This document shows positions 1 to 39,878 of a stretch of 39,878 bases of DNA, in pieces. Below the pieces are notes generated by a model that saw nothing but the letters and a program-made list of their open reading frames with translations, ran no database searches and had not been told where the DNA came from. The translations under genes and the position numbers were made by a program. This DNA is from a virus: IMG/VR virus record IMGVR_UViG_3300032093_000326, positions 1 through 39,878 of that record. One strand, given 5' to 3'. Numbering within the stretch: position 1 is the stretch's first letter; the number at the start of each line of letters is the position of its first letter.

Positions 1-383
1 ACCCAGAGGTATCACACGATTTCCGCCTTGCTACTGACACAGGTAACTGGTTAGTACCAAACCAATACGGTGCTTCACAAGACCGCGTATGGGCTGGAGA
101 AATCGGTGTATACGGCGGAGCATACTTTGTAGAGACTCCACGTATGTACAAGGCTGCAGATGGTTCTGGTGGAACTGCTGCTAACAGCGTATACCGCACA
201 ATTATTTGCGGACAGCAAGCACTTGCTGAGGCTGTTGCTGAAGAGCCACACACAGTAATCGGACCAGTAGTAGACCGCTTAATGCGTCATCGCCCAATGG
301 GTTGGTACGGCGTATTAGGATTTGCTCGCTACCGTGAAGAGGCTCTATACAGAATCGAATCAGGTTCTTCAATCGCTGCTTAG
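1..383 (+). CDS. Major capsid protein, C-terminal part (N4-gp56-like family), truncated by window edge
   Basis: The reading frame is open from the first base (codons begin at position 3) to TAG at 381-383, about 126 residues. It contains PEVSHDFRLATDTGNW, then GQQALAEAV, EEPHTVIGPVVDRLMRHRP and MGWYGVLGFARYREEALYRI. I recognise this C-terminal pattern from the N4-gp56 group of HK97-fold major capsid proteins. The ATG at 144 is an internal Met and not a start. The last base of the window is the first base of a codon and bases 1-2 complete a codon, so this piece is in phase with the capsid N-terminus at 39557-39878. The two visible pieces sum to about 234 codons, shorter than expected for the family, so a middle segment is probably missing at the junction. 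The family call rests on remembered similarity. Confidence 0.88.
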   Translation, partial: PEVSHDFRLATDTGNWLVPNQYGASQDRVWAGEIGVYGGAYFVETPRMYKAADGSGGTAANSVYRTIICGQQALAEAVAEEPHTVIGPVVDRLMRHRPMGWYGVLGFARYREEALYRIESGSSIAA

Positions 384-393
384 TTGATTGACG

Positions 394-435
394 GTAAGAC
401 ACTGTTTATACGGCGAATACGTTGCAGTGTCTTAC
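394..435 (+). promoter_or_regulatory. Perfect 11-bp inverted repeat just after the capsid gene
   Basis: GTAAGACACTG (394-404) and CAGTGTCTTAC (425-435) are perfect complements around a 20-nt spacer, 10 nt after the capsid stop codon. No U-tract follows, so it is not a classical intrinsic terminator. It could protect the capsid mRNA 3' end, serve as a processing site or be a partial terminator that lowers expression of the small genes downstream. Confidence 0.65.
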
Positions 436-457
436 AGTAAGTTCATTAAGGAGAACA

Positions 458-727
458 ATGGCATATTATCTATTTAAGACACCTAATGTAGAAGAGGGAC
501 CAGCAGGTGGTGCTAGGCTGTTTTACTTTTATAAATTAAATAGGGGTATAAGTATTGCTAAATCTGGTGCTACTTACTCACGGGTAAGATATGCAGTAGA
601 TGAAGATATAGCAAACTATGATGAATTTTATCGTGGTGGTTATACCCATACAGTTGATGATACAACTAAGGCAGCATTAATTGCTGGTGGTGTTGGAGTA
701 ACGGAAGCAAACTTTACAGCGATATGA
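458..727 (+). CDS. Small protein of unknown function downstream of capsid
   Basis: An 89-residue protein that starts at ATG 458 behind AAGGAG (449-454). A longer TTG start at 422 would lie inside the preceding hairpin and has no ribosome-binding site. The protein is soluble, has no Cys, and is Tyr-rich early (AYYLFKTPN, LFYFYKL), with an Ala/Gly/Val-rich C-terminus. Its stop overlaps the next ATG (ATGA at 724), so translation is coupled. I do not recognise a family. Its place between capsid and connector genes suggests a minor virion or assembly role. Confidence 0.75.
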   Translation: MAYYLFKTPNVEEGPAGGARLFYFYKLNRGISIAKSGATYSRVRYAVDEDIANYDEFYRGGYTHTVDDTTKAALIAGGVGVTEANFTAI

Positions 728-1035
728 GTTTACATCAAGAAAGAACACATCCAGAATTTGTAGAAGGATGTTTTGGTTGCAAGATTGGTACTCTAGAACT
801 AGCACCTGGAGATGCCAGAAAACCAATTGCCCAAAAGAAATGGGACGGAGAATTGGCTGCTTATCGGGCTGCTAGGGCCGAAGGTATCCAACCAGGAGGG
901 ACAACTTGGCGGCAAATAAATGCAGCACGGGAAGCCTCTGAGAAGTTAAATAAACCATATGATGCAAACACTATGCCAGCGGCTCAGAAGATAGACCAAC
1001 GGGTAGCAAACACAATGCGAGAGGTAGGAATGTAA
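724..1035 (+). CDS. Hypothetical protein with CxxC near the N-terminus
   Basis: A 103-residue protein starting at an ATG that overlaps the previous stop (ATGA). Near the N-terminus it has HPEFVEGCFGCKIGTL, a CxxC pair that could bind metal but has no second pair. A charged helical region rich in Ala, Arg and Lys follows. The stop TAA overlaps the next ATG (TAATG, 1033-1037). Similar short proteins with the EGCFGCK signature are familiar from actinophage structural regions, but I know no function. Confidence 0.72.
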   Translation: MSLHQERTHPEFVEGCFGCKIGTLELAPGDARKPIAQKKWDGELAAYRAARAEGIQPGGTTWRQINAAREASEKLNKPYDANTMPAAQKIDQRVANTMREVGM

Positions 1036-1190
1036 TGCCAAAAGTAGGAAAGAAAAAGTTCCCATACACAGCCAAGGGAAAGGCTGCAGCCAAGGCTTAT
1101 GCTAAGGGTGAGAAGATGGAATCCAAGTCTGAAAAGATGATGGAAATGCGTAAAGGCATGAAGAAAATGGCAAAGAAGAAAAAGAAGTAA
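1035..1190 (+). CDS. 51-residue Lys-rich miniprotein
   Basis: ATG at 1035 overlaps the previous TAA, and the stop TAA is at 1188-1190. The sequence begins MPKVGKKKFPYTAKGKAAAKAY and ends in a run of Lys (KKMAKKKKK). It is highly basic, without Cys or membrane segments. It heads a run of six small basic genes (1035-2156) translated by stop/start overlap or very short spacing. A DNA- or RNA-binding, histone-H1-like role is inferred from composition only. Confidence 0.7.
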   Translation: MPKVGKKKFPYTAKGKAAAKAYAKGEKMESKSEKMMEMRKGMKKMAKKKKK

Positions 1191-1191
1191 C

Positions 1192-1413
1192 ATGGCTCTT
1201 AAAGATGTTCCTAAGAAAAAGGTTAGAAACTTAGACCCTAAATTTAGTGTACCTTTAAAAAGTAAAAAAAGAGTACCTAAAATAATTAAAGGTAAAGATG
1301 CTATTAAAGCATTTGAAAAAGAAATATCTCCTAGAGGTATGGCTAAGACTAAAGCAGAACAAACTGCAGCACTTGATAAGTTAATGAAAAAGCGCTATGG
1401 AAAGAAGAAGTAA
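1192..1413 (+). CDS. 73-residue Lys-rich miniprotein
   Basis: Starts at ATG 1192, one base after the previous stop; its own TAA shares a base with the next ATG (1413). It begins MALKDVPKKKVRN and contains VPLKSKKRVPKIIKGKDAIKAF, ending KKRYGKKK. It is strongly basic, with Lys scattered along the whole length. No family is recognised. Its place in the basic miniprotein cluster suggests nucleic-acid binding, possibly in the packaged virion; this is inference. Confidence 0.72.
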   Translation: MALKDVPKKKVRNLDPKFSVPLKSKKRVPKIIKGKDAIKAFEKEISPRGMAKTKAEQTAALDKLMKKRYGKKK

Positions 1414-1601
1414 TGAAAGCCAAAAAGGGAATGGGATTCAAAGCAGCCCAAAAGAAAATCTCTGCCAAGCAGGGAGTTTCTATGGAACGTGCTGGAGCCA
1501 TCTTGGCTGCGGGTGCGAGGAAAGCAAGTAAGGCTGCAATTAAGAAGAACCCTAACCTATTAAAGGTTAAGGGTATGAGAAAAGCAGGACGAGGAAAGTA
1601 A
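1413..1601 (+). CDS. 62-residue basic Ala/Lys-rich miniprotein
   Basis: ATG at 1413 overlaps the preceding stop, and the stop overlaps the next ATG at 1601. It begins MKAKKGMGFKAAQKKISAKQ and has an Ala-rich helical middle (AGAILAAGARKASKAAIKK). The first half resembles a short helix-turn-helix-like stretch (GFKAAQKKISAKQGVSMERAGAI), but this is too short to assign. It is highly basic, with no Cys. A DNA-associated virion protein is plausible from composition and place. Confidence 0.72.
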   Translation: MKAKKGMGFKAAQKKISAKQGVSMERAGAILAAGARKASKAAIKKNPNLLKVKGMRKAGRGK

Positions 1602-1744
1602 TGTCATCGGGTCAACGTAAGCGTCACGACGGTTGGAATAAATCAATTATACGGGATGGTGTAATTGTTATTCTTCGTAAAGACGGGCGTGAGAAAATGC
1701 GCCTTGACCCAAAGACAAAAGAACAAATTAAGGGGAGCAAATGA
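1601..1744 (+). CDS. 47-residue basic miniprotein
   Basis: ATG at 1601 overlaps the previous TAA. The stop TGA at 1742-1744 overlaps the next gene's ATG (ATGA at 1741). The protein reads MSSGQRKRHDGWNKSIIRDG and then a short beta-like stretch (VIVILRKDGREKMRL). Unlike its neighbours it is Arg-rich as well as Lys-rich. No known family. The coding call rests on exact overlap at both ends. Confidence 0.7.
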   Translation: MSSGQRKRHDGWNKSIIRDGVIVILRKDGREKMRLDPKTKEQIKGSK

Positions 1745-1998
1745 AAGACTCAAGATTAAAAAGAGCGGGAGTATCTGGCTTCAATAAGCCAAAGCGTACC
1801 CCTAATCATCCAACTAAATCACACGTAGTAGTGGCTAAGGTTGGTAGCCAAGTTAAAACAATTAGATTTGGACAGCAAGGTGTAACTGGGGACAGACAAC
1901 CTACTGCTAGACAGAAATCATTTAAAGCACGTCACGCTAAGAATATTGCTAAGGGCAAAATGTCTGCAGCGTACTGGGCAGATAAGGTGAAATGGTGA
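1741..1998 (+). CDS. Small basic protein of a phage family (DUF6321-like)
   Basis: An 85-residue protein with a conserved-looking body: AGVSGFNKPKRTP, SHVVVAKVG, KTIRFGQQGV, SFKARHAKNIAKGKM and the C-terminal SAAYWADKVKW. I recognise this layout from a small protein of cyanophages and other aquatic phages that I recall as DUF6321; its function is unknown. Start and stop overlap the neighbouring genes. It is the only member of this basic cluster with an evident wide distribution, which suggests a specific conserved role rather than just charge neutralisation. Confidence 0.75.
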   Translation: MKDSRLKRAGVSGFNKPKRTPNHPTKSHVVVAKVGSQVKTIRFGQQGVTGDRQPTARQKSFKARHAKNIAKGKMSAAYWADKVKW

Positions 1999-2156
1999 AA
2001 AAGAAAGTAGCATTTTGGGATAAGAAGAACCCTAAGAAAACTTCTAAGAAATTAACACCAGCACAAAAGTCTGCCGCTAAGGCTAGGGCTAAGGCTGCTG
2101 GTAGACCATATCCAAACTTAATAGATAACGCAGCAGTATCTCGTAAAAAGAAATAG
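1992..2156 (+). CDS. 54-residue Lys/Ala-rich miniprotein
   Basis: Starts at ATG 1992 (or GTG 1995) inside the last codons of the previous gene and ends at TAG 2154-2156. It begins MVKKKVAFWDKKNPKKTSKK, then has an Ala/Lys helix (AQKSAAKARAKAAGRP) and ends SRKKK. It is the last gene of the basic cluster before the glycosyltransferase. The AAKARAKAAG segment resembles the Lys/Ala repeats of bacterial H1-like proteins. Function is inferred from composition only. Confidence 0.7.
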   Translation: MVKKKVAFWDKKNPKKTSKKLTPAQKSAAKARAKAAGRPYPNLIDNAAVSRKKK

Positions 2157-2170
2157 GGGCACAGGGGACT

Positions 2171-2911
2171 ATGAGTAAAAAAGATTCTATAGCACTTGTA
2201 TGGTGCGATAATGGAATGGTAGATGGCAAGTTTATGCAAGGCGTAGCAGATGTAATGCTAAAGTCTGGCGTAGAATTTGCTACAACATTACGTAGCCAAG
2301 GTAATCAAATTGGCAGGCAGCGACAAACAGTTTTTGATTACTGGTATGACAAGACTGATTACGAATGGTTATTCTGGGTAGACTCAGATGTAGTAGTTAG
2401 TCCAGAAAAGTTTAAACTATTATGGGACAACAGGGACGCAGAAAAGCGTCCAATGATTACTGGAGTATATTTTACTACAGATAATCCTGAGGAACCATTG
2501 ATGGTTCCAATGCCTACATTGTTTAGTTTTGTTGCTAATGAAGATGGTGGCTTTGGATTAGCCAGAGTACATCCTATGCCTCAGAATCAACTAATTAAAA
2601 TTGATGCAGCAGGTATGGGATTTATCCTAATGCATAGAAGCATAGTACCTAAAGTCCGTGAAGTAGCAATTGACAAAGTCGTCTTTATGGAAATGGGTAG
2701 AGGTAAGAAATTTATAGGCGAAGATATATTCTTTTTTGCCTTATGCGATAAGGCTGAGGTTCCACTATATGCCCATACTGGGGCAACTGCTCCGCATATG
2801 AAGCGGTTCTCTTTTGATGAGCATTACTATCAAGCATTTTTTGGTAAACCAAAAGAAGAACCTAAGTCAAAACTTATTACACCCGACAAGAAAATCATTA
2901 CACCTAGATAA
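2171..2911 (+). CDS. Glycosyltransferase, GT-A fold (family 2-like)
   Basis: A 246-residue protein starting at ATG 2171, 14 bases after the basic cluster, behind AGGGGAC. An N-terminal Rossmann-like strand (SIALVWCDNG) is followed by GNQIGRQRQ, and then EWLFWVDSDVVVSPE, which holds the metal-binding DxD (Asp71, Asp73) typical of nucleotide-sugar-dependent GT-A enzymes. MITGVYFTTD and the C-terminal FIGEDIFFF fit the acceptor-side region. A likely role is adding sugar to virion proteins or to host surface glycans. Its place among structural genes favours virion decoration; the substrate cannot be read from sequence. Confidence 0.78.
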   Translation: MSKKDSIALVWCDNGMVDGKFMQGVADVMLKSGVEFATTLRSQGNQIGRQRQTVFDYWYDKTDYEWLFWVDSDVVVSPEKFKLLWDNRDAEKRPMITGVYFTTDNPEEPLMVPMPTLFSFVANEDGGFGLARVHPMPQNQLIKIDAAGMGFILMHRSIVPKVREVAIDKVVFMEMGRGKKFIGEDIFFFALCDKAEVPLYAHTGATAPHMKRFSFDEHYYQAFFGKPKEEPKSKLITPDKKIITPR

Positions 2912-2922
2912 TAAAGGAAGAT

Positions 2923-3855
2923 ATGACAACTACCCTATCGAACATAATGGATGAAATCCAGATTAACTTGGCTGGATATACATACCAACAAGATAGAGCA
3001 ACTCACTTAACCAGTGCAGTTAGCACTCTAACATCACCATCATCTTCACCTACTATTTTATCTTTAGGTTCTACTGAGAATTTAGGTAAAGGTGTAGTTG
3101 AGATTGATGAAGAGTTAATGTGGGTAGATTCATTTGACCGTGTGGCTAATACAGCCACTGTAGCCCCATATGGCCGTGGCTATCTAGGCACTACTGCTGC
3201 TACACACACAGCAGATACTAAGGTTACTATCTCCCCTACCTTCCCACGCCACGTAATTAAGCGTGCAGTTAATGACACCATTAAAGCAATGGGCGCTACT
3301 ATATTTGCAGTAAACAATACTTCATTTACTTACAATGCAGCAATTACTACATATGCATTTGCTAACCTAAATATAGATAATATTTTAACAATTATGTGGC
3401 AAGAGATTGGTCCATCTAAAGAATGGATACCAGTTCGTAGATGGTCATTTGATTCTTTTGCTGAGCCTACAGCCTTTGGCTATACATCCTCAGATGATGT
3501 TCAGACAGTAACTATTGGAGATTACATTACTCCAGGTAGAACTGTAAAGATTGTATACGCAACTGAGCCTGTAGCATTTACAACTAATGCCCAAGATTTT
3601 GCAACACAAACAGGGCTACCAGAATCCTGCAAGGATGTGGTAGTACTTGGTGCTTCATACCGTTTGCTTACCTACCTTGACCCAGCACGTGCGGCTCAAG
3701 TTAGTCCACAGGCAGATGAAACAGATAGCAAGAGGCCGTATGGTTCTTCTCAGAATGCATCCCGCCAATTGCTAGCACTTTATACACAACGCCTCTCTGA
3801 GGAAACATCAAGACAACAAGCAACATATCCAATCCGCATCCACTACAGCCGATAG
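2923..3855 (+). CDS. Probable head-tail connector/adaptor protein
   Basis: A 310-residue protein with ATG at 2923 behind AAAGGAAG. The N-terminal helical part (TTLSNIMDEIQINLAG) leads to a beta-rich stretch with DEELMWVDSFD and GRGYLGTTAATHTA, a layout common in phage proteins that join head and tail. A C-terminal helical region (VVLGASYRLLTYLDPARAAQ, LLALYTQRLSEE) looks like the helix bundle of connector adaptors. It lies between the capsid-associated genes and the first fibre gene. I infer a head-tail adaptor or tail-completion role from order and architecture; I recognise no named domain. Confidence 0.55.
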   Translation: MTTTLSNIMDEIQINLAGYTYQQDRATHLTSAVSTLTSPSSSPTILSLGSTENLGKGVVEIDEELMWVDSFDRVANTATVAPYGRGYLGTTAATHTADTKVTISPTFPRHVIKRAVNDTIKAMGATIFAVNNTSFTYNAAITTYAFANLNIDNILTIMWQEIGPSKEWIPVRRWSFDSFAEPTAFGYTSSDDVQTVTIGDYITPGRTVKIVYATEPVAFTTNAQDFATQTGLPESCKDVVVLGASYRLLTYLDPARAAQVSPQADETDSKRPYGSSQNASRQLLALYTQRLSEETSRQQATYPIRIHYSR

Positions 3856-3863
3856 GTAGATAA

Positions 3864-6047
3864 ATGACAACACGTAAATACTCCTCACGCTCACAGCAGA
3901 CAACTCTGGCTTCGGCGTTAACTTCATCTGGTACTTCAGCAAGCGTAGTATCAGGAACTTCTTTACTAGGTGGTGCCACAATATCTGCTGGCGAAACCTT
4001 TACGGTGGTGATAGACCCAGATACAGCGCTTGAAGAAATTGTAGATGTAACGGCGGTATCAACTAACACCCTAACTATTGTTCGTGGTCGTGATGGTTCA
4101 TCTGGTGTAGCCCACTCTGCTGGTGCAGTAGTACGCCATATGGCAATTGGTAGAGATTATCGTGAAGCCAATACTCACATTGAAGCATCTTCTGGAGTAC
4201 ACGGTTTAACTGGTTCCGTAGTGGGAACTTCAGATAGCCAGACTCTAACTAGTAAGACAATTGATGCTGCAAGCAACACTATCAGCAATATTGCTAATGC
4301 TAACATTTCAAGTTCTGCAGCAATTGCAGATAGCAAACTTGCTACAATTTCAACTGCAGGTAAGGTAGCCAACTCTGCTACAACTGCTACATCTAGCAAC
4401 ACTAACTCTGCAATAGTAGCCCGTGATTCTTCTGGTAACTTCTCTGCAGGAACTATTACTGCTACCCTAAGTGGTAACGTAACTGGTGCAGTAACTGGTA
4501 ATGCTTCTACTGCTACCACATTACAAACTGCTAGAGATTTCCAAATTACTGGAGATATAGAGGCAGCAGCCGTATCTTTCAATGGCTCAAGTTCAGTTAG
4601 CCTAGTATCATCTATTGCTACTGGTGCTATCGTAAACGCAGACATCAATGCCTCTGCTGCTATTGATAAGACTAAGATTTCAGGAACTGCTATTACTGCT
4701 GGTGATACTGGCACAGTAACTAGCACAATGATTGCTAACGATACAATCGTCAATGCTGATATTAACTCATCTGCTCAAATTGCATATAGCAAATTAAATT
4801 TAACCAATACCATAGTCAATGCAGATATTAATGCTTCTGCTGCTATTGCACTATCTAAGTTAGCCACAGACCCATTAGCCCGTGCTAACCATACAGGTAC
4901 ACAGACTGCCTCAACTATTTCAGATTTTGATACTCAGGTACGTACTAATCGTCTTGACCAGATGGCTGCACCTACTGGTTCAGTATCTCTTAATAGCCAA
5001 AAGATTACTAACCTTGCTACACCTACATCTAACACTGATGCTTCAACTAAGGCTTATGTAGATACATCTATCTCTAACCTTATTGATGGTGCTCCTAGCA
5101 CATTAGATACTCTTAATGAAATTGCTGCAGCACTTGCTGATACAGCCAACTTCTCAGATACAGTAGTTCTTAAGTCAGGTTCTACAATGACTGGTGCTTT
5201 AGCAATGGGTACCAATAAGATTACAGGTCTTGGAGACCCAACTAACGCACAAGATGCTGCTACAAAAAATTATATAGATACTGCAGTACTTGCACCAAGT
5301 AACTTAACTGGTCCTATTACATCTGTTGGAAATGTAACCTCTGTTGCTTCCCAGACTGGTACTGGTTCTAAGTTCGTAATGGATAACACTCCAACACTTA
5401 TTACCCCAGTGCTTGGTGTAGCAACTGCTACATCTATCAATGGAACTACAATTCCATCAAGCAAGACTTTAGTTGCTACAGATTCAACTCAGTATGTAGT
5501 ACCTAGCCAAACTGGTAACTCTGGTAAGTACCTAACCACAGATGGAACTACTTCATCTTGGGGTGCTGTAGAAGCACTACCAAGTCAGACAAGCAACTCA
5601 GGTAAGTTTTTAACTACTGATGGAACCACTGCTTCTTGGGCAGTTGTTGCTGGTTCTCTAGCACAACCATCAGAACCATCAACTCCTAGCGATGGACAAA
5701 TCTGGGTAGATACAGATGGTAGCGTAGTTGGTCAAGCATTGACACGATGGTCAAAGGCTCCTACTGGTGGTACAACAAGCCTAACTGGAAATGATGATAA
5801 CTCTCTAGCATTATCTTATACAGTAGGGTACGAGCAGGTATACCGCAATGGTGTGCTTCTATCTCGTGGTAATGACTACACAGCAACTAATGGTACATCT
5901 ATTACATTAACTGATGCTACTATCACAGGCGATATTATTGAGGTGTTTGCTAGCGCAGTACTTGCTATAGCAGATGTCTACACACAGGCTCAAGTAAACA
6001 ATCTAATAAATGACAGCACCATTATGAACTTAATGGGCGCATACTAA
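3864..6047 (+). CDS. Large tail fibre protein with internal repeats
   Basis: A 727-residue Ser/Thr/Ala/Asn-rich protein. The N-terminal ~110 residues repeat the DGSSGVAHSAGAVV-type beta domain often used to attach phage fibres. Residues ~130-340 contain repeated units of the form IVNADINASAAI followed by SKL. Residues ~375-480 hold NxxKITNLATPT, STKAYVDTSISN and DTLNEIAAALADTANF, all common in phage fibre shafts. Two copies of LTTDGTT-SW lie near residue 550-590. The C-terminus (YTQAQVNNLINDS) is helical. It is very likely a trimeric receptor-binding fibre. It is followed closely by further fibre genes. Confidence 0.88.
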   Translation: MTTRKYSSRSQQTTLASALTSSGTSASVVSGTSLLGGATISAGETFTVVIDPDTALEEIVDVTAVSTNTLTIVRGRDGSSGVAHSAGAVVRHMAIGRDYREANTHIEASSGVHGLTGSVVGTSDSQTLTSKTIDAASNTISNIANANISSSAAIADSKLATISTAGKVANSATTATSSNTNSAIVARDSSGNFSAGTITATLSGNVTGAVTGNASTATTLQTARDFQITGDIEAAAVSFNGSSSVSLVSSIATGAIVNADINASAAIDKTKISGTAITAGDTGTVTSTMIANDTIVNADINSSAQIAYSKLNLTNTIVNADINASAAIALSKLATDPLARANHTGTQTASTISDFDTQVRTNRLDQMAAPTGSVSLNSQKITNLATPTSNTDASTKAYVDTSISNLIDGAPSTLDTLNEIAAALADTANFSDTVVLKSGSTMTGALAMGTNKITGLGDPTNAQDAATKNYIDTAVLAPSNLTGPITSVGNVTSVASQTGTGSKFVMDNTPTLITPVLGVATATSINGTTIPSSKTLVATDSTQYVVPSQTGNSGKYLTTDGTTSSWGAVEALPSQTSNSGKFLTTDGTTASWAVVAGSLAQPSEPSTPSDGQIWVDTDGSVVGQALTRWSKAPTGGTTSLTGNDDNSLALSYTVGYEQVYRNGVLLSRGNDYTATNGTSITLTDATITGDIIEVFASAVLAIADVYTQAQVNNLINDSTIMNLMGAY
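4290..4862 (+). repeat. Diverged protein-level repeats in the fibre shaft
   Basis: At least four copies of a ~16-24-residue unit built on ADINASAAI and SKL occur: near 4294 (ANISSSAAIADSKL), 4629 (IVNADINASAAIDKTK), 4745 (IVNADINSSAQIAYSKL) and 4811 (IVNADINASAAIALSKL). Synonymous sites have diverged between copies, so the repeat is held at protein level. Such units usually form repeated beta-helical shaft turns, and copy number can vary between relatives. Confidence 0.7.
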
Positions 6048-6062
6048 GAAAGGTAGTAACTA

Positions 6063-6365
6063 ATGGCTACAACTTCTAAGGTGCTCTTTCGTGGAGCAGC
6101 AGCAACATCAAGCACAACTCTATATACAACCCCTTCAGCAACTACAACTATTGTAACTAATATACTTGTTACTAATACTGTAACTGGAGATGCAACATTT
6201 ACTATATTACTAGATGATGTATCTGCTGCTACAACAGTTACTGTTGGTGGATTTGATACTACAGTAATAGATTTAAAACAAGTATTAGGTGCATCTAAAA
6301 CTATTAAGGGTTTAGCATCTGCAACAACTGTTAACTTTCATATTAGCGGAGTGGAGATTGCGTAA
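6063..6365 (+). CDS. Small beta-rich virion protein
   Basis: A 100-residue protein, ATG at 6063, with AAAGGTAG upstream. It is Thr/Ala/Val-rich with alternating hydrophobic strands (TTIVTNILVTNT, ATFTILLDDVS, TTVTVGGFDTTVIDL, VNFHISGVEIA), typical of a compact beta-sandwich. The stop overlaps the next ATG (TAATG). Proteins of this kind near fibre genes are often small structural or decoration proteins. No specific family is recognised. Confidence 0.7.
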   Translation: MATTSKVLFRGAAATSSTTLYTTPSATTTIVTNILVTNTVTGDATFTILLDDVSAATTVTVGGFDTTVIDLKQVLGASKTIKGLASATTVNFHISGVEIA

Positions 6366-7249
6366 TGACTCCAGTAAGAAGTCTCAAGACAGGTTTATTT
6401 AAAGGTACACTATTAGTTGGAAATACTAAATATGACCCATCTTTTGCAGTTAGTTATCTTGTTGTAGCAGGTGGTGGTGGAGGTGGCGCTGCTAACTCAA
6501 ATGGTGGCGGTGGCGGTGGTGCTGGTGGATATAGAACTAGTGAAGATTCTAGTACATTAAGTCGTCTTCCAGGAACTAATTACACAGTTACTATTGGCGC
6601 TGGCGGTGGCTCTAATTCAAATGGCTCTGACTCAGTATTTTCAACCATTACATCAACAGGTGGTGGTTGGGGTGGAACAAGAAATGGCCAAGCAGGTGGC
6701 TCTGGCGGTTCTGGTGGTGGCGGAGCGGCAGATAATTTTACTAGTGCTGGTGCAGGCAATACTCCTTCAACATCTCCTTCACAAGGTAATAATGGTGGCG
6801 CTGGTAGTTCTGGTAATAATGGTACTGGTGGCGGAGGTGGTGCTGGTGCTGTAGGCCAAACTGCCCCTAGTACTGCTGCCCCTGGTAATGGTGGAAACGG
6901 TAGAACATTTGCTATAACTGCAAGCACATACGCAGGCGGTGGCGGTGGTGGTGAGCGAAATGGTGGTTATACTCCTATTGGTGGTACAGGAGGCGGTGGA
7001 CAAGGTGGTTCTGGTTCTGGAAGAACGGCTACCGCTGGAGATGTAAATACTGGCGGTGGTGGAGGTGGTGCTGGTGGTTCAGGCACTGCTGCTGGCGCAA
7101 GTGGTGGTTCTGGAGTTGTTATTTTAAGATACCCAGATACTAAAACTATAACTATTGGTGCTGGTTTAACAGGTACAGAAGGTTCACCTGCTGGAGGATT
7201 TAAGATTGCCACAATTACTGCTGGCACTGGAAATGTGAGTTGGGCATAA
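6365..7249 (+). CDS. Glycine-rich fibre/adhesin protein
   Basis: A 294-residue protein with a short N-terminal strand region ending SYLVVAGGGGGG, then about 200 residues dominated by Gly runs (GGGGGGAGGYRT, GGSGGSGGGGAAD, GGGGGGAGGSG) and a C-terminal beta module (GGSGVVILRYPDTKTITIG). Gly-rich phage adhesins, such as those of S16/T2-type gp38, fold Gly runs into packed polyglycine-II helices and bind receptors with the loops; I infer a similar surface here. The DNA is rich in GGTGGT-type repeats, so slippage variation is likely. It overlaps the next gene by one base. Confidence 0.82.
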   Translation: MTPVRSLKTGLFKGTLLVGNTKYDPSFAVSYLVVAGGGGGGAANSNGGGGGGAGGYRTSEDSSTLSRLPGTNYTVTIGAGGGSNSNGSDSVFSTITSTGGGWGGTRNGQAGGSGGSGGGGAADNFTSAGAGNTPSTSPSQGNNGGAGSSGNNGTGGGGGAGAVGQTAPSTAAPGNGGNGRTFAITASTYAGGGGGGERNGGYTPIGGTGGGGQGGSGSGRTATAGDVNTGGGGGGAGGSGTAAGASGGSGVVILRYPDTKTITIGAGLTGTEGSPAGGFKIATITAGTGNVSWA

Positions 7250-7608
7250 TGGCACATTACGCGTTCTTAGATGAAAACAACGTAGTAACTGAAGTTATTA
7301 CAGGTATTGACGAGACTGAAACTATTGAAGGATTAGATACTGAAACTTGGTATGGTAACTTTAGAGGTCAAGTATGTAAGAGAACATCTTATAATAACAA
7401 TATCCGCAAAAATTATGCAAGTATTGGTTTTACTTACGATGCTGCACGGGATGCTTTTATCCCACCTAAGCCTTTTAACTCTTGGATATTAGATGAGGCT
7501 ACTTGCCAATGGCAAGCACCTGCACCTATGCCTGTAGTTGAGGATAAATCTTACTACTGGTCAGAAGATGACCTATCTTGGAGGGAATCAGTAAATGGCA
7601 ACGATTAG
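7249..7608 (+). CDS. Small fibre-associated virion protein (MAHYAFLDENNVV-type)
   Basis: A 119-residue protein. Start ATG 7249 overlaps the previous TAA; a TTG at 7240 is less likely. The N-terminus MAHYAFLDENNVVTEVITG is a pattern I know from small structural proteins of cyanophages and other aquatic phages. Two repeated-looking modules follow: ASIGFTYDAARDAFIPPKPFNSW and ATCQWQAPAP..., each ending in an aromatic-rich W-x-W strand. It probably caps or joins fibres, and it overlaps the next fibre gene by 14 bases. Confidence 0.75.
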   Translation: MAHYAFLDENNVVTEVITGIDETETIEGLDTETWYGNFRGQVCKRTSYNNNIRKNYASIGFTYDAARDAFIPPKPFNSWILDEATCQWQAPAPMPVVEDKSYYWSEDDLSWRESVNGND

Positions 7609-8401
7609 TAATACACCTAGACCAGGGTATGTATGGGACTCAACAGACAATGTTTGGTATCCTATAGGTACTGGTCCTCATACACACGCTGACTACATTA
7701 CATCTGGCTCTGCAATTAATCCTAATATTGTAGATGCTAAGGGTGACATCATTGCAGCCACTGCTGCTGATACAGTTGCCAGACTTGCTGTTGGTGCCAA
7801 TGACACAGTACTTACTGCAGATAGTTCAACTGCTACTGGTTTGAAGTGGGCAACACCATCTGCTGGTGGAATGACTTTAATTTCCGAAACAACTGCCAGT
7901 GCATTATCATCTTTATCACTGTCATCAATTCCAGGAACATATAAAGATTTATATTTAGAATGGTCAGGAATTGAACATTCAAATAATAGTACACAATTTC
8001 ATCTTAGATTTAATAATGATAGTGGCACAAATTATCAAGCACAAATTTGGATGTGGAGCGATGGTAGTCCACAATGGCAAAAAGATAATTATCAAGGAAA
8101 TAATGCTTCCTATTGGGCTGCTTTTGGAAATGGTGTTAATTTAAGTTCTACAGATTATAGAACACACGCAACAGGTAGATTAAGAATTAGCAATTATGCT
8201 TCAACTACAAAGAAAAAAACCTACGAATTAAGTAATGGCTATTATGATAATGGTAATGGTAGATATAATGGTCAAATGTGGTTTCCAATGTTTTACAATA
8301 GCACATCAGCAATTTCGTCTTTAGATATTGTTAGGACTGCTGGTACTGGAACATTTTCAAATGTAGCAAATACTTCTATCAGATTGTATGGTATATCATA
8401 A
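7595..8401 (+). CDS. Tail fibre/receptor-binding protein, copy 1 of a duplicated module
   Basis: A 268-residue protein. The N-terminus has a PGYVWDSTDNVWYPIG strand unit and GPHTHADYI. Residues ~50-85 contain DAKGDIIAATAADT followed by GANDTVLTADSSTATGLKW, identical in the fibre at 8619. The C-terminal ~170 residues form a separate beta-rich head with many Asn, Ser and Tyr (LRFNNDSGTNYQ, SIRLYGIS at the end), likely the receptor-binding domain. It is followed with overlap by a small helical protein at 8401, as the second copy is followed by 9321. Confidence 0.82.
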   Translation: MATISNTPRPGYVWDSTDNVWYPIGTGPHTHADYITSGSAINPNIVDAKGDIIAATAADTVARLAVGANDTVLTADSSTATGLKWATPSAGGMTLISETTASALSSLSLSSIPGTYKDLYLEWSGIEHSNNSTQFHLRFNNDSGTNYQAQIWMWSDGSPQWQKDNYQGNNASYWAAFGNGVNLSSTDYRTHATGRLRISNYASTTKKKTYELSNGYYDNGNGRYNGQMWFPMFYNSTSAISSLDIVRTAGTGTFSNVANTSIRLYGIS

Positions 8402-8619
8402 TGAGTAAACTAATTGTAAATTGTGAAACAGGAGAGACTGTTGAGCGTGAACTAAATGCTGAAGAGTTAGCACAACAGGCTACTGAAGAGGCTGCAGTAC
8501 AAGCAGCAGAGGCTGCCCGTCAAGCCGAAGTAGCAACTAAAGCAGCACAACGCCAAGCAGTACTAAACCGTCTTGGTATCACAGAAGAAGAAGCAAGAAT
8601 CCTACTAGGAGGTAACTAA
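8401..8619 (+). CDS. Small helical protein, possible fibre chaperone, copy 1
   Basis: A 72-residue protein whose start overlaps the previous stop (TAATG). A short beta segment (SKLIVNCETGETVERELN) is followed by a long Ala/Glu/Gln helix and ends LNRLGITEEEARILLGGN. The end matches the protein at 9321 (LAQLGITEEQAKLLLS). The tight pairing of each copy with its fibre gene suggests a fibre-assembly chaperone or a trimerising fibre base; this is inferred from context. Confidence 0.7.
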   Translation: MSKLIVNCETGETVERELNAEELAQQATEEAAVQAAEAARQAEVATKAAQRQAVLNRLGITEEEARILLGGN

Positions 8620-9311
8620 TGCCAATAACTAAAGCATCAGGCAATTCGGTAACGGCTGCAGCCAAGGGTGACCTTGTTGTAGGTAATGCCACTAATGACT
8701 CAGGCGTTCTATCTGTAGGTGCTAACGATACTGTTCTCACTGCTGATAGTAGTACTGCTACTGGACTTAAATGGGGAACGGTTGCCGCTGGTGCAAACTG
8801 GTCAGTTATTAATTCAGGTGGTACAACTTTAAGCGGTACTTCTACAACAGTAAGTGGAATAACTTCTGCTGATAAAATTTTAGTTCTCGTTGATGCGGCA
8901 TTGTTAAATAACAATACAGGTGCGGTAATTGGACTAAGATTAAATTCTGATACTGGAAATAATTATGCCTTTATGGGTGCTAGGAATTATCCAAATAGTA
9001 CATCATTTCAAGCACAAATGTTCGGTGCTGATGGTAGTATGGCTGCAGATAGTATTCCATTAGCAAATAATCCAGATATTGCTAATAGGGAAGTATATGC
9101 TTATGCTTTATTTTCAGGATGTAATTCTTCTGGATTAAAAGCATTTAATTCAGCAGGTGGATGTGCAGTGGGTTATTCAAGTCAAGCCTATCAACAACAA
9201 AGAATTCACGGTGGTTGGTATTCTGGTTCAAGTACAATATCCTCAATAACTATATTTGCTGGTTCAGGTTCATTTACTGGTGGCAAAGTTTATGTTTATA
9301 AAAGCGCATAA
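8619..9311 (+). CDS. Tail fibre/receptor-binding protein, copy 2 of a duplicated module
   Basis: A 230-residue protein, ATG overlapping the previous TAA. The N-terminal ~55 residues hold AAKGDLVVGNATNDSG and the same GANDTVLTADSSTATGLKW segment as the fibre at 7595. The C-terminal domain differs: it shares only a general plan (IGLRLNSDTGNNYAFMGAR versus LRFNNDSGTNYQ in the first). This is the pattern of a common attachment stem with diversified receptor-binding heads. Confidence 0.8.
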   Translation: MPITKASGNSVTAAAKGDLVVGNATNDSGVLSVGANDTVLTADSSTATGLKWGTVAAGANWSVINSGGTTLSGTSTTVSGITSADKILVLVDAALLNNNTGAVIGLRLNSDTGNNYAFMGARNYPNSTSFQAQMFGADGSMAADSIPLANNPDIANREVYAYALFSGCNSSGLKAFNSAGGCAVGYSSQAYQQQRIHGGWYSGSSTISSITIFAGSGSFTGGKVYVYKSA

Positions 9312-9320
9312 GGAGTAATA

Positions 9321-9533
9321 ATGAAAATAACAGAAAAAGAATTTAATGCATTAACAGGTGAAACTACTGTAACTGAAAGAGATGAAACTCCTCAAGAACA
9401 AGCGCAAAGAGAAGCAGCCGAAGCCGAGTTTGCTGCCCGTAAAGCCGAAGCAGATGCCAATGCTACTGCTAAAGCAGCACTACTAGCACAACTAGGTATT
9501 ACAGAAGAGCAAGCAAAACTTTTACTTTCTTAA
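9321..9533 (+). CDS. Small helical protein, possible fibre chaperone, copy 2
   Basis: A 70-residue protein, ATG at 9321, with AAGGAG upstream. MKITEKEFNALTGETTVTERDE is followed by a charged Ala/Glu helix and ends AALLAQLGITEEQAKLLLS, a match to the end of the protein at 8401. Each lies directly after a fibre with the same stem segment, so the two-gene unit appears duplicated. Role as for copy 1: fibre assembly or attachment, inferred. Confidence 0.7.
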   Translation: MKITEKEFNALTGETTVTERDETPQEQAQREAAEAEFAARKAEADANATAKAALLAQLGITEEQAKLLLS

Positions 9534-9545
9534 TTAAGGAGCACT

Positions 9546-11738
9546 GTGGCTGGTCGTGATATAACCGAAGGTCGTGCCAATCAAGCAATTGCTGTTGATG
9601 TTGGTATCGTATCTACATCTCAATACTGGCAGAATACATCTGACTCATATGATGTAGCAGTTGGTGGACAACCATTCTTCTATGCCATAAATGACCAACG
9701 TCCATACATTAGACAGACTGCACCTTACAAGAAGGACCAGTTTGATAATGGAGCAGAGCCAGGTGAGCAATCACTTACAGGCTGGTGGATAAGAAGTCAA
9801 TCATCATTTCACGGTGGTGAAGGTATTAAGTTCTATGACCCATCTGCTGGTGAAGTAGTTGCCCATAGATTTACAGATAGTAAAGGTGTTAATGTCTGGA
9901 CTAAGGGTGAAGTAACATTACTTAAAGATGTTGCTACTGGCCACGTAACTACATACCCAGTTGAATCTAATGGTCGTGCATTTCAACAATTACGCTCTAT
10001 TAAATGGGGTAGCAATAACGGTGTACTACTACACGATGGATATGATGTAGATAAGATTGATACTGCTGGCGTAGAAACTCACTTCATTGACTTTAATGCT
10101 GGTTCAGATGACAAGGTATATGCAATCTGTGATGATGGTACTGAAGCCTATTGGGTAACTAATGACTCTGGCCCATCTGGAAAACTAGAAGTAAATAAAA
10201 AGCCTTTAACTGGAGATGCATCTACCTCTAAAACAGTATTGTTTACTGCTGCTGGTATTACAGTAACTAATGCTGCTATGGAATACGTTAAAGACCGTAT
10301 TGTTATGGCTGCTAATAATAAGATATATGAGTTTTCTACCTCAGCATCATCATTACCTACTGCTATATATACACACTCAGATTCAGATATTATTTTTACT
10401 TCTATTACAGCATCAGGTCCCGCTATTTATATTGCTGGCTTTAGTGGTATCCAATCATTTATATTTAAGTTTACTCTTAATACATCTGGTTCTATGCCTA
10501 GTCTTACCTCAGCCATTACTGCTGCGGAGATGCCAGTTGGTGAAGTAATACATAAGATTTATTACTATCTAGGTTATATGATGATAGGAACCAATAAGGG
10601 AATTCGTGCAGCAACTGTATCTGACCAAGATGGTTCTATAAATTATGGCCCACTAATTGTAGAAACTACTCAACCTTGCTATGACTTTGCAGCCAGAGAT
10701 AGATTCGTATGGTGTGCAACTAGCGTAGATGGTGAGCCAGGAGTTATCCGCATTGACCTTGGTAATGAGATAGAAACTTTACGTTTTGCTTACGCAAATG
10801 ATTTATATTATTCAGGTGTGTCAGGGGTAGACACTACATCCTGTGCATTTTTAGGAGAGACAAATAGACTTGCATTCTGTACAGAAGCAGTCGACCAAAA
10901 GTCTGTAACTAACAAAGAACGCACTGGCACCACTGCAACTATTACATCTAATGCACACGGCTATGTGGCTGGAGATAAGATATATGTTATTGGTGTAGAT
11001 ACAGCACTAGATGGTGACTTTACTATTACCTCGGTAACTACAAATACAATTACCTATACTACTGCTACATCTGGAACTATTGCATCTACTGCAGTAACTA
11101 CTGGATTTGTTGGCAAGCCTGGTTATTCATATTTAGAAGCAGCATCTACATTGATGTCTACTGGTTATATAACTACAGGATACATTAGATACGGAACCCT
11201 TGAGCCTAAAAACTTTAAGCGTTTACTTGCTCGTGGTGACTTTAATAAAGGTTCATTAGTACTTGAAACTGTAGATAAAGATGGTGTTGAGTATGACCAT
11301 ATTACCTACGAAGCAGGAGTAACTGCAGTTGAAGTTGGTACTAACAATCCTGATACAGCACAAGAGTATGTAGCCTATAAGTTTGTTCTTAACCGTGATG
11401 CTACAACTACTAGCCAAGGACCTACATTTAAGGGCTATCAAGCAAAGGCTACTATTGCTACACCACGTCAAAGAGTTATGAAGTTTCCTGTTTATTGCTT
11501 TGATATAGAAACAGATAGATACAATGTTGTATCTGGATATGAAGGTAAGGCACTAGCACGACTACAACTACTAGAAGGAGTTGAAGAGAATGGCGACGTT
11601 GTTACCTGGCAAGACCTTACTACTGGCGAAAGTCGTCAGGTAGTTGTTGAAGAAATCTCATTTACCCGTATGACCCCACCTGATAAAAGGTTTGATGGGT
11701 TTGGCGGAGTAATTGAGATAACTATTAGAACGGTATAA
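9546..11738 (+). CDS. Large tail hub/tubular protein, propeller-like
   Basis: A 730-residue protein with a GTG start at 9546 behind AAGGAG (9536-9541). It is beta-rich throughout, with recurring blade-like stretches: LRSIKWGSNNGVLLHDGYDVDKI, VYAICDDGTEAYWVTNDSG, YVKDRIVMAANNKIYEFS, IHKIYYYLGYMMIGTNKGIRAA, AARDRFVWCATSVDGEPGVIRIDL. These suggest a beta-propeller core. Residues ~455-525 form a small inserted domain (TTATITSNAHGYVAGDKIYVIG). The C-terminus (VCFDIETDRYN..., GGVIEITIRTV) resembles tail-tip attachment domains. Size, place after the fibres and the fold favour a podovirus nozzle/tubular B-like protein; the match is structural analogy. Confidence 0.6.
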   Translation: MAGRDITEGRANQAIAVDVGIVSTSQYWQNTSDSYDVAVGGQPFFYAINDQRPYIRQTAPYKKDQFDNGAEPGEQSLTGWWIRSQSSFHGGEGIKFYDPSAGEVVAHRFTDSKGVNVWTKGEVTLLKDVATGHVTTYPVESNGRAFQQLRSIKWGSNNGVLLHDGYDVDKIDTAGVETHFIDFNAGSDDKVYAICDDGTEAYWVTNDSGPSGKLEVNKKPLTGDASTSKTVLFTAAGITVTNAAMEYVKDRIVMAANNKIYEFSTSASSLPTAIYTHSDSDIIFTSITASGPAIYIAGFSGIQSFIFKFTLNTSGSMPSLTSAITAAEMPVGEVIHKIYYYLGYMMIGTNKGIRAATVSDQDGSINYGPLIVETTQPCYDFAARDRFVWCATSVDGEPGVIRIDLGNEIETLRFAYANDLYYSGVSGVDTTSCAFLGETNRLAFCTEAVDQKSVTNKERTGTTATITSNAHGYVAGDKIYVIGVDTALDGDFTITSVTTNTITYTTATSGTIASTAVTTGFVGKPGYSYLEAASTLMSTGYITTGYIRYGTLEPKNFKRLLARGDFNKGSLVLETVDKDGVEYDHITYEAGVTAVEVGTNNPDTAQEYVAYKFVLNRDATTTSQGPTFKGYQAKATIATPRQRVMKFPVYCFDIETDRYNVVSGYEGKALARLQLLEGVEENGDVVTWQDLTTGESRQVVVEEISFTRMTPPDKRFDGFGGVIEITIRTV

Positions 11739-11743
11739 TACTT

Positions 11744-11938
11744 ATGACACCTAATGACTGGGCTGCATTGGCAGTTGCCATAACCACTTTACTGGGAGCA
11801 CTAGCGGTTGGAGTTAGACACTTAGTTAAACACTACTTGTCAGAACTTCGCCCTAATTCTGGCTCAAGTTTAAAAGACCAGGTCAATAGGTTAGAGGAAA
11901 AACTTAATAGATTATACGAACTTTTAATACAGAAGTAG
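11744..11938 (+). CDS. Small membrane protein, candidate holin/lysis protein
   Basis: A 64-residue protein, ATG at 11744, only 5 bases after the hub gene. One hydrophobic segment (WAALAVAITTLLGALAVGV) is followed by a basic linker, LRPNSGSSLKDQ, and an amphipathic heptad-like helix (VNRLEEKLNRLYELLIQK). Such single-TM plus coiled-coil proteins are common next to actinophage lysis genes. It could be one of two holin-type proteins, with the other at 12976, or a membrane anchor for the lysis complex. Confidence 0.62.
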   Translation: MTPNDWAALAVAITTLLGALAVGVRHLVKHYLSELRPNSGSSLKDQVNRLEEKLNRLYELLIQK

Positions 11939-11950
11939 AAAGTAGTGGGG

Positions 11951-12529
11951 ATGAAAGCAAATAACTTTCCTAAATGGTTCTATGATAATGGAACAGTGGA
12001 TGACTTTGAAGCAGGACTAGCAGAGTTTAAGGGTAAAAAGAATCTTAAGTTCTTACAGATAGGTGTCTTTACTGGCAACGCATCTGCTTGGTTACTAAAG
12101 AATATTCTTACAGACCCAACATCATTACTTGTAGATATAGACCCTTGGTGTGGCAACCTGCCCCACGAATCAGTCTATGACTGGGATGATATACAGGAAG
12201 CATACAAGGAACAGATAAAGCCACATATTAAAAAAGTAGAATCATATAAAGCATTTAGTGGTGACTGGTTAAAAGAACATAGAGAAGTTAAGTTTGATTT
12301 TATTTATATTGATGGTGACCATCTACCAGAATCAGTTACTTTAGATGCAGATTTATCTTGGGACTTACTTAAGTCTGGTGGCATTATGGCATTTGATGAC
12401 TATGAGTGGAACCATCCAGATGGATTTGATAAGAACCCTAAGCCAGCAATAGATGCTTGGCTAGCAAAACATAAGAATGAAATAGAAATAATACGTAAAG
12501 GATGGCAAGTATGGATAAGGAAAAAGTAA
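11951..12529 (+). CDS. Class I SAM-dependent methyltransferase
   Basis: About 192 residues from ATG 11951; GTG at 11945 is an alternative, and neither has a strong ribosome-binding site. FLQIGVFTGNASAWLL is the glycine-rich SAM-binding motif I, SLLVDIDPW carries the acidic motif II, and DFIYIDGDHLPESVTLDADL with KSGGIMAFDDYEW matches the Methyltransf_24 layout. No DNA-methylase NPPY/DPPY motif is seen, so the target may be a sugar, lipid or protein. It lies between two lysis-type genes, away from the glycosyltransferase, so substrate and timing are unknown. Confidence 0.8.
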   Translation: MKANNFPKWFYDNGTVDDFEAGLAEFKGKKNLKFLQIGVFTGNASAWLLKNILTDPTSLLVDIDPWCGNLPHESVYDWDDIQEAYKEQIKPHIKKVESYKAFSGDWLKEHREVKFDFIYIDGDHLPESVTLDADLSWDLLKSGGIMAFDDYEWNHPDGFDKNPKPAIDAWLAKHKNEIEIIRKGWQVWIRKK

Positions 12530-12979
12530 ATGACAACTGTTGCCAAGAGAGCCACACCTGCTGCGATTGCTGTACTGCGCCAAGCGACGGCATTAAGACC
12601 GAAACGCAAGAAGGCCAGCGATGGTCTGCTTCCATCTGCTGCTCATCTAAAACAGAGTCCTAACTCAGACCATAACACTGGGTATGCAGCCGACTTAACT
12701 CACGACCCTAATGGTGGTATAGATTGTTTTGAAATCTATGACAAGTTACAGTCAGATTCAAGAGTTAAGTATCTAATATTTCAAGGTAAGATTTGGTCAG
12801 CCAAAAATGGTGAAGCCAGATATACTGGAGTAAATCAACATAATAAACACCTACATATTTCCATCAAAGATAACTGTGGTAACGATACGTCACCTTGGTT
12901 TCCTTGGCTGGGAAAAGCAACAACAATAAACAAAGTGGTAGCGGCAACAAGGCCATTACCGAAGAAGGAGAACAAATGA
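12530..12979 (+). CDS. Endolysin, M15-type zinc peptidase
   Basis: A 149-residue protein with no signal peptide. SDHNTGYAADLTHDP and NKHLHISI give the zinc-site pattern of M15 L,D/D,D-peptidases: His48, Asp55 (HxxxxxxD) and His107/His109. The N-terminal part (AVLRQATALRPKRKKASDGLLPSAAHL) is the usual short lead-in seen in actinophage endolysins of this type. There is no separate cell-wall-binding domain apart from a Pro/Lys-rich tail. It cleaves peptidoglycan stem peptides at lysis and overlaps the following holin-like gene by 4 bases. Confidence 0.86.
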   Translation: MTTVAKRATPAAIAVLRQATALRPKRKKASDGLLPSAAHLKQSPNSDHNTGYAADLTHDPNGGIDCFEIYDKLQSDSRVKYLIFQGKIWSAKNGEARYTGVNQHNKHLHISIKDNCGNDTSPWFPWLGKATTINKVVAATRPLPKKENK

Positions 12980-13188
12980 AAGATTTAATTGCTAAGTTAA
13001 AGAGCAAGAAGACTAAGGCTGCAGTCAAGTCTTACCTTCGTGCTGTACTAGCATCAGCAGTAACAATGGGACTAGCACTGGCTGCTGACCTATCACCAGA
13101 GTATGCAATCCTAATCGGTTCTGTAACCGCACCATTGGCTAAATGGGCAGATAAGACCGAAAAGGAATACGGTCTAGGCTCTAAATAA
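12976..13188 (+). CDS. Holin-like membrane protein
   Basis: A 70-residue protein starting at ATG 12976 with AAGGAG at 12965-12970; a longer upstream frame runs inside the endolysin and is unlikely. A basic N-terminus (MKDLIAKLKSKKTKAAVKSYLRA) precedes one or two hydrophobic stretches (VLASAVTMGLALAADL, YAILIGSVTAPLAKWA) with a charged tail. Overlap with the endolysin (ATGA) and position at the end of the late unit support a holin. It is followed by an intrinsic terminator. Confidence 0.72.
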   Translation: MKDLIAKLKSKKTKAAVKSYLRAVLASAVTMGLALAADLSPEYAILIGSVTAPLAKWADKTEKEYGLGSK

Positions 13189-13200
13189 GTACCCCTAATT

Positions 13201-13278
13201 AGCCTTTAAAGGCTGTTTATAGACACGAATAACCCCCGCCCTAGTAGAGATACTAGAAAGCGGGGGCTTTTCTTGTTT
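13201..13278 (+). terminator. Intrinsic terminator at the convergence of late and early units
   Basis: CCCCCGC (13233-13239) pairs with GCGGGGG (13260-13266). Inside it CTAGTA pairs with TACTAG, giving a long strong stem, followed by a T-rich run (13268-13278) in the plus direction. It is best oriented for the late plus-strand unit ending at 13188. A 14-nt palindrome (AGCCTTTAAAGGCT, 13201-13214) lies just upstream. In the minus direction the T-run is weak, but the same stem may also slow early-strand readthrough. Confidence 0.85.
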
Positions 13279-13295
13279 TCTAAGCAGTTCCCCTG

Positions 13296-13679
13296 CTACT
13301 TAGATAACTCTTGTGCCACTTGGAGGATTTTATCTGGTCGTATCAGATATCCCTTTGAAGGGTTAGGTTCTATATTACAGGTAATTGGATGGCCCCAAAG
13401 GGTAACTGCCCTTCTAAGCGTGTCGGTTAATACTATAAACACATTACCTTCTAAAACAAATGCCCAGTAGTTAGCCTTAGTTGAAGATAAACCAGATGGA
13501 TACCACTCGTTATTATTATGTGACCAGCATACTGTTTCTATGTATAGGTTACCAGTATCTTTCCACTTAAGGTCTGTCTTAACCTCAATGGTTTTACCAT
13601 TAGTTAGTAGTTCATTAACCAGTGACTCACCTTCATGGCCAACTGATAAATCTAAATCGAAATCAGATAGTTTGCTCAT
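13296..13679 (-). CDS. PD-(D/E)XK-like nuclease-fold protein
   Basis: A 127-residue protein, last gene of the minus unit, whose start lies 17 bases inside the WhiB gene. GHEGESLVNELL is an N-terminal Glu-bearing helix, and KTIEVKTDLKWKDTGNLYIE supplies the E-x-K core (Glu32, Lys34) with the following strand and WKDTGNLYIE seen in small phage endonuclease-like proteins. The expected preceding Asp is not obvious, so the active site may be incomplete. It could be a resolvase-like or restriction-like nuclease. Confidence 0.6.
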   Translation of the reverse strand: MSKLSDFDLDLSVGHEGESLVNELLTNGKTIEVKTDLKWKDTGNLYIETVCWSHNNNEWYPSGLSSTKANYWAFVLEGNVFIVLTDTLRRAVTLWGHPITCNIEPNPSKGYLIRPDKILQVAQELSK

Positions 13680-13950
13680 AAGTTATGTCATCAAATACAG
13701 AGGCTGGAACAACTGTCTTACCAACTATTCCACGTTTACTTCTGTATGTATCCCTTTCATCTTTAGTAGTTCCTGCCCACAATCCGTGGACTAGGTGTTC
13801 GATTGCATAGTCAAAACATTCGACTCGTACTGGGCAAGTGTTGCACATTCTTTTTATAAAATCAAGGTGGCTATAGTTTCCTTTTTCTTCTGTAAAGAAT
13901 AGTTCTACATCAAGACCTGAACATGCTGGTGTGCTACTAAATTTCATCAT
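13663..13950 (-). CDS. WhiB-family Fe-S transcription regulator
   Basis: A 95-residue protein with ATG at 13950 overlapping the upstream stop (ATGATGA). Cys10, Cys36, Cys39 and Cys45 are spaced as in WhiB proteins (CxxCPVRxxC), followed by YAIEHLVHGLWAGTT, the G-x-W-x-G-T-T turn of the family. WhiB-like proteins hold a [4Fe-4S] cluster and bind the host primary sigma factor; they are confined to Actinobacteria and their phages. This is the best host marker in the window. It probably redirects host transcription, perhaps with the sigma-like protein at 14463. Confidence 0.93.
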   Translation of the reverse strand: MMKFSSTPACSGLDVELFFTEEKGNYSHLDFIKRMCNTCPVRVECFDYAIEHLVHGLWAGTTKDERDTYRSKRGIVGKTVVPASVFDDITYEQTI

Positions 13951-14108
13951 CCCCCCGTTGAATAGAATCCAGTTCCCTTAAAATGTACTGGTGTGGAGGA
14001 CCATATACGAACCATTAGATTTCCGCAAGAGGTACAATCTGGTGGATTAGTGTCAGTTTTTTCTACTGTTAGTTTGCAGGTCTTGCATTCAAAATCATAA
14101 TAAGGCAT
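13947..14108 (-). CDS. 53-residue zinc-ribbon protein (FmdB-like)
   Basis: Read directly: ATG at 14108, stop TGA at 13949-13947 overlapping the WhiB start by 4 bases. It begins MPYYDFECKTCKLTVEK, and a second pair lies at DCTSCG, giving two CxxC knuckles 14 residues apart. This is the pattern of FmdB-type zinc ribbons (MPxYxxxCxxC). The C-terminus is Thr/Gly-rich (WSSTPVHFKGTGFYST), as in phage and bacterial FmdB proteins. Role unknown, probably nucleic-acid binding or regulation. Confidence 0.82.
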   Translation of the reverse strand: MPYYDFECKTCKLTVEKTDTNPPDCTSCGNLMVRIWSSTPVHFKGTGFYSTGG

Positions 14109-14240
14109 TTATTTATCCTTACAATCTGCATAATGAAATGCAACTATATCTATTACTGCTTGGTCTATATCTAGATTAGAAGTACATATAACTTCAGAAC
14201 AATTAGGACATTTAGCCTCTGAGTTTATTTTAGAATCCAT
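14109..14240 (-). CDS. 43-residue CxxC miniprotein
   Basis: ATG at 14240 (shared base with the stop of the gene at 14240-14482) and stop TAA at 14111-14109, directly abutting the next start. It has a CPNCSEVIC knuckle and a lone Cys near the C-terminus (YADCKDK). Direct start/stop abutment on both sides supports coding. It may bind zinc; no family is recognised. Confidence 0.65.
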   Translation of the reverse strand: MDSKINSEAKCPNCSEVICTSNLDIDQAVIDIVAFHYADCKDK

Positions 14241-14482
14241 TAATCACAATCCATTCCGTGGTCATCTATTGGGGTAGGCAGGGTAACTAGTGAACCACAA
14301 TTAACACACTCACCATCTAAGAAGTAAAAGGCTATCTCACCATTTTCAAAGGCTACTATAGCAGTAAATAATTCTGAACCACATAGACAGAAGTCACCTA
14401 TTGAATTACCACGTAGGTCCATTGCTTTGCTGTAATCTTTTTTAAATAAATCTTTTATCTCTTTAGGATTCTGTTCTGTCAT
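14240..14482 (-). CDS. Zinc-ribbon hypothetical protein
   Basis: About 80 residues. Three consecutive in-frame ATGs occur (14488, 14485, 14482); GAGG at 14492-14489 places the best spacing on 14482. Two Cys pairs (FCLCGSELF and ECVNCGSLV) about 24 residues apart make a probable zinc ribbon. The start lies within the last codons of the sigma-like gene, so translation is coupled. Together with its two downstream neighbours and WhiB it forms a run of four Cys-rich small proteins. Confidence 0.7.
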   Translation of the reverse strand: MTEQNPKEIKDLFKKDYSKAMDLRGNSIGDFCLCGSELFTAIVAFENGEIAFYFLDGECVNCGSLVTLPTPIDDHGMDCD

Positions 14483-15125
14483 CATCATCCTCTATATTAT
14501 TTTCTACTATATCTACATCTGTATAGGTACGCCATCCACCTAGTATTTTGATTAAAGAATTAATTGCACGTTCAACTCGTTTACGTGCACCATCAGCAGA
14601 TGTATTTAATTCCTTAGCCATGGTTGTCCACTCGTAGTTATCTGCAGTGAAACGTATTCTTAAAATATTTTGTTTGGCCTCTGCCAATTGATTGAATGCT
14701 TTTTCTATATCTGACCGTAGGACTAGCCAGTTGTTACCATCTGAAACTTCACCCTTACCAAATTTAAAGTTAAGGTCTTTGATTTTATTAGGCAATTCAT
14801 AACTACCTGCAATAATAGATGGCAGAAACGCCTCGACAACTGAGGCGTCATAATAGTAAAGGTCTGCTAATTCATAGCCAGACTTAGCAGACTTTTCTTT
14901 TTCACAATAAGTTATTGCTGCATTGCGTAATGATTTAGCAATTAATTTTTCTTTATCTTTATCTGGTAACTTAGACCATTCTTTATATTTAACTGGATGA
15001 GTAACAAACCACATCCATAATGTCTGTCTAATATCCTCAGCATCAAGCATGGGATATCTTTTAAAATACTCGGAGGCAAGGGAGGATACAAGCAAGTCAT
15101 ACTCTTGTACCCACGCCTCACTCAC
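14463..15125 (-). CDS. Sigma-70-like protein (region 2/region 4 remnants)
   Basis: A 220-residue protein. An N-terminal helical segment (EYFKRYPMLDAEDIRQTLWMWFVTHP) looks like sigma region 2. The C-terminal AFNQLAEAKQNILRIRFTADNYEWTTMAKELNTSADGARKRVERAI has the layout of a region-4 HTH, with a WTTMAKELNTS turn and a recognition helix. Between them is a variable linker, and the tail is acidic (ENNIEDDDD). It could steer host RNA polymerase to phage promoters, or be a sigma-like DNA-binding factor without polymerase contacts. Confidence 0.68.
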   Translation of the reverse strand: MSEAWVQEYDLLVSSLASEYFKRYPMLDAEDIRQTLWMWFVTHPVKYKEWSKLPDKDKEKLIAKSLRNAAITYCEKEKSAKSGYELADLYYYDASVVEAFLPSIIAGSYELPNKIKDLNFKFGKGEVSDGNNWLVLRSDIEKAFNQLAEAKQNILRIRFTADNYEWTTMAKELNTSADGARKRVERAINSLIKILGGWRTYTDVDIVENNIEDDDDRTES

Positions 15126-15128
15126 TGG

Positions 15129-15410
15129 TTAGTCCGCACCTTCCCATTGTCCTCTTTGTACTAATAGTCCTATTATAGCATAGTTTGCCAGGTCTATTAG
15201 GGTATCCTCTATTGACTCAAAGTTGGGCGTGTTGCCTTTATCTACTAGGTTATTTAGTCTGGCTAACTTGTCGTGCATCCTGACCCGTAGCCCATTCATA
15301 GCCCCGCCTGGGGCGTGGGATATATTTAATGGGCCGTAATCTTCTTGTTTTTTAAGTAGAATTTTTTTTAGTTCTTTTATAATTACATCTACATCACTTG
15401 GATTCTTCAT
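15129..15410 (-). CDS. DUF1599/MazG-like nucleotide-modification-associated protein
   Basis: A 93-residue all-helical protein. KKQEDYGPLNISHAPGGAMNGLRVRMHDKLARLNNLVDKG and FESIEDTLIDLANYAII follow the layout of DUF1599 proteins, which are related to all-alpha NTP pyrophosphohydrolases (K-x(2)-Y-G, H-D-K-x(2)-R, D-x(2)-D-L-A-N-Y). It may hydrolyse nucleotides or act in nucleotide pool control during replication. It abuts the sigma-like gene and overlaps the gene before it. Confidence 0.75.
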   Translation of the reverse strand: MKNPSDVDVIIKELKKILLKKQEDYGPLNISHAPGGAMNGLRVRMHDKLARLNNLVDKGNTPNFESIEDTLIDLANYAIIGLLVQRGQWEGAD

Positions 15411-15705
15411 CTAATATCTCCCTAATACTAGTATCAAATTGTTCCATTGCTGCTGTTACTTGTATTTCATCTGTGAATTTTTTACCTTCTCCTATACTGC
15501 TAGCGTATATAGTTATACCTAGTAAGGTAAGCATACGCATAGCACTGTCTGGAGATTCTTCTATAGTTGTATAGATATCTCGTAGTGCACTAAGTATATC
15601 TAAACCTTGGCCATCTGATATGGCCAGGCCAACCATACGTTTATTTTGTCCTACAAAATCCCAGAAGTCTTCGTCATTTTCCCAAGCATTTTCTAATTCG
15701 CTCAT
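15394..15705 (-). CDS. Hypothetical acidic helical protein
   Basis: A 103-residue protein, ATG at 15705, which lies 32 bases inside the TOPRIM gene; its end overlaps the DUF1599-like gene by 17 bases. It is acidic at both ends (ENAWENDEDFWDFVG and SIREILDEESK) with a central hydrophobic helix (AMRMLTLLGITIYASSIG). No membrane segment or motif is recognised. Its tight packing between primase and nucleotide-pool genes suggests a replication accessory. Confidence 0.65.
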   Translation of the reverse strand: MSELENAWENDEDFWDFVGQNKRMVGLAISDGQGLDILSALRDIYTTIEESPDSAMRMLTLLGITIYASSIGEGKKFTDEIQVTAAMEQFDTSIREILDEESK

Positions 15706-16309
15706 CTATCCACTCCTTTCCTTCTTGAATAATGATGCTGTTTACATCATGTCCTTCTGGCATTTGCAGAAGATTAACATTAGTTAATTCCCTACTTAGT
15801 TTTTTACCAAATTCTAGTCCTGGATTATCACCATCTGCTAATACAATTACTGTTTCAAAATCATCTAGTATTTTACCGTAGTATGGTTTCCAATTATTTA
15901 CTCCTGGTATACCAATAGATGGATGATTAGTTTTGGCTGATAAGACTATTGTATCTAACTCACCTTCGGTTACGCATATATAACTATCTGCTGTTAAGAC
16001 TGCTTGTGCATTAAACATTGTAGTCTTAGCCCCAGGTACACCCATATACTTTGGTTCATCTGGATTGTCATTGATACTTCTAAATCTAATATCAACAACA
16101 CCTGATGGTGTTATGTATGGAATTGCTAGTCTACCTTTATATGATTCGTGTCCTGGTAGTGGGTCTTTAACTATCCCTAAATGAAATCTTTTCCCCTCTT
16201 CTACCGAGAGATGACGGGTTGAAAGATACTCCTCTGCGAGATGAAGATGCTTTGCGTATTCTTCCGCTGCTTGGTAAAGAAATGTCCTCTGCGAATTTGA
16301 GAGCCTCAC
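15674..16309 (-). CDS. Primase TOPRIM subunit (DnaG-like), separate gene
   Basis: A 211-residue protein with GTG at 16309 and AAGGAGG about 7 bases upstream. Its first 45 residues match the DnaG core lead-in (AAEEYAKHLHLAEEYLSTRHLS then GKRFHLGIV), and VTEGELDTIVLSA (Glu116) with VLADGDNPG (Asp159, Asp161) form the TOPRIM active site. It lacks a zinc domain, which is on the overlapping gene at 16167-16523 in another frame. It synthesises RNA primers, presumably with the helicase at 17103. Confidence 0.86.
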   Translation of the reverse strand: MRLSNSQRTFLYQAAEEYAKHLHLAEEYLSTRHLSVEEGKRFHLGIVKDPLPGHESYKGRLAIPYITPSGVVDIRFRSINDNPDEPKYMGVPGAKTTMFNAQAVLTADSYICVTEGELDTIVLSAKTNHPSIGIPGVNNWKPYYGKILDDFETVIVLADGDNPGLEFGKKLSRELTNVNLLQMPEGHDVNSIIIQEGKEWIDERIRKCLGK

Positions 16310-16523
16310 TATAACTACCTCCTTGTTTGTATATAATTAAATCGTACACATCGCCTTTTACTTCACAACCAAAACATTTAAATCTGTTCTCTTCAAAATT
16401 AATTGCTGCAGATGCGTGACTATCATCGTGGAATGGACAACGCATCTTGCGCCAGCCATGCCCTTCGTTAGGCAGGCGGGCGCCTATATGTTCTAGGTAG
16501 GCAGCAACACTGTGCTTATCCAT
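16167..16523 (-). CDS. Primase zinc-binding (CHC2) subunit, overlapping the TOPRIM gene
   Basis: A 118-residue protein. Cys29, His32, Cys50 and Cys53 sit in RCPFHDDSHASAAINF and FKCFGCEVKGDVYDLI, the CHC2 zinc ribbon of DnaG. The last ~38 residues (from about SLPSSGRIRKASSSRRG) lie in the 143-bp overlap and are Ser/Arg-rich, with no likeness to primase. The same DNA in the +1 frame encodes the conserved start of the TOPRIM core. Either two proteins are made, or a +1 shift in the overlap yields a fused primase. No ribosome-binding site is evident at ATG 16523. Confidence 0.84.
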   Translation of the reverse strand: MDKHSVAAYLEHIGARLPNEGHGWRKMRCPFHDDSHASAAINFEENRFKCFGCEVKGDVYDLIIYKQGGSYSEALKFAEDISLPSSGRIRKASSSRRGVSFNPSSLGRRGEKISFRDS

Positions 16524-16574
16524 AACAATAATCCAATCAGTTCTTGTTGAAACATTGTGAGTAAAACTATTAAT

Positions 16575-16775
16575 TCATTTAACAAGTTTTAACATTCCTT
16601 CTTTGTTGGTATGTTTTCTTACTATTACTAGTGCTAAATCAAAACAAAAGGCTGCTGTAAAATGTGTTTGCTCTGATAGTTTATCATCTTGTCCTTCATA
16701 CATCAATCCTAAATTATTATGATACTTAACTTTTTCTTCTAGTTCATCTATAATATTTTTAATTTCTTCGTTCAT
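16575..16775 (-). CDS. Hypothetical helical protein
   Basis: A 66-residue protein, ATG at 16775, 17 bases inside the resolvase-like gene. The first part is acidic helix (NEEIKNIIDELEEKVKYHNN) and the rest is mixed (THFTAAFCFDLALVIVRKHTN). It has no clear motif. It sits between the primase zinc gene and the nuclease; role unknown. A short non-coding gap (16524-16574) separates it from the primase zinc-subunit gene. Confidence 0.65.
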   Translation of the reverse strand: MNEEIKNIIDELEEKVKYHNNLGLMYEGQDDKLSEQTHFTAAFCFDLALVIVRKHTNKEGMLKLVK

Positions 16776-17106
16776 CTAGTATCTCCTTTATTAGTTCTAT
16801 CCATATCTTTGCTGGCATAGTTGCATACCATTCGCCGACATCTCCTTTGCCTATCCGTTTGTGTATTACTGCACCTGTCCAGGCTTTATCATTTTTAATT
16901 TCTACTTCTAGTTCTTTTACCCAGGCAGATAAATCTAAACGATAATGATTCTTTACTTCTATAACTACACCGTTAACTCCTGCTATATCGCCCTTGTCTA
17001 ACTGTGAGCCTGCGATTCTACGCTCTGCATAAGGAAACCATTTCTTTAACCATTTAACTACATCTGCTTCTGCCTTGGAACCTTTTGCTTTGCGTGGATT
17101 ACTCAT
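16759..17106 (-). CDS. Holliday-junction-resolvase-like PD-(D/E)XK nuclease
   Basis: A 115-residue protein. GSKAEADVVKWLKKWFP (Glu13), LDKGDIAG (Asp40) and VVIEVKNH (Glu50, Lys52) give the E...D...ExK pattern of archaeal-type Hjc and phage resolvase-like nucleases. A basic N-terminus (MSNPRKAKGSK) fits DNA binding. The ATG overlaps the helicase stop (ATGA, 17103-17106). It probably resolves branched replication or packaging DNA; VRR-NUC-type nucleases are an alternative. Confidence 0.77.
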   Translation of the reverse strand: MSNPRKAKGSKAEADVVKWLKKWFPYAERRIAGSQLDKGDIAGVNGVVIEVKNHYRLDLSAWVKELEVEIKNDKAWTGAVIHKRIGKGDVGEWYATMPAKIWIELIKEILDERRN

Positions 17107-17921
17107 CCCAACTCCTGTTGTTGTGGCATATAACGAATCATAACATCATCTAGATGCATAGACTCTGGATTAAATGAAAGAGTTACATAGTTGTTTCCTG
17201 TTTGGTCAGCCCTACCATAACGGTTTTTAACTGGGGCTACACACAAGAAGTTGTCATCTCCTTGTTTCATCTGCCCAATAGTTAAGACCATTGCTGGTAT
17301 CTGGTTAACTAAACCTTGAATAGATGACCGTGATTGACAAGGGTAGCCATCAAATCCTTCTTTAGTATGATGCAATACAAGCACTGCTGCGTTTGTATCT
17401 CTGGCTAGATACTTGAGTTCTTTCATTGCTGCTCGCATACCTTGGAACTCTTCGTGTCCATCCATTGCTATATCCATTAGGTTATCTACAACTATAAGTG
17501 TAGGACTTCTACCCCATACTGTTTCAAATGCAGATACTTCTTCATCTAAATCTTTTAATGTAGGTGTAGATTCAAATGACCAGAACAAATGATTGTTTAA
17601 TAATAGTATCTCGTTTGCTTTGTCTGGGTCTTTCTTTAGTAAGTTCTCTGCCATTGCTTGGCTCATATTACCTGCCATTGCAATTAAACGCATAGCCATA
17701 GTATGAGCATTAGTATCTGCGCTGAAGTAAAGTGTTGGCAGTTTAGTTCTGGCTGCAATTGCTAATGCAATTGATGATTTGCCTGCACCTGGTGTGCCTG
17801 CTATGACCGTTACTTCTGCTCTGCGTAGTATGATGCCTGCTCTTTCAAATGCCTGGAAAGCAGGGGGCAATGGTTCGCCCCCCACCTCGGCTTTTTTAAT
17901 TGAGCGCTTAAGTGTTTTCAC
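17103..17921 (-). CDS. DnaB/RecA-fold replicative helicase-like ATPase
   Basis: A 272-residue protein. Walker A is GTPGAGKS (residues 42-49), Walker B is LIVVDNL, VLVLHHTKEGFDG forms the H-containing loop and PVKNRYGRAD the arginine-finger-side region. The N-terminal domain of full DnaB is missing: only ~35 residues precede the ATPase fold. Such short DnaB-like ATPases occur in actinophage replication modules. It is coupled by 4-base overlap to both neighbours and probably unwinds DNA with the split primase. Confidence 0.83.
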   Translation of the reverse strand: MKTLKRSIKKAEVGGEPLPPAFQAFERAGIILRRAEVTVIAGTPGAGKSSIALAIAARTKLPTLYFSADTNAHTMAMRLIAMAGNMSQAMAENLLKKDPDKANEILLLNNHLFWSFESTPTLKDLDEEVSAFETVWGRSPTLIVVDNLMDIAMDGHEEFQGMRAAMKELKYLARDTNAAVLVLHHTKEGFDGYPCQSRSSIQGLVNQIPAMVLTIGQMKQGDDNFLCVAPVKNRYGRADQTGNNYVTLSFNPESMHLDDVMIRYMPQQQELG

Positions 17922-18346
17922 TTAACCTGGTCTGGAACGAATGTGTTCCAGGCTGAGTCGCTGGTTTTTAGATAAACATTTTTACATTTATCAAATGCAC
18001 CTTTTGGTGCTGGGCAGAAATAACCACGATACATAGAACCATCTTTACCTGTTCCTTGTATTGCTGTCATCTTTCCATGTGGACAATTGCGTCCACCAAG
18101 CGTAGTAGTTGAGTTATCTATTGGACTGATACTAGCGCCTAGTGCTGATGCAACTTGTCCCACTGTCATGGGTGTTGGTATTGCGCCACGGATTGCTTTC
18201 TCAAGTTCCATTGTGGCTGATGTGATTGCATCTAATCCTTCAGCAACTATTGTATCTAGTTCTGTTCCGTTTTCTGCACGGACTGTTACTAAACTACCTG
18301 CTGCTGTTTTGATTGTGATGCTGATTGGTGCTTCTGAGTGAGACAC
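17918..18346 (-). CDS. Hypothetical protein with Cys/His C-terminal module
   Basis: Start chosen as GTG 18346, behind AGGAG and one base into the upstream stop; an ATG at 18397 gives a longer version without a ribosome-binding site. About 142 residues: a beta-rich N-terminus (APISITIKTAAGSLVTV), a helical middle, and a C-terminal module with RNCPHGKM, YFCPAPKG and DKCKNVY that could bind zinc. I recall NCPHG and YFCP from actinophage proteins next to RecB-like nucleases; the function is unknown. Confidence 0.72.
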   Translation of the reverse strand: MSHSEAPISITIKTAAGSLVTVRAENGTELDTIVAEGLDAITSATMELEKAIRGAIPTPMTVGQVASALGASISPIDNSTTTLGGRNCPHGKMTAIQGTGKDGSMYRGYFCPAPKGAFDKCKNVYLKTSDSAWNTFVPDQVK

Positions 18347-19125
18347 TATTTGTTCTCCTGTTCGAACGGATAGGATAGACCTTTTTGGTCTCTCCATTTT
18401 CTTGCTTTCATTGCGAATTGTAAACCTTTAAAGCCTTCATTGATGTTAACCCACATTAACTTACATGTACCTGTTCCTGCAGGTAAATGTATAATGATTG
18501 CTTTATCTTTGTTTACTTCTCCCCAACTGCCACGGGTTGCCGTAGCCGCATCATACGGCAAGCCGTTGGCGTATATAGCCAACTGTATTGCTATGTTATT
18601 AGGATGGTCTACTCGACCTGTCTTAATATCTGCAATAAATAACTCACCGTTATACTCAACAATTCTGTCTGGTGTGCCAGCAATTTTAAATTTATCTAAC
18701 ACACTAAACTGTTCTATGAATTTCTTGTTGAGAATCTTAGTTGCTTGTTCATATGCTTTGATATCTGGTGCCCATTGTGGTGGTATGATACCTAAGTTCT
18801 GTCCTAAATCTAATCGTTCTGCAAATGAATGTATGGCTGTACCTATATTGGCTGCCTTGTTTGCACCTGCTACTTCCATAGCATCTTCAATCAAAGAGTT
18901 GACTGCCATCTTATCTTCTTGTGCTGCTGTAATGGATAACAATATATCTGGGCGTGTAGTTAAACCTATTGCTGCCATCCGCATTTTCCAGGCTACCAAT
19001 GCTGATGCATCATCTAATGAATTAGCAATAGTTGTTGCTCTTGTATAGGCAACTGGCTTACCACCTGATGGTGGAACTACTAGTGGTCTACCGTATCTAT
19101 CTCTATCTATTTCTACTCTGGCCAT
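18346..19125 (-). CDS. RecB/Cas4-family PD-(D/E)XK exonuclease
   Basis: A 259-residue protein. ANIGTAIHSFAE (His99), AGTPDRIVEYN (Asp153), LFIADIKTG (Asp166, Lys168) and IQLAIYANG (QxxxY) are the hallmarks of the RecB/AddB/Cas4 nuclease group. Ribosome-binding site AAAGGAG precedes ATG 19125. It probably processes DNA ends for recombination or degrades host DNA. No Cys cluster for an Fe-S center like that of Cas4 is visible. Its leader holds a hairpin whose loop can pair with the ribosome-binding site. Confidence 0.86.
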   Translation of the reverse strand: MARVEIDRDRYGRPLVVPPSGGKPVAYTRATTIANSLDDASALVAWKMRMAAIGLTTRPDILLSITAAQEDKMAVNSLIEDAMEVAGANKAANIGTAIHSFAERLDLGQNLGIIPPQWAPDIKAYEQATKILNKKFIEQFSVLDKFKIAGTPDRIVEYNGELFIADIKTGRVDHPNNIAIQLAIYANGLPYDAATATRGSWGEVNKDKAIIIHLPAGTGTCKLMWVNINEGFKGLQFAMKARKWRDQKGLSYPFEQENK

Positions 19126-19138
19126 TGTTCTCCTTTAT

Positions 19139-19181
19139 GAGTCGCCCCTGAGAAAGGAGATAGCCGAAACCAGGGGCACTC
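19139..19181 (-). promoter_or_regulatory. Leader hairpin with anti-Shine-Dalgarno loop upstream of the exonuclease gene
   Basis: GAGT + GCCCCTG pairs with CAGGGGC + ACTC (11 bp, one bulge; 19139-19150 with 19171-19181) around a 20-nt loop. On the minus strand the loop holds CTCCTTT, which is complementary over 7 bases to AAAGGAG, the ribosome-binding site at 19136-19130 just downstream. This would allow the loop to mask translation start. Direct complementarity is seen; a regulatory role is inferred. Confidence 0.5.
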
Positions 19182-19200
19182 AAGATTAGTATATCACATA

Positions 19201-19644
19201 CTAGGATTCAGCATGTACCGACTCTACGGTAATGTCGTCTACCCACATGTCACCATCTTCAGTAAAGTTAACATCAATATTATCTTTGATGATATCTTCT
19301 ACTGCTTCTTGGTTAGGACCTTCTATACCTGTAATCGTGGCTGTGATAGTTACTGTTGCTGACCATGATTTAGTTAGTTCTTCACTACCTATGTTTACGA
19401 GTAGGTTATTGACATCATCTACTTCGCATACAATTTCATAGTTATCTGTTTCATATCTAGCCTGAAAGAATTCTCGAACATCAAACCTAGCACTCTTCAA
19501 CTTGCGTTCAATCTGTGCTAGTTCTATCTTTATAGAATTAACTGATTGTACTAATTCAATCAGACCTTTTTCTGTATATACATGGGCTGTTCCATCTACT
19601 TCTACTAGTACTGATGGCCCATCTATATCATTCTTGTATTCCAT
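19201..19644 (-). CDS. Hypothetical protein, coiled-coil plus beta region
   Basis: A 147-residue acidic protein, ATG 19644 behind AGGAGATAG. The first ~25 residues form a beta hairpin (SVLVEVDGTAHVYTEKG), followed by a helical coiled-coil-like stretch (LVQSVNSIKIELAQIERKLKSARFDV). The rest is strand-rich (SWSATVTITATITG, DGDMWVDDITVESVHAES). No Cys and no membrane segment. No family is recognised. It may be a replication-region accessory. Confidence 0.67.
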   Translation of the reverse strand: MEYKNDIDGPSVLVEVDGTAHVYTEKGLIELVQSVNSIKIELAQIERKLKSARFDVREFFQARYETDNYEIVCEVDDVNNLLVNIGSEELTKSWSATVTITATITGIEGPNQEAVEDIIKDNIDVNFTEDGDMWVDDITVESVHAES

Positions 19645-19653
19645 TTCTATCTC

Positions 19654-19920
19654 CTATTCTTGTAGTAACCACGGGTCTAAGTGGTAACCTTCCACAATGG
19701 CGTGGGCAGGCGCTGAACTCTGGCCACGCCAGAGAACTCCACTTGGTAGTTCTATCATTCTATTATAACATTCTTCATTACACGCTTCAATAGCGTATAT
19801 ACAAGGTTGCACCATAGATACTGGAACCATTGGATAATGGTTGTGTCGTAGGTGTAGTTTAATTTGGTATTCTAAATCTGTATCAGAACTGGCTAGTTCT
19901 GTAGCAAAAGTTCTACCCAT
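19654..19920 (-). CDS. Hypothetical protein
   Basis: An 88-residue protein, ATG at 19920 overlapping the preceding stop by one base, with AAGGTAAG upstream. His- and Cys-containing (LRHNHYPMVPVSMVQPCIYAIEACNEECYNRM) with ELPSGVLWRGQSSAPAHAI and a Trp-rich end (YHLDPWLLQE). Several Cys and His residues could bind metal, but no CxxC pair is present. I recognise no function. Confidence 0.67.
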   Translation of the reverse strand: MGRTFATELASSDTDLEYQIKLHLRHNHYPMVPVSMVQPCIYAIEACNEECYNRMIELPSGVLWRGQSSAPAHAIVEGYHLDPWLLQE

Positions 19921-20066
19921 TATCTTACCTTGATTGATGTCTGTGGATGAGTAGCACCTTCTGCTTTATCACAATCATCACACCAATATCCATATAGTCC
20001 ATTGGCAAATAATGATTCTGATACTACTCTTTTTTCTTTTCTACATACATTACATTCTTTAATCAT
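19920..20066 (-). CDS. 48-residue CxxC zinc-finger-like miniprotein
   Basis: Read directly: ATG at 20066 shares a base with the previous stop, and TAA at 19922-19920 shares a base with the next start. CNVCRKEKR and YWCDDCDKAEG give two CxxC pairs ~20 residues apart, a probable zinc finger. It has a basic middle and a Thr/Lys-rich tail (THPQTSIKVR). Coding is supported by one-base overlap on both sides. Confidence 0.78.
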   Translation of the reverse strand: MIKECNVCRKEKRVVSESLFANGLYGYWCDDCDKAEGATHPQTSIKVR

Positions 20067-21049
20067 TAGACACCTAGCAATTCTAATGCTTTGGTCTTGA
20101 TGTTATCACTAGCACCAGACATAGCACGCAATGCTAGGTTCTTACCCTTTGCATTGTAGTCAGCCCATTCTATAACTGCTTGCCACATACCAAATTCTGT
20201 GTTGCGTATGTTCTCCTGTGTTGGAGAGGCAGCATAGATATTGAATGCTGTTTCTCTGGCTTGCATTGCACGAGTATATTGTTTCTTTTCACCTGTAGAT
20301 AGTAAGTCATATCTAACTTCTTCTATCTTAGTTGGTAGTGGGAACACACGCTTGAAGTAATTCTTTGCGTGCTCGTGGCTTGCTTCTCTGGCCAGTAATG
20401 TATCTGCTAGTGCTGTGTAATCAGTAGCCATATCATAACTTAACTTAATGATATTACTAATCTCTGATACTGATAGTACTGCATTAGTTGTATGGCTTAA
20501 CTGATAAGTATACTTGTTCTTACCTTTGTATATCTTATTGATTTGATTCATACAAAACAAACGCTCAATGATTGGCCTGATGATTACTGAACTACTACCA
20601 TCGTGGCTAGTCTTGGCTAGTAAGAATGCAGCATGTGGGTCGTCGGCAATAGTCATTTGTAATGGCATCTCCATTAACATCCAGACTTTACCACCACCAT
20701 CATACTCACCTGCTGCTGCATATCTCATACCACCAGAATCAATTAAACTATCTAGTGCTCCAAAGATTTCAGCATTTTGAAATACTTTATAGCGATTACC
20801 AACTACACCTATTGCTGATGTCTCACCAAATGGTGTGGTTTTAATAACTGCTTTCTTGTTTTCTACTGGTATACGATTAACTGTATCGCTACCTGGAACT
20901 ACATAGTTTGCTTCTATGTCGTGTAAAGATACTGACCAGTCTAGTCCTGCTTGACTGGCTACCTCGCTGGCTGATGTAGCCTCTACTGCTACACCTGCTT
21001 TATGCCACGCTGCTTTGCGTGCTGTTCCATGTATAGTATTAGTCGTCAT
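20066..21049 (-). CDS. DUF932-like protein
   Basis: About 327 residues from ATG 21049 (GGAG 6-8 bases upstream); an ATG four codons earlier has no ribosome-binding site. The layout KAAWHKAGVAVEATSASEVASQAGLDW, NRIPVENKKAVIKTTPFGE, IGVVGNRYKVFQNAEIFGALDSL and HDGSSSVIIRPIIERLFCMNQ follows the phage/plasmid-like DUF932 family. These are common in phage replication regions, with proposed but unproven links to recombination/replication. Confidence 0.84.
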   Translation of the reverse strand: MTTNTIHGTARKAAWHKAGVAVEATSASEVASQAGLDWSVSLHDIEANYVVPGSDTVNRIPVENKKAVIKTTPFGETSAIGVVGNRYKVFQNAEIFGALDSLIDSGGMRYAAAGEYDGGGKVWMLMEMPLQMTIADDPHAAFLLAKTSHDGSSSVIIRPIIERLFCMNQINKIYKGKNKYTYQLSHTTNAVLSVSEISNIIKLSYDMATDYTALADTLLAREASHEHAKNYFKRVFPLPTKIEEVRYDLLSTGEKKQYTRAMQARETAFNIYAASPTQENIRNTEFGMWQAVIEWADYNAKGKNLALRAMSGASDNIKTKALELLGV

Positions 21050-21587
21050 TGCTATCTCCATTATCTATTTCATATATAGTATCAACTACTTTTGGATGTA
21101 AATGTTCTGCCATTTTTCTTAACTCAGATGGTGGCCATTCTGCATCAAACACTTGGCGTAATAATTGAGCCAAAGAATAATTTGGTTTAGCATCAAGAAT
21201 TTTATTAAGAAATTCTGATGCTTGTTCTCTTTCATCTATTTGATATAAGAATCCACAAAATATTGTGGCTAATGGAATTGCTTTTTCTTTTACAATTACA
21301 TTACCAAGTAGTTGTATGTATTCACCTACAAATTCTAGGTCTGTTTCTAATTGAACTCCCATTAGAAAGTCACGGATTTGTAGGTTCTCATTAGTAGCAA
21401 TGGCTACTTCTGCTATGTGTTGGGCTGATGGTATAACTCCATCTGCTAACTCATCAATTGCTACACGAATATCCTCAACGATACGGACATTTACATCACG
21501 GTCATTAGGATTGTATCTACCTTCTTGATTAATCAACTCGGACTTTACTTCTTCACGAAGTGTATCCACTATGTTGCTGTCTATCAC
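21039..21587 (-). CDS. DUF4192-like actinobacterial protein
   Basis: A 182-residue protein starting with GTG 21587 behind AAAGGAG. The C-terminal half (IPLATIFCGFLYQIDEREQASEFLNKILDAKPNYSLAQLLRQVFDAEWPP) resembles DUF4192, known mainly from Actinobacteria and their phages: a Tyr/Gly-turn and a helical repeat ending in SLAxLLxQ. The N-terminal half is less clear. Function unknown. It overlaps the DUF932-like gene. Confidence 0.68.
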   Translation of the reverse strand: MIDSNIVDTLREEVKSELINQEGRYNPNDRDVNVRIVEDIRVAIDELADGVIPSAQHIAEVAIATNENLQIRDFLMGVQLETDLEFVGEYIQLLGNVIVKEKAIPLATIFCGFLYQIDEREQASEFLNKILDAKPNYSLAQLLRQVFDAEWPPSELRKMAEHLHPKVVDTIYEIDNGDSNDD

Positions 21588-21607
21588 TTTATCTCCTTTG
21601 TTAGGGA

Positions 21608-21636
21608 GGGCGCTGCGCCCCTGTTGGCGGGCGCCC
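21608..21636. repeat. Alternative GC-rich inverted repeats between early genes
   Basis: GGGCGC (21608-21613) can pair with GCGCCC at 21615-21620 or at 21631-21636, and GGGCGCCC (21629-21636) is itself palindromic. This GC-rich island in AT-rich DNA lies between the genes at 21644 and 21587. No T-run follows on the minus strand, so it is not a standard terminator. Two exclusive folds could affect RNA processing or the downstream start. Confidence 0.5.
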
Positions 21637-21643
21637 GACTTGC

Positions 21644-22072
21644 TTACAAGTATTGGGCTATTGAATTGTAGGTAGATGTTGATACTGTTTCATCATTAGT
21701 AAGTTTAAGAATACGAAGTGCATTCTCAATCTCATCTACTGTGTCTTTGTATGTATGTGCAGCCATGACTTGATATGTACGCTCAGGTTCTTTAGGAAAA
21801 TCTTTTTCACTTACACTTAAATCAAAGTCAACATTAAGTGTTGATGCCCAACCACGGTAATTGGTGCGTAGATTTTCAGCCTTTGCTACATTATCCATAG
21901 CAAATTTTATAACTTCTTTTCTCCATTTGTCCATAGATTTTTGGTACTTGGCTTCAAGTTCATCTTGTATTTTATATTCAGCCTTGATAACTGTTAGTCT
22001 ATCCTCTAATGCTTTGATTACCTTGGCTGTAGGTATCTTTACATTAATTGTCCTGCCATTTCCTCTTGCCAT
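21644..22072 (-). CDS. Hypothetical coiled-coil protein
   Basis: The start at ATG 22072 has AAAGGAGATAC upstream; the longer frame from 22183 runs into the transglycosylase and lacks a ribosome-binding site. About 142 residues: a short basic N-terminus (MARGNGRTINVKIPTAK), then a long charged helix (VIKALEDRLTVIKAEYKIQDELEAKYQKSMDKWRKEV) typical of a coiled coil, and a second helical part (TYQVMAAHTYKDTVDEIENALRIL). No known family. It may be a DNA-associated accessory. Confidence 0.75.
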   Translation of the reverse strand: MARGNGRTINVKIPTAKVIKALEDRLTVIKAEYKIQDELEAKYQKSMDKWRKEVIKFAMDNVAKAENLRTNYRGWASTLNVDFDLSVSEKDFPKEPERTYQVMAAHTYKDTVDEIENALRILKLTNDETVSTSTYNSIAQYL

Positions 22073-22097
22073 TGTATCTCCTTTGTTAGTTGGTTGT

Positions 22098-22517
22098 TTA
22101 GTACCATCCTTTTGCTCGCCAATGTGCCCAAGCAATTGATGGTTTCTCGTAGCGATGTTGGATATACACCAGTCCCCGCTCAATCTGAAGCGGGGCTGGT
22201 GTTCCTGGTTTAGTATTTAATACTTGTGCTATGCCATACGCAGTAGACTTGGGGTTATCTGCAGTATGTTTCCAGCCTGATTCTTTACCCCAAAGTTTTG
22301 CAAGGGCTGACCATTCAGACCTGTTCCAGTGTGGGTACTCCCACTTTAGTAAGGCTTTGGTGTATGCCTTTGCCATTCGTGGTGTCCAACTGTAGTTCTC
22401 TATGCAATTGTTTTGTATCTGTGTGGCTACTGCTGCTGCCAATGATGGACTTGGTAAGAATGGCGTTGATAAGAACGCCATTAACCAACTCAGATATTTT
22501 GCTAATAATTTCTTCAT
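22098..22517 (-). CDS. Secreted lytic transglycosylase/lysozyme-like protein
   Basis: A 139-residue protein from ATG 22517, preceded by GGAGG. A signal peptide (MKKLLAKYLSWLMAFLSTPF then SPSLAAAVA) precedes LWGKESGWKHTADNPKSTAYGIAQVLN, with probable catalytic Glu79 and the AYGIAQ turn of SLT-type enzymes. WAHWRAKGWY is the usual C-terminal end of such small actinobacterial/phage proteins. It is encoded in the early unit, far from the late endolysin, so it may alter the wall or block entry of other phages rather than cause final lysis. Confidence 0.8.
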   Translation of the reverse strand: MKKLLAKYLSWLMAFLSTPFLPSPSLAAAVATQIQNNCIENYSWTPRMAKAYTKALLKWEYPHWNRSEWSALAKLWGKESGWKHTADNPKSTAYGIAQVLNTKPGTPAPLQIERGLVYIQHRYEKPSIAWAHWRAKGWY

Positions 22518-22612
22518 GTGATAATCCTCCATACGATATATCCAAAGAGTAAGAGGAATGTCCAGGTTTGTGATGGCGTAAGGTATGCATTTGCAAATAA
22601 TTGTTCAATCAT
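22514..22612 (-). CDS. 32-residue single-span membrane miniprotein
   Basis: Read directly: ATG 22612 overlaps the upstream stop (ATGA), and TGA 22516-22514 overlaps the transglycosylase ATG (ATGA). The sequence includes TWTFLLLFGYIVWRI, one transmembrane span. Four-base overlap at both ends makes a translational chain with the transglycosylase. It could be an antiholin, a partner that helps export, or a membrane-protective miniprotein. Confidence 0.68.
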   Translation of the reverse strand: MIEQLFANAYLTPSQTWTFLLLFGYIVWRIIT

Positions 22613-22794
22613 TTCACCCTAACAATCTCTTGGCTGTGTTTAATACCTGTGTCAAATTCTAGCACTGTCCATTCTTCTGGGTCTTCAAGTGCCTCATCAC
22701 CTGCTGTGTCTACATTTACATGTGTAGTTCGGCGCCTAACTTTTGCCATAATCCACACGGTATGCTCCCATACTGGTGTATCTTCTTCAAGCAT
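22609..22794 (-). CDS. Small acidic hypothetical protein
   Basis: A 61-residue protein, ATG 22794 behind AGGAGG. Its N-terminus (MLEEDTPVWEHTVWIMAKVRRRT) and GDEALEDPEEWTVLEFDTG are acidic with aromatic residues. It contains no Cys or membrane span. Its stop overlaps the next small membrane ORF. No family is recognised. Confidence 0.72.
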   Translation of the reverse strand: MLEEDTPVWEHTVWIMAKVRRRTTHVNVDTAGDEALEDPEEWTVLEFDTGIKHSQEIVRVK

Positions 22795-22951
22795 TGGATT
22801 CCTCCTCGTTTTTTAGCAGGTCATTTAGAGTTGGTTCTGGGGCTACCCATATTCTATCTGCAACTAGTAGTTCATCATATACATCTAATAGGTCAAGCAT
22901 AGCAAGGGCAAATGCTTCTTTAATTTTTAATAGTTCTTCACGGCTACGCAT
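22787..22951 (-). CDS. 54-residue helical miniprotein
   Basis: ATG 22951 behind AGGAGA; TGA at 22789-22787 lies inside the start of the next gene. It reads MRSREELLKIKEAFALAMLDLLDVYDELLVADR and ends NDLLKNEEESNA, an amphipathic acidic helical protein. A strong ribosome-binding site and tight overlap support coding. Function unknown. Confidence 0.72.
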   Translation of the reverse strand: MRSREELLKIKEAFALAMLDLLDVYDELLVADRIWVAPEPTLNDLLKNEEESNA

Positions 22952-23105
22952 TGGTTTCTCTCCTAGTTCTGTTGTAGTTGTTTCTAGTTAAGCGTTCAAT
23001 GTGCTGGTCTTGTAGTCTGATTATATAGAAACAATAGCCCAATGTAAATAGGCTTGCGGTTAGGGCTATCATAATACCTATCATTGTTCCTGTGTCTAGA
23101 TACAT
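22944..23105 (-). CDS. 53-residue single-span membrane protein
   Basis: ATG 23105 overlaps the stop of the 28-residue ORF; a longer upstream version lacks a ribosome-binding site. One membrane span (MIGIMIALTASLFTLGYCFYIIRL) is followed by a basic, polar tail (QDQHIERLTRNNYNRTRRETNA), predicted to lie in the cytoplasm by the positive-inside rule. Unknown function; one of two small membrane proteins upstream of the transglycosylase. Confidence 0.7.
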   Translation of the reverse strand: MYLDTGTMIGIMIALTASLFTLGYCFYIIRLQDQHIERLTRNNYNRTRRETNA

Positions 23106-23191
23106 TATTTGTTTTCCTTTGTTGTTTCTTGATGTTCTGCTTCCCACTGTAACCAGGTAGTTAGTTCTTCTGGTGTTAGGTCCCTACTCAT
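23105..23191 (-). CDS. 28-residue leader-like miniprotein
   Basis: ATG 23191 has a good AGGAGATAGC ribosome-binding site, and TAA at 23107-23105 overlaps the next ATG (TAATG). The protein begins MSRDLTPEELTTWLQWEAEH, helical and acidic. It is the first ORF after the minus-strand terminator at 23250-23294, so it may act as a translated leader that couples translation to downstream genes. Confidence 0.65.
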   Translation of the reverse strand: MSRDLTPEELTTWLQWEAEHQETTKENK

Positions 23192-23249
23192 GCTATCTCC
23201 TGTTCGACTCGTAGTTATCCAATGAACCTACTTTGCGGTCCCATTAAAT

Positions 23250-23294
23250 AAAAAAAATTTTGGTGGCAAGGTGAGGCACTAACCCCACCTTGCC
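23250..23294 (-). terminator. Intrinsic terminator/attenuator of the first early genes
   Basis: GGCAAGGTG (23265-23273) pairs perfectly with CACCTTGCC (23286-23294). On the minus strand the stem is followed by a run of T residues (complement of the A-run around 23250-23257). It begins 6 bases after the stop of the gene at 23300. It likely ends or attenuates transcription from the SSB-like gene, so either downstream genes need a further promoter or the phage antiterminates here. Confidence 0.82.
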
Positions 23295-23299
23295 TGTTG

Positions 23300-23788
23300 T
23301 TATACTATCTTGTAGTTAAATGGTATGCCACACCATGAATATGTCGTGATAGACACTTCACAATTTAGGCAGCCCATATACCTATTGATTTGATAATGGC
23401 ATTTGTTACATACCATTGCCCATGATGGAAGAGTTAGATAAGCGGTTAACTCATCTGGCTCAAACATAGGGAAGACATGTTTGCCTAGGAATAACCAACT
23501 AGGAAGACGATTAGTTATATCATATATACCTTCTAGGTATTCGCCATCACGGTTAGTCCATTGGTGGCTGAACCCCTTCTCATCAGGTATATCTATAGAT
23601 AGAGCAGGTTCTGACTCCTGCTCACATCTATTAATCTCTTGAAGGTTTAGTGCTGATTCGCAACTAGAACCTTCTTGTTGTAGATTACATTCTACGCAAT
23701 ACTCCTCACGAGAATCCAACTGAGTGGCTGGATTCTCATGGGAGCATGAGAAAGACTGCGTAGAAGATGACAAAGCAAATGATGTCAT
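23300..23788 (-). CDS. Cys-rich hypothetical protein
   Basis: A 162-residue protein. Cys residues occur at SCSHENPAT, YCVECNLQQ, SCESALN and RCEQESE, and later in VCNKCHYQINRYMGCLNCEVS, where two CxxC pairs form a likely zinc knuckle. The middle (DEKGFSHQWTNRDGEYLEGIYDITNRLPSWLFLG) is mixed. The start ATG 23788 lacks a strong ribosome-binding site. Its 5' DNA contains two overlapping hairpins. It follows the SSB-like gene by 10 bases. Function unknown; metal-bound regulator or nucleic-acid binder possible. Confidence 0.7.
   Translation of the reverse strand: MTSFALSSSTQSFSCSHENPATQLDSREEYCVECNLQQEGSSCESALNLQEINRCEQESEPALSIDIPDEKGFSHQWTNRDGEYLEGIYDITNRLPSWLFLGKHVFPMFEPDELTAYLTLPSWAMVCNKCHYQINRYMGCLNCEVSITTYSWCGIPFNYKIV
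23710..23750. repeat. Two adjoining perfect hairpins inside the Cys-rich gene
   Basis: GAGAATCCA (23710-23718) pairs with TGGATTCTC (23729-23737), 9 bp with a 10-nt loop, and CTCATG (23735-23740) pairs with CATGAG (23745-23750), 6 bp with a 4-nt loop. They share CTC and so compete. They lie within the first ~26 codons of the gene at 23300-23788 on the minus strand, so they could affect translation or be a recognition site embedded in coding DNA. Confidence 0.55.
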
Positions 23789-23798
23789 CTGCTGGTTG

Positions 23799-24101
23799 TT
23801 AAGCCAGAGTGAGTTCTGTGACTACTAGGTTGTCATACCAAGTGCCAGGTTTTTTGCCAGCCTTGGTTTCCATGTAACCACGGATGTTAACCACTGCGTC
23901 TTGAGTATCCACAAGATTTTTGCGGATAAACTCAAGGTGGTCAGGGTTAGCAGTAGTGACGATGCGTGAAGCAACAAAGACGGATTGGTAGGAACCGTCA
24001 GGTTGAGCAACTGCGCGGGTATCAAGGATACCAAGGTTGAAACGGGACTTGTTATCCCAAACCTTGTTAACCTTAACATTCTCAAATGAGAATGAGTTCA
24101 T
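23799..24101 (-). CDS. SSB-like OB-fold protein, first early gene
   Basis: A 100-residue protein, ATG 24101 with AAAGGAGATA upstream. Alternating strands (FSFENVKVNKVWD, RFNLGILDTRAVA, YQSVFVASRIVTTA), a helix (DHLEFIRKNLVDTQD) and VVNIRGYMETKAGKKPGTWYDNLVVTELTLA fit a small OB-fold like single-stranded DNA-binding proteins (an aromatic surface and a basic loop, KAGKKPG). No acidic SSB tail is present. Its codons are richer in G and C than its neighbours, as in highly expressed genes. The SSB call is from fold pattern and gene place. Confidence 0.58.
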   Translation of the reverse strand: MNSFSFENVKVNKVWDNKSRFNLGILDTRAVAQPDGSYQSVFVASRIVTTANPDHLEFIRKNLVDTQDAVVNIRGYMETKAGKKPGTWYDNLVVTELTLA

Positions 24102-24123
24102 GATGTTATCTCCTTTACACTAA

Positions 24124-24162
24124 GGGACTTTTCCCCTAGCAATCAGCGCAGGGGAAAATCCC
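24124..24162 (-). promoter_or_regulatory. Leader hairpin upstream of the SSB-like gene
   Basis: GGGACTTTTCCCCT (24124-24137) pairs with AGGGGAAAATCCC (24150-24162), 13 base pairs with one bulged base and a 12-nt loop. It ends about 22 bases before the minus-strand start at 24101 and leaves the AAAGGAG ribosome-binding site just outside the stem. It may be a stabilising 5' UTR element or an operator. Confidence 0.6.
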
Positions 24163-24219
24163 ATGCGGTAACCAGAATTTTTCTGATTACAAAAACCAGA
24201 CACATCTGCCAGAAGGGAA

Positions 24220-24246
24220 TTGTCAAGCAGCCTTTCCGCTTGACAA
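24220..24246. promoter_or_regulatory. Perfect palindrome containing TTGACA on both strands
   Basis: TTGTCAAGC (24220-24228) and GCTTGACAA (24238-24246) are perfect complements with a 9-base spacer. Each arm carries a consensus -35-like TTGACA on one strand. It is placed between the divergent units, so it could be a two-way operator/promoter element; matching -10 boxes at 17 bp are not convincing. Confidence 0.5.
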
Positions 24247-24368
24247 GGAATGAATGGCTGACACAAAACTAAATTATCTGAGGCGCCAGAAGTAGGGGCA
24301 CTGCGCCGAAGACTGTAGTCCTACCAGCACGCTTCTATTCAGTATAGTAGGTAACGGCAGCAGACTAT

Positions 24369-24388
24369 GGGTCAACTCGTATTGACCC
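24369..24388. promoter_or_regulatory. Perfect 7-bp inverted repeat
   Basis: GGGTCAA (24369-24375) and TTGACCC (24382-24388) are complementary around a 6-base spacer. It reads the same on both strands and contains a TTGACC -35-like sequence in each arm. Its 20-bp length and symmetry suit a dimeric repressor or WhiB/sigma-like site. Confidence 0.45.
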
Positions 24389-24490
24389 CAGGATGTTTAA
24401 TGGAGAGTAGAAGCAGTATATGTATCTCTGTAAAAGATTTTCCCGTACAGTGTTCACAGTCCTTTGCTATACCAGTATGTCCTATTTTGT

Positions 24491-24520
24491 ACTATTTTTG
24501 GGCAGACTATAAAAAATAGT
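24491..24520 (+). promoter_or_regulatory. AT-rich 9-bp inverted repeat
   Basis: ACTATTTTT (24491-24499) and AAAAATAGT (24512-24520) are perfect complements with a 12-base loop. With A/T-rich flanks it could be an easily melted origin element or terminator-like hairpin. The second arm is followed at once by the GGCCAAAA repeat. Confidence 0.5.
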
Positions 24521-24522
24521 TG

Positions 24523-24545
24523 GGCCAAAAACGTCCGTTTTGGCC
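24523..24545 (+). promoter_or_regulatory. Perfect 8-bp inverted repeat GGCCAAAA
   Basis: GGCCAAAA (24523-24530) and TTTTGGCC (24538-24545) are complementary with a 7-base loop (acgtccg). It begins 2 bases after the previous hairpin. Tandem hairpins of this kind are common at replication origins and regulatory regions of phages; role not shown. Confidence 0.5.
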
Positions 24546-24593
24546 ATTTGGACAGGTTAATACTATATAGAGGCTGTTTTATTTTTTACAGTA

Positions 24594-24614
24594 GCAAGTT
24601 CTTCAGGAACTTGC
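24594..24614 (+). promoter_or_regulatory. Perfect 8-bp hairpin upstream of terminase
   Basis: GCAAGTTC (24594-24601) and GAACTTGC (24607-24614) pair around a 5-base loop. No U-run follows in the plus direction. It lies 66 bases ahead of the terminase start, in the probable 5' UTR or promoter region. Confidence 0.5.
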
Positions 24615-24615
24615 G

Positions 24616-24656
24616 TTACAGACTGTATCTACTACCTGTTACTAACAGACTGTAAC
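24616..24656 (+). repeat. Direct/inverted ACAGACTGTA repeats before the terminase gene
   Basis: ACAGACTGTA occurs at 24618-24627 and 24645-24654 as an exact direct repeat 27 bases apart. Each copy is nearly palindromic, so GTTACAGACTGT (24616-24627) also pairs with ACAGACTGTAAC (24645-24656) at 11 of 12 bases. It looks like a two-site operator controlling the late unit, or an element related to packaging start. Confidence 0.55.
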
Positions 24657-24679
24657 AGAATGAAAACGGGACAGGACTA

Positions 24680-26566
24680 ATGACTTTTAACAAGGGTACT
24701 ACTAACCCAAAAACCGTAGCAATGGCAGGAGCAAAGGCTAAAGTTTTAGCCCTCGTGGCCGAAGGCCACTCTGTCCACAAGGCTATGGAGATGTGCGGGA
24801 AGAAGCCCGACACCGTCCGAATCTGGTGCCTACGAGATAAAAAGTTTGCCGCCGATTTAGCCGAGGCTAAGGAGACCGCAAAGGATGCTTCCCTTGCCTC
24901 ACTGGGTATCCCAAAAGAGGAAATAGACTTTCCTAAGTTCTCCGAGATATTTTTACAACAGAGGGTATTCCCTCACCATATGGATTGGATTGACCTACTA
25001 GAGGGTAGGGAGCCTACTTGGCTCCACCCTAGTATGGTTTACGAAAAGGCTGACCCAACACGTCTGCTAATTAACGTGCCACCTGAGCACGCCAAGAGCA
25101 CAGTCATCACCGTAAACTACTCCACATATCGTATCGCCCTCAATCCAAATGTCCGCATCATTGTGGTTTCTAAAACGTTAATCAAAGCACGCGAGTTCGT
25201 GTACGCAATCAAGCAGAGACTCTCCCACCCAAGATGGTTAAAGTTGCAAACAACTTTTGGACCAGAGGGGGGTTGGAAGGAAGACTCAGATACTTGGCGA
25301 GTTGATACCGTTTACCTTGGGGGCGATGCCCGAAATTCAAGCGAGAAAGACCCAACCATCCAAGCACTTGGTATGGGTGGACAGATTTATGGTGCACGTG
25401 CTGACCTCATCATTCTTGATGACTGCATTACTACAGCCAACGCACACGAGTTTGATAAACAAATCAACTGGCTACAAAAAGAAGTTATTACCCGCTTGGG
25501 TAAAAATGGTAAGTTACTAATCGTAGGGACACGAATTGCTCCGCAAGATTTTTACAAAGAACTCAGGGAAGCCAAACACTGGTCTGGTGGTAAAAGCCCT
25601 TTTACTTATATGGGTATGCCTGCTGTATTGGAATATGCGGAAAGCACGAAAGACTGGAAAACGCTCTGGCCTAAGTCGGATACTCCCTGGGATGGGGATT
25701 CTGATGTTCCTGACGAAGAAGGATTCTTCCCGAAATGGGACGGCAAAGCATTAGCAAGAAGACGTAGTGAGGTAACACCATCAACATGGGCGTTGGTGTA
25801 CCAACAAGAAGATGTTTCTGAAGATAATATATTTCCTCCAGCGATTGTCCAAGGTTGTATTAATGGACAACGCAAACGCGGCCCGCTGAAAGCGGGTGCC
25901 GTGGGACATCCCCAGCACATTGAGGGGTATACAATAATAGGGTTTGACCCCGCAATGGGCGGGAATGCCGCGTTTGTGGTGACTACCTATAACAGACGTG
26001 ATAGCAGAATATATGTTCTTGACTGTGTCAATATGGCAGACCCAACACCACAGAAGATTCAAGAAGCCATTGAGCAATTGGTTGATAAATATAAACCACA
26101 AGAACTACGAGTTGAGATTAACGCTCACCAAAAGGCTTACTCATTAGATGATGATTTAAGAAATTGGCTTGCAGCGTATGGGTGTAGATTAGAGTCTCAC
26201 TTTACTGGCAAGAACAAATGGGATTCTAACTTTGGTGTAGCAGGTATGTCTATGCTAATGGGAACTTTAAGAGATGATAAGTTCCAAAAGAATAACGTTA
26301 TTGAGTTTCCTTCTACGGAACACTCAGAGGGTCTGAAGGCACTAGTCCAACAGTTAATAACTTGGAAGCCTAATACCCGTGGTAAGACTGACTGTGTTAT
26401 GGCGTTGTGGTTTACCGTGCTTAGAGCAAGGGAATTTATGCAACAGTCCAGCACTATAAGCAGATATGCCAATAACCGCTGGGCAACCAGAGCGCAGAAG
26501 GATAGAAGATTCTCAGTTAATTTAGACGAAGCCTTTGCAGAGCAATGGCAAGACATATACGGATAA
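24680..26566 (+). CDS. Terminase large subunit with an N-terminal HTH-like extension
   Basis: A 628-residue protein. Residues ~20-60 (AKVLALVAEGHSVHKAMEMCGKKPDTVRIWCLRDKKFAADL) look like a helix-turn-helix as in small terminase proteins. The ATPase follows: VPPEHAKST (134-141) is the Walker A variant, DLIILDD (242-248) Walker B, and VGTR (282-285) the coupling motif. The nuclease part has IIGFDPAMGG, LRVEINAH and KTDCVMALWF. It packages DNA into proheads. No separate small terminase gene is found, so the N-terminal part may carry that role. Codon choice changes within the gene. Confidence 0.92.
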   Translation: MTFNKGTTNPKTVAMAGAKAKVLALVAEGHSVHKAMEMCGKKPDTVRIWCLRDKKFAADLAEAKETAKDASLASLGIPKEEIDFPKFSEIFLQQRVFPHHMDWIDLLEGREPTWLHPSMVYEKADPTRLLINVPPEHAKSTVITVNYSTYRIALNPNVRIIVVSKTLIKAREFVYAIKQRLSHPRWLKLQTTFGPEGGWKEDSDTWRVDTVYLGGDARNSSEKDPTIQALGMGGQIYGARADLIILDDCITTANAHEFDKQINWLQKEVITRLGKNGKLLIVGTRIAPQDFYKELREAKHWSGGKSPFTYMGMPAVLEYAESTKDWKTLWPKSDTPWDGDSDVPDEEGFFPKWDGKALARRRSEVTPSTWALVYQQEDVSEDNIFPPAIVQGCINGQRKRGPLKAGAVGHPQHIEGYTIIGFDPAMGGNAAFVVTTYNRRDSRIYVLDCVNMADPTPQKIQEAIEQLVDKYKPQELRVEINAHQKAYSLDDDLRNWLAAYGCRLESHFTGKNKWDSNFGVAGMSMLMGTLRDDKFQKNNVIEFPSTEHSEGLKALVQQLITWKPNTRGKTDCVMALWFTVLRAREFMQQSSTISRYANNRWATRAQKDRRFSVNLDEAFAEQWQDIYG

Positions 26567-26575
26567 GGACAAGAT

Positions 26576-26890
26576 ATGCCAAACCCAATCAAGGCTGTAA
26601 AGGCTGTTAGCAAACTTACTACTGGTAAAGCAAAGTCTATTAGAAAACGTGAAGTTGCAAAAAATAAAATGTCGCCACAATTGACATCAACAAAAGCCAA
26701 GTTAGCAAAAGCAACATCTAATAAAAAAATTAATAAAGCAGGAGCAAGCGCTGGTAATGATTTTAAAAATATGCGTAAAGATTTTGCTAAAGTTGCAAAA
26801 AAACAAGGTAAAGCAATTAATCCAAAATCTAATTTTCCTTGGTATGCAAATGACCTTCCTAAAGTTCCAGTAAAGAAACGTAGCAAATAA
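26576..26890 (+). CDS. Lys-rich protein, second basic cluster
   Basis: A 104-residue protein starting MPNPIKAVKAVSKLTTGKAKS, with Lys and Ala throughout (KAKLAKATSNKKINKAGAS) and ending PVKKRSK. Its first residues resemble the start of the gene at 27890 (MPNPKKVIKVIK), suggesting these two are related. It sits between terminase and portal. One Trp-containing segment (NFPWYANDLPKVP) may be a fixed domain. Nucleic-acid binding is inferred from charge. Confidence 0.74.
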   Translation: MPNPIKAVKAVSKLTTGKAKSIRKREVAKNKMSPQLTSTKAKLAKATSNKKINKAGASAGNDFKNMRKDFAKVAKKQGKAINPKSNFPWYANDLPKVPVKKRSK

Positions 26891-27102
26891 TGGCTAAGTC
26901 TAAGAAGATGAATCTTGGTCCTACCAAGAAAGTAAAATCAGTAAAAGGTGTTGGAGTAGTTAGTGATTTATTTATTCCTAAGACTCCTGCTGATGCTGCT
27001 TTGTATGCAGTTCCTTATGGTAAGGCTGCCCGTGCAGTAGGTGGTATTGCTAAAAAGGGTGCAAGGTTTGTAGGTAAGACTTACAGAAACATGGGTAGAT
27101 AA
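26890..27102 (+). CDS. Basic miniprotein
   Basis: A 70-residue protein whose ATG and stop overlap both neighbours by one base. It begins MAKSKKMNLGPTKKVKSVKGVG and ends with an Ala/Gly/Lys region (AARAVGGIAKKGARFVGKTYR). Strongly basic, no Cys. A middle patch (DLFIPKTPADAALYAVPYGKA) could be a short conserved binding motif. Role unknown; the composition is like the cluster after capsid. Confidence 0.7.
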   Translation: MAKSKKMNLGPTKKVKSVKGVGVVSDLFIPKTPADAALYAVPYGKAARAVGGIAKKGARFVGKTYRNMGR

Positions 27103-27890
27103 TGGCTGTTTCAAAGATTGCAAAGATTATTGCTAAGAAACGTGCTGCTGATATTGCTAAGAAAAAAGTAGCAAAGATACCTGCAGGTCAAGCCCGTAAA
27201 GTTGCTAGAGAAGAAATGCGTGGAAGTAAAAGTACTGGTAGAAAAATTTCTAAAAGAACTGGTCTTTCTCAATATGAAAAATCAATGGTTCAACAAAAGT
27301 TTCCAGTTGAAAGAAGAGAGCGTGGTCGCTCTATTAAACCAAAAGATGTTATCTTTGGTAGAGTAGTTGCAAAAGAAGAAATGCGTAGAGGACTATCAAA
27401 TCCTCCTACTAGCCGTGGTACATCAAAGCGTGGCCCAGTTCAATTAACTCGTGGTTCTTCAATTGCTAAGCGTTCAGAGGTTGAAGAAGTAGCAGCAAAG
27501 CGTTTAGCAAAGCAAGAAAGAAGACAAAAGTTAGAGGGCATGCTTAAGAAGATGGACCCTGCTGACAGAAAACGTTTTGAAGCAAGAGCGCAAGTTAAAA
27601 GAGCAATGCGTGAAGAGGCTGCTGGTAAAACTAAATACGGTATGGACATAAAGTCTCCTCGTGAAAGAATGGACGAAAAAGTTGTTGAACGTGCCAAAGA
27701 ACTTACCGCTCAAGAAAGAAATGAAATATCTAAAAAACAAGCGTTAGAGTTTGCACAACGTAAAGAATCAGATAGACGTGCCGCAGAAGGTCTTAAGGCA
27801 AGAGATAAAATGATTAGAAATAAAATGAAAAATATGTCACCAGACCAAAAACGTAGATATTTAAATTATCTTAAGGAAAGTGGTTGGTAA
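27102..27890 (+). CDS. Highly basic Lys/Arg-rich helical protein
   Basis: A 262-residue protein, largest of the basic group. Lys, Arg, Glu and Ala dominate (KIIAKKRAADIAKKKVAKI, VKRAMREEAAGKTKYG, LKARDKMIRNKMKNMSPDQKRRYLNYL), predicting long charged helices. A segment FPVERRERGRSIKPKDVIFG may be structured. It lies upstream of portal and could be packed in the head as a nucleoid protein, or be a minor head assembly factor. No family is recognised. Confidence 0.74.
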   Translation: MAVSKIAKIIAKKRAADIAKKKVAKIPAGQARKVAREEMRGSKSTGRKISKRTGLSQYEKSMVQQKFPVERRERGRSIKPKDVIFGRVVAKEEMRRGLSNPPTSRGTSKRGPVQLTRGSSIAKRSEVEEVAAKRLAKQERRQKLEGMLKKMDPADRKRFEARAQVKRAMREEAAGKTKYGMDIKSPRERMDEKVVERAKELTAQERNEISKKQALEFAQRKESDRRAAEGLKARDKMIRNKMKNMSPDQKRRYLNYLKESGW

Positions 27891-28099
27891 TGCCTAATCC
27901 TAAAAAAGTAATTAAAGTTATCAAGACCGCTAAAAAGGCTGCAAAGAAAAAAGAAACACCTAAACAAAAAACTTATAAAATTCGTGGTGCCCTTGCTAAG
28001 AGAGATAGAGAATTAGAGGCAGGTGACGGTGGAGGTAAAGCATCTCCTGAGTTTATTGCTAAGTTAAGAAGACAAACGTTTCCTCATTTATACGAATAA
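27890..28099 (+). CDS. Basic miniprotein related to the protein at 26576
   Basis: A 69-residue protein from ATG 27890 (one-base overlap). MPNPKKVIKVIKTAKKAAKKKETPKQ is nearly all Lys/Ala/Val; the rest (TYKIRGALAKRDRELEAGDGG, RRQTFPHLYE) is less basic. Its N-terminus matches the first residues of the protein at 26576, consistent with duplication in this cluster. The portal starts 15 bases after it. Confidence 0.72.
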   Translation: MPNPKKVIKVIKTAKKAAKKKETPKQKTYKIRGALAKRDRELEAGDGGGKASPEFIAKLRRQTFPHLYE

Positions 28100-28113
28100 G
28101 GGTAGGTAGATAA

Positions 28114-29859
28114 TTGTTAAGTATTGAGCAAATTTCAGCGAGAGTTGATTCTCTTAAACACCGTGCTGCTGACAAAGATGCTAGAGCACAAGATGTACTT
28201 GCTGTCCGTAAAGGCAAGATTGCATCTGTATATCCAGAGTTTTTTCCAGAGGGTGTAGATGCAAACGTAGTTGCTAACTTTATTGACATTGTTGCTCGTG
28301 ACTTGTCAGAGGTTATGGCACCACTACCTGCAGTCAATTGTTCTGCTGCTAATCAAGTTAGTGACCGTGCTCGTTCTTTTGCTGACAAGCGCACTCGTAT
28401 TGCTTCTAACTATTTTGCTCATTCAGATTTACAAGTACAGATGTACACAGGTGCAGACCACTACATCACATTCGGTTTCGTCCCATTCATAATTGAATTA
28501 GACGAAGAGGCTGGGCTGCCGCGTATTCGAGTAGAAAGTCCAATTGGGGCTTACCCAGAGTTTGACCGCTACGGACGCTGCATTGCCTTCGCTAAAAGAT
28601 ATGAACTATCAATTGCTGAGTTGGTATCTCAATTCCCAGAGTACGAAATGGAACTTTTGGGTAGAGAAGGATATCGACAAGATTTAAATGCAAGGGTTGA
28701 CTTTGTTCGTTATTACGATAAAGACCAATCTTTAATTTATGTTCCTAGCCGTAATAACCTAGTTCTTTCACAAGCGGTTAATCCACTTGGAAAGATGATG
28801 GTTGTTGTTGCTAGACGACCAAGCGTTGATGGTGAAATGCGTGGACAATTTGATGACGTCCTAGGTATCCAACTGCTTCGTAATAGGTTCGCATTACTTG
28901 CGATGGAAGCAGCAGAGAAATCTGTTCAATCACCAATTGTTGTTCCGCAAGATGTTCAAGAAATGGAATTTGGTGGCGATGCTGTTATCCGCACTACCAA
29001 TCCAGCAGGTGTACGCCGTGTAGAACTACCTATACCTAGTGGTGCATTTACTGAACAAACATTACTACAACAAGAGTTAAGAACTGGAACTCGTTATCCA
29101 GAGTCACGTACTGGTAATCTTGATGCAAGCATTATTACTGGTCAAGGCGTTCAAGCCCTTATGGGTGGCTTTGATACACAAGTTAAATCTGCTCAGGCTA
29201 TCTTTGCCTCAGCACTTAAAGATGTTATATCAATCTGCTTTGAAGTAGATGAAATATTCTTTGACTTTGAAAAGACAGTTCGTGGTGTAGATGCTGGTTC
29301 TCCTTACAGCATTGATTACAAACCATCAAAAGATATTAAGAATGATTACTCAGCCGATGTCCGTTATGGCATGCTTGCTGGTCTTAATCCAGCACAGGGA
29401 CTTATCTTTATGCTACAGGCATTAGGCGCTAAGATTATTTCTAAAGATATGGTTATGCGTGAACTACCATTTGGTATTAACGTAACTCAAGAACAAGAAA
29501 AGATTGAGATTGAAGAAATGCGTAACTCATTACTGGGTGCGCTAGGGGCATATACTCAAGCAATACCTCAAATGGCTACACAGGGAATGGACCCATCTGA
29601 TATCATTATGAAAATTTCAGATGTAATTAAAGCCCGTCAAAAGGGAGTAGCACTTGAGGATGCAGTTGAAGAAATCTTCAAGCCTGAAGAATTACCTCCT
29701 GCTGGCGCTCCTCAGGTTGAGCAAATGTCCCCTGCTCCCGTTGCTCCAGTAGGAGGCATCTCATCACCAGAGCAAGGCGGCGGACTACAAAGTCTTCTAT
29801 CTAGTTTAACCTCTGGTGGACAGGCTAGTGCAAGTGCAAGGACAGTTGTAAGAAGATAA
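28114..29859 (+). CDS. Portal protein
   Basis: A 581-residue protein whose best start is TTG 28114, with AGGGTAGG upstream and no nearby ATG. Order (terminase, then this gene) and length fit a portal. It has a helical N-terminus, a wing-like beta region (YITFGFVPFIIELDEEAGLPRIRVES, DRYGRCIAFAKRYEL), a central long-helix stem region (LLRNRFALLAMEAAEKSVQ), and a helical crown-like end followed by a Pro/Gly-rich tail (APVAPVGGISSPEQGGG). It forms the 12-subunit DNA entry vertex. Family call is from layout and gene order. Confidence 0.82.
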   Translation: MLSIEQISARVDSLKHRAADKDARAQDVLAVRKGKIASVYPEFFPEGVDANVVANFIDIVARDLSEVMAPLPAVNCSAANQVSDRARSFADKRTRIASNYFAHSDLQVQMYTGADHYITFGFVPFIIELDEEAGLPRIRVESPIGAYPEFDRYGRCIAFAKRYELSIAELVSQFPEYEMELLGREGYRQDLNARVDFVRYYDKDQSLIYVPSRNNLVLSQAVNPLGKMMVVVARRPSVDGEMRGQFDDVLGIQLLRNRFALLAMEAAEKSVQSPIVVPQDVQEMEFGGDAVIRTTNPAGVRRVELPIPSGAFTEQTLLQQELRTGTRYPESRTGNLDASIITGQGVQALMGGFDTQVKSAQAIFASALKDVISICFEVDEIFFDFEKTVRGVDAGSPYSIDYKPSKDIKNDYSADVRYGMLAGLNPAQGLIFMLQALGAKIISKDMVMRELPFGINVTQEQEKIEIEEMRNSLLGALGAYTQAIPQMATQGMDPSDIIMKISDVIKARQKGVALEDAVEEIFKPEELPPAGAPQVEQMSPAPVAPVGGISSPEQGGGLQSLLSSLTSGGQASASARTVVRR

Positions 29860-29873
29860 GTTAGAAGGGGACT

Positions 29874-30443
29874 ATGACTGCCATTGTAGGTATTCAAGGA
29901 AAAGGCTGGGCTGTTTTAGGCGCAGACTCAATGACTACATATACAGACAAACCATATGTAGCCAAAGGCTGTGAAAAGATAGTCAAGGTTAATGAGTATT
30001 TAGTTGCAGTAGCAGGTGATGCTATAGCAGGAGATATTCTTAATAACTTATGGCAACCACCTAAAGTAATTAAAACGCAAGACCCAGATAGATTTATGAT
30101 GATTAGAGTATTACCATCTATAAAACAAACTCTAACTGAAGCAGGTTATGACCCAGCACCTAAGAATAAAAATGATGATGATTCTGGATGGGATGCATTA
30201 ATCTGTTTTAATGGAAAGTTATATCAAGTAAGTGATGATTATGGATTTATGCGGGACGATAAAGGTTTGTATGGAATTGGTGCAGGTGGGTCTTTAGCCC
30301 TTGGTGCACTAGCAGCAATGGAATCAGAAACAAGGACACACGCCAAAGCATCAAGCGCTGCTAAGAAAGCAGTTAATATAGCAATCCAATATAATGTTTG
30401 GTGTGGTGGAACAGTTAATGTCAAAACACAATTTACTAAGTAG
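29874..30443 (+). CDS. Proteasome-beta/HslV-like Ntn hydrolase, candidate prohead protease
   Basis: A 189-residue protein, ATG 29874 with AAGGGGAC upstream. Removing Met exposes Thr2 as in proteasome/HslV enzymes: MTAIVGIQGKGWAVLGADSMTT parallels TTIVSVRRNG...GDG of HslV. Counting Thr2 as residue 1, Asp falls at 17 (GAD) and a Lys at 34 (CEKIV), close to catalytic Asp17 and Lys33 of HslV. LYGIGAGGSLALGALAAM parallels the GSGG strand, although the expected Ser is Ala here. Position between portal and scaffold is where a maturation protease normally lies. No other protease is seen. Confidence 0.83.
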   Translation: MTAIVGIQGKGWAVLGADSMTTYTDKPYVAKGCEKIVKVNEYLVAVAGDAIAGDILNNLWQPPKVIKTQDPDRFMMIRVLPSIKQTLTEAGYDPAPKNKNDDDSGWDALICFNGKLYQVSDDYGFMRDDKGLYGIGAGGSLALGALAAMESETRTHAKASSAAKKAVNIAIQYNVWCGGTVNVKTQFTK

Positions 30444-30451
30444 GAGGAAGT

Positions 30452-30859
30452 GTGGCACAACAAGGTGGATATAGAAAGCCGACTAACCCAGCCCCAGTAT
30501 CAGGCCCTGGCTCTCTTAGTCAACGCACTGATGGGGGTCCAACACAACCTGCAACCTACATCCCAGGATTACCATACGGACAGGGACAAGAAACCTACAG
30601 TAACCAAGTAGCAGCACCTATGGCTGGTAATCCAATTCCACAAATAGAAATGCCAACACCATTAATGGCGCCTACTGCACGTCCTAACGAACCTATTACT
30701 ACTGGAGTTGATATAGGAGATGGACCTGGTTCAGAAGTAAAGCCAGCACTACCTAATCCTTCATATACAATCCAAGAAGTAATTAGAAATTTAATCCCAT
30801 ACGACCCATCTGGTGATGCTGAATTAATATATAGAAGTTTACTTGACGAAGGGTACTAA
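30452..30859 (+). CDS. Pro/Gly-rich small virion protein
   Basis: A 135-residue protein with GTG 30452 behind TAGGAGGAAG. MAQQGGYRKPTNPAPVSGPGSLSQRTDG begins a Pro/Gly/Thr-rich disordered region with repeated P-rich turns (IPQIEMPTPLMAPTARPNEP), and the C-terminus is a short helix (YTIQEVIRNLIPYD). I know similar disordered proteins next to portal/ejection genes in actinophages but no function. It overlaps the next gene by one base. Confidence 0.7.
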   Translation: MAQQGGYRKPTNPAPVSGPGSLSQRTDGGPTQPATYIPGLPYGQGQETYSNQVAAPMAGNPIPQIEMPTPLMAPTARPNEPITTGVDIGDGPGSEVKPALPNPSYTIQEVIRNLIPYDPSGDAELIYRSLLDEGY

Positions 30860-33800
30860 TGGCATATCGTCTTAACCCAATAGTAGCCAAGGCTAGTCCA
30901 AACCTTTATGCTGCTGCTAAAGCCGCAAATATTCCTATGGAACAAGGAACCCAACTAGAGCAATTTGGTTGGACTGTTGATAAAAACAAAAAACTAAATC
31001 AATTACCTATTGATGTTGCTCGTAAAGAATTTAATGATTTAGACCCTAGTGCTCAAGAAAAATTAAAGTTTTTATTTCCAGAAGCAGATTATCAGTTGCC
31101 AGAGCCAGGTGCTAGCAATTATGTTACTGGTGCATTAAAAACTGGATTTACAGTTCTTAAGAGTCCGTTAGTTTTATTGTTTAAGGCAGCAGGTGTTTTC
31201 AATAGAGCAATTAATACACCATACCTACTAGCCCGTCAGGCTGCACAAGGCGAAGGTTTATTTACTAAAGAGTCATTTAGTGATGCTTGGGATGGCCGTA
31301 GAGTTTATGACCAAGGAGCACTTAATCAGGCTGCAGATTACTTTGGTGTTGAAAAAGTAGAGATAGCAAAAGGTTTAATTGCTGGTAAAAAGCCAGGAGA
31401 AATTATTGCTGCTAGTGGTGCAGTAAATCCAAAATTACTAGAAGCCCTAGAAGAAGCATATAATAATCCAGAATCATTCCAACAGGTAATGGATGGCGTT
31501 AAGAATGCACAGGTATCTCCAGGTAGAGATATTAGCCGTGCTACTGGCATAAAAGGTATTTCTGGTCCTATAGATTTTATATATCAAGTTGCAGTTGACC
31601 CATTAACTTGGGTTACTGGCGGAGCCACTGCTGCTCTTAAAGCCAGAGTATTTGGTTTACAAAATCAAACTGGTACTCAAATGCGTAAGACTATTGAGCA
31701 GTTTGGTGTTGCTGGAGTAAGAGATATATTCCGTGATAACAAAGATGTAGTTAAGTTATGGGATGACCAACTAGGTCCTGCAATTAAGAAACTTAATGAT
31801 GAAGCAGATGAGATTGCTAAAATTGGAATACGTAACGATATTAAAAGACGTTTTCCTGGGTACAACAATGATGAGGCTATTGACTTCTTAGAAAGAAACA
31901 ATGTTGTCAACGCTAGCCGTGCTCAGACAGTTTTTACAAATGTTGATAATCTATCTATGTTTATGGCTGGTAGAGTTGAGGGTGCTCAGTTCTTCCGTAA
32001 TGGTATAGCAACTGCAAGAAACCAACGTAGATTAACTTATGGTGCACAAAAGGCTTTAAGTAACTTTTTAAATCCTAAATCTGGTACAACTAAAGAGGTT
32101 GCTAAATCAGTTGAGGAAATATCAAAGGCACTTGTTAAGGCAGGTTCAACCCGTGAGGCTGAATTAATAGGTCCAGAAATATTAGACTTTACAAAATTTA
32201 CCCGTAAAAACCTTAAAGAAAAAGTTTCTCTTCTTTTAGCACGTACTCCACAAAATAAAGAGATTAAACTTAATGTTACTGATAGAAATCAATCTATAAA
32301 GAGTGCGGATATCTTCAGAGATACAGCACGTCAAGTATTACCTAAAGATTTATCAGAGGCTTTAACTGTTAAGTTTATTAACTCTGATGCAAATGACCAA
32401 GTTGCTATGCTTCGTAGCCTTGATATTGCAATTATGCAACGTTTGGGTATAGAAGGCATAGAAAAGGGTAGAGATTATATAAGAAAAACCCTTGAAGAAA
32501 AGTATGGTTCTTCAGTTGGTGTAGCAGTTACTGAAAAACTAGATGTTCCTATAGGTTTTGAAAATGTTGTATCCAAGGCTGGTACTAAACTAGAAGGCGA
32601 TGCAATAAAATTTGATTCACAAGGTATTATTCACCCATTCCAAGAGCGTGGTGCAATATCTACCCTTGATTATCAACAGTTAGCACAACTTTCTTACGAA
32701 GCAAATAGAGGAAAGATAGTTTCTGCTATGTTTGGTGGCGCTACTCAAAGCGCCCAAGCAACTGCACTTGTTAATTTCTGGTCTTTGTTTACACTTTTCC
32801 CACGTTTGGGTATACGAAGCAGTATTGATGAAGGTTTTATTTACTATCTGACAGCACCTGCTAAAGATTTATTCCAATACTTAGACCGTAAAGGTCATAG
32901 AATGGGTAGAATTGCTGCTGCATACTCTGGTTCTAAGAGTGCTGAGCAGTTAAGAGTTAAAATTGCTAGAGCATTGGGTAGAAAAACCCCTGCTGATATG
33001 TATGATAAAGATGCAAGGCTAGCAATAATCAGAGATTATGCTGAAAAAATTGGTAAAGAGCCAGAAGATTTAACATCCTTTGAGCGTAAGTTTGCTCAGG
33101 CTGAGCACATTACTCAAGCAATGAATAAAAAAGGTTTATTGGGTAAACTAAATGAGACTGAAGCACAGTTTTTAATTCAAGCATTAACCTTAAACTCACA
33201 ATATCTAACAGCAGGTACTAGGTCTATTGCTGCAGGAGCAAGCCTTGTTGGCCGTCAGTCAACTGAAGTAACTGAACAGTTAGTTGATATGAGTAATCTC
33301 GATGTAGCCTATGGTCTTTTCCCAGAGATAGCCCAAGGTAAAAAGGGCCAAAGAGTAGACACAGAAAAGTTGGCTTCACTTCAAGCCCTTGCTGGTCGTG
33401 GTGTTTCCTTGGTTCACTTTGAAAACTTTATCCAACGTTTTTCTGGCAATACTAGAAAAATTAAAGGTATTGGCGAAAACTATAAATTTAATCCAGTTGC
33501 TGCATTTGTATTAAGTAAAGGTCTAAGAACAGAACGTGACTTTGCTGGTGCTAAAACTTACCTATTAGAAAATGTAGGTCTAAGAAAGAATACAGACCTA
33601 TTAGGTAGATTTGATGAGGATGTAATACCTACATTAGGTGTAAAAATTACACACTCAGTCAAAGACCCAGAAGCATTAAAAGACTTTTTAAATATGACAT
33701 CCCATACTAGTGCTTTGCGTTTGCAAGGACTGGATGATATGGAGATTGCTGAAGTCTTAATTGACCGTGTTCTATTAGATATGCGTCAGACTTTCCATGG

Positions 33801-35979
33801 TAGTGCACAAGGATTTAACGAAGCGTTATTCAATAGGTTAAAATCTGGATATGATGATTTAGTGAGAGAAGAACTAGATACTGGAAACACAATATCTAAT
33901 AAGGCTCAAAAAGCAGCACAAAAAATAACCTTTGAAGAGTTTGAAGAATTAACTAAAGGCTATCAACCTAAGGGTAAATTGTTTACTACTATTGAAGCCC
34001 CAGGTATTTCCGATATGGAAACTGCTTATGCAAAACTAGGCAACGGCATGATGGAATTAATGGATAACCAAGTAACAGGTATTCTACGTCAGCCAGTAGT
34101 AATGATTAAGTATCTAGATATCCGTAAAAAATATGATGTTTTAGAGAAACAAATGGCTACAAAACTCTATCTAGATAAACTAAAAGAGTATCAAGATGAG
34201 GGTAAAGTTATTGGTGATAAGGTTAAATCAGCCATCTTGGAGGATACAGCCCAGCATGCTCAGAAACTTGTAACAGAAATATCTGTTCAAGAAGCAGCAG
34301 ATTCTGTATTAAAGTTTGTTGATAACCCTAATGTTAGAACTAACTTTGCTGTATCAGTGCGTAATACTGGTCGTTACTACCGTGCTACTGAAGATTTTTG
34401 GCGCAGAATTTATCGCCTAAAGGATATAGCACCTAGAGTGGTATACCGTATGCGGTTAATGCATCTTGGTTTAGATGCTGCTGGTGGCGTATACAAAGAT
34501 AATAATGGCGAACCATATATTATGATGCCAACAGACAACGTTATATTTGGCGTTGTAGATGCCACAGTTCGTGCTTTAGGACCAGGTGAGCAGAGTTTTA
34601 AACAGCCAAAGTTTAATGAGTTTACATTTAAACTAACCTTGGCTAACCCTTCATTCAGCCCTGATGCTGGTATGCCTACACTATCTGGACCTATTGGTGC
34701 ACTTAGCGTGCTAACTATGAAGTCTTTACTAGGTAAAGTACCGCCAACAAAGGAGTTATCAGAAGAATTAGATAACTACGCCTTGGGTGATATAGGCGAT
34801 GGTATGAATGTAATACGTGCTTTAGTACCTTCGTCATTACAAAAACTATATTCAATAGTACCTAAAGATGAAAAGGATAGGCAAGAATCAACTGCTGCAA
34901 TGCAGGCTATTGCCTACAATCAAGCCTTTAATACTGATGAACAGATGGCTAAGTACTTAGACCCTAATGCATCAGCAGAGGATAAGTATAACTATCTAAA
35001 GCAAATTAGAATATCTGCTCATAACGTAGTTGTAATGCGTAATATTATTGGTTTATTCTCACCAATTGCGCCTTCAATTCAAGAGAGTATTAGCGTTCCA
35101 GATTACCTAAAAGAGGTAGGCATAACAGGACTACGTCCAGAGTTTTATGACCTAGTAAATGCAGTAACTCAGAAATATAAGGGTGATGTTCAAGACCCAT
35201 ATGAGTTAGCAGTTGCTACATTCGTAGGTAAGAATCCAGGTAAGTTAATCTACACAGTTGCTCGTAATGAGAAGACTACTAATGTAGTTATTCAAAAGAC
35301 TAAGGCTGTTAAGTCTTGGGCTATACAAAATGAAACTAATGTTAAGAAGTATGGTGAGGCAGCCTGGATATTTGCACCACATGTAGGAGAGTTTGATGCC
35401 CCTACCTATGCCTATCTAGAGGCAGCAGGACTGCTTGAAAACAAATCTTTAGATAGATACTACCAAGATGTATTAGTAGCAAAAGATAAACAAGCCTACT
35501 ACGATATTGCTAAAGAAGAAAAAGAGTTTTTAAAGTCAACACCTAGCATCAGTGCTCGTAGAGCAAAGATTGCTGATGCAACAAGACGGCGTTCTTTACT
35601 TAAGACTGCTAATCCATTACTAGAAGCAGCCCTTGTGGCTGGTGGTAATGAGGTAGCAACAGAACTAAATATGTTGTCTAACCTTGAAGAGATGATTAAA
35701 GACTCAAATATCAAGATGCCAGTTGGAACACGTCAAAGACTAGCAATGGTTACATCAAGAGTTCGTCAGTTTGTTTCTTTGGCTAATGATGCTTCAATCC
35801 GTGAAGCAGATAACTTTGCTGATATTAAAAGAAATTTCAGAGATGAAGTAGAAAACTTGATTGCAAGTTTAAGTGTTGGAGATGCTGTCCTAACAGAGGC
35901 AAGCAGAGCAATATTTAAATCAATTCTTGGTTACTACTCCCGTGATACTTATACCGCTAAAGCATATAAAGGATACTAA
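30859..35979 (+). CDS. Giant virion protein, candidate internal/ejection protein
   Basis: A 1706-residue protein, the largest gene. It is mostly helical, Lys/Glu/Ala/Asn-rich, with hydrophobic patches near residues 95-130 (FTVLKSPLVLLFKAAGVFNRAI) and around 640-680 (ALVNFWSLFTLFPRLGI, EGFIYYLTAPAKDLFQYL). It has the segment DFIYQVAVDPLTWVTGG. No lysozyme, polymerase or ADP-ribosyl motif is visible. Its place between portal and scaffold and association with two helical neighbours suggest a protein stored in the head and ejected with DNA. A long polyfunctional protein or tape-measure analogue is possible. Confidence 0.72.
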   Translation: MAYRLNPIVAKASPNLYAAAKAANIPMEQGTQLEQFGWTVDKNKKLNQLPIDVARKEFNDLDPSAQEKLKFLFPEADYQLPEPGASNYVTGALKTGFTVLKSPLVLLFKAAGVFNRAINTPYLLARQAAQGEGLFTKESFSDAWDGRRVYDQGALNQAADYFGVEKVEIAKGLIAGKKPGEIIAASGAVNPKLLEALEEAYNNPESFQQVMDGVKNAQVSPGRDISRATGIKGISGPIDFIYQVAVDPLTWVTGGATAALKARVFGLQNQTGTQMRKTIEQFGVAGVRDIFRDNKDVVKLWDDQLGPAIKKLNDEADEIAKIGIRNDIKRRFPGYNNDEAIDFLERNNVVNASRAQTVFTNVDNLSMFMAGRVEGAQFFRNGIATARNQRRLTYGAQKALSNFLNPKSGTTKEVAKSVEEISKALVKAGSTREAELIGPEILDFTKFTRKNLKEKVSLLLARTPQNKEIKLNVTDRNQSIKSADIFRDTARQVLPKDLSEALTVKFINSDANDQVAMLRSLDIAIMQRLGIEGIEKGRDYIRKTLEEKYGSSVGVAVTEKLDVPIGFENVVSKAGTKLEGDAIKFDSQGIIHPFQERGAISTLDYQQLAQLSYEANRGKIVSAMFGGATQSAQATALVNFWSLFTLFPRLGIRSSIDEGFIYYLTAPAKDLFQYLDRKGHRMGRIAAAYSGSKSAEQLRVKIARALGRKTPADMYDKDARLAIIRDYAEKIGKEPEDLTSFERKFAQAEHITQAMNKKGLLGKLNETEAQFLIQALTLNSQYLTAGTRSIAAGASLVGRQSTEVTEQLVDMSNLDVAYGLFPEIAQGKKGQRVDTEKLASLQALAGRGVSLVHFENFIQRFSGNTRKIKGIGENYKFNPVAAFVLSKGLRTERDFAGAKTYLLENVGLRKNTDLLGRFDEDVIPTLGVKITHSVKDPEALKDFLNMTSHTSALRLQGLDDMEIAEVLIDRVLLDMRQTFHGSAQGFNEALFNRLKSGYDDLVREELDTGNTISNKAQKAAQKITFEEFEELTKGYQPKGKLFTTIEAPGISDMETAYAKLGNGMMELMDNQVTGILRQPVVMIKYLDIRKKYDVLEKQMATKLYLDKLKEYQDEGKVIGDKVKSAILEDTAQHAQKLVTEISVQEAADSVLKFVDNPNVRTNFAVSVRNTGRYYRATEDFWRRIYRLKDIAPRVVYRMRLMHLGLDAAGGVYKDNNGEPYIMMPTDNVIFGVVDATVRALGPGEQSFKQPKFNEFTFKLTLANPSFSPDAGMPTLSGPIGALSVLTMKSLLGKVPPTKELSEELDNYALGDIGDGMNVIRALVPSSLQKLYSIVPKDEKDRQESTAAMQAIAYNQAFNTDEQMAKYLDPNASAEDKYNYLKQIRISAHNVVVMRNIIGLFSPIAPSIQESISVPDYLKEVGITGLRPEFYDLVNAVTQKYKGDVQDPYELAVATFVGKNPGKLIYTVARNEKTTNVVIQKTKAVKSWAIQNETNVKKYGEAAWIFAPHVGEFDAPTYAYLEAAGLLENKSLDRYYQDVLVAKDKQAYYDIAKEEKEFLKSTPSISARRAKIADATRRRSLLKTANPLLEAALVAGGNEVATELNMLSNLEEMIKDSNIKMPVGTRQRLAMVTSRVRQFVSLANDASIREADNFADIKRNFRDEVENLIASLSVGDAVLTEASRAIFKSILGYYSRDTYTAKAYKGY

Positions 35980-37661
35980 TGGCTCAATTAACAGAACGTG
36001 AATTAAGAGATAAACGTAGAGGTCTTGAAGCATTAAACTCCCGTGATGCTAGTGATATGGACCTTCAGCGCCGAGTAATGGCTACTTGGAAAGACGATGA
36101 TAGACCAAGTGCCGTTGAAAGATATAATGCAGCCAAGGCTAAATTAGATAAATTAGATAAACAAATTCAAACTCGTGTTACTGAAATTGAATCAATTGAA
36201 GAACAGTTAAATCAAATAAGTACTTCTAAGCAATCAGATAAAGACACTAAAGATGTTGCTGATTTAAAAAAGCAATTACAATTTGCTATAGATACTAAAG
36301 ATACAACTAGACAAACAGCGCTAAATACACAAATAAAAACCATAGAAGATAGACAAAAACTATCTGCAACTGGTGGTACTGCCACTGGTAGTGAACAATA
36401 TGCTGGCGATAACGAGTTTGTAAAAGATGTTAACGCTAAAGGTTTATCAGTAACAGTCGACCCTGATAATGGTAACAGTTGGGTTAGTGGTGCTGAGGGC
36501 GATAGCCAAGTTCAACAGTATATCTACATAGGTGAAGAGAGTAGACCTACTGAAGTAGTGGGTGGTAAGTTAAGAAGAGGTGGTTCATCTACCCCTTATA
36601 CTCCTTCTACATCAAACTTTGATGCACTAAGAAAAAGAATTATAGAAGATGCTATTAAGTCTCCTCGTGGTCTTAAAGGTTTATTTGATGACCTAAGAGG
36701 TGCTGGTCTTAGAATACCTAACAATGATTATAATAGACTAGATACTACTAGTGTTAGTTTTGGCCAAGCCTTGTCCTATGCTTTGCAAAAGCATACTAAG
36801 GCAATGGTAAATGATTTAGAAATTAATAAGAATATCCAACCAAAATCATTCTTTAAGTATGTTCAAGAAGATTTAAAAGATTCTGGCATTGGTGGCCCAG
36901 AGGTAGACTACGATGAGTATGTCACAAAAAGAGATGAAGCAGACTCTGACTTAAATAGATTCTTTATGGACTATTTAGGAAGAAATGCTTCAGATGCAGA
37001 ATTAAATAAATACTATAAAGAACTAAGAGCATTAGAGAAAAAAAATGCTAGAGTTACTACTAAGAAGCCAACAGATTCTGGTGGTACATCTACAATAAGT
37101 ACTGGTGAGTATCAGTTAGACCCTGAGGATATACTACAACTGCAACGTAAAATTGCAGGTAAAGCACTTGATGGTTCTGATATTGATACAATACTTAAGG
37201 GCGGTAAAGGTGCTGCTCAAGCAGTTAATAATACATTAGCCTATGCTAAGAAATATGGAGTAGCATTAAATAATAGCGATGCTTTAAAGTATGTATCTAG
37301 TTCATTAAAGAATAATGAAAAAGATACTAGGTCAATTCAAGCAAAGATACTTGCAGTATCTAAGGCTACCTATTCTAACCTATCAGATATTTTATCTGAG
37401 GATGTTGACCTAGATGATTTATCTGCTAATTATAAATATACAATGCGTCAGATTCTAGAAATACCTGAATCACAAATTGACACAATGAATCCAACAATTC
37501 AATTAGCCCTTAAAAATAATGGAAACAAAGGAGCAATGAACTTGACTGAATTTGAACGCGTCCTTAAAAAGGACCCACGTTGGGGTAATACTTCAAATGC
37601 TCTAGAGACTGCTGCTAGATATGCTAACGATATTCTTAAAAACTTTGGATTGATAGCATAA
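35979..37661 (+). CDS. Helical virion protein, probable second ejection/internal protein
   Basis: A 560-residue protein starting at an ATG that overlaps the previous stop. Residues ~40-130 are heptad-like coiled coil (KLDKLDKQIQTRVTEIESIEEQLNQI). A middle domain has FMDYLGRNASDAELNKYYKELRALEKKNAR, and the last ~110 residues include TEFERVLKKDPRWGNTSNALETAARYANDILKNFG, a segment I recognise from internal/minor virion proteins of several aquatic phages. No enzymatic motif is seen. It is likely assembled with the 1706- and 422-residue proteins. Confidence 0.72.
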   Translation: MAQLTERELRDKRRGLEALNSRDASDMDLQRRVMATWKDDDRPSAVERYNAAKAKLDKLDKQIQTRVTEIESIEEQLNQISTSKQSDKDTKDVADLKKQLQFAIDTKDTTRQTALNTQIKTIEDRQKLSATGGTATGSEQYAGDNEFVKDVNAKGLSVTVDPDNGNSWVSGAEGDSQVQQYIYIGEESRPTEVVGGKLRRGGSSTPYTPSTSNFDALRKRIIEDAIKSPRGLKGLFDDLRGAGLRIPNNDYNRLDTTSVSFGQALSYALQKHTKAMVNDLEINKNIQPKSFFKYVQEDLKDSGIGGPEVDYDEYVTKRDEADSDLNRFFMDYLGRNASDAELNKYYKELRALEKKNARVTTKKPTDSGGTSTISTGEYQLDPEDILQLQRKIAGKALDGSDIDTILKGGKGAAQAVNNTLAYAKKYGVALNNSDALKYVSSSLKNNEKDTRSIQAKILAVSKATYSNLSDILSEDVDLDDLSANYKYTMRQILEIPESQIDTMNPTIQLALKNNGNKGAMNLTEFERVLKKDPRWGNTSNALETAARYANDILKNFGLIA

Positions 37662-38929
37662 TGTCTACTAAATCAAAAAGAGAACAAGCACAGGCACAAG
37701 AAGCGGCACGTCAAAAAAACTTAGAACGTGCTCAACAACAGCAAACTGTTGCTAGTCAAAAACTATCATCTGCTCAATCTGCTGCTAAAACTAAAACTGC
37801 ACAAACTATATTTAATAAAGCATTGTCTGGCTTGCCTAGTAGTTATAATAAAAATACAGATGTTGCTAAGGGTATGGCAGCAATGTCTGCTAGATATGGT
37901 TTACAAGGTGCTGTCCTTAATGCTTATACTGGTTCCAATGTTGGATACAATATATCCGAACAAACTAAAGCGGAGCAAGCAGCCCTAGATGAAGCAAATC
38001 AATTAGTCTCTGGCTATAGTACTCCAATATCTATTCCAGAAGAAGATAAAGAATCAGATAAAGCAACTAGAAATGCTTTTGCTCTTCTTAAGAGTGTCTT
38101 TGCTCAATATGGTCTAGAAGAGTTGGGTGACACATTAGAACTTTTAATGAAAGAAGGTTATGAGCCAGAAGAAGCAAGTCTTGCTTTAAAGACTGACCCT
38201 AGGTATAACAAGCCATACATTACAAGATTTAAAGGAAATGAATTAAGACGTGCTGCTGGATTAAATGTATTAAGTGAGGCTGAATATCTAGCACTGGAAG
38301 ATGATTACACAAGAACTCTTAAATCATATGGTCTTGAAAATTATTTTGGTACAACTAGAACTAACAAACAAGCAGCCATAGCAGATGTTATTGGTGCTGA
38401 TGTATCTGCTCTTGAATTTACTGAAAGAGTATCTACTGCTGTAGATAGAGTTAAGATGGCTGACCCTGCTACTAAGAGTGCATTCCAACAATTCTACGGA
38501 ATTGGTGAAGCAGACCTTGTTCAGTATTTCTTAGACCCTAAAAAGGCTTTAGTAAATCTTAAAGAGAAAGCAACTGCTGCTGAAATAGGTGGTGCTGCAA
38601 TAGGTCAAGGATTACCTGCTACTACTACCTCTGCTGAAGACTTGGCTAGATTTGGTATTAGTAGACAACAAGCACAGGCTGGTTATGCAACCATTGCTGA
38701 AGAATTACCTACTGCTACTAAGTTAAGTCAGATTTATGATGAAGAAGGAATTACTTACGGACAAACAGAAGCAGAACAAGCAACCTTTAAAGGACTAGCA
38801 TCTGCTAAGCGTAAGAAAGAACAATTGAAGGCTCGTGAAGAAGCAGCCTTCCAAGGTTCATCAGGTGTAGCACCTGCTGGATTAAAGACTACATACCTGC
38901 GTCAATCAAGTTCAGCAGGTTATTTCTAA
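37661..38929 (+). CDS. Helical virion protein, probable third ejection/internal protein
   Basis: A 422-residue protein with ATG overlapping the preceding stop. A Gln/Ala-rich helix begins it (REQAQAQEAARQKNLERAQQQQT). NAFALLKSVFAQYGLEELGDTLELLMKEGYEPEEASLALKTDP, NELRRAAGLNVLSEAEYLALED and DPATKSAFQQFYGIGEAD form a layout I know from actinophage structural regions. It ends YLRQSSSAGYF. It probably lines the head-vertex interior or accompanies DNA during ejection. The function is from place and repeated association, not motif. Confidence 0.75.
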   Translation: MSTKSKREQAQAQEAARQKNLERAQQQQTVASQKLSSAQSAAKTKTAQTIFNKALSGLPSSYNKNTDVAKGMAAMSARYGLQGAVLNAYTGSNVGYNISEQTKAEQAALDEANQLVSGYSTPISIPEEDKESDKATRNAFALLKSVFAQYGLEELGDTLELLMKEGYEPEEASLALKTDPRYNKPYITRFKGNELRRAAGLNVLSEAEYLALEDDYTRTLKSYGLENYFGTTRTNKQAAIADVIGADVSALEFTERVSTAVDRVKMADPATKSAFQQFYGIGEADLVQYFLDPKKALVNLKEKATAAEIGGAAIGQGLPATTTSAEDLARFGISRQQAQAGYATIAEELPTATKLSQIYDEEGITYGQTEAEQATFKGLASAKRKKEQLKAREEAAFQGSSGVAPAGLKTTYLRQSSSAGYF

Positions 38930-39053
38930 ATAGATTCCCTACACGGACCGACCAGCCCCGTGAGGTGTATAAGCCTGGGAGTAGAAGCCAGCCAGTTTCC
39001 CCGAACTGAACTGTGGTCTGCGAACTAATCAACGAATAGAAAGGGTGGTTGCT
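38930..39053 (+). promoter_or_regulatory. Structured intergenic leader before scaffold and capsid genes
   Basis: The 124-bp gap contains a series of short hairpins: CACGG/CCGTG (38942-38962), CTGG/CCAG (38975-38991) and CAGTT/AACTG around TCCCCG (38993-39008). AAAGGGTGG just before ATG 39054 is the ribosome-binding site. The gap is more GC-rich than its neighbours and interrupts an otherwise overlapping gene chain, so a late promoter, RNA processing site or structured 5' UTR feeding scaffold and capsid is likely. It does not match a tRNA. Confidence 0.55.
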
Positions 39054-39524
39054 ATGAGCAACAATTACTGGGAAGACGAAGACGAAGACCAAGATAACGA
39101 TACACCTCTGCAAGGTGATGACTTAGTTAAGAAACTAAGAAAAGCCAAGCGTGCAGATGAAAAGCGTATCAAGGAACTTACTGAGCAACTTGAGGGTTTA
39201 ACCAAGGTGCAGCGTGAGAGAGTCGTCAAGGAAGTCCTAGAAAAGAAAGGTGTAAACCTTAAAGCAGCAAGACTAGTACTAAAAGACTTAGATGATGTTA
39301 ATGAAGATACAGTTTCTAACTGGCTCGAAGATAACGCAGATTTGTTTGGAATCAATGTTCCTGCTCAGTCCAATGCAGATAACGCATCCCTTGCGGCATT
39401 ACGCCAGCAAGATGTAGTTACTCAAGGTGCAGTTACACCAGACCGTGAACAAGACTTTAACTCTAAGATTGACAATGCTCAATCTGCTGATGAGTTAATT
39501 GCCTTACTGCGGTCACAACAATAA
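39054..39524 (+). CDS. Scaffolding protein
   Basis: About 156 residues from ATG 39054, with AAAGGGTGG upstream; an in-frame GTG at 39045 is a less likely start. An acidic N-terminus (NNYWEDEDEDQDND) leads into a long charged helix (LVKKLRKAKRADEKRIKELTEQLEGLTKVQRERVVKEVLEKK), then NLKAARLVLKDLDDVNEDTVSNWLEDNADLFG, a plan typical of actinophage scaffolds, and ends with a helix (SADELIALLRSQQ). It sits directly before capsid. Scaffold directs prohead assembly and may be removed by the Ntn-type protease at 29874. Confidence 0.82.
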   Translation: MSNNYWEDEDEDQDNDTPLQGDDLVKKLRKAKRADEKRIKELTEQLEGLTKVQRERVVKEVLEKKGVNLKAARLVLKDLDDVNEDTVSNWLEDNADLFGINVPAQSNADNASLAALRQQDVVTQGAVTPDREQDFNSKIDNAQSADELIALLRSQQ

Positions 39525-39538
39525 CAATTCCGTTCATA

Positions 39539-39554
39539 GTCACTTGGAGGTGAC
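39539..39554 (+). promoter_or_regulatory. Hairpin presenting the capsid ribosome-binding site
   Basis: GTCAC (39539-39543) and GTGAC (39550-39554) are perfect complements, and the loop holds TTGGAG, so the GGAGG ribosome-binding site lies in the loop and first stem base, 2 bases before ATG 39557. A short hairpin can expose the site and keep the start region free of other RNA folds, which fits a very highly expressed capsid; it could also be a protein-binding translational operator. Confidence 0.65.
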
Positions 39555-39556
39555 GA

Positions 39557-39878
39557 ATGCCTACAGTAAATTATACAACCACAGGTTCATCCTCTCTTGG
39601 AGGAACCGCTGGTTCTGCTGGCTTAGTACAGAAGGCGTATGACCGTCTTCTAGAATTCGCTCTCCGTTCTGAACCACTAATTCGTTCAGTAGCAGATAAG
39701 CGTCCAGCAAGACAAGCAATCCCAGGCTCAACAGTTGTTTTACAACGCTATGTTGACCTTTCAACAGCAACATCACCATTGACAGAGACAGATGATGTCG
39801 ATTCAGTGGCGCTGTCTACACCAACCTCAGTAACCATTACTCTTTCAGAGTACGGTAACTCAGTGTTGGTAACACGTG
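39557..39878 (+). CDS. Major capsid protein, N-terminal part, truncated by window end
   Basis: ATG 39557 follows GGAGG by 6 bases. About 107 residues are visible, beginning MPTVNYTTTGSSSLGGTAGS, with YDRLLEFALRSEPLIRSVADKRPARQAIPGSTVVLQRYVDLS and LSTPTSVTITLSEYGNSVLVTR. This is the N-arm and early E-loop layout of the N4-gp56-type capsid proteins, whose C-terminus begins the window. The frame continues into position 1-2 without a shift, so both ends are consistent with a single gene with a missing middle. Confidence 0.88.
   Translation, partial: MPTVNYTTTGSSSLGGTAGSAGLVQKAYDRLLEFALRSEPLIRSVADKRPARQAIPGSTVVLQRYVDLSTATSPLTETDDVDSVALSTPTSVTITLSEYGNSVLVTR

Follow-up and report, generated by a model that had tools for sequence, protein, structure and literature searches.

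When the zinc-binding and catalytic domains of a DnaG-type primase lie in two different reading frames of a viral genome, are they made as two proteins, fused by a programmed +1 frameshift, or separated only by an assembly error? The question, to which the initial annotation offered these three answers, is raised by a locus on the minus strand of the virus record IMGVR_UViG_3300032093_000326, a stretch of 39,878 bases analysed as a whole and called the window below, which also has terminase, portal and other phage genes. The gene of the putative primase zinc subunit (16167–16523, minus strand) begins with ATG at 16523, ends with the stop codon at 16169–16167 and encodes 118 amino acids, namely a CHC2-type zinc-binding domain (residues 1–83) followed by a Ser/Arg-rich tail (residues 84–118). 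The gene of the putative catalytic subunit (15674–16309, minus strand) starts with GTG at 16309, stops at 15674 and encodes 211 amino acids corresponding to an RNA-polymerase domain of the TOPRIM fold. Its frame is +1 relative to the zinc frame, is closed upstream by a TAA at 16339–16337 and is open from 16336. The dual-coding overlap spans 143 bp (16167–16309, minus strand), where the first helices of the catalytic protein share their DNA with the tail and the final helix of the zinc protein.

The coordinates and both domains given initially were borne out by profile searches, which matched the zinc ORF to PF01807 (CHC2; E=4.9e-12) and, over residues 2–108, to PHROG 360 ‘DNA primase’ (E=1.9e-25), and the catalytic ORF to PF13155 (Toprim; E=4.1e-6) and PHROG 849 ‘DNA primase’ (E=6.5e-44). 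The window zinc protein has the ligands C29, H32, C50 and C53 of a Cys-His-Cys2 site; across 55 diverse zinc sequences C29, S38, C50 and C53 never vary, and H32 is kept in more than 90%. In 64 catalytic sequences E115, G116, E117, D119, D159 and D188 are invariant and D161 exceeds 90%, E115 and D159/D161 being the Glu and DxD acidic residues of TOPRIM. With these zinc ligands and acidic residues, the pair qualifies as a DnaG-type primase.

The AlphaFold model of the zinc protein is folded over residues 1–83, with pLDDT below 50 beyond, and Foldseek returned the zinc domains of DnaG (1d0q, 2au3) as its best matches, the matching part of 2au3 being residues 15–90. The catalytic protein was modelled with a mean pLDDT of 95 and, structural matches ranked below primases being disregarded, its fold aligned with DnaG, T7 and T4 primases with Z of 14–23, including Aquifex DnaG 2au3 over residues 99–348 (VIA-align Z 22.6, rmsd 2.4) and T7 primase 1nui (Z 17.8). 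The ORF ends fit the DnaG domain boundary, because the zinc domain ends at residue 90 of 2au3 and the catalytic protein starts at residue 99; judged from these models, the two proteins would cover both the zinc and polymerase domains of DnaG, with nothing apparently missing at the joint. The catalytic protein ends at residue 211, just past TOPRIM, and has no C-terminal helicase-binding domain; the parts of DnaG beyond TOPRIM, including this C-terminal domain, are likewise absent from the primase part of T7.

A search of IMG/VR with the catalytic protein gave at least 80 relatives with 82–100% identity. The comparison of relatives proposed at the outset could thus be made, and all 80 of those listed showed the split with its +1 relation, the second gene starting with GTG or TTG and a Shine-Dalgarno sequence (SD) lying about 8 nt upstream (one locus, L067, is cut by the contig end), the overlap measuring 128, 143, 164, 173 or 179 nt. 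Because the listed closest viral relatives share the same split in 80/80 cases, the overlapping arrangement appears far from chance. An apparent lack of the zinc gene in 13 close-relative loci was rejected, as the motif used was too strict (CPY for CPF) or the contig ended.

Among annotated phage records, relatives of the catalytic protein occur in 1471 and those of the zinc protein in 1206, with Mycobacterium accounting for 935 in either case. In many phage records, many of them from cultured isolates, both genes carry the annotation ‘DNA primase’; such records include cluster A mycobacteriophages as well as phages infecting Streptomyces, Gordonia, Rhodococcus or Propionibacterium. In 2011 the two genes were already recorded for P. 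acnes phages as primase genes that overlap (PMC3094311), and a text on cluster A1 speaks of ‘overlapping DNA primases’ (PMC12613952). The geometry of a zinc ORF and a +1 TOPRIM ORF is common to D29, OKCentral2016, Strosahl, Natosaleda, Treat, phiScoe15, Lannister and Wizzo, and equal geometry was read from the annotation of Kampy and Dwayne. HMMs of both proteins located split pairs at at least 205 loci, of which 201 overlap in +1 and four lack a long overlap; these counts refer to loci among the matches listed, are weighted towards close relatives and leave out ‘no zinc’ loci, which are remote primase-helicases or TOPRIM-only matches. The arrangement is real, conserved and already annotated in more than 1000 phages of actinobacteria; what is new is the comparative evidence in favour of separate subunits and of a translated zinc tail.

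How the catalytic protein might be started is indicated by an AAGGAGG inside the zinc gene (16318–16324, minus strand), the predicted ribosome-binding site of the TOPRIM gene, separated by an 8-nt spacer from the GTG start codon (16307–16309, minus strand). This strong site had been noted initially at GTG 16309, and it proves to be conserved: GTG or TTG stands at the equivalent position in 80/80 of the listed close relatives, and AAGGAGG is kept in nearly all close relatives. Across 68 window-clade sequences, parsimony puts 0 and 1 changes on the third bases of the two SD Gly codons, compared with at least 10 for the third bases of many other invariant zinc-domain residues, and the TOPRIM SD is frozen at the nucleotide level. 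Cluster A keeps both SD and start despite a different zinc-codon phase, reading GAG-GAG-GTG-A where the window clade reads CAA-GGA-GGT, with the start one codon away; as the two groups keep the SD in different phases, its conservation is one of DNA. Among 189 distinct pairs, an anti-SD duplex of −6 kcal/mol or lower is formed at 90% of TOPRIM starts versus 14% of control start triplets, with a slight bias in favour of the former, taken as the best of few candidates. The SD is weak in a few relatives (L091, L100, L267, L244 and L097).

Whether the zinc frame is also read beyond this start can be judged from the overlap itself. The Ser/Arg-rich composition of the zinc tail reported initially is indeed seen, but its charge is about that expected from TOPRIM codons read one base off; composition by itself is uninformative on function, and a DNA-binding adaptation is not claimed for what is roughly a by-product of the +1 reading. 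At TOPRIM third bases, a T that makes a zinc-frame stop never occurs inside the overlap, versus 53% of the same contexts downstream; as this contrast is partly true by definition, third bases were simulated neutrally on the tree, and with rates set to 2 and 3, close to the number of changes observed, all 68 sequences were still without a stop before +125 in 0 of 1000 runs. When single sequences were recoded, an open zinc tail had P of about 0.08 in the window and 0.003–0.004 in genomes with the 173-nt overlap, while GC-rich phages had a median of 0.44, so that openness is only modestly unlikely when sequences are taken singly. Selection keeps the zinc frame stop-free well past the TOPRIM start, and we conclude that the zinc ORF is probably translated all the way to the zinc stop codon. 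In its amino acids the tail is under weak constraint; the core of the zinc domain shows few first- and second-position changes. In Arquatrovirinae, the tails of overlapping pairs (phiScoe15 and Lannister, ...GGGYQPRWRRS) and non-overlapping ones (Alvy and Hank144, ...GYVPAWKRK) are alike, and this resemblance suggests that the tail matters there.

The four pairs without long overlap are those of the Streptomyces phages Alvy and Hank144, of a Streptomyces sp. NRRL F-5123 locus, presumably a prophage (L121), and of a viral contig with a GTGA stop/start (L263). In L121 (2956–2975) the two genes do not overlap at all, the zinc stop TAA being followed by GGAGG, by a TAG in the TOPRIM frame and then by TTG; this pair cannot be joined by one frameshift and must therefore be two proteins. 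Relatives with only a normal fused primase had been named as grounds against the split, and among the loci in the matches listed no intact in-family fusion of zinc and TOPRIM domains was found; other in-frame CHC2-TOPRIM fusions occur only in remote loci of other phyla, such as L139 and L180. A candidate in a Streptomyces sp. TSRI0281 prophage (L127, 2796–3588) joins a truncated zinc protein in frame to a TOPRIM protein without its first helix; being truncated, with the first zinc ligands absent, it was not counted as an in-family fusion, and is apparently the outcome of a deletion in a prophage that is decaying.

These results bear unequally on the possible explanations. That an indel from sequencing or assembly split a normal fused primase gene, an idea for which only the frame change itself speaks, is next to inconceivable: the 80 relatives that share the +1 split come from separate metagenomes, cultured isolates with two annotated primase genes are many, and we reject the error because hundreds of independent genomes carry the same split. 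Very improbable, too, is a zinc ORF that has lost its function or is in decay, with priming left to the catalytic protein alone. Such decay would agree with the weak constraint on the tail and with the absence of the zinc gene from several annotations, and it is opposed by the near-complete invariance of the zinc ligands and S38, by the sparse first- and second-position changes in the core and by the zinc frame being kept stop-free.

Programmed +1 frameshifting in the overlap, which would fuse the zinc and catalytic domains either alone or besides separate proteins, we hold to be unlikely. The frames stand in +1 in 201/205 listed split pairs, a fused product would keep the normal DnaG order, and the geometry permits a shift, since the TOPRIM frame of most relatives opens a few codons ahead of its start, past which the zinc frame continues; moreover, purine-rich SD-like sequences are able to stimulate frameshifting, as in prfB and dnaX. 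A programmed frameshift is also asserted, with evidence unstated, for the primase in the genome announcement of OKCentral2016 (PMC5824014). Yet known +1 sites lie on a stop or slow codon, whereas the zinc frame here is open, and selected to be open, mostly for 128–185 nt past the TOPRIM start. No slip site is shared among the split pairs, whose zinc stop lies mostly 128–185 nt downstream, at codons that differ between pairs, and no unusual RNA structure was found at the window overlap (z=0.35). In most pairs a stop at most 27 nt upstream closes the TOPRIM frame, in cluster A between SD and ATG, and a one-step shift is impossible in L121 and unneeded in Alvy, Hank144 and L263. The +1 shift proposed initially is thus left unsupported by a conserved slip site, a structure or a stop at the shift point, a minor fused product alongside the separate proteins being possible.

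Two separately translated subunits, the catalytic one made by internal initiation and working with the zinc protein in trans, are in our view highly probable. This reading, one of those first proposed, is supported by the conserved split, the conserved start and ribosome-binding site, the selection against zinc-frame stops, the complete domains with their DnaG-like boundaries, and the non-overlapping relatives. For the window virus we infer separate translation, action in trans and contact with the helicase as follows. Ribosomes would initiate the catalytic protein at GTG 16309 via the internal AAGGAGG on an mRNA that would also yield the zinc protein. The zinc protein (118 aa) would recognise the template through its CHC2 domain, and the catalytic protein (211 aa) would carry the RNA-polymerase domain and the TOPRIM active site. 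The zinc domain would act in trans with the catalytic domain of a DnaG/T7-type primase, and both proteins would meet at the fork, probably on the separately encoded DnaB-like helicase. Tethering is dispensable in principle, because in E. coli-type primase the zinc and polymerase domains act between molecules, according to the passage of PMC6783573 that cites Corn et al. (2005).

More broadly, it is likely that actinophages including the window virus possess an obligate two-subunit DnaG-type primase, in which the zinc domain is never tethered, recognition always occurs in trans, the dual-coding overlap holds the genes together and the tail is under selection. In models of priming, the zinc domain of one primase molecule acts on the polymerase domain of a second. 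If the two-subunit reading holds, this primase is naturally cut at the zinc/polymerase boundary, and the trans model would be directly testable with two small proteins. A published experimental test of the two primase subunits was not found in the literature. Neither of the Kampy primases, gp54 and gp55, is among the proteins listed from Kampy proteomics, and the detection of Kampy gene 56 was rejected as proteomic support, as this gene is not a primase.

The closest known systems are the two-gene primases of actinophages (D29 and Kampy among cluster A mycobacteriophages, Strosahl of Gordonia, Natosaleda of Rhodococcus, Treat and phiScoe15 of Streptomyces, and Wizzo of Propionibacterium), which, like the window, have a zinc ORF followed by an overlapping +1 TOPRIM ORF, PHROG 360 and PHROG 849 matches, similar neighbours and, in most, an internal start; the window pair belongs with them by its PHROG 360 zinc ORF, its +1 PHROG 849 TOPRIM ORF and its internal SD and start. 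They differ in their catalytic proteins (27–49% identical), start codon, SD phase and higher GC content. Bacterial DnaG (Aquifex 2au3, B. subtilis 5guj) shares the CHC2 and RNA-polymerase/TOPRIM domains and the same boundary, but is a single chain with an additional helical region and a helicase-binding domain at the C-terminus, whereas the window has two chains ending after TOPRIM. Phage T7 gp4 (1nui, 1q57) has a polymerase domain that is as minimal as here and likewise lacks that helical region. Its zinc site is Cys4, unlike the Cys-His-Cys2 site of the window. In T7 gp4 the zinc, polymerase and helicase parts form one chain, whereas the window has three separate genes. An internal ribosome-binding site is present in T7 gene 4, too (PMC12593628).

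Upstream of the primase pair, the window encodes a DnaB-like replicative helicase (17103–17921, minus strand; 272 aa, RecA core only; PHROG 243, E=7e-73) and, as upstream neighbour, a RusA-like Holliday junction resolvase (16759–17106, minus strand; PHROG 244, E=1.3e-23). With this stand-alone helicase, a T7 gp4-like machine is divided among three same-strand genes, one each for zinc, polymerase and helicase. The same succession of helicase, resolvase, zinc and TOPRIM genes is seen again in phages of Streptomyces and Propionibacterium. A sigma-factor-like protein (14463–15125; PHROG 354, E=1.3e-17) is encoded immediately downstream of the primase pair, and sigma-K-like genes are likewise near the primase in Kimona and BTCU-1.

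As to annotation, the results concern several public phage genomes without an annotated zinc gene and at least one paper that terms the pair a programmed frameshift. The zinc gene is unannotated, its ORF being present, in L092, L093, L094, L099 and L088 (MoneyMay, LeoAvram, Kimona, BTCU-1 and P318), possibly through gene callers dropping overlapping ORFs. LeoAvram gp53 (L093:2254–2529), downstream of the primase pair, is annotated as ‘DNA primase’, probably a mislabel. Elsewhere in the window, an ORF of 1706 aa (30859–35979) had no PHROG match at 1e-5, and one of 730 aa (9546–11738) matched PHROG 11667, of unknown function (7e-146).
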